Shown: positions 1 through 23,394 of the stretch, in pieces
Position numbering within the stretch: position 1 is the first letter of the stretch
How the letters are laid out: every line of letters begins with the position of its first letter
DNA from: a virus
Direction: 5' to 3' (one strand)
IMG/VR virus record: IMGVR_UViG_3300020463_000139
Coordinates: 1-23,394 of that record
DNA: 23,394 bases
Made by a program: the position numbers and the translations under genes
Notes under the pieces: generated by a model
What the model was told of the DNA's origin: nothing
The model's database searches: none
What the model saw: only the letters and a program-made list of their open reading frames with translations

Positions 1-1178
1 ACAGACCACATCTTACCTTTTTCAGTTTCAAGAGTGTATGAGTTTTCTTTGCCCTTTGAAGGTTTCCTTGGGCCTGTTGCAACTTTGTTATCAATCTCAT
101 CTTTCTTGATTGGTTGTCCTTTAGATTTTGCAAAAGCAGTTGCGTGTTGCATTGCAGATGAAAAGTCTTTATGGAATATATCGTAACCAGACGCAGACTT
201 ACCAGCTTCAAACTTTCTTTCATCAAGTTCAACTTCTTCTGACATCAACTTAGAAATTTCTTTACCAGCAATATAGTCTGGTAATACCTTTTCTAATGAC
301 TTTTTGATATTCAGTGAAGTCTTTACATCAGCTTTGAACTTGTCTGCAAATGGTTTCATCTGTTTATCTTTTTTCATCTTAGTATAAACATCTGCAATCT
401 TCATTGCAAGTTCTTTCATTTTACCTTCACCAAGTTCTTCTTCAATGTCCTCATTCTGTCTTTTTAGAACAGCAGAAACTTGTGGATGGTCAGACAATCC
501 CTTTTTAATCTTTTCGATTGCCTTAACTGCACCTGTCATGTTACCACCAGCATATCTTTTATCTGATGCAACACCAATTGCCATCTTGATTTCTTTTTTA
601 GAGAATGCTTCATCAAGATAATGACCACACATATATTCAACACCTTCATTCATTCTATTGTCATAGAATTTTGGTAGTGGGTCTTTTTGTATTCTATCTG
701 CATATTCTTTCTTTGCGGCATCGTCCTCTACTGGAACTTTACCATCAACCATATCTTTCACAAATCCCATAGTGGCGGCATTTGCATACAAACTACCACA
801 TCTTGCAGTAACAGTTTCTTTCAGTCCATCATAGATAATACTACCAGTAACGTGACCAAGTGTATCCAACATATCACTATCAACTTTTATGTTCATAGTT
901 GTGTACACATAATCTCTATGTGGAGCAGGAAAATCGTGTGGAATACTTTCATCAAGGACATAAGTTTCCATTTCTCCTTCACCAAATGAACCAAGTTTAT
1001 TCCACTTTATCATGGTTTCAGTTACTTCGTCTGGTTGACCATATTCCTCAATAAGTTTTTCTGCATATCCCTTTGCATCATCATTTTTCCAGTTCTTCAA
1101 AGAATCTTCTGGTTTCATTTGTTCAGTAAGACCCCAAACTTCTCTAAGAGCATCACTCATTGTTTTTGCGTATCTCAT
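1..1178 (-). CDS. conserved marine-phage protein, late block, C-terminus cut by window edge
   Basis: The frame is open from an ATG at 1178 to the window edge, giving about 392 residues with the C-terminus missing. A strong ribosome site (AAGGA, about 7 bases upstream) supports the start, which lies 10 bases after the stop of the preceding gene. I see no signal peptide or membrane segment. The N-terminal half carries a block with HDFPAPHRDYVYTT and TARCGSLYANA. The second half is charged and helical: GNMTGAVKAIEKIKKGL, then GEGKMKELAMKI, then EEVELDERKFEAGKSASGYD and ATGPRKPS. From memory these blocks recur in many uncultured marine myovirus proteins, shuffled in different combinations, but no biochemical role is known to me. 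The GEGKMK block also occurs in the neighbouring 866-aa protein. Position downstream of a late promoter suggests late expression and perhaps a virion or assembly role, which is inference. Confidence 0.8.
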   Translation of the reverse strand, partial: MRYAKTMSDALREVWGLTEQMKPEDSLKNWKNDDAKGYAEKLIEEYGQPDEVTETMIKWNKLGSFGEGEMETYVLDESIPHDFPAPHRDYVYTTMNIKVDSDMLDTLGHVTGSIIYDGLKETVTARCGSLYANAATMGFVKDMVDGKVPVEDDAAKKEYADRIQKDPLPKFYDNRMNEGVEYMCGHYLDEAFSKKEIKMAIGVASDKRYAGGNMTGAVKAIEKIKKGLSDHPQVSAVLKRQNEDIEEELGEGKMKELAMKIADVYTKMKKDKQMKPFADKFKADVKTSLNIKKSLEKVLPDYIAGKEISKLMSEEVELDERKFEAGKSASGYDIFHKDFSSAMQHATAFAKSKGQPIKKDEIDNKVATGPRKPSKGKENSYTLETEKGKMWS

Positions 1179-1188
1179 TTTTTCTTCC

Positions 1189-3789
1189 TTAGTTATCTAC
1201 TTTTGCACCGGCACGCCACTGGAAACAAGACCAGTATCTTGCCTTTGTTTTAGGGCCAGGGTCTTCACAGTTGTGTCTTGCACGAAATGACTTTCTTCTT
1301 TCTGGGTCATCACGATTGATTGACATATTTGGGTCACCAAATCTAACGACTACAACTTTACCCTTTTCGTTTTTTACATAAACCTTAAACTTTTTGTTTG
1401 GGTTTTCACTTGTGCGAATGGGGTCATTTAATTTTACTTTTCTACCTTGATATTCAGCATCTTCAACTATATGGTCAAAATGTTCAGAACAATCTTCACA
1501 ACATGGTTCAATTTTTTCCAACATTGTATGATAAGTTTTAGTTAATTTACTTAACCACTCATCACCATATCTTTCTTCATATTTATCTCTTACATTCTCA
1601 TCAAGATACCATTGTTCTAAAGACTCTTTAGTTACCTGTTGCCCAGGCGTTACTTTACGAGTATGGTCACCATAGTCCTTACCAATTTCGTAAGATGATT
1701 TTATAATTCTACCAGACCTTCTCTTCACTGGAACTTTGAGGTTCTTTAGTTTAGAATGTTTTCTAAGATATGTCTTTTCATCAACCTCTGCATCTTCACC
1801 TCTAACTTTTTTAGCAAGGTCTGCATCTGCTTTACCCCAAGTTCCTTTACTCTTTGTGGTAAATGAGTTCACTCTTGCAAATGCCCACTGTTGAGGAGTT
1901 GCACCTGGCCTGTGTCCAGTTTTGTATGCAGCCATTCCCCTATCATAAACCTTTTTAAGAATACTATAAGGCATACCAGACTTTTCTGCTTTCTTAACCA
2001 ATCCAGCAATCTTCTCATCAATTTGTTCAATGTCAGATTGTGATTTTATGTTACCATAAGTTTCACATGGTTCTTTTCCACAACCACAGTTTAAAGTTTG
2101 TTCACCCTTTGCACGTTTCATTTGTGCTCGTGTTGGTGCGCCTTTGTCACCAACCTTTCTCATTTTCTCACCAGAACCTTGTTTAATTCTCTGTCTTTTC
2201 TTATGGATGTTTGCCCAGAGACTTTCATCTATAAGACCTTCGTTCTTTGCCATTTTGGTTAAAGTTGCATAGTAGATTGACTTACCTTCTTCTTCACCAT
2301 ATCTGTCAATGAAATCTTTTATATCAATATCTTTTTCGTATTTCTTTAACTTGTCTTTTTCTGCATCAGTAAGTTTTCTTTCTAGGATAACTTCTTCCAT
2401 AGACACCATAAAGTCAATATGTTTTTGCACACTAATTGACTGTCTTTCATGTGACTTTGATGCTTTTTCTAATTCTTTAACAATATTTTGCAAATCCTTT
2501 TTGCCACCTTGACCCTCTGGCCCTTCTGCACCAGCTTTGTCCATTATCGCAATATGAGCAGCAACTCTTTCCGATTGTCCTTTGTGTGTTTTAACTGCAC
2601 CTTGTAATTCTTTGACCATTGCTTTCAAATCATTTAAGTCACCCTTTGCTTCACTGACATACCCCTCTTTCATTCCAAGTTCTTTTCTACGTTTATTGAT
2701 TTGGTCAATAATCTTTTTCTGTGCAGGCGAACCAGGCATAGTTTTCATTGCTTTGGTGTAGAGTTTCATTAACTCTGCATCCATAGTAATGTCTTTCATC
2801 TTACCTTCACCATACATCTGTTTGAACTTCTTGGTGTGTTTTGATGGTTTGGTGTCTGCATCTGCATCTCCAGGCGCAGGCCCCTTCTTTCCTTTTTCAA
2901 AATGTCTTGCACGAGCTTTCTTTGTTGCAGTTGACATTTCGTCACCATCAGCATCTTTTGCATAATACTTTGCTGGTTGTGTACCCTCTCTGTCCTTAAT
3001 GTCTTTGTCCTGTTTGACTTCTTCAAGGTTGTGTAACCACACTCTTCTCAAGTCTTCAAACACAACATAGTTTGTACCTTTGCGAATAATTGTACCTTCA
3101 TCACCGTCAGTTGTTTTCACAACATCACCGACATTCCAAATCTCCCCACGAATATAAAGGTCACGATTCAGTTCTTCTAGTGTAAGATTATACTCTTCAT
3201 TGATACCCATAAATTTACGAACATCATTAAATAATTTTGGCCCATCTGTAAATCCCTTGGGAAGACCAAGTTTAAACTGGTCAAAATCATTTGCTTGTGC
3301 AGCAGCACGCATTTTGGATGCAGACATTCCTGTTACACCCTCTGAATCTGGGTCACGTTCTCCAGCAGATACTACTTTAATATCATCAAATCCATAAAAA
3401 CCGTGTCTACCTTCTTCACCATTATAGTTGTTAAGTAAGTCTGAAAATTCATTTACCCTGTCAGAACCAACAACCATCACAATTGCTTTGTGTCCTTTAT
3501 TATAAAGTTCAACTGCAATATCAAATATATTTCTTGACCTACTTACTTTGATGTCTCTCTTATACTTTGGAAACATCTTTTTCATATATGCAACTTTCCT
3601 ATTGTGTGGAAGGGGGTCTTTCTTTGCATTTTGAGAATGAGATGGATATACATACATAAGAGAGCCTGGGTTCTTACCCTGTTCTCTACCAAGTGCATCT
3701 ATAAGTTTTTCGTGACCAGTTGTGGGTGGATTGAAACGACCAAACGTAAATACAGCAGTGTCACCTCTTGCTTCTAGAAAAGTTTTCAT
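1189..3789 (-). CDS. multi-module protein: N-terminal nucleotidyltransferase (HIGH-type) plus marine-phage modules
   Basis: 866 residues. The ATG at 3789 is chosen because AGGAG sits 6 bases upstream and it begins one base after the previous stop; a longer reading from 3840 would overlap that gene by about 50 bases. Residues about 10-195 look like a cytidylyltransferase/NMN-adenylyltransferase-type alpha/beta phosphodiesterase: GRFNPPTTGH (17-26), GSDR (108-111) and MSASKMR (155-161), equivalent to HxGH and the ISSTxxR motif. After it come a KOW-like segment (about 214-256), a KGTQP-like charged stretch (about 264-328), two related helical repeats (about 384-416 and 431-461), RKLTDAEKDKLKK with KDFIDRYG (471-498), SLWANIHKKRQRIKQGSG (523-540), a Cys cluster CGCGKEPC (568-575), a DUF5824-like block (about 602-655; name from memory), another Cys cluster CCEDC (763-767), and a C-terminal domain ending in KTKARYWSC. 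Substrate unknown. Late expression is inferred from the promoter at about 7190. Confidence 0.85.
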   Translation of the reverse strand: MKTFLEARGDTAVFTFGRFNPPTTGHEKLIDALGREQGKNPGSLMYVYPSHSQNAKKDPLPHNRKVAYMKKMFPKYKRDIKVSRSRNIFDIAVELYNKGHKAIVMVVGSDRVNEFSDLLNNYNGEEGRHGFYGFDDIKVVSAGERDPDSEGVTGMSASKMRAAAQANDFDQFKLGLPKGFTDGPKLFNDVRKFMGINEEYNLTLEELNRDLYIRGEIWNVGDVVKTTDGDEGTIIRKGTNYVVFEDLRRVWLHNLEEVKQDKDIKDREGTQPAKYYAKDADGDEMSTATKKARARHFEKGKKGPAPGDADADTKPSKHTKKFKQMYGEGKMKDITMDAELMKLYTKAMKTMPGSPAQKKIIDQINKRRKELGMKEGYVSEAKGDLNDLKAMVKELQGAVKTHKGQSERVAAHIAIMDKAGAEGPEGQGGKKDLQNIVKELEKASKSHERQSISVQKHIDFMVSMEEVILERKLTDAEKDKLKKYEKDIDIKDFIDRYGEEEGKSIYYATLTKMAKNEGLIDESLWANIHKKRQRIKQGSGEKMRKVGDKGAPTRAQMKRAKGEQTLNCGCGKEPCETYGNIKSQSDIEQIDEKIAGLVKKAEKSGMPYSILKKVYDRGMAAYKTGHRPGATPQQWAFARVNSFTTKSKGTWGKADADLAKKVRGEDAEVDEKTYLRKHSKLKNLKVPVKRRSGRIIKSSYEIGKDYGDHTRKVTPGQQVTKESLEQWYLDENVRDKYEERYGDEWLSKLTKTYHTMLEKIEPCCEDCSEHFDHIVEDAEYQGRKVKLNDPIRTSENPNKKFKVYVKNEKGKVVVVRFGDPNMSINRDDPERRKSFRARHNCEDPGPKTKARYWSCFQWRAGAKVDN

Positions 3790-3790
3790 A

Positions 3791-4192
3791 TCAATCTCCT
3801 GCCTGTGCTGCTTTATTTTGTTTAATTCGTTCACCCTCACCAGCTTTTAGTTTCCTAAGAATCTTCTGTGATATCTTGTCAATCACTTTACGTTTCTTGG
3901 CAACAATCTTCTGGTCAATCTGAATACGTTTTTGCATGGGGAGTTCTTTGTAGTTGACATCTGGGCCTAAACTACGTTTAATTACCATCTGTTTTGCTTG
4001 ACGTTTTGCAATCGCCTGCAATGCATCTGGGTTACGGCGTCTTATCCTTGCTCTTTTCTTTTTCATCTTAGTCGATGATTTTTTTGCGAGGATTTTCATG
4101 CGTCTACTCATTTTTCTGCGATTTTGCATAATTTGAGCAGGTGTGGCTTTTTCATCCACTTCGTCTTGAAATAATTCTTTAAAAGTTCTCAT
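3791..4192 (-). CDS. small, very basic conserved phage protein
   Basis: 133 residues, extremely rich in Lys and Arg, with clusters such as RRKMSRRMKILAKK, KKKRARIRRR and KKRKVIDKISQKILRKL. No catalytic motif, signal peptide or membrane span is visible; helix is expected throughout. The start codon overlaps the stop of the upstream gene as ATGA, so translation is probably coupled, and its own stop is one base before the start of the 866-aa protein. I recall similar basic proteins beginning MKTF/MRTF-x-E(F/L) in marine T4-like phages, always without known function. Binding to nucleic acid, or packing inside the prohead core, would fit the composition and the late position, but this is inference only. 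Confidence 0.8.
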   Translation of the reverse strand: MRTFKELFQDEVDEKATPAQIMQNRRKMSRRMKILAKKSSTKMKKKRARIRRRNPDALQAIAKRQAKQMVIKRSLGPDVNYKELPMQKRIQIDQKIVAKKRKVIDKISQKILRKLKAGEGERIKQNKAAQAGD

Positions 4193-5424
4193 TTATCCCA
4201 TGCCTTTATTGCAGTAAAGTTATTGAAACTAAATTCCATTCTATCAACAAGTTTTACTGCATCGCCTGATACTCTGTCAATTGCAACATACCCCTCTGGA
4301 TTAGTCACCTTAAATCCATTACTAGTCTTAATAAAAGTATCAGTTAAACCCTTTACACTATTTAGTTTTTTTACAATTCCCATCTTTGCATTGACCAAAT
4401 GCGATTGGAACGCAATAGCTGCCTCTAAGTTTGTTAAGTCTTTCTTAAATTCCCTTGCGTATTCTCTACCTTTTGTTCTTAGAACATCTTTACTTTTCTC
4501 AGTTTTTACATTATCAACCTCTTTTGCAAAGTGATTTTCAACCCAAGTGATATATCCTGCTGCGTGTTGTTTTGGGTTCTTGACTGCTTCACCCTTACGA
4601 ACCTTTGAGTTGTTGTATGTCTTGAGTGATGCACCGGCAAGTTTACCTGTTAGTGAATTCTGTAATCTAAGGAACTTGGATAGTTTTGCAGAGTTGATTT
4701 GATGAAATGATTTACCAGCATTTGACAAATGACCAGTTACTTCTGCATTTTCAGCAGATGTAAATGTTGCAGTACCAGACGCATCTTTATATGTTGCGTC
4801 ATCCATCCATACTGTGGATGTCTTTTTCAATTTACTAATATTTGCACCGAATGATGCTTTCATATCTTGCAGTGCAGAACCAGTGTATGTTGTGTGCCAC
4901 ACGACACCAACCTTTGCACTGTTGATTACTTTACCAAGGTCACTATCTGTTGGAACAGCATATACAATAGTATTAGGTTGAAAAGTATAATACTTTGTGC
5001 CGTCAATGGTTGTCTTTTCAACATCGTCTGTAAACATGAGGTCACCTTGCAGTACCCCTGTAATACCCAACTTAGAAAATTCTGCAAGTGCAATTTTAAA
5101 TTTAGAATTAAGTGCTCCAGATAAATCATCATCTATTTCTGCCTCCGTCTTGTAGAGTTTCGGTTCTACGTTAAACACAGATTTCTTTGCAACGAAAAAC
5201 TTATTATCCTCTGGGTCAATACCAGCAAATATCGCAGGCGCACCATCCCACTTCACAGTCATATTAACTGAACTGCGACTTGTACCAGAGAACATATCTC
5301 TCAGTGAACGCATGAAGTTGATTGCAGCACGACCACCAGGCACACCAAAGTTAAGTATCTCATCTTCAATATGTTCAAGGTGTAGGTTTTTTCCAGCCTT
5401 GTTTTCCATCAAACTAATCATCAC
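4189..5424 (-). CDS. ligase/nucleotidyltransferase-superfamily-like protein (possibly DUF6267 family)
   Basis: 411 residues from a GTG at 5424 that overlaps the upstream stop as GTGA; an ATG directly after it (5421) is equally possible, and a later in-frame ATG at 5409 starts MENKAGKN. I recognise the family from cyanophages (annotated there, from memory, as DUF6267) through LEHIEDEILNFGVPGG (16-31), LRDMFSG and VKWDGAPAIFAGIDP. The protein shows signatures of covalent nucleotidyltransferases (DNA/RNA ligases, capping enzymes): KWDG at 58-61 as motif I, LQGDLMF at 125-131 as a motif III-like block, EGYV at 377-380 as motif IV, and VKLVDR at 390-395 as motif V. The stretch between III and IV is much longer than in T4 RNA ligases and looks helical. 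Neighbours suggest late expression. The fold and activity are inferred; the gene call is firm. Confidence 0.85.
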   Translation of the reverse strand: MMISLMENKAGKNLHLEHIEDEILNFGVPGGRAAINFMRSLRDMFSGTSRSSVNMTVKWDGAPAIFAGIDPEDNKFFVAKKSVFNVEPKLYKTEAEIDDDLSGALNSKFKIALAEFSKLGITGVLQGDLMFTDDVEKTTIDGTKYYTFQPNTIVYAVPTDSDLGKVINSAKVGVVWHTTYTGSALQDMKASFGANISKLKKTSTVWMDDATYKDASGTATFTSAENAEVTGHLSNAGKSFHQINSAKLSKFLRLQNSLTGKLAGASLKTYNNSKVRKGEAVKNPKQHAAGYITWVENHFAKEVDNVKTEKSKDVLRTKGREYAREFKKDLTNLEAAIAFQSHLVNAKMGIVKKLNSVKGLTDTFIKTSNGFKVTNPEGYVAIDRVSGDAVKLVDRMEFSFNNFTAIKAWDK

Positions 5425-7157
5425 ATTAACGCCTTACTTTTATCTTGATATTTGTTTCCTTCTATCTTCAACGTAAATGACCTACTTTGGTCAGCAATGA
5501 GTTCAAACATTAGATAAATGGGTTCTGGTTTTCCACCGACATCCTTAAAGTCTGTAACAGTTTTCAAATGAATGACATTATATAATTGTTTTGTTGTATC
5601 ACTTTTTGACGTTGCTTTTCTTACACTTATAACTGCAACAGGAAAATCATTATAATCTCTACCTGTTTGAGTTAACTCATCTGTCTTGTCTCTCTTATAA
5701 TCATCTCTTGTGCCCAAAACAACAGCCTTACCTTTATCTCCACCATATGCAATAACGAGAGGTAATGAAGTATTACCAAATTTAGCTTCAGATTCAAACT
5801 CTGCTGAAAATGAAAATAATGCTTGACTTAAATTTTCATATTTGTCTATGTTCTTTTCTATACTTTTCAATATTGAAAATATAGCAACATTTGCAGAGTA
5901 ATTCATCCCAACCTTTAATGCAAGGTAAATATCAGATTTTGATATGATATCTCCAACCTTACTTTTTATGACTTTATCAACTCCACTCTTTATTTCATTC
6001 ATTTCCAAAATACCAGCATTTGTATTTGGTAACATTACTATTGGTGGAACTGTACGTCCAGGCGATGTAAACTCTTTATTTAATTTGTCAATCAACGCAA
6101 CATTTTCATTATGAAGTTTATTAATTGCATCTTTTTGTATAAACTCTTTCTCTATAACTTTAAATTGCGTAACTAATTTTTGTGTGACTTCGATATCTTG
6201 ACTTTTCTTTTCTTCAATAAATCTTGGTAAATTAGATTCACTTAAATTTGTATCTTGAATAATATTGTTTATAGCTTTTATTCCACGGTTCTTTTTTATA
6301 ATTCTATTAGAAAGTTTGACTGCAACACCTGCTATTACTTGTGATAATTTTAGATATGTCTTTTTTACCCAACCAACAAAATTTTTGAATCCACTGGATA
6401 CAATGTCTTTAAATTTGTCTATAACATCAGAGAAAATTCCTTCTGTTTGTAATCCTGCGGCAAAATCAGCAGCTTGTGCAATATCTCCTAAACTTGCACC
6501 ACTGGCATAATTTTTATTAACAAAAGTTGTGACTCTACCAACTCTTGCTTTTTCAAATCCTTTTTTCAATGATACTTGATAATAAGAGACTACTTCTTTT
6601 CCCTTATCATTCATCAAGGTAACTAGACCTTTTTCGTCAGTGTTTACTCTTGTGGATTGTTTGTTTTCTGGTAATCTAGATATTTCTTTGACTGTATTAA
6701 TTACTAACTGTCTTGTACCAGTTTTTATACAAATCATATCTGCTGTATTTGGTTTTTCTGCTGTTGGAACTTGAAATGATGCTGGAGCAACATCATAATA
6801 TTCATTAATATTTTTATGAATAAAATCTTTGAATGTCTTATTTTCAATTTTATTGACCCCACTACCAGTCAGTGCAGCCCAATTTAATAGTGCATCAAGT
6901 GCCTCTTTATTAGAGTGTACTTTTAAAAATTCCTCAATCCATTTTTTTGCAACAGGACTAAACTCTGGATGACCCATAGTTGCATCTAAATTAGATTTAC
7001 TTAATTTTAAACCATGCAACGCAACCAATGTTCCAGCAGCCTCATACATCTGAGTTGGAACTGGCGAACCCTCAGCACTTACTAAAGAGTCAATGTTAAG
7101 TTGTTTTTCTTGTGGTAGTTTTTCTACGACTTCGTATAACTGATTAAACGATTTCAT
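5421..7157 (-). CDS. unidentified late protein, 578 aa, with possible PD-(D/E)XK-like motif
   Basis: 578 residues, starting at an ATG at 7157 about 31 bases after a TATAAATA late promoter, with GGAG a few bases upstream. I do not recognise the whole protein. Residues 135-145 (KPNTADMICIK) are followed at 192-207 by YYQVSLKKGFEKARVG; an Asp on one strand followed by a [QS]xK-type strand resembles the core of PD-(D/E)XK nucleases, but the full active site cannot be assigned by eye. Residues about 240-290 form an amphipathic Lys-rich segment (KNFVGWVKKTYLKLSQVIAG) and residues about 310-350 are helical. A C-terminal beta-rich region includes VIAYGGDKGKAVVLGTRDDY. The gene looks more A+T-rich than the replication genes. 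First gene of the late block; it overlaps the next gene by 1-4 bases. Confidence 0.8.
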   Translation of the reverse strand: MKSFNQLYEVVEKLPQEKQLNIDSLVSAEGSPVPTQMYEAAGTLVALHGLKLSKSNLDATMGHPEFSPVAKKWIEEFLKVHSNKEALDALLNWAALTGSGVNKIENKTFKDFIHKNINEYYDVAPASFQVPTAEKPNTADMICIKTGTRQLVINTVKEISRLPENKQSTRVNTDEKGLVTLMNDKGKEVVSYYQVSLKKGFEKARVGRVTTFVNKNYASGASLGDIAQAADFAAGLQTEGIFSDVIDKFKDIVSSGFKNFVGWVKKTYLKLSQVIAGVAVKLSNRIIKKNRGIKAINNIIQDTNLSESNLPRFIEEKKSQDIEVTQKLVTQFKVIEKEFIQKDAINKLHNENVALIDKLNKEFTSPGRTVPPIVMLPNTNAGILEMNEIKSGVDKVIKSKVGDIISKSDIYLALKVGMNYSANVAIFSILKSIEKNIDKYENLSQALFSFSAEFESEAKFGNTSLPLVIAYGGDKGKAVVLGTRDDYKRDKTDELTQTGRDYNDFPVAVISVRKATSKSDTTKQLYNVIHLKTVTDFKDVGGKPEPIYLMFELIADQSRSFTLKIEGNKYQDKSKALM

Positions 7158-7187
7158 TCTCCAAATACTCCATATAAACTATACTTC

Positions 7188-7195
7188 TATTTATA
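7188..7195 (-). promoter_or_regulatory. T4-type late promoter TATAAATA
   Basis: The minus strand reads TATAAATA, an exact match to the T4 late promoter element recognised by the gp55 sigma with the gp45 clamp. It lies about 31 bases upstream of the ATG at 7157, giving a leader of roughly 24 bases. All five genes from 7157 to the left edge are nearly contiguous, so it probably drives the whole block. Confidence 0.75.
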
Positions 7196-7222
7196 TTGTA
7201 AGTGATTTGGGGAAAAAGTCAA
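7195..7222 (-). promoter_or_regulatory. sigma70-like promoter overlapping the late promoter
   Basis: Minus strand: -35 TTGACT (7222-7217), 16-base spacer, -10 TACAAT (7200-7195). The -10 touches the TATAAATA element, and the TGA in the -35 is the stop codon of the upstream small gene. It is weaker than the other promoters in the window; the late block may therefore be transcribed from two start sites. Confidence 0.45.
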
Positions 7223-7443
7223 CCCCTCATTGTTAAAAAATTAGGCAATGGGTATTCACCAAATGGTTTATGTTTGTTTAGATGGTAACAAACCCTTGTT
7301 GCATCTTCTTCAAATTCGCAAGCTTTCACAATTCTTTGTGATGGAAGTTCAACAACTTCCCATAGTTTTGTCTCAAGGTTTATATCGGTGAAGTACTTTA
7401 TTTGTTCCTTCTTTTTATACCTTGAGGTCAGAGAATTTCTCAT
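7219..7443 (-). CDS. small conserved phage protein downstream of gp41
   Basis: From the ATG at 7443 the protein has 74 residues, MRNSLTSRYKKKEQIKYF onwards; the frame is open further, with ATGs at 7485 and 7491, but these sit deeper inside the gp41 coding region. AAAGGAT lies directly before the 7443 ATG, which is close spacing, so the start is uncertain. The C-terminal part (KLWEVVELPSQRIVKACEF, then EDATRVCYHLNKHKPFG) has the look of the short phage proteins that pair a Trp-containing strand with a helix ending in LN. Function unknown. It overlaps the end of gp41 by about 29 bases and ends inside the -35 element of the next promoter. Confidence 0.6.
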   Translation of the reverse strand: MRNSLTSRYKKKEQIKYFTDINLETKLWEVVELPSQRIVKACEFEEDATRVCYHLNKHKPFGEYPLPNFLTMRG

Positions 7444-8812
7444 ATCCTTTGCTCTTTCCAGCAAACGGTGTGTTATCGAATACATTTTCATCTTGTCCAC
7501 TATCAACTAAATCTTCCTGTGCTTCTTGTTCACAATCATACAGACGCATCTTTGCTCTGTCTATTCCCAATACAAATCTCTTATTCATAGTAGGGTCATT
7601 GTATCGGTTCTTCAATTGTTTGACTACAATCTGATTAAGGTCTTCTAGTTCCTCTGTCGAAATGAGTGCAAACATTAAGTCTGCCGTTGCAGGCAAACCA
7701 AAACTTTCTGAAGTGTCTTCAAGTCCGATATCTGTCGATGTATAACCAGTTCTAGTTGTCTGGGTTGCAGACATAATCGGTACATTCGTTTCTACTGCAA
7801 GTCCTCTTAATTCTTCTGCAATTGCCTTAATATAGAAGTAAGAACCTACATTTGCATTTCCTTTGAATCTTGAAGATGCACATATATTTAGATAATCAAT
7901 AAAAATAATGTCTGGTTTGAAACTACGCTTCAATGCGAGTTCCTTAATAAGACTTCTGAAATGTCCAACATGAGCAGATGCAGTTGGATATTCTTTGATA
8001 ATTAACTTTCCGTTTGTCTTTTTCTGTATTTTGGATAACTGTGTTTCAAACATCTTCTTTGGAAGTGTGTGCAAGTCATCCATAGTTATATTCATTAAGT
8101 TTGCATCAATACGTTCTGCAATACGTTCCTCTGCCATCTCTAAAGTGATGTATAGAACATTCTTACCTTGCATAAGTGTAGATGCGGCAACGTGACACAT
8201 GAACAACGACTTACCAACACCAGTTCCAGCAAGTGCAATGTTCAATGTCTTTTGTGGTAATCCACCTTTTGTAATCTTGTTAAAGTAGTCTAGGTCAAAC
8301 TTAACCTTTTCCTCTTTTTTGTGATAGAAGTCAAATCGTTCAGCACCATCTTCAACATAGTCATGACCAACATGACTGTCAAATGATACTGCGAGTGCTT
8401 CTGATAGAATGGATGGGATTGCTTCTGGTGTTCGTTCCTTATCCTTTCCATCAATAATTCCTATTCCTTCAAGTACTGCATTATAGATTGCTTTATCCTT
8501 GCAGAACTTTTCTGTGGTGTCGAGTAACCATTGTGTGTCAACATCTGTTTTTTCCAGTGAAGTAATAATATCAACAATCTTTTTATAATCATCATCATTG
8601 ATATCCTTACGATTATCAAGTTCAATAGTGAGAGCTTCCTGTGTTGGAATTGCATTATACTTTTCCGTAAACTTTGTAATCTCCTCAAAGATTACACGTT
8701 CATTTCTATCTGCGTAATATTCTGGTTTGATAAATGGGATTACCTTTCTAGCATAATCCTCATCCCAAATCAGATTAGTTAGTGTTGTTCTCTCTATTGT
8801 CTGTATCGACAT
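7415..8812 (-). CDS. 41: replicative DNA helicase, T4 gp41-like (DnaB family)
   Basis: 465 residues from the ATG at 8812 (T4 gp41 has about 475); a GTG at 8824 is an alternative start. The N-terminal helical domain is followed by a RecA-type ATPase: Walker A GTGVGKS (196-202), the ITLEM strand (222-226), Walker B DIIFIDYLNI (301-310, Asp306) and SATQTTRTGY as the H4/sensor segment, all typical of the hexameric 5'-3' helicases that unwind the fork ahead of the leading-strand polymerase and work with primase. The start lies inside the preceding 108-aa gene, overlapping by about 38 bases, which suggests coupled translation. The Walker motifs, length and replication-gene context make the assignment strong. 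Confidence 0.95.
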   Translation of the reverse strand: MSIQTIERTTLTNLIWDEDYARKVIPFIKPEYYADRNERVIFEEITKFTEKYNAIPTQEALTIELDNRKDINDDDYKKIVDIITSLEKTDVDTQWLLDTTEKFCKDKAIYNAVLEGIGIIDGKDKERTPEAIPSILSEALAVSFDSHVGHDYVEDGAERFDFYHKKEEKVKFDLDYFNKITKGGLPQKTLNIALAGTGVGKSLFMCHVAASTLMQGKNVLYITLEMAEERIAERIDANLMNITMDDLHTLPKKMFETQLSKIQKKTNGKLIIKEYPTASAHVGHFRSLIKELALKRSFKPDIIFIDYLNICASSRFKGNANVGSYFYIKAIAEELRGLAVETNVPIMSATQTTRTGYTSTDIGLEDTSESFGLPATADLMFALISTEELEDLNQIVVKQLKNRYNDPTMNKRFVLGIDRAKMRLYDCEQEAQEDLVDSGQDENVFDNTPFAGKSKGYEKFSDLKV

Positions 8813-9101
8813 ATTGTAATGCACCCTCGTTTAATTGTTCATCCATAATGTGGTGTAAGATATTACCAGCAAGTTCAAAAAAATCATCACCAAAAAAGTC
8901 TTTTGGTAAGTCATTAGAATCTAACATATCCCACTCAAATTGTAAAGTGGCTTTATCATTTTCTTTATCTTCAACAATGTTGACCTTACCATAACGATAG
9001 ACAACACCCTCATACTTTCCTGCTTTTTTAGTTAGACCAATACCTGTCCATTTTTGGTCTTTGTTTTCGACATACTTGAAATATTCACCCATGTCCTTCA
9101 T
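8775..9101 (-). CDS. conserved hypothetical protein, 108 aa
   Basis: 108 residues, starting at an ATG that shares one base with the preceding stop (TAATG). A second Met at position 4 is an alternative. The N-terminal half is beta-rich (EYFKYVENKDQKWTGIG, VVYRYGKVNIVEDKEN, ATLQFEWDMLDS) and the C-terminal half is acidic and helical (LPKDFFGDDFFELAGNIL, then HHIMDEQLNEGALQYVD). I associate this pattern with a small protein encoded beside gp41 in marine T4-like phages; no function is known to me. It lies between the Sm-like 98-aa protein and the helicase in the same operon and overlaps the helicase start. Confidence 0.75.
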   Translation of the reverse strand: MKDMGEYFKYVENKDQKWTGIGLTKKAGKYEGVVYRYGKVNIVEDKENDKATLQFEWDMLDSNDLPKDFFGDDFFELAGNILHHIMDEQLNEGALQYVDTDNRENNTN

Positions 9102-9397
9102 TAGATAATAACCTTACCTGTTGGAACTGTAATACCTGTCGTTGCCTCTGTGTATGCAGCACTAAACTCTGGATTTGTTTGTGTTGCGAGAACAACTCCA
9201 CCAGCATAGAACATTGCTTCTTTTGTGTTTTCTGTACCTGTCATACAGACACCTCTTGCAAATCCTATCTTACCATCTGGTGTATTTACCAACATACGAG
9301 GATTACTAAGTGTAATATTTCCGTTTTCTTCTTTGACCCACTTCCCAAGAAACTCGCCTGAAAGTGTTACCAGTGATACAATTGTACCTTGTTTCAT
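9101..9397 (-). CDS. conserved hypothetical protein, 98 aa, small beta-barrel-like
   Basis: 98 residues, with GGAG about 8 bases before the ATG. The N-terminus, GTIVSLVTLSGEFLGKWVKE followed by ITLSNPRMLV, has the strand-turn-strand rhythm of small Sm/Lsm-like barrels (V-x-L-x-SG-x-xxG-K then x-L-x-N). The second half (GFARGVCMTGTENTKEAMFY, then ATTGITVPTGK) is conserved, from memory, in many marine phages annotated only as hypothetical. RNA binding is therefore only a possibility. It begins about 10 bases after the oxygenase stop and is coupled to the following gene by TAATG. Confidence 0.75.
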   Translation of the reverse strand: MKQGTIVSLVTLSGEFLGKWVKEENGNITLSNPRMLVNTPDGKIGFARGVCMTGTENTKEAMFYAGGVVLATQTNPEFSAAYTEATTGITVPTGKVII

Positions 9398-9406
9398 AAT
9401 TTACTC

Positions 9407-9973
9407 CTAAACATAATGAAGGTAACTGCCAACTATGTATTTGGACTCGTTACCTGTTACTTTTCGACCAGCATGAAGATGTGTCCACATTGGTGGGAAC
9501 ATCAACAACCGACCAGCTTTTGGTGTCACAGAAATGCCTCTTTGGGGGAAATCTGTTTCACCGCCCTGTGGTTCATTAAGATATAAGAAAAATACCAAGA
9601 ACCGTTTTGCAGATTCATGATTGCCAACATCTACATGGTCATGAAATTCATCAACACCATTTGGTTCGTATCTTTTCATACGATACATTTCATATGCATA
9701 TTGTGGTGGAAACATCTTATCTGTTACTTCACAATCTTGCATATATCTCCAAACACATTTATTAAAAACACCTTGCAGTTCATCTGCATAAGGTTGCCAG
9801 TTTGGATGTTGTTGTAAAGCAATCTGTGTAAAAGAACGATGGTCTTTTAACACTTGTTTATCAAACTGGGCTTCGTTTCTTTCAAATTCTGAAATAAGTT
9901 CATCACATAACTCTTTTGTTATGATATCATCATATGTGCGAATATAGTTTTCATTCAAACTTTCAAACTGCAT
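9407..9973 (-). CDS. 2-oxoglutarate/Fe(II)-dependent oxygenase, prolyl-4-hydroxylase type
   Basis: 188 residues, a full-length single-domain double-stranded beta-helix oxygenase. The metal ligands are visible as HVD (H113, D115) in EFHDHVDVGNH and a distal His in MWTHLHAG (H165 or H167); K178 in ESKYIVGSY fits the position that binds the 2-oxoglutarate carboxylate. The conserved FFLYLNEPQGGETDFP and GRLLMFPP blocks are typical of the P4H-like group. Substrate unknown: proteins, nucleobases and sugars are all possible for phage enzymes of this class. The start overlaps the upstream oxygenase by 11 bases. The two are homologous in architecture, so this is probably an old tandem duplication or joint acquisition between uvsX and gp41. 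Confidence 0.88.
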   Translation of the reverse strand: MQFESLNENYIRTYDDIITKELCDELISEFERNEAQFDKQVLKDHRSFTQIALQQHPNWQPYADELQGVFNKCVWRYMQDCEVTDKMFPPQYAYEMYRMKRYEPNGVDEFHDHVDVGNHESAKRFLVFFLYLNEPQGGETDFPQRGISVTPKAGRLLMFPPMWTHLHAGRKVTGNESKYIVGSYLHYV

Positions 9974-10535
9974 TATTATTCTCCATCAAATGTCTGAACA
10001 CCATCCAACCAGTTATTATATATTTTGTTTCTGTTTTACTAGCAATCCCATTATGAAAGTGTGTCCAATATGCAGGCCAAACAACACACCTTCCTCTAGT
10101 TGCATTCACTGTTTTATCATACTGTTCAAAGTATGTACCACCCTCATCCTCAACCGTGTTTAGGTAAAACATCCATGCTAAAATACGTTGAAACGTCACA
10201 CCATCGTTTTCACAGTGTGACTTATGATATGCTTCGCCTGGTGTATATTTTTGAACATTGTAACCAAAAAATGGCATCATGGGTGCGACATCATTTATTA
10301 AACGACTATGCGTTCTCACATAATCGTCTATTGGTTTTTTCAGTCCACCCAATACTATTTCGTTTGTTTTTTGGTCTTGAGTATTATTAAATGCTCTGTA
10401 AACTGTAGTGCATTCTCTTTCTTTTACATGAGTTCTGGCATCATGTCTATCTGGATTACTTTCAAAATCCTTGATAACATTTTTACAGTCCTTTGATGTT
10501 AGAGCATTGTCATATACTTCAATGAAGTCAGGCAT
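9963..10535 (-). CDS. 2-oxoglutarate/Fe(II)-dependent oxygenase (HxE variant)
   Basis: 190 residues from the ATG at 10535; ATGs at 10544 and 10550 are possible, while starts further upstream would run far into uvsX. The chosen start overlaps the uvsX stop by 8 bases. The fold matches its neighbour: [14 protein letters not shown] precedes the metal site, then [34 protein letters not shown] and KYIITGW. The first ligand pair reads HCE (H107, E109), so Glu replaces the usual Asp, with distal His H159 or H161 and K171 for 2-oxoglutarate. I recall HxE forms among marine phage oxygenases. Substrate unknown. The different metal triad and different N-terminal half suggest the tandem pair are not redundant. 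Confidence 0.85.
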
Positions 10536-11574
10536 CTTCTTCATTGTCATTTTCCACTTCTTGATTACCATACTTAAATTCTTTCTGAGCAACTTCGTCA
10601 AGTTGTTTCATGACTTCCTCAGTAAAAAACTTTTCTGGGTCATTATTAATTGTCTTACCAAATGTTTTTGTACCATCTGGTAGTTCAATACGAGTGGATA
10701 CTGATTTAAAGATACCGTATTTGAGTGCAAGTTCTAACAAACCATAATACCTATCAAGACCACGTTCATACATCAGACGAACATCAACCATCTTGTTTTC
10801 AATAGTTAAACGTGACTTCTGATTTTTACAGTGAATGATATTACCTACAACTTCTGTACCGTCCTTCTCTTTCTTCTTTGAGAGATAAACGATAGACGAG
10901 GCAGCATATTTAAGACCAGAACCACCACCCATTTCTTTTGTTGGGAACATAGAACCCACAACGTCATATGTGTGATTAGTAACAATCATTGGTACTTTTG
11001 ATTTACCAAGTTTCAAAGTGAGTACTCTGAATGCAGCTTTTAGAACTTGTGCTCGTGTCATGTCTCTGGTTTCTTTACCATCGGCAGTATCATCTACTTC
11101 TTTTGTAGTAGACAACATACCAAGTGAATCAAGACACAACATGATAGGTTGTCTATCTGCTTCATCTTGTTTTAGGTAATCATCCAGTACACGAATTGCT
11201 TGTGTTCTAAATTCTTGCACAGTTGTGACAGGTAGGATAACCATTCTGTTGGGGTCAATACCTCTGTCAATAACCATTTGTTTAGTGATTGCACTTTCTG
11301 ATTCAAAGTACAAAACACCAGCATTTGGATTTGCATCCAAAAACGACTTCACCATTCCCATTACAAAAAATGTTTTACCTGTTGCACTTTCACCAGCAAC
11401 AGCAGTAATCTTGTTTGCAGGCAATCCACCATAGATTGACCCACTCAATAACGCATTAAAGATGTAAGAACCAGTGTCGATAAATGAATCAACATCTCCT
11501 GCTTCTACACCTTCAGATACGAGTGCGGCATATTCATTACCTGCCGTCTTCGCAATATTTTTCAAAAATTCCAT
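10528..11574 (-). CDS. uvsX: RecA-like recombinase UvsX
   Basis: 348 residues (T4 UvsX is about 390). Walker A is GESATGKT (61-68), preceded by [12 protein letters not shown]; Walker B is [11 protein letters not shown] (Asp149). The YFESESAIT strand and IVTNHTYDV with [13 protein letters not shown] correspond to the L1/L2 DNA-binding and sensor region of the UvsX/RecA family. UvsX forms filaments on single-stranded DNA and drives strand invasion in recombination-dependent replication and repair. The C-terminus is acidic ([10 protein letters not shown]), as in other recombinases. A good ribosome site (AGGAAGG) lies in the end of the MazG gene, whose stop is 2 bases before this ATG. No uvsY is visible in the window. 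Confidence 0.95.
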
Positions 11575-11576
11575 AG

Positions 11577-11978
11577 TTATATATCACCTTCCTTTCGATT
11601 GTTGGATAGATACGCATCAAAACCGCCTGGGTATCTTGACTCCAACTTTTCGATATTTGTTTCAATCACATCATCCATAGTAATATCTAGTGCGATACAA
11701 GCTTGTGCAACATACCACATAATATCACCAAGTTCACGTTTCATGTGATATTGTGCATCTTCATCCATAGGTTTTCCTTGGAACATACACTTTTTCACAA
11801 TCTCTGCAAACTCACCACCTTCTGCACTAATACCAATTGCAGCAGTAAGAATACGTTCTGGTGATACACCTTGTTCTTCAATAATTTCACATGATTCGAC
11901 AAAGTAATCAGCATCTTTAGATGCTTGACTTGTTACTTCATCTACAAAATCAGCATACTTAATTAAATCTACAGTCAT
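11577..11978 (-). CDS. mazG: MazG-like NTP pyrophosphohydrolase
   Basis: 133 residues, an all-alpha NTP-PPase. The metal-binding motifs are EGGE (53-56) and ELGD (82-85) in [13 protein letters not shown], with N108 and [10 protein letters not shown] (111-120) as the C-terminal substrate region. MazG-type enzymes hydrolyse (d)NTPs to monophosphate and pyrophosphate. In cyanophages the gene is common; effects on ppGpp were proposed, while dGTP/dCTP were reported as preferred substrates. Beside DNA-modification-like genes it could also clear unwanted host or modified nucleotides, which is inference. It is the first gene of a unit with its own extended -10 promoter and an AAAGGA ribosome site 7 bases before the ATG. 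Confidence 0.9.
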
Positions 11979-12004
11979 TATATTTTCCTTTTATATTGTC
12001 CTGT

Positions 12005-12033
12005 ATAATATCAAATAAGATACCCATTGTCAA
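12005..12033 (-). promoter_or_regulatory. strong sigma70-like promoter for mazG-uvsX unit
   Basis: Minus strand: -35 TTGACA (12033-12028), 17-base spacer ending in TGA, -10 TATTAT (12010-12005). The TGn just before the -10 makes it an extended -10 promoter. Predicted start at about 11998, about 20 bases before the mazG ATG. The TGA of the -35 is the stop codon of the TAGT-like gene. Confidence 0.8.
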
Positions 12034-12818
12034 GACATAAATTCCTCTAAAGAATTTATTTGTGACGATAGATATGCTTTCTTATATTGGATTTTGATTT
12101 TGTTAAAAGTGCCACCCATCATTTCTTTATGTCCATTATAAGACACATAATCTGGAAACTTCTGAATTAGTCTTGCATGATTATCATTTATCATTTTCAA
12201 GTCTCTACCCATATTTAGGCATCCACCTTCAGTGCCAATAAAATCTGATAGGTAGACAAACCTATCCCACACCCTGTTTCTATAACCCTTAGATAACAGT
12301 TGTAGTGATAGTGATATGTCTTCAGCAGTTGACAACTCCCAATCTAATTCATCTGCACTTGGTAGTTGTGTTCCATCAAAAAAGAATACTTCTGCTGTTC
12401 CAGTATTATCTATGTATTCTCTTCCAGCAGGCGGTAATCCACCAGTTCTAAAACCACCCCAAGATATTCCATTGTCCATCCAATTGTTTGTGGTAGACAA
12501 ACAAATATCCCAATCTTTTGTTGTCATAATTGCTTTTGTCTTATCACCATTGTGCCATGGCTTTCGTACAGCACATTTTACATCATCATCTATCACAAAG
12601 TATCTAGATTGTTGACCATGCTCCCAAATCCACTTACGAGTTGCAGTGATTCCGATATCATTATCTGGAAGAACAACAGTTGGATATTTAGAATACAAAT
12701 GCTGTTCTTTTGGTTGCACTACCAGTTTGGTAATATGCTGGACTGAAGGAGTCATATTATCAAACGTAATCTGATTATGACTCCTTCCTAGTGTTGGAAT
12801 GTAGATTGTGTCAATCAT
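12030..12818 (-). CDS. TAGT-like glycosyltransferase (TET-associated, GT-A fold)
   Basis: 262 residues. The pattern YIPTLGR (6-12), VVQPKEQHLY (33-42), GITATRKWI (56-64), FVIDDDV (74-80), then STAEDISLSLQLLSKGY (163-179) and GTEGGC (195-200) matches my memory of the family called TET-associated glycosyltransferase (TAGT). That family was described computationally in phages carrying base-modification genes. DDD (77-79) would be the nucleotide-sugar/metal-binding DxD, and E166-D167 the second acidic site. Role by family: transfer of a sugar onto a modified DNA base. No TET/JBP-type oxygenase is visible here, so substrate and need are open. The start is coupled to the upstream GIY-YIG-ParB gene by TAATG; the stop is embedded in the mazG promoter. 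Confidence 0.75.
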   Translation of the reverse strand: MIDTIYIPTLGRSHNQITFDNMTPSVQHITKLVVQPKEQHLYSKYPTVVLPDNDIGITATRKWIWEHGQQSRYFVIDDDVKCAVRKPWHNGDKTKAIMTTKDWDICLSTTNNWMDNGISWGGFRTGGLPPAGREYIDNTGTAEVFFFDGTQLPSADELDWELSTAEDISLSLQLLSKGYRNRVWDRFVYLSDFIGTEGGCLNMGRDLKMINDNHARLIQKFPDYVSYNGHKEMMGGTFNKIKIQYKKAYLSSQINSLEEFMS

Positions 12819-14113
12819 TAACTAATCTTGTCTTCCCATTTAGGCAAATCCTCAAAAATGATTTCTGGGTCTTTGACACCTTCACCTTTCAAAAATGATG
12901 TAAGAATTCTGGTATGTATCTTTACCACTTCACTCTTTACATACTCTGTCATTTTTGACATATCTGCATAGTGCATCAATACTTTAATGTTTGGGCGAGG
13001 TTCAAGTCCTGCTTCTTGACGAGCATCAGAATCTTTGCACCATTGTTCTTGAATACGGTCAGACCTAAACATTGAAGACTGATGGACACACAAGGTTGAG
13101 TCAGTCGTTTGAGCACTTGCCTTTTGCGCCTTTTCAATATTTCTAGGATGGTTCTTTTTAGGCTCAGACCATGAAATCCACTTCTTACCTTTCTGCCAAG
13201 AGTCTTGTTCTTTGATAGTATCAACTGCAAACCTTCTAACCTTAGAAATATCATTACCCTTGAAACCACCAGTAATCTTGATATAATCTGTACAATACTT
13301 TGTCTTGAAAGTCTTGTCTTTAATTTTACCAGCAAGATACATATCAATAAGGTCACCAGCACAATCTTCAATTGAGGTTGTCATTCTTTCGATTTCAATT
13401 TTGCGGTTTAATGCATTACCAAAGGCGTGCATTTCTTCCATAGTCAAATCTTCATCAACATAAACAACTTCAATATTTTGACAACGAGAACTCTTTGCTG
13501 CTTCTAGAGTGTGATTACCACCAACCAAAACTTTTTGTCCATCACGGCGAACAATCGTAATAGTAAATCCTTTAGTTGAGTTATTTGAATTCATTTCATT
13601 CCTGTATTCACCAATCTTCTTAGTAGAAACATCGGTATTGAAACGAACTTGAAGTCGAATAAGTCCTTCATAGATTTCAGCTACTTTTACAAGAACTCGT
13701 TCTAATTCTGAATCTGGATTGTATGCATCAGTAGCAAGTTTATCAATTAAATCAAGTCGTGGAAGTTCTTCAGTTTGATACACAAAACCATTCCACTTGT
13801 TCCATGACAATGGGTCATTTTGAGCATTAAGTTTAGTTAGAGTTTCGTTTTCTAACTTAAACATTTCTTTCATAGAACCGACATCAGTAATCTCATATAG
13901 AAATTCTTGTGGTTTTGTTTCAAGTAATTCTTGAAAACTTCCATCAGTAGATGAATTCCAGTAAACACCATCAAATGCAGATTCATTTGATTTCAAACCA
14001 TGCATACCAATATACCACCGATTTGTTGGTTTATGAGTAAACTTGTACATGAATGCTTCTGGAACAAGGTCACCAGCATCCATAATCTTCACTTCTCCAA
14101 ACGGATACGACAT
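12818..14113 (-). CDS. fusion of GIY-YIG-like and ParB-like domains
   Basis: 431 residues; GAGGAG about 9 bases before the ATG. Residues about 20-110 resemble a GIY-YIG nuclease: MYKFTHKPTNRWYIG (22-36) supplies the two motif strands, followed by YWNSS, a helix with acidic KLENETL (86-92) where the catalytic Glu would lie, and WNKWNGF. A linker leads to a ParB/sulfiredoxin-like domain, about 160-240: RLQVRFNTDVSTKKIGEYR, ITIVRRDGQKVLVGGNHTLEAAK, VVYVDED. GGNHTLEAAK takes the place of the ParB GxxRxxA nucleotide-binding motif. The rest (240-431) is helical, Lys-rich and contains CAGDL, KKWISWSEPKKNHPR and a Cys/His stretch; unknown. ParB-like domains recur in phage DNA-modification loci. Possible roles: sequence-specific nuclease, or a modification-linked ATPase/nuclease. 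Domain calls are by eye. Confidence 0.72.
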   Translation of the reverse strand: MSYPFGEVKIMDAGDLVPEAFMYKFTHKPTNRWYIGMHGLKSNESAFDGVYWNSSTDGSFQELLETKPQEFLYEITDVGSMKEMFKLENETLTKLNAQNDPLSWNKWNGFVYQTEELPRLDLIDKLATDAYNPDSELERVLVKVAEIYEGLIRLQVRFNTDVSTKKIGEYRNEMNSNNSTKGFTITIVRRDGQKVLVGGNHTLEAAKSSRCQNIEVVYVDEDLTMEEMHAFGNALNRKIEIERMTTSIEDCAGDLIDMYLAGKIKDKTFKTKYCTDYIKITGGFKGNDISKVRRFAVDTIKEQDSWQKGKKWISWSEPKKNHPRNIEKAQKASAQTTDSTLCVHQSSMFRSDRIQEQWCKDSDARQEAGLEPRPNIKVLMHYADMSKMTEYVKSEVVKIHTRILTSFLKGEGVKDPEIIFEDLPKWEDKIS

Positions 14114-14154
14114 AATAAAAAACTCCTCACTTGATTTACGTTTATCTTACATAC

Positions 14155-14183
14155 ACTATAACATCGTTATCATAACAAGTCAA
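14155..14183 (-). promoter_or_regulatory. sigma70-like promoter for the GIY-YIG-ParB/TAGT unit
   Basis: Minus strand: -35 TTGACT (14183-14178), 17-base spacer, -10 TATAGT (14160-14155). The -35 lies in the last codons of the upstream glycosyltransferase gene, just before its stop. Start predicted near 14148, giving a leader of about 35 bases with a strong GAGGAG ribosome site. Confidence 0.7.
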
Positions 14184-15156
14184 GTACAAAATTCATTTTT
14201 TCTGAAAAAAGTTTGTAGTATTCATCCTGTGATAAAAGCACTTTAGAATAGTTATCACGATACTCTTTTAGTTTGTTCTCAAAACAACTTTCATCTCTCA
14301 ACTGAATTGCTTTGTCAATAAATTCCTCTGGTGAATTAACTCTTTGCCATGGGTCAATATTGTATGTGCTATTACTATCATAGTTTTGCCAAACAAACGG
14401 AATCATACCAATTGAAAGTGCTTCTGGATACCGACTAGTTGTTGCCGTCTGGTCAATCCAGTTAAAACAAAGAGTGCATCTTGCTGGTTCTAATAGTGGA
14501 TATAATTCTTTCCAATCCTTAATCCAAGCAGACTGTCTCTTTACACCAGATGGAAACCCACCAACCATCACAGTTGATAGTTCTGAACGATAGATTTGTC
14601 TGATTGTCTTTTCTCTATCATTACCGTGTTTCATCCTACCCCAATATCCAAAGTCAATTGTCTTCTCTGTACCAATCATTTCAGCAAGTGGATTCTTTAA
14701 TGTCTGAATAAAGTGATACTTCATACCGTGGATATTTCCACTGAAGTCTGTCTCATCTATAGTAACAAAGTTTTTGATGTTGGGTAAAAAACTACGATAC
14801 AGTTCTTCTGTATCCCCTCTGTCACTTCTCCACATGACAACTGTTTTGCCTTCAAAGAATGGTGCAATCTTTTCGATATGACTTTCAGACTTTGCAAGGT
14901 CTTTTGGATTCATTTGCAGTTCACCATGATATCTAAATTCTGAATCTGATGGTATTACAATTACGTCTGCCCAATCAATAGTTTCTGGTGTTCGTACTGG
15001 TCTATTCTGGTTAAATGATACGTTGTATGTGTCATATTTGTGTTGTGGATTTGCCCGCATCCACTTTACATAGTTCTCAAAGAAACTATCCAACACTGTT
15101 TCTAGTGGGCCATTGTATTTTACGTTAGACCGTAATCGTGCAATTGTAATGTTCAT
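14170..15156 (-). CDS. GT-B-like glycosyltransferase
   Basis: 328 residues, coupled to the preceding gene by an ATGA overlap. The N-terminal half has Rossmann-type alternation, with DWADVIVIPSDSEFRYHG (61-78) and GKTVVMWRSDRGD (103-115). The C-terminal half begins at FGYWGRMKHGNDREKTIRQI (169-188), the strand that opens the sugar-nucleotide domain of GT-B enzymes, and contains TSRYPEALSIGMIPFVW (240-256), equivalent to the E-(x7)-E/G-x-P donor-binding region of GT4-like enzymes. These features support a glycosyltransferase, but neither donor nor acceptor can be read from the sequence. DNA-base glucosylation as in T4 alpha- or beta-glucosyltransferase, or modification of virion proteins or host surface glycans, are all possible. 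Proximity to the TAGT-like and ParB-like genes favours DNA, as inference. Confidence 0.7.
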   Translation of the reverse strand: MNITIARLRSNVKYNGPLETVLDSFFENYVKWMRANPQHKYDTYNVSFNQNRPVRTPETIDWADVIVIPSDSEFRYHGELQMNPKDLAKSESHIEKIAPFFEGKTVVMWRSDRGDTEELYRSFLPNIKNFVTIDETDFSGNIHGMKYHFIQTLKNPLAEMIGTEKTIDFGYWGRMKHGNDREKTIRQIYRSELSTVMVGGFPSGVKRQSAWIKDWKELYPLLEPARCTLCFNWIDQTATTSRYPEALSIGMIPFVWQNYDSNSTYNIDPWQRVNSPEEFIDKAIQLRDESCFENKLKEYRDNYSKVLLSQDEYYKLFSEKMNFVLDLL

Positions 15157-16265
15157 CGTATAATATCAATCTTATCCATTGTGTCTTGATTCCAGACTTC
15201 TAGTTCTTTACGAACCTTTCCTTCTGCAATCATCTTATTGTATCTTTTAGTAGCAAGTTTCTTCCACCATGTAATTACATTTTCTAATTCAAACCTGTCA
15301 AAATTTTCTGCCTTAATAAGTTTATCTGTCTTACCTAGTAATACATCCTTTGCATTTGCATAACCATACTCTGACATATAGAATCTTTTCTGTGTGGTAA
15401 CACCACTTGCATCTTCCATCTTTTTACAAAAGATATCGTATGCCTCTTCATTATATTCTTTTAGATTCTGTTTGATAATACCAACCATCTTAGTTTGATA
15501 CTTTAGTTTTCGTGATGAGGCATTCTTGTGAATAAGAGGTTCACCATTGTTTCTCTCTTCAAACCAATTTTTAAGTTCTGGATACATTTCCTCACCAAGT
15601 GTCAATAGGAACTTAGATTGTGTATCACCTTTATATCTCAAAAAAGGACGCATACCATCATACATTGACGCACCCTTAATGTTACCATATAAAGATGTGG
15701 TTTCAAAAAGACAGAACTCAGTTTCATATTTTTTATTCAACATTCTACGACTGTCATGAGAACAACAGATAGCAGCAAGAAGTTTGCCACCAAGATAGTT
15801 GTAACCAAATGGTTGTACAGGAACAATATTAAATCCCATGATTGCACGTTTGTTAAAGATATCTAAATCTGGAATGCCACCCAAGTAATCGTTTCTTGGT
15901 TTAGAGTTAATCAGTGGTGAACCAAAACGAATAAATCCAACTACCGTATCAGTAGTTGTTTCCATAACAACAAGTTTTAAAGTCTTGCCTGGATTTTCAT
16001 CTGGACTAAACGATGCAACCTTTTCTAACATTGCATCAAAGGTCTTACCTTGCATCTGCACAACTTTGAAGTTCATATCTTCTGGGTGCATATCATATTT
16101 TTGAAACATATCATCTTCTAGACCAAAGCCAGGCAATGGTGTAGGAATATCTTTTACACGTTCAATCTTACGAGAACGAAAGTAATCATCAATCCTTTTG
16201 AAATCTTTGAAGTACATAATCAACTTATGTGCAACATCAAACGCATCTTGCCTATCTAATATCAC
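15153..16265 (-). CDS. DruA/DUF4338-like protein
   Basis: 370 residues from a GTG at 16265 overlapping the gp43 stop as GTGA; the next in-frame Met is 16 codons in. The middle matches the DUF4338 (DruA) pattern: TVVGFIRFGSPL (107-118), AIMGFNIVPVQPFGYNYLGGKLLAAICCS (in two blocks, 141-153 and 154-169), and KYETEFCLFETTSLYG (179-194) followed by MRPFLRYKG. In bacteria DruA is a component of the Druantia anti-phage system, and DUF4338 proteins also occur in phages and mobile elements, where the role is unknown. The C-terminal 140 residues are Lys-rich, helical and end in WWKKLATKRYNKMIAEGK. Position between the polymerase and two glycosyltransferases suggests a DNA-directed function, as inference. 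Confidence 0.68.
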   Translation of the reverse strand: MILDRQDAFDVAHKLIMYFKDFKRIDDYFRSRKIERVKDIPTPLPGFGLEDDMFQKYDMHPEDMNFKVVQMQGKTFDAMLEKVASFSPDENPGKTLKLVVMETTTDTVVGFIRFGSPLINSKPRNDYLGGIPDLDIFNKRAIMGFNIVPVQPFGYNYLGGKLLAAICCSHDSRRMLNKKYETEFCLFETTSLYGNIKGASMYDGMRPFLRYKGDTQSKFLLTLGEEMYPELKNWFEERNNGEPLIHKNASSRKLKYQTKMVGIIKQNLKEYNEEAYDIFCKKMEDASGVTTQKRFYMSEYGYANAKDVLLGKTDKLIKAENFDRFELENVITWWKKLATKRYNKMIAEGKVRKELEVWNQDTMDKIDIIR

Positions 16266-18736
16266 GAAAAGAAATCCTCTAGTGTTGTTTGTGTTCCATA
16301 TGACCTATCAATTGTCCATCCAATATTATCAGTAATAAATGTTAGTGGTTCTACAAATGCCTTTTCATATTGTGTATCATAGTCGATATACTTGTGAATG
16401 TCAAGTTCTTTTGGAACTTTCGTAATGAACGAGATTACATTTGCACCAAAGATATTTGGTTGTCTCAACTGAATAAATTTTATCTTATCACCCTCTTGTA
16501 TGGCAGGGTACTTGTGTGTTAATACCTTTTCATTAATCATGTGATTATAAATCAATCCACCCTTGATGTGCATTGGTGTGCCTTTGCGATAGATAGATGC
16601 ACTGTCACGAAACTTCTTTAGTCCGTTAACAGAACGAGGAAACGCAATATCTTCTACGGGCAAATTAATAAATTCATTACGAAAGTTTTGAATAAATTTG
16701 TTTAGTTCCTTTTCATCACCAGACATGATAATCTTCAGTGCTTCTTTAATCTTCTCACGACATGGTGCAGGCGTACTTGACTTGACTGCTTCAATACCCA
16801 TAATCTTGAGAGATGGTTCTTTATATCGAACACCTTCAACATCCCACGCATTAAGAATATATCTTTTCTTGGCAGTCCAGATGCCTTTATCTGCAATCAC
16901 CTCACGTTTCATAAACATCTTCTGGTCATAGGCATGAACGTAATCTGCAAGTTCCTTGTATGATTTGTCAATAAACGGTTCTATCTTTTCTTTTGCAATT
17001 GTGTCAAGGAAACCAACAACATCATTTGGTTTTACCTTTTCAATCAACGCATCAAATGTAACGTAGATTGAATCTGTGTCTGATGCAATAACATAATCCA
17101 TATCAGTATTTAGCAATTTGTTCAAGTACTGATTCATCTTTTTTTCAATCCAACGAATAGACAACTGACCAGCAGTTGTGATACCCTCTGCAATCGCAAG
17201 GTCATAATATCTAAAGTACTGATTACCAATCGCACCATAAGCAGAGTTCAGTGAAATCTTTCTTGCCATCTGGATGTTATTATAACGACTAATAAACTTT
17301 AGATACTTGGGGTCTTTTGTATCTTCATAGTTTTGTTTTGCATCAAGCATTTTACGTTTGAAAATAGTACGGTCATCATAAATCTCTTGCATCATCTCCG
17401 ATAAGAAACCTCTTTTATCAGTTCGATACAATGCACCATTTGGTGTAATAGTACACCTGTCTGGAATATCAATTGGTGTTTCACCCAGCATCGTATCAAC
17501 AGATAGTTTCATATAGTCGCCAGTAACAAGTGTTTCTGGTGACATATTATACTGCATGATAAGATGTGGATACAGTGAGTTCAAGTCAAAAGACATAACC
17601 CATTTATGTTGACCAACCTGTGGGTCTTTTACATATGCACCTTCATACTTGTCAGACTTTGATGAGTGAGACTTTTGTGGTACAACAATCTTTTTCTTCT
17701 TGAGGAAGTTGTGTATCATCACATCCCAATACTTAACTGTACCAAAGATATCTTCATAGTTCACCTTTGCCTCATAGGCCATAGTGAATAGAAGTTGCAA
17801 CATTCCTAACTTATCCTCAAGACGGTCAACAAGTTCAACGTCAACTATATTATAGTCAACAAATGATTGATAGTCTTTTGTATACCAATCTTTAAAAGTA
17901 TCGTATGGATTTTCGTTTTTCTTCTCACCCAACTCTACAAAAGCAATGTGGTCAAGTCGATATGATTCTTGTCTGGAATATGTAAACTTATGATACAATG
18001 CAAGATAATCTAGATTTGCAACTCCACCAATATCATAGGTCTGTTGCTGTCTACCATGATTGTAAACAGAACGAGAGTTTACGATACCCCAAGGAGAAAA
18101 CTCTTTTGCTCGTGCTTCACCAAGAACTTTGGTTACACGATTGATAAGGAACGGCATATCAAAAAACTCTGTGTTCCAACCAGTGATTACATCTGGATAA
18201 TGTTTAACCCAAAAGTTCATAAACTCTGCAAGTAGTTCATTCTCATTGGAACAGTTGATATATGTTACATCTTGTCTGTCGGTATGATATTCACCGATAC
18301 CCCATACTACAATTTTCTTTGTTGATTGATTTTTGATTGTGATAGAAAGCATCTCTTCTTCTGCTTTCTCTGGGTCTGGGAAACCATTTTCACATTGTGT
18401 TTCGATGTCGATGGTACACACAAGTATTTTATCACTATCCCATTCAACTTTATCTGGATAGGTATCAGCAAGATATGTATACGCAAACCTATCCAATCCA
18501 AAGACTAGATGCGGTTGGTTTTGATATTGTGAAATAAATTCTTTTGCACCCTTGATAGTGTCATGTTTGTATGCCATGACATTTTTACCATCAAGAGTCT
18601 TCCATCCAGTTTCTTTCTGAACAGGAACATACAAAGTAGGTGAGTACTTAACTTTGTGATTAAGTCTCTCACCGTTCTTGTATTCTCGTACAAGGATTTG
18701 ATTGCCCCACTGGACAACATTAGTGTAAAATCTCAT
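16262..18736 (-). CDS. 43: DNA polymerase gp43, family B with proofreading exonuclease
   Basis: 824 residues (T4 gp43 has 898). The exonuclease residues are intact: ExoI DIET (D110, E112), ExoII TGWNTEFFD (N188, D193), ExoIII YNIVD (Y295, D299). Polymerase motifs: A FDLNSLYP (D384), B KISLNSAYG (493-501), C ASDTDSIYV (D553, D555), plus a TAKKRYIL block for the KKRY motif. The C-terminus ends in TTLEDFFS, a clamp-binding (PIP-like) tail for gp45. The gene is a single uninterrupted frame, unlike phages whose gp43 is split. A promoter whose -10 ends only 6 bases before the ATG means any transcript from it has almost no leader; no good Shine-Dalgarno is visible. The stop overlaps the DUF4338-like gene as GTGA. 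Confidence 0.97.
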   Translation of the reverse strand: MRFYTNVVQWGNQILVREYKNGERLNHKVKYSPTLYVPVQKETGWKTLDGKNVMAYKHDTIKGAKEFISQYQNQPHLVFGLDRFAYTYLADTYPDKVEWDSDKILVCTIDIETQCENGFPDPEKAEEEMLSITIKNQSTKKIVVWGIGEYHTDRQDVTYINCSNENELLAEFMNFWVKHYPDVITGWNTEFFDMPFLINRVTKVLGEARAKEFSPWGIVNSRSVYNHGRQQQTYDIGGVANLDYLALYHKFTYSRQESYRLDHIAFVELGEKKNENPYDTFKDWYTKDYQSFVDYNIVDVELVDRLEDKLGMLQLLFTMAYEAKVNYEDIFGTVKYWDVMIHNFLKKKKIVVPQKSHSSKSDKYEGAYVKDPQVGQHKWVMSFDLNSLYPHLIMQYNMSPETLVTGDYMKLSVDTMLGETPIDIPDRCTITPNGALYRTDKRGFLSEMMQEIYDDRTIFKRKMLDAKQNYEDTKDPKYLKFISRYNNIQMARKISLNSAYGAIGNQYFRYYDLAIAEGITTAGQLSIRWIEKKMNQYLNKLLNTDMDYVIASDTDSIYVTFDALIEKVKPNDVVGFLDTIAKEKIEPFIDKSYKELADYVHAYDQKMFMKREVIADKGIWTAKKRYILNAWDVEGVRYKEPSLKIMGIEAVKSSTPAPCREKIKEALKIIMSGDEKELNKFIQNFRNEFINLPVEDIAFPRSVNGLKKFRDSASIYRKGTPMHIKGGLIYNHMINEKVLTHKYPAIQEGDKIKFIQLRQPNIFGANVISFITKVPKELDIHKYIDYDTQYEKAFVEPLTFITDNIGWTIDRSYGTQTTLEDFFS

Positions 18737-18742
18737 AATATA

Positions 18743-18771
18743 GTTATATCACCCTTGTAGGTTATTGTCAA
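18743..18771 (-). promoter_or_regulatory. strong sigma70-like promoter abutting gp43 start
   Basis: Minus strand: -35 TTGACA (18771-18766), 17-base spacer ending in TGA, -10 TATAAC (18748-18743), extended -10. Only 6 bases separate the -10 from the gp43 ATG, so the predicted start is at or next to the A of ATG. The TGA in the -35 is the stop of the 76-aa gene. Confidence 0.75.
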
Positions 18772-18998
18772 GAGAAAAGATTCTTTTGTTCTTCACTAAA
18801 ATACTTATTAATCATTTCTAGTCTGTCATCGGCTGCAGCAAGTTTATCTAGTTCTGCTATAACTGCTTCTGTAACATCTGAGTGTTCTCCAATACCAGCA
18901 GGCATTGTTTGGTATACTTTAATATTTGCGAGATGTACTGCAACTTCACCTTCTGCTTGTTTTCTTGCAGCCTCCATGATATATTCGCCTGGTTTCAT
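18768..18998 (-). CDS. conserved marine-phage protein, 76 aa
   Basis: 76 residues, with AGAAGG about 10 bases before the ATG, starting 2 bases after the RegA stop. The sequence is mainly helical: an N-terminal ARKQAEGEVAVHLANIKVYQ, the loop PAGIGEHSDVTEAV, and the helix AELDKLAAADDRLEMINKYF. I recall this pattern (A/IxKHxANVEVYL, GIGEHSD, ELDKIAxYxDxxExLxxYF) as frequent in marine phages, always without known function. Its position between regA and gp43 suggests expression with the replisome. The stop codon is part of the gp43 promoter -35. Confidence 0.8.
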   Translation of the reverse strand: MKPGEYIMEAARKQAEGEVAVHLANIKVYQTMPAGIGEHSDVTEAVIAELDKLAAADDRLEMINKYFSEEQKNLFS

Positions 18999-19000
18999 AA

Positions 19001-19411
19001 TTAATCACCTTCTCTCTTTTTTCCTATATTGTATTTTGTTTCAAGTTTCCATTCATTCTTTTCCTTGAAACTAATTACTTTTATTTGAGACAATGGTGCT
19101 GCCTCAATCTTAGTTGTTCCCACAACATCTACTAATCCCCAATCTGCTAACAGATTAGCTATAGTATTCCTTCTTGCAATATCGTTTTCAGACAGGTTGG
19201 TATCTTTACCGTCTAGTGCAAATAATTCTTTGAAATGTACGATGTAATATTTACCTTGCTTGTGCAAAATATGGCAAGATTGGAAGAGTGTTTTATCTTT
19301 GCGAGAAGCAACTCCAATGCGAGATAAAGTTTCTCTAACCTTGAGGAAATCGTCTGGTTCGTTCAGACGTACTTCCAACATCTCCTCTGGACTCCACGAT
19401 GCGTCATTCAT
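19001..19411 (-). CDS. regA: translational repressor RegA
   Basis: 136 residues (T4 RegA has 122). It is readily recognised along its length: LNEPDDFLKVRETLSRIGVA, DKTLFQSCHILHKQGKYYIV with HFKELFALDG, and a C-terminal block LLADWGLVDVV then VISFKEKNEWKLETKY with IG near the end, all close to T4. RegA binds near the start codons of many early phage mRNAs, including its own and those for replication proteins, and blocks ribosome binding. The gene follows gp62 with an ATGA overlap, the same order as in T4 (45-44-62-regA-43). About 10 extra N-terminal residues compared with T4; an internal Met at position 11 would restore the T4 length, but the ATGA coupling favours the first ATG. Confidence 0.95.
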   Translation of the reverse strand: MNDASWSPEEMLEVRLNEPDDFLKVRETLSRIGVASRKDKTLFQSCHILHKQGKYYIVHFKELFALDGKDTNLSENDIARRNTIANLLADWGLVDVVGTTKIEAAPLSQIKVISFKEKNEWKLETKYNIGKKREGD

Positions 19412-19800
19412 TTTCTTCCACCTTTATTCAATTTACTTTTTATCATGGCGATTTGTTCATCATCTAAAACATCTAGAGCAGACTTTGCCTTCTCGTTACT
19501 GTAACCGAAATATTCTTTTACATACTCTAAGTTCTTAGACTTCTTCGCCTTCATCCAAGGAGCATATCTATTCATACTCCTTAGACTATTTAGTAAAAAG
19601 TCATATTGCAGTTTATTGTCTAGGTGGTGTAAACGATTCATCTCATTTACAATTAGACACTCTTGCATACCTGTCGGTGCAAGACATTTGTTGACGATGA
19701 AAGCAGGATACTTCTTTTCCCACATTTCATCTTCCCCTTCCATGAGGTTTTCTTTTGTCTTATTGATAGTTTTAATGTATTCCTTCAGTTCATAACTCAT
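19408..19800 (-). CDS. 62: clamp loader small subunit gp62
   Basis: 130 residues from the ATG at 19800, which overlaps the gp44 stop as ATGA; a longer reading from 19836 lies inside gp44 and is rejected. T4 gp62 is longer (187), but the marine T4-like form is about this size. Supporting blocks: NKTKENLMEGEDEMWEKKYP then AFIVNKCLAPT, EMNRLHHLDNKLQYDFLLNS, YFGYSNEKAKSALDVLDDEQ. Gene order gp45-gp44-gp62-regA is decisive. gp62 binds the gp44 tetramer to form the ATP-driven loader that places gp45 on primer-template DNA. Coupled translation with gp44 would help set the 4:1 stoichiometry, which is inference. Confidence 0.92.
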   Translation of the reverse strand: MSYELKEYIKTINKTKENLMEGEDEMWEKKYPAFIVNKCLAPTGMQECLIVNEMNRLHHLDNKLQYDFLLNSLRSMNRYAPWMKAKKSKNLEYVKEYFGYSNEKAKSALDVLDDEQIAMIKSKLNKGGRK

Positions 19801-20732
19801 TTGAACTGCACCGATGTCATCATCTCTGTGAGACAAGCCAAGAGATTAATTTCTTGGTCTGCGACAAAGGCAGACTTATAAGAATAATCCCCAAGTATGA
19901 GAACACAGTGAGGAATAGCGCCGTCAGATACATTACCAGATAGACTATCATAAATCCTACGATAAATCCTATGAGGGTCATTGTCCAGATTATGAACAAC
20001 CCACTCTCTACAACTCTTGAAGTCTTTATCCTTGATAAATGATACGAGCTCTTTGATACTAGTGTCTGATAAATTGACGAGGATTCCAGCATCAATACTA
20101 CCTGTTGCAGAGTATCTTTGTAGTTCGTTGAGACATCTTCTCCAATCTGGGAAAAATTTGTTGATAAGTTCTGCCACAACTCTTTCATCCGATTTAACAT
20201 TCTCATTCTCCAAAATGTACTGTACACGTTTCATAAAACCCATTGCAAGTTGTGGTTTCTCTGCATTTGGAATACGAAACTCCACTGTAGAACAACGACT
20301 GTGCAAAGGTTCAATGATACGATTTCTGAAATTACAAGTCAGAATGAAACCACAGTTTCTACTAAACTCCTCAATAAAACCACGCAAAGCTGGTTGTGTG
20401 GATTGTGGATTTAGATAATCTGCCTCATCCAGAATAACGTACTTGCGTTTACCATCCATAGAAACAGTACTCGCAAAGTTTTTAATTTTAGTTCGTAGTG
20501 TGTCGATACCAGATTCTTCTGAACCGTTTATCATCATGTAGGTACAACCAATCTGTTCCAACATTGCTTTTGCAACTGTAGTCTTACCAACACCGGCAGT
20601 GCCAGTAAGTAACAGATTTGGAATCTCTTCATTTTCTACAAACTGTTGAAAGGTTTGCTTAAGTTCACTTGGAAGTATACAGTCCTCAATCGTGACAGGA
20701 CGATACTTCTCTACCCATAATATATTATTCAT
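19797..20732 (-). CDS. 44: clamp loader ATPase subunit gp44
   Basis: 311 residues (T4 gp44 has 319), an AAA+ clamp loader subunit. Walker A is GTAGVGKT (44-51), Walker B YVILDEADYL (98-107; D102, E103), and SRC (145-147) supplies the arginine finger that senses ATP in the neighbouring subunit. The N-terminal LWVEKYRP is the standard clamp-loader opening, and the C-terminal collar domain follows after about residue 220. With gp62 it opens and loads the gp45 ring. The start lies one base after the gp45 stop, and the end overlaps gp62. Confidence 0.96.
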   Translation of the reverse strand: MNNILWVEKYRPVTIEDCILPSELKQTFQQFVENEEIPNLLLTGTAGVGKTTVAKAMLEQIGCTYMMINGSEESGIDTLRTKIKNFASTVSMDGKRKYVILDEADYLNPQSTQPALRGFIEEFSRNCGFILTCNFRNRIIEPLHSRCSTVEFRIPNAEKPQLAMGFMKRVQYILENENVKSDERVVAELINKFFPDWRRCLNELQRYSATGSIDAGILVNLSDTSIKELVSFIKDKDFKSCREWVVHNLDNDPHRIYRRIYDSLSGNVSDGAIPHCVLILGDYSYKSAFVADQEINLLACLTEMMTSVQFK

Positions 20733-20733
20733 A

Positions 20734-21390
20734 TTACACAGTCTCTAGTGCAATATAATATTCAACATCCTTATTGACGTTTTTGAAACGAGAGATACCT
20801 TTTTCAGATACTTCTACTTCATAATCACCAGATAAGAGTTTTAGATTTTCTACCTTGAAATAGAACTTCTTACCTTTTGCTGGACTTTCTGCGCCAACCT
20901 CAATACTGAAACTGTTTGAGGTATCATTCTTACGGTCACTTACTCGTAAGTCCATAATACTATCTTCACCAATATCAAGAACCATATCAGGCACACCAAG
21001 AACTGCGGCAGCCTTGAGAACTTGATTAAATGTATCTTTTGTTAAAGTAAAAGACGCATCAACAGAAGGCATAGTAATTTCTGTCTTTGGTGTAGTTACC
21101 ACAGATGGGTCAGAATAGAAGTAAGTCAAGTCTTGACTACCTTGTGCAATTCTAACACTCTGTTCATTGAATGTAAGTTCTGGGTCATTAAAAAGAGACA
21201 ATGCAGACAAGAACTCATTCAAGTCATAGATTGCAAAGTCTGTATCAAATGCGTCCGACACCGTTGCAGTTGACACAATGTTCTTCATTTGAGACATTGT
21301 TGCAATCTTGTTGCCTGGACTCACAAGAAGGTTTGCATTGATAGTTGCATAATTCTTCAATACTTCCTTCGTATCATTACTAAGTTTCAT
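20734..21390 (-). CDS. 45: sliding clamp gp45
   Basis: 218 residues (T4 gp45 has 228). The gp45 pattern is clear: MKLSNDTKEVLKNYATINAN, then LVSPGNKIATMSQMKNIVS at the N-terminus, FAIYDLNEFLSALSLF in the middle, and DLRVSDRKNDTSNSFSIEV plus FYFKVENLKLLSGDYEVEVS in the second half. The trimeric ring tethers gp43 and, in T4, also activates late transcription with gp33 and gp55; the late promoters in this window make that second role likely here. A GGAG site lies about 8 bases before the ATG, which is directly after the stop of the DUF3310 gene. Confidence 0.95.
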   Translation of the reverse strand: MKLSNDTKEVLKNYATINANLLVSPGNKIATMSQMKNIVSTATVSDAFDTDFAIYDLNEFLSALSLFNDPELTFNEQSVRIAQGSQDLTYFYSDPSVVTTPKTEITMPSVDASFTLTKDTFNQVLKAAAVLGVPDMVLDIGEDSIMDLRVSDRKNDTSNSFSIEVGAESPAKGKKFYFKVENLKLLSGDYEVEVSEKGISRFKNVNKDVEYYIALETV

Positions 21391-21678
21391 TTAATTATTC
21401 TCCGTGTTATCGTGATTGTGTAGTGCCATTATACCATAATGTATCACTTTTAGCAAGTCTTTTCTGTTCTTGCCATCCTTTTTTCCGTATCGTTGTGAAT
21501 ACTTTAAAATATTCCCAATACAGAAACCTTCACCATGTCCACTGTCCATGATAAATTCTGTTGCTTGAAATTTGTTGTGTGAGTAATGCGAATTGTAAGT
21601 ACTATCAATGTACTCTTTCATTTCGTTCAAAATCGCATCTTCTGAATATTTGTAGTCAATATTTTTCACTAGATTCAT
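21391..21678 (-). CDS. DUF3310-type protein
   Basis: 95 residues. The DUF3310 signature is present: NSHYSHNKFQATEFI (29-43), then GEGFCIGNILKYSQRYGKKD (49-68) and KDLLKVIHYGIMAL (73-86); compare the family pattern HYxx..FxxGNxxKYxxRxGxK..xDLxKaxxY. DUF3310 proteins are common in phages and sometimes called nucleotide-kinase-like, but no activity is established to my knowledge. It is the first gene of the clamp/clamp-loader operon and is preceded by a strong promoter with a leader of only about 12 bases; the ribosome site is weak (AGG directly before ATG). Confidence 0.88.
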   Translation of the reverse strand: MNLVKNIDYKYSEDAILNEMKEYIDSTYNSHYSHNKFQATEFIMDSGHGEGFCIGNILKYSQRYGKKDGKNRKDLLKVIHYGIMALHNHDNTENN

Positions 21679-21696
21679 CCTATATTAATTAAAGAC

Positions 21697-21725
21697 ATAA
21701 TATCAAAGGGAAACCCCTTTGTCAA
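21697..21725 (-). promoter_or_regulatory. strong sigma70-like promoter for the replication operon
   Basis: Minus strand: -35 TTGACA (21725-21720), 17-base spacer ending in TGA, -10 TATTAT (21702-21697), extended -10. Start predicted near 21690. It is nested in an inverted repeat that may terminate hsp20. Confidence 0.8.
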
Positions 21726-21735
21726 GAGGTTTCCC
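21708..21735 (-). terminator. inverted repeat, possible hsp20 terminator
   Basis: Perfect 8-base inverted repeat GGGAAACC / GGTTTCCC with a 12-base loop, 8 bases after the hsp20 stop. The tail after the stem (TTTGATATT) is only weakly U-rich, so termination strength is uncertain. The loop holds the -35 hexamer of the next promoter. Confidence 0.5.
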
Positions 21736-21743
21736 AAAATAAC

Positions 21744-22187
21744 TTATTTGACTGTAATCAACTGAGGTTTTTTCTCTTCTGGTACGATTCTTTCTAAATC
21801 AATAGTCAGCATACCATTATCAAGTTTTGCACCATTTACAACAATATCATCTGCAAGGGTAAACTTCCTAGTGAAGTTTCTCTGTGAGATACCTTTGTAA
21901 AGAGTTTCCTTTTCCTCTTTCTCTTTTACTGATTTTACACTGAGAAGACCCTCTGCGAATTCAATTTCGATATCCTTCTTACCGAATCCAGCAAGTGCCA
22001 TTTCAATTGTGTAATTGTACTCATCTGTCTTTTCGATGTTGTAAGGTGGATACCCTGTTGATTCTGCCTGATGGGTTACATAGTCGAACAGTCTGTCGAA
22101 TGTTCTATCAAAGCCTACGGCATAGGGTGTCATATGATTATAATCAAACGCCTGAAGGGCGTTTCTAAATGTGCTTAAATTAGTCAT
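21744..22187 (-). CDS. hsp20: small heat-shock protein Hsp20
   Basis: 147 residues, an IbpA-like alpha-crystallin protein. The core runs from about PPYNIEKTDEYNYTIEMALA to the G-x-L motif in KLDNGMLTIDLERIVPEEKK, with GFGKKDIEIEFAEGLLSVK between; the tail PQLITVK carries the I-x-I/V-like anchoring motif. Hsp20 is an ATP-independent holdase that keeps unfolding proteins soluble; it is widespread in T4-like cyanophages and also in pelagiphages, where a role in capsid assembly has been suggested. A TATAAATA late promoter and a near-perfect AAAGGAG ribosome site support abundant late expression. Confidence 0.95.
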   Translation of the reverse strand: MTNLSTFRNALQAFDYNHMTPYAVGFDRTFDRLFDYVTHQAESTGYPPYNIEKTDEYNYTIEMALAGFGKKDIEIEFAEGLLSVKSVKEKEEKETLYKGISQRNFTRKFTLADDIVVNGAKLDNGMLTIDLERIVPEEKKPQLITVK

Positions 22188-22247
22188 TTTTATCTCCTTT
22201 ATTAAGCAAGATTAATAGATGTAGACCCATAATGGCATCTACTCCTA

Positions 22248-22255
22248 TATTTATA
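22248..22255 (-). promoter_or_regulatory. T4-type late promoter TATAAATA for hsp20
   Basis: Exact TATAAATA on the minus strand, about 61 bases before the hsp20 ATG. The 111-base gap between the DUF932 gene and hsp20 holds this element and, upstream of it, a G-run/C-run pair (22257-22284) that can form an imperfect stem of about 7 bp. Confidence 0.72.
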
Positions 22256-22298
22256 TGGGGATTAAAAACTAAATTTCAACCCCCACACAAATTCTTTT

Positions 22299-23258
22299 TT
22301 AGGCAACTTCTGCGTACTCAAGTGCCTTGTTAAGTGCGTTCAACTTAACTTTTCTGTTTCTACCGTACCAAGAGGAAACCATTCTTGAGTCACCCTCTCT
22401 ACCCTGTAGATGGTCAGTCATATAAGTGACTGTGTTGAATGCCTGCCAGAAAGAACCTTCTGCATAGTTAGCACCAGGCTGTGTCTGCAAGTTCTCCATA
22501 GCAAGTTTTGCATTTCTGGAAGTGAAAGGAATAACATTATCCACTTTCTCTTTTGCAGGCGTACCAAATACTTCATTGAAGTACTGAATGATGTTCTCTG
22601 AGGTATAACTTTTTGAACCAAGAAACTCTGCCATTGTCTTGTACTGGTCAAGTTTCTCTCTTGCGATACCCATCTGTTCTTTAACTTCAGCAGCATCAAA
22701 TGCTTTTCTGTGATTTACAGTCAACATCTGGTCACTGTTTTGTGACAGAGACAAAGTAAGAGTATTGTTACAAACAACTCTAATCGGTGTCATTCTGATA
22801 TTAATTGCCTTACCAAACTGATGTGGATTGGTAAACAGAAAGTAGTTATCGGTTACGTCACCGTTGAACAACTCAAACGAATCTTTTGTTTTTGCGAGAG
22901 CCCATACCATCTGACCATCTTTAAGAGAACCAGCAGTGTGCATTTCCATATCACCAGCAGTTACATACTCCTCAAAGAAATTAAATGCCTCTGCGTTCTG
23001 AACAGGATTCCAACCGTTACCTACAACGTCAAGGATAGAACCATCACTTGACCTTACAAGTGCTTGTTTGTTCTTCACTTTGATACCACTTTTAGTAAGG
23101 ATATCTTCTTTTTCAACAGTCCAATCAAGACCTGCTTTAACCATAAACTGGTCTGGTGTAAGGTCTGCTGGAACTTTCGTACCAAGTCCATGCCACGGAA
23201 CATCACCAACGTATGCCATTTGTGCGTTTCCGTTTACAATTTCTAATTCGTGTGCCAT
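22299..23258 (-). CDS. DUF932 phage/plasmid-like protein
   Basis: 319 residues. The DUF932 (TIGR03299-like) family is recognised from AYVGDVPWHGLGTKVPADLT near the N-terminus, ALVRSSDGSILDVVGNGWNP then VQNAEAFNFF, and the central block ALAKTKDSFELF, NPHQFGKAINIRMTPIRVVC with NNTLTLSLS. Proteins of this family are common in phages and plasmids, often highly expressed early; their biochemical function is not established. GGAG lies about 8 bases before the ATG. A consensus sigma70 promoter is about 40 bases upstream, indicating early or middle transcription. The stop is followed by the hsp20 promoter region. Confidence 0.92.
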   Translation of the reverse strand: MAHELEIVNGNAQMAYVGDVPWHGLGTKVPADLTPDQFMVKAGLDWTVEKEDILTKSGIKVKNKQALVRSSDGSILDVVGNGWNPVQNAEAFNFFEEYVTAGDMEMHTAGSLKDGQMVWALAKTKDSFELFNGDVTDNYFLFTNPHQFGKAINIRMTPIRVVCNNTLTLSLSQNSDQMLTVNHRKAFDAAEVKEQMGIAREKLDQYKTMAEFLGSKSYTSENIIQYFNEVFGTPAKEKVDNVIPFTSRNAKLAMENLQTQPGANYAEGSFWQAFNTVTYMTDHLQGREGDSRMVSSWYGRNRKVKLNALNKALEYAEVA

Positions 23259-23300
23259 AATATTGTCTCCTTTGACTTTGTTTTCTCACTTTACTTATAC

Positions 23301-23329
23301 AGTATATACGTTCTAACAACAAATGTCAA
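23301..23329 (-). promoter_or_regulatory. strong sigma70-like promoter for the DUF932 gene
   Basis: Minus strand: -35 TTGACA (23329-23324), 17-base spacer, -10 TATACT (23306-23301). Start predicted near 23294, leader about 36 bases with a good GGAG site. The TGA in the -35 closes the open frame that enters from the right edge. Confidence 0.8.
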
Positions 23330-23394
23330 GATGTTTTTAGAACTAATTTGTCTTTATCTATTTTATTTCTCAGAAAAGACATCCAAGATTGCAT
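23326..23394 (-). CDS. C-terminal fragment of an unidentified gene
   Basis: An open frame enters from the right edge and ends at a TGA at 23326-23328, showing 22 residues: a short hydrophobic start, then a Lys-rich tail ending KDKLVLKTS. The first codon in the window is ATG, but the gene could extend beyond the edge. Support comes from continuity with the packed minus-strand layout and from the same stop-in-the-minus-35 arrangement seen at other gene ends here. Too short to identify. Confidence 0.4.
   Translation of the reverse strand: MQSWMSFLRNKIDKDKLVLKTS

Follow-up and report, generated by a model that had tools for sequence, protein, structure and literature searches.

In ocean bacteriophages, a nucleotidylyltransferase-type enzyme is followed, within one polypeptide, by a chain of about a dozen short modules, and the joints between these modules often look like the cut sites of a phage head protease. 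The virus particle is therefore the probable destination of this protein string, which may be cut up once inside. Packaging is supported by published proteomics of orthologues. Cleavage is suggested by the sequence, a cut at the N-terminus being likelier than internal cuts, and the cargo would be ejected together with the DNA. On balance we lean slightly towards reading the string as a precursor of capsid cargo that is targeted to the head and cut by the head protease.

The string gene lies in a block of five genes

The DNA analysed here (the window) is a virus record of 23,394 bases with no larger assembly behind it, and is a fragment of a Kyanoviridae-type phage. Its gene order resembles that of the Kyanoviridae phages HTVC008M and Melnitz: DNA polymerase, a RecA/UvsX-like protein and a helicase, then a block of five genes encoding a 578-aa protein, DUF6267, a basic 133-aa protein, the string and a second modular protein (Table 1). 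The reading frame that the initial annotation had given for the string is correct in its coordinates and lies on the minus strand. The sequence AGGAG just 5' of its ATG makes a good ribosome-binding site; an alternative GTG start at 3840 would add 17 aa.

For DUF6267, profile search against the PDB gave nothing useful (best E 0.16), and Foldseek found no significant match to its structure. VIA comparison listed RNA/DNA ligases at up to Z 6.8, below the level that is trustworthy alone. Literature found on the DUF families concerns a haptophyte virus and polinton-like viruses. The second modular protein has VELDE/R and YLDE/A joints inside (here and below, the slash follows the Glu of a candidate cut site).

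Table 1. Features of the string protein and its neighbours in the window.
Feature	Residues	Coordinates	Strand	Remarks
String protein, 866 aa		1189..3789	-	ATG at 3789; coordinates include the stop; all 25 aligned relatives share M1
N-terminal MKTFLE/A	1-6	3772..3789	-	proposed capsid-targeting peptide and head-protease site
Nucleotidylyltransferase domain	7-198	3196..3771	-	TxGH 23-26, SASKMR 156-161; from profiles, alignment and structure model
KOW-like module	199-257	3019..3195	-	ends NLEE
GTQPAKYY basic module	258-328	2806..3018	-	ends MYGE; left joint not Glu-marked family-wide
GKMKD...MPGSPAQKK module	329-375	2665..2805	-	
Helical-looking stretch	376-470	2380..2664	-	ends VILE; from sequence
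RKLT / KDFIDRYG module	471-522	2224..2379	-	ends LIDE
SLWANIHKKR basic module	523-563	2101..2223	-	ends RAKGE
Cys cluster CGCGKEPC and linker	564-592	2014..2100	-	ends QIDE
DUF5824 module	593-671	1777..2013	-	ends EVDE
KTYLRKHSKLKNLKVP basic module	672-696	1702..1776	-	
YEIGKDY module	697-720	1630..1701	-	joint without [LI]xE
SLEQWY module with CCEDC	721-776	1462..1629	-	ends HIVE
C-terminal YQGRKVKLN...KARYWSC module	777-866	1192..1461	-	last where present
133-aa protein, very basic		3791..4192	-	N-terminus MRTFKELFQDEVDE/K
DUF6267, RNA/DNA-ligase-like (K58-W-D-G)		4189..5424	-	N-terminus SLME/N; relatives MINFSSYLTE/DK
578-aa protein		5421..7157	-	N-terminus MKSFNQLYE/V
Second modular protein		3..1178	-	window edge cuts the 3' end; N-terminus GLTE/Q

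The string begins with a nucleotidylyltransferase domain

Residues 7-198 match the PHROG cytidyltransferase family at 5.8e-82. The Pfam family CTP_transf_like (PF01467) scores the window protein just below its 21-bit cut-off (E 7.8e-4, 20.1 bits) and two relatives above it (L110, 27.5 bits; L124, 25.6 bits). Members of this superfamily carry the signature (H/T)xGH and a second motif resembling ISSTxxR. Correspondingly placed residues of the string, T23-T24-G25-H26 as well as S156, K159, M160 and R161, are invariant in 25/25 aligned relatives. The domain had been annotated as an HxGH nucleotidyltransferase; the enzyme assignment is confirmed by PHROG, by the Pfam scores of relatives and by the fold, and the motif is corrected to TxGH. 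Non-conservation of the catalytic histidines in homologues, which the initial annotation had named as part of a refuting outcome, was not found, the catalytic GH being conserved.

An AlphaFold2 model of the domain (pLDDT 82) gave a best Foldseek E of 9.6e-5 and aligned by VIA-align to 5h16_B with Z 13.7 (rmsd 2.8, 155 residues aligned), indicating that the modelled domain has the Rossmann-like PPAT/NMNAT fold. Among the matches listed, PPAT chains reached Z 12.0-13.7 and NMNAT-type chains Z 11.9-12.6, and since these ranges overlap the structure does not permit a choice between the two. A profile search of the enzyme against the PDB was uninformative (best E 0.075). The NadR-type NCBIfam model TIGR01526 scored 19.2 bits; its cut-off is 341, a value that takes in the other domain of NadR as well. 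Orthologues carry the name NMNAT in published annotations. The substrate would most likely be NMN or NaMN, giving NAD, with pantetheine phosphate or another compound as alternatives.

The modules behind the enzyme are shuffled among relatives

Many of the modules are short and basic, and the cysteines of the string fall at 568/570/575, 763/764/767 and 841/855. DUF5824 (PF19141) is matched at 2.7e-16 with 60.3 bits, over a cut-off of 25, and DUF5754 (PF19058) matches the C-terminal module at 0.0024 with 18.3 bits, under its cut-off of 27.4. No Pfam peptidase profile reaches its cut-off in the string protein, the sole weak match being DUF6782, 'putative metallopeptidase' (E 0.069, 12.8 bits against 27). 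All the blocks named in the initial annotation are present (GTQPAKYY, RKLT/KDFIDRYG, LWANIHKKR, DUF5824 and KARYWSC), except that the KOW-like one has no support from Pfam, where KOW gives no match to the string protein at E<=1 with filters that can lose short domains. In Syn1 the KOW-like piece is an ORF of its own, 92 aa long and annotated 'ribonucleotide reductase alpha subunit'.

To follow the modules we kept 80 IMG/VR loci of 232 confirmed relatives, each with a single ORF matching the string; the window's own copy was not among the matches and was added, which brought the set to 81 proteins. Of these, 68 are complete ORFs, and they fall into 24 module architectures, read with our own anchor patterns, so that a diverged module may have been missed. 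The enzyme comes first in all 68, the YQG/KARYWSC module comes last where present, and the modules in the middle are gained, lost and swapped. In the window, for example, RKLT precedes LW, and in L004 it follows it, and the CW module lies on either side of GTQPAKYY depending on the relative. A far relative, L097, combines PolyA_pol, HD and CTP_transf_like. Like a polyvalent protein, the string unites several disparate domains in a single chain.

The same modules are found outside the string. Scans with two of them hit 21 and 26 loci, bearing out the claim that the blocks recur in other marine phage proteins, and 23 further non-redundant proteins, from 29 loci of these scans, carry them, some in much larger genomes and with no enzyme. 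Parts of the string also stand alone: Syn1 encodes the enzyme and the KOW-like piece separately, and HTVC008M has the last module as an independent gene, gp131. The modular chain is more than chance, and the modules are not alignment artefacts, as the number of architectures, the conserved columns and the occurrence in other proteins attest. A chimeric assembly as the source of the chain was rejected because the architectures recur across many contigs.

Many joints carry Leu or Ile two residues before Glu

The Glu at each joint was fixed by column conservation over thinned module contexts, a procedure blind to P3, the position two before it. For 10 of the 18 modules with at least three thinned contexts, the left-most column conserved to at least 70% was Glu, and the sequence before it was unrelated from case to case; the GTQPAKYY module had no Glu joint by this measure. 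Leu or Ile occupied P3 at 27/72 joint Glu, and among the remaining Glu of these proteins the figure was 235/1,628 (OR 3.56, p 2.3e-6), in a test conceived after the sequences had been viewed, with contexts that are not fully independent and with the ten joint Glu chosen by us from the conservation and context columns. The offsets -1, -3, -4, -5 and -6 (P2 and P4-P7) had no effect at the joint Glu (p 0.11-0.71). The P3 effect persisted when any one module was dropped (p at most 0.0011) and when DUF5824 and KMAIG were both dropped (p 0.011), and a less thinned version of the test counted Leu or Ile in 35/76 joint contexts, with the SxEEWY module contributing 0 contexts. At three of the ten joint types, YEIG, SxEEWY and YQG, [LI]xE was found in 0/18 contexts.

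Automatic breakpoints, which place the joints only to within several residues, had Glu within 4 aa in 173/234 cases (110.7 by shifting) and [LI]xE within 4 aa in 48/234 (20.9 +/- 3.8 by shifting); the Glu near them showed no enrichment of Leu or Ile at P3 (39/279 vs 166/1,140). Shuffling of the linkers left a small excess of [LIV]xE, 46/166 against 32.5 +/- 4.4. Given these mixed results, the motif is a feature of many joints and is absent from others. The clearest single case of the same joint free and fused is a Zeta-type kinase, which stands alone as gp129 in HTVC008M (MIPFILKE/GLYDPGIFKA) and is joined inside the string of L116 by IDLEE/GVNDPGIFKA. In form, the [LI]-x-E joints resemble the sites of the T4 head protease.

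The N-termini resemble capsid-targeting peptides

At the start of the string, E6-A7 is nearly invariant in the 25 aligned relatives (2/25, L109 and L111, read E/Q in place of E/A) and the length before it varies, with N-termini such as MKKFSEIIE/A, MKSFKDIRE/A and MKRFVDLQE/A. The window's own site, TFLE/A, has Phe at P3 and not Leu or Ile, and the enzyme of Syn1 is without the peptide. Other genes of the block begin in a similar way (Table 1): many DUF6267 relatives start M-x-x-F-x-x-(F/Y/H)-L-x-E/D, and Melnitz gene 15, in the same place as the window's 578-aa gene, begins MQGFKTFLSE/A. Judged by sequence, these N-termini resemble capsid-targeting peptides.

We examined this pattern in S-CREM2, taking the virion list from Table 3 of the published proteome. 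An [LI]xE ending in residues 6-25 occurs in 9/15 virion-detected proteins that are neither tail nor shell, as compared with 24/134 undetected proteins of at least 60 aa (p 9e-4), and in 3/33 tail-type and 2/4 shell or scaffold proteins, the tail and shell classes being our own assignments. The orthologous enzyme gp154, with MKNFSSFLTE/A, is among the nine; gp13, gp14 and the SAM hydrolase gp6 have similar N-termini, and that of the Cas9 protein gp12, ASFMAE/A, is close to this type. Major capsid proteins contain GLLTE/A (S-CREM2), AFLSE/A (Melnitz) and AFLGE/I (HTVC008M), which sit at about the position of the cut that frees T4 gp23 from a peptide of 65 residues. A crude N-terminal pattern run over the full Melnitz and HTVC008M genomes gave few matches and was not used.

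Orthologues of the enzyme are reported from virions

According to the available portions of the published proteomics, the orthologous enzyme was detected in virions of S-SM1 (as T4-GC190), S-CREM2 (ORF154, gp154, 3 peptides) and S-SCSM1 (ORF91), and is stated to be a virion protein in S-CBWM1 and S-SZBM1. S-CREM2 virions also yielded gp155, gp156 and the modular gp160, the last with 7 unique peptides. In S-PM2 virions, according to the same portions, the enzyme was not found. For the window's clade no virion data were found in the literature, and the accessible part of the Melnitz paper does not mention the string gene. These reports agree with the suggestion of an adenylyltransferase delivered with the capsid, tempered by the warning of the S-CREM2 and S-SCSM1 authors that the enzyme may be co-purified or a contaminant. 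The companion suggestion, a processed virion polyprotein, draws on the P3 residues at the joint Glu and on the N-termini, and is weakened by the three joint types lacking the motif.

Discussion

We propose that a short N-terminal peptide (MKTFLE/A in the window) would bring the chain into the prohead core, in the way of the T4 internal proteins and Alt. A gp21-type head protease of the phage would remove this peptide after Glu and could also cut the [LI]-x-E joints between modules, so that one gene would supply the head interior with the adenylyltransferase and several small, mostly basic proteins. The enzyme would leave the head along with the DNA and be active in the newly infected cell from the start. 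A stronger version, which we consider possible but less likely than not, is a true head polyprotein: one targeted chain whose reshuffled cargo modules, with their protease sites, become many small packaged proteins.

The Glu/Lys-rich joints could also be read as flexible linkers or recombination seams in a virion protein that is not divided internally and loses its N-terminal peptide at most. Glu is enriched near the automatic breakpoints whatever stands at P3, and several joints are without the motif; against this, a flexible linker has no need of Leu or Ile at exactly P3, and the kinase joint is the N-terminus of the free kinase, so we consider an uncut protein rather unlikely. It is still less probable that the string is a scaffold-like protein of the prohead core, mostly digested to peptides with the enzyme as the sole part kept: each module shows conservation of its own, Cys clusters or DUF matches occur in some, and S-CREM2 virions contained peptides of the modular gp160. 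That explanation would suit the short, basic character of many modules, the SLEE/GKMTK of the Melnitz core protein, which is similar to the string joints, and the degradation of gp22, gp67 and gp68 to small peptides by T4 gp21, described in the accessible T4 literature.

An ordinary intracellular enzyme of nucleotide metabolism, with nucleic-acid-binding appendages and with contamination behind the virion reports, would fit the authors' caveat, the position of the gene among replication and metabolism genes and the S-PM2 result. We judge it very improbable, given detection in several phages by separate studies, the detection of the neighbours 155, 156 and 160 in S-CREM2 and the enrichment of the N-terminal motif among virion-detected proteins.

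If the string is a true polyprotein, cargo would be added or swapped in evolution by inserting a cassette that ends in E, and marine T4-like phages would have evolved a polyprotein logic for capsid cargo, with protease sites in interchangeable cassettes. The adenylyltransferase, the ligase-like DUF6267 and the Zeta-type kinase would then form an injected kit for nucleotide or RNA repair or for NAD maintenance, joined in far relatives by a poly(A)-polymerase/CCA-type nucleotidyltransferase and an HD domain. If the cargo reading is right, the N-terminal and joint motifs would offer a simple means of predicting what the abundant phages of the ocean deliver into SAR11, OM43 and cyanobacteria; DUF5824 and DUF6267, families of unknown function, would be explained as head cargo.

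Comparison with known systems

The known kinds of protein that bear on the string are virion NMNAT-like phage proteins, processed cargo of T4 and polyvalent proteins. Module-chain head cargo with protease-like punctuation was not found for marine T4-like phages in the literature covered, which included few subscription papers. In T4, as described in the accessible parts of the sources, an N-terminal peptide targets internal proteins to the core and gp21 cleaves on the far side of Glu; in Alt the sites are ITE-6 and, near the C-terminus, LTE-619. IPI-III and Alt carry a short targeting peptide closed by an [LI]xE-type site, which the N-termini of the string's relatives resemble in sequence and the window's own, with Phe at P3, resembles in part. 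Alt is an enzyme carried in the head, as that of the string is proposed to be, an ADP-ribosyltransferase where the string has an adenylyltransferase type. Each T4 protein forms a single unit and is cut once or twice, whereas the string has up to a dozen shuffled modules and repeated candidate sites.

Polyvalent proteins, for which Iyer et al. 2017 (PMC5512222) drew the polyprotein analogy, also join many disparate domains in a chain, and their entry into the cell alongside the DNA is a prediction. In the portion of that paper available, their release is credited to an embedded peptidase, common and not universal, 'cyanophage' does not occur, and 'T4-like' occurs once, in a passage on Alt-type ARTs. 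The joints of the string look, in contrast, like sites for the separate head protease of the phage. SPN3US and phiKZ head proteins resemble what is proposed for the string, being head cargo cut after Glu by a prohead protease, the SPN3US site being A-x-E in the sources available; they have long single propeptides and not module chains. The cyanophage T4-GC190 'cytidyltransferase', an NMNAT-like virion protein, is the orthologous enzyme and adjoins DUF6267 in Syn1. There it is a single-domain gene, of 189 aa in Syn1 and 286 aa in S-CREM2, the latter including part of the KOW-like region, whereas in the clade of the window the enzyme is fused to a variable chain of modules.

N-terminal peptides and basic neighbour of the string gene

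The nucleotidylyltransferase enzyme shares an FxxF(L/M/F)xE-like N-terminal peptide with the virion-detected SAM hydrolase, APH kinase, gp13, gp136 and Cas9 of phage S-CREM2 (L134, L136 and L087), making this peptide a candidate consensus for the targeting signal of Kyanoviridae. We also noticed that a short segment, GFTGAAAP-GP-AG-DP, is common to S-CREM2 gp160 and the major capsid protein (MCP), where it lies directly past the presumed cut site. The N-terminus of the 133-aa neighbour (MRTFKELFQDEVDE) is targeting-like, and this protein is perhaps a DNA-binding internal head protein.

Coordinates of the features discussed
Feature	Location	Strand	Remark
S-CREM2 gp160	L087:13343-14236		virion protein
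S-CREM2 MCP	L087:3482-4852		
Second modular string protein	window 3-1178	minus	incomplete; ends at window edge
133-aa protein	window 3791-4192	minus	extremely Lys/Arg-rich
DUF6267 gene	window 4189-5424	minus	RNA/DNA-ligase-type nucleotidyltransferase-like
Syn1_162	L141:4730-5008		92-aa KOW-like module
HTVC008M gp129	L082:19342-20004		Zeta-toxin/AAA_33-type kinase, free gene
L116 locus with fused kinase	L116:2749-6138		Zeta-toxin/AAA_33-type kinase as a module
1,503-aa string	L097:1615-6123	+	another marine phage; open-ended

Modules, free and fused

The second string protein contains HKDFSSA and KMAIG modules preceded by VELDE and YLDE joints. The same Glu joint is found in both forms of the Zeta-type kinase, the free HTVC008M protein and the module of L116. 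The KOW-like Syn1_162 carries the label 'ribonucleotide reductase alpha subunit', as does phrog_4808; for Syn1_162 this name is probably a mis-annotation.

Ligase-like and RNA-repair-like proteins

In DUF6267, K58-W-D-G is invariant and EGxV...KLV lies toward the C-terminus. Structural comparison returned RNA, tRNA or DNA ligases in many rows, with alignments beginning at the K58-W-D-G motif and all Z scores below 8 (1xdn: Z 6.8, rmsd 2.9, 98 aligned; 2hvr: Z 6.5). DUF6267 thus looks like an RNA/DNA-ligase-type nucleotidyltransferase, and its N-termini look to be of the capsid-targeting type. Besides a poly(A)-polymerase head and an HD domain, the L097 string includes a cytidylyltransferase-like domain, plus a segment in which a ligase-like motif, KLDGQN, occurs; together these make up an RNA-repair-like set within a single protein.

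Follow-up and report, generated by a model that had tools for sequence, protein, structure and literature searches.

A putative DNA-glycosylation locus of a T4-like phage with a DruA-family protein in the position of the hydroxymethylase

Four genes between the DNA polymerase (gp43) and the UvsX recombinase of a T4-like phage raise a question: do they coat the replicated DNA with sugars, and if so, what provides the acceptor? The window, meaning the whole stretch of 23,394 nucleotides analysed here, had been proposed from its letters alone to hold a DNA-modification or anti-defence cassette made of a DruA/DUF4338-like protein, a GT-B-like glycosyltransferase, a GIY-YIG/ParB-like fusion and a TAGT-like glycosyltransferase, with the acceptor base left unexplained.

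Four genes in the T4 modification locus

All four reading frames are complete, lie on the minus strand and have the predicted coordinates, and the surrounding replication-gene flanks (MazG, uvsX, gp41 and gp43/62/44/45) are likewise as predicted. The gp43 and DruA genes overlap by 4 nt (GTGA), as do the DruA and GT-B genes (ATGA), and the GIY-YIG-ParB and TAGT genes overlap by 1 nt; thus, the block reads as an operon coupled with the polymerase. Because the same cassette genes were found again in dozens of independent contigs, a chance assembly can be excluded.

Table 1. Features of the window that bear on the locus.
Feature	Coordinates	Strand	Evidence and remarks
Two P4H-like 2OG-Fe(II) oxygenases	9407-9973, 9963-10601		Match PF13640; downstream of uvsX
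uvsX recombinase	10528..11574	-	91% to Melnitz and 78% to HTVC008M UvsX; downstream landmark, common to T4 and Muldoon loci
MazG-like nucleotide pyrophosphohydrolase	11577..11978	-	Pfam MazG 43.6 bits; 69% to Melnitz MazG; bounds cassette downstream
TAGT (PF20691), GT-A-type glycosyltransferase, 262 aa	12030..12818	-	Pfam, phrog_842; proposed second-sugar transferase
GIY-YIG + ParB/Srx-like fusion, 431 aa	12818..14113	-	19-member alignment, weak PHROGs matches; proposed nuclease or targeting factor
GT-B glycosyltransferase, BGT-like, 328 aa	14170..15156	-	AF2, Foldseek, VIA, family profile; proposed DNA glycosyltransferase
DruA/DUF4338 protein, 370 aa, GNAT fold	15153..16265	-	Pfam DruA, phrog_19197, AF2 and VIA; proposed acceptor-making DNA-base modifier
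gp43 family-B DNA polymerase	16262..18736	-	ORF; blast to Melnitz/cyanophage gp43; upstream neighbour of DruA gene

The original prediction placed the cassette correctly but did not recognise the slot as T4's own modification locus. The order in the window is gp43-DruA-BGTlike-GIYYIG/ParB-TAGT-MazG-uvsX-...-gp41, to be compared with gp43-imm-gp42-bgt-segA(GIY-YIG)-uvsX-40-41 in T4 and gp43-...-dCMP hydroxymethylase-orf-TAGT-like-BGT-uvsX-...-helicase in Muldoon. With loci of the T4/Muldoon/CC31 type the window shares the gp43-uvsX position, a BGT-fold DNA transferase, a TAGT second-sugar transferase and a GIY-YIG neighbour; unlike them, it has DruA/DUF4338 and no dCMP hydroxymethylase, and its GIY-YIG protein is fused to ParB. 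DruA stands where gp42 sits: gp42 is absent, with DruA in its place. The cytosine of T4 relatives that lack genes 42 and bgt has been regarded as essentially unmodified (PMC2993671).

Two predicted DNA glycosyltransferases and a GIY-YIG/ParB-like protein

The AF2 model of the GT-B protein (pLDDT 88.7) has T4 BGT as its closest solved structures, with T4 BGT/AGT occupying ranks 1-10 of a Foldseek search (1bgt, E 3.7e-8). VIA superposed it on T4 BGT over 294 residues (Z 18.9, rmsd 3.9), and BGT structures as a group reached Z 17.9-18.9 versus at most 15.7 for GT-B enzymes that do not act on DNA, a gap of about 3. Sequence comparison gave far less: searched against 177,635 PDB sequences, the family profile matched T4 BGT only, at a weak E of 0.012; hhalign of the family with the BGT profile scored 92.5% (1.0% for a reversed-sequence control) over the donor half only; and a Pfam search with the single sequence found no family at E 0.1 and did not call it BGT. 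Invariant R242/E245 and K176 of the family align with R269/E272 and R191 of BGT, respectively; E22, D100 and R195 of BGT have no counterpart in the sequence alignment, in which the N-terminal acceptor half, where E22 and D100 remain unmapped, cannot be aligned. Kinship to BGT is therefore seen in the predicted structure and only weakly by profile, and we propose, without biochemistry, that this protein may be a DNA glycosyltransferase.

For the TAGT protein the sequence is more informative. It matches PF20691 (64.8 bits, cut-off 27.5) and phrog_842, the beta-glucosyl-HMC-alpha-glucosyltransferase family (E 2.9e-20), and it shares 25% identity, across 273 aligned positions, with the Muldoon enzyme whose gene adjoins BGT. 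The GT-A DxD motif (D77-D78-D79) is invariant in nine sequences, Muldoon included, as is ED 166-167. These matches relate it to the DNA transferase that attaches the second sugar in T-even phages; in T6, TAGT supplies DNA with its second glucose (PMC13216743, PMC13390438). A second-sugar role in the window is our proposal and has no biochemistry behind it. TAGT has been reported without a recognisable first-sugar transferase in 288 of 753 phage genomes (PMC13216743), and the present cassette suggests that in some of these the missing enzyme is a BGT diverged beyond the reach of sequence search, at the same locus and with a different acceptor.

Of the four original labels, GIY-YIG/ParB is the weakest. 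No Pfam match was significant (the best was SegE_GIY-YIG, reached by 3 of 19 relatives at E 0.059), PHROGs returned weak matches to a homing endonuclease (2.5e-4) and to ParB (0.004), and PDB profile searches with this protein, as with DruA, yielded nothing useful. What stands is a set of conserved residues: the 19-member alignment retains Y23, Y34-x-G36, E88 and N105/N108 together with a ParB-like GNH(T/S) motif (GN(H/Q) at 199-200). The conserved Arg after YIG is absent from this alignment, with H38 in its place in at least 90%. A discriminating nuclease remains a tentative and rather doubtful assignment.

DruA and the source of the acceptor

The claim that the window contains no TET, hydroxymethylase or base kinase proved correct; a Pfam scan of window proteins found no TET/JBP. 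The window is a 23-kb fragment, and genes elsewhere in its phage are unseen. Tet_JBP is also absent from nine GT-carrying records, and PF00303, Tet_JBP and PF00145 are all absent from the complete genome of HTVC008M and from pair-carrying contigs of 145, 146 and 148 kb. ThyX was considered as a hydroxymethyl source; some contigs with the pair have it, HTVC008M does not, and it was set aside. What the original prediction overlooked is that the protein in the gp42 position is itself a probable maker of the acceptor.

The window DruA is barely above the Pfam cut-off for DruA (PF14236; 27.2 versus 27.0 bits); its match to phrog_19197 reaches 501 bits, and HTVC008M has two DruA paralogues that score 40.8 and 65.6 bits in Pfam. 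Mu Mom attaches a small group to adenine in DNA, and it is the best solved match that VIA found for the DruA model (AF2, pLDDT 89.8; 8bv8, Z 9.6, 184 residues). Many other GNATs score up to Z 8.9, so the lead of Mom is less than 1 Z and amounts to a tie; a BFVD search with the model gave Mom at E 2.5e-4. By its predicted structure DruA shares the GNAT fold of this phage DNA-base modifier, but it lacks the PF25680 (Mom) signature in Pfam, and hhalign of its profile with Mom gave 0.5%. With no sequence homology found, identification of DruA as a Mom was dropped, and nothing at the sequence level ties DruA to action on DNA. Related phages carry bona fide Mom genes in the corresponding slots (L058, L023, L370 and L371; near gp46/gp47), and Mom can co-occur with DruA, so the two are not simple alternatives. 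In the literature that we searched, we found no activity assigned to DUF4338/DruA.

The gene-neighbourhood survey that the original prediction called for revealed a conserved arrangement. Of the 37 BGT-like loci in public contigs that have full flanks (99.5% dereplication), 35 carry a DruA gene no more than 3 kb away; the corresponding figures are 28 of 30 at 95% and 22 of 24 at 90%, and most of these loci were retrieved with the GT as query. The pairing recurs in unrelated contexts and as two subfamily pairs, DruA1-GT1 and DruA2-GT2. The GT loci without a nearby DruA are L033, on a 63.9-kb contig, and L142, on a 14.6-kb contig among other glycosyltransferases. Conversely, GT is present in none of 16 cyanophage-type loci with DruA, and DruA without the GT, for example in cyanophage S-SM2, is what an acceptor-making role would predict. 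A GT scan of genome contigs gave just two loci, one a GT-DruA pair on a Gammaproteobacteria MAG contig and the other a distant GT copy without DruA. The distance-matrix correlation between DruA and GT (0.63) is no higher than that between DruA and gp43 (0.67), and functional coupling therefore cannot be separated from shared descent.

A proposed scheme and its alternatives

Together, the GT-B structure, TAGT homology, synteny with T4 and Muldoon and the conserved neighbourhood support the original reading that the locus glycosylates DNA. We regard this as very probable; that DNA is the substrate is inferred, without nucleoside data. With moderate confidence, we favour the more specific view that the block is a T4-type DNA-glycosylation locus with another protein substituted for the hydroxymethylase, its steps and its DNA substrate again being inferred: firstly, during or after replication, the GNAT-fold DruA would put a small group on a phage DNA base, like Mu Mom; secondly, the BGT-like GT-B would use a nucleotide-sugar donor to glycosylate that group; thirdly, TAGT would put on a second sugar, as its T6 relative does; fourthly, the GIY-YIG/ParB protein would attack unmarked DNA or guide the enzymes. 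The outcome would be bulky glycosylated DNA resistant to restriction. Genes that occupy the slot in other contigs also speak for this view: a UDP-sugar dehydrogenase, an epimerase, a GT4, Mom itself and, between DruA and GT, a CTP_transf_like gene. That DruA makes the acceptor is an inference to which we give slightly better than even weight. Evenly balanced, to our judgement, is the fuller proposal that a Mom-fold DUF4338 transferase of acyl or carbamoyl type makes a base handle on which the BGT-like protein and TAGT build a mono- or disaccharide without 5-hydroxymethylpyrimidine, making DUF4338, and by extension Druantia DruA, DNA-base modifiers. The modified base and its chemistry are not identified; the evidence consists of what the genes encode, how the proteins are predicted to fold, synteny, the DruA-GT pairing and the lack of known acceptor enzymes in pair-carrying genomes.

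DNA could instead be glycosylated on a base hydroxylated by another enzyme, such as one of the two P4H-like 2OG-Fe(II) oxygenases or an unrecognised hydroxymethylase, with DruA an accessory or part of a separate modification. Such oxygenases are present in the window and common in these phages, and Melnitz shows that oxygenases can feed the slot: in the same place, it carries a divergent homologue of the GIY-YIG/ParB protein together with, unlike the window, a C5-methylase, a TET and a kinase, and it has no DruA or BGT-like GT. The window oxygenases, however, match PF13640 and not Tet_JBP; for 2OG1 the part of Melnitz that was compared offers merely a distant relative (26%), whereas 2OG2 shares 60% identity with a Melnitz oxygenase, yet Melnitz has no GT. 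The constant partner of the GT is DruA, not any given 2OG gene, and we consider this alternative unlikely.

Less probable still is that DruA serves defence or superinfection exclusion, like Druantia DruA, and merely hitch-hikes with the GT, the slot being hypervariable and also a target of GIY-YIG and HNH mobile genes. Both Pfam and PADLOC (run on the four cassette proteins only) report DruA, a structural likeness of cyanophage proteins to DruA has been noted (PMC12774648), and the cargo of the slot varies and includes unrelated genes (an IMPDH/GMP reductase domain), which also counts against the favoured view. Hitch-hiking, however, predicts many GT partners, whereas the pairing persists when the context is unrelated and involves two pairs of subfamilies. 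Moreover, the window DruA is a replisome-linked phage gene paired with a DNA-type glycosyltransferase, and within the same limits of the PADLOC run no other Druantia gene, and no Druantia operon, was recognised in the window; a role as a Druantia component was set aside.

That the GTs act on host LPS or proteins, with DruA unrelated, is the least credible option and was set aside, since both the locus and the closest fold indicate DNA. It has been argued that pelagimyophage GTs, of the GT8 type and others, act on host LPS and that restriction is rare in SAR11 (PMC7029224), and the L142 homologue sits in a glycosyltransferase cluster, but many pelagimyophage GTs lie in the host-recognition region, unlike the BGT-like and TAGT genes in a replisome operon at the T4 bgt locus, where the former overlaps a DruA gene that itself comes next after the polymerase gene.

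If DruA-primed glycosylation is correct, a marine relative of T4 would have its DNA coated with sugar in a way not yet described. The cassette gives DUF4338/DruA a testable function. The cultured phage HTVC008M carries the DruA-GT pair and can be used for such tests.

Position and composition of the cassette

The phage behind the 23.4-kb IMG/VR record is marine and T4-like and belongs to the Melnitz/HTVC008M group (Kyanoviridae). The original prediction placed DruA/DUF4338, GT-B glycosyltransferase (GT), GIY-YIG/ParB-like and TAGT genes between gp43 and uvsX, and this annotation is correct: all four are complete minus-strand genes, with 4-nt overlaps at both the gp43/DruA and DruA/GT-B junctions. 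A promoter-like site (TTGACA-17-TATTAT, 12033-12005, minus strand; 11/12 match, second hexamer preceded by TG) overlaps the TAGT gene end and extends into the gap before MazG; as a real signal it is only suggestive (region total 50 versus 43 expected, not above chance).

Genes of the cassette and its flanks
Feature	Position	Strand	Remark
gp43	16262-18736		Flank of cassette
DruA/DUF4338	15153-16265	minus	Complete gene
GT-B glycosyltransferase	14170-15156	minus	Complete gene
GIY-YIG/ParB-like fusion	12818-14113	minus	Complete gene
TAGT	12030-12818	minus	Complete gene
MazG-uvsX	11978-10528		Flank, other side from gp43

The cassette locus is the modification locus of T4. T4 has gp43, imm genes, gp42 (dCMP hydroxymethylase), b-gt, segA (GIY-YIG), uvsX, 40 and 41; Muldoon has gp43, small ORFs, dCMP hydroxymethylase, one ORF, a TAGT-like gene, BGT (beta-glucosyltransferase), uvsX, one ORF and a helicase; and the window runs from gp43 through DruA, BGT-like GT, GIY-YIG/ParB, TAGT, MazG and uvsX on to gp41. 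T4's modification genes have counterparts here with the exception of gp42, whose position is occupied by DruA. The relative Melnitz carries a different hypermodification cassette at this address: its slot between gp43 and MazG-uvsX (L002, 10836-14916) encodes a C5-cytosine methylase, a TET/JBP oxygenase (43 bits) that had not been annotated, a diverged relative of the GIY-YIG/ParB protein and a kinase-like P-loop protein; DruA and GT are both absent from Melnitz. Melnitz-3 has a Mom homologue, annotated DUF465, elsewhere in its genome.

Two glycosyltransferases, probably of the DNA type

By predicted fold and homology, the two TRANSFERASES of the cassette (GT-B, TAGT) are of the DNA type. An AlphaFold2 model of GT-B (28 homologues in the input, pLDDT 88.7) was searched against 350,542 PDB chains with Foldseek, and the top ten matches were all T4 beta- or alpha-glucosyltransferase (1bgt, E 3.7e-8). 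VIA-align likewise favoured T4 BGT (Z 17.9-18.9; 294 residues of 1nzd at 16% identity) over AGT, the alpha enzyme (Z 15.5-15.9), and other GT-Bs (≤15.7), in keeping with the predicted DNA glycosylation. BGT was the sole PDB match of the family's sequence profile (E 0.012), and hhalign of the family with six BGTs gave 92.5%, in the donor half only, versus 1% for reversed sequences. T4 BGT donor-site residues R269 and E272 align with family-invariant R242 and E245; the acceptor half is not alignable with BGT, so E22 and D100 of the T4 enzyme remain unmapped.

TAGT scores 64.8 bits against a Pfam cut-off of 27.5 and matches phrog_842, beta-glucosyl-HMC-alpha-glucosyltransferase in PHROGs. Its sole relatives by tblastn among annotated phages are second-sugar enzymes of Serratia and Cronobacter T4-like phages, and Muldoon's adjoins BGT. 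The T2/T6 TAGT adds the second glucose to DNA (PMC13216743, PMC13390438).

DruA and the possible source of the acceptor

DruA is the constant partner of GT. Scanning viral contigs with GT as query, and counting only loci that had 3 kb of flank at each end, we found DruA within 3 kb in 35/37, 28/30 or 22/24 loci, depending on dereplication level (exceptions: L033 and L142); for this pair, the neighbourhood conservation implied by the original prediction holds. The surroundings of the GT loci differ clearly: some are gp43-uvsX operons, others gp46/47 clusters, opposite-strand-flanked islands or non-replisome regions. Two pairings run in parallel, DruA1-GT1 (window type) and DruA2-GT2 (HTVC008M type, near gp46). 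Cyanophage-type DruA stands alone, mostly between gp44 and gp62, with GT in none of 16. GT implies DruA and not vice versa, as expected if DruA supplies GT's acceptor. Distance-matrix correlation of the pair did not discriminate.

The DruA model (AF2, pLDDT 89.8) has a GNAT fold. VIA ranks Mu Mom first (8bv8, Z 9.6, 184 residues), a lead that amounts to a tie because other GNATs reach 8.9; BFVD gave a phage Mom (E 2.5e-4), and hhalign detected no sequence homology between DruA and Mom. Residues invariant in both subfamilies include Q151-P152-x-G154-x-N156-x-x-G159-G160-K161, right after strand 141-149, presumably where GNATs in general bind the CoA pyrophosphate. Bona fide Mom (PF25680, 173 bits) fills the same slot in L058 and its relatives. 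Other Mom genes are located close to gp46/47 or gp43/uvsX, positions also taken by DruA. DUF4338 has been termed a GNAT (PMC10853773) and DruA-like proteins were noted in Synechococcus phages (PMC12774648), with no link to DNA glycosylation in the passages of either paper that are cited here.

No thymidylate-synthase family member (dCMP hydroxymethylase included), TET/JBP or C5-methylase was found in the complete genome of HTVC008M, a cultured phage with the pair, or in pair-carrying contigs of 145, 148 and 146 kb. ThyX occurs in some pair-carrying records and is absent from HTVC008M. We propose that DruA would mark a base in DNA (base and added group not identified), that the BGT-like enzyme would place a sugar, also unidentified, on this mark, and that TAGT would extend it. 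DruA as acceptor maker is a reading we lean towards only slightly. The chief alternative is an acceptor hydroxyl supplied by two tandem P4H-like 2OG-Fe(II) oxygenases of unknown substrate, whose mutually overlapping minus-strand genes (9407-9973 and 9963-10601) lie downstream of uvsX; the Melnitz region compared holds nothing close to 2OG1. LPS glycosylation, argued for other pelagimyophage glycosyltransferases (PMC7029224), is disfavoured, as locus and fold count against it.

That the locus glycosylates DNA we consider very probable. T4-type DNA glucosylation is already known; a variant that lacks the hydroxymethylase and has a GNAT DUF4338 enzyme at the gp42 place was not found in the literature searched. 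The cassette bears on the solitary TAGTs reported in 288/753 phage genomes (PMC13216743) and on the view that the DNA of T4 relatives lacking genes 42 and bgt is largely unmodified (PMC2993671).

Other slot genes in relatives

Relatives carry further slot genes: a UDP-glucose-type dehydrogenase with an NAD epimerase, a cytidylyltransferase-like gene that separates DruA from GT in most of 19 loci, an FkbM methyltransferase and, where TAGT is missing, GT4. The nucleotide-sugar genes are consistent with a glycosylation system. Nuclease-type genes comprise GIY-YIG/ParB, a weak GmrSD_N match and a DNA methylase with an unclassified restriction-like ORF next to it; their recurrence would fit, speculatively, a self/non-self role.

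In L009 (5465-6921; also L010 and L089), GIY-YIG/ParB is replaced by a restriction-endonuclease-like ORF (213 aa, no Pfam match) and an N6/N4 DNA methylase (PF01555, 110 bits). Slot genes of L017 (11107-12531, with an apparent HNH-like motif at the end) and L021 (7911-9389; PF03235, 25 bits, below cut-off) resemble DUF262/GmrSD_N-type proteins. Glycosylated DNA is the target of GmrSD restriction, so one would not expect a gene of this type next to a glycosylation pair. L017 also carries an IMP dehydrogenase/GMP reductase-domain gene (13608-14780, 233 bits) in the slot just before MazG.
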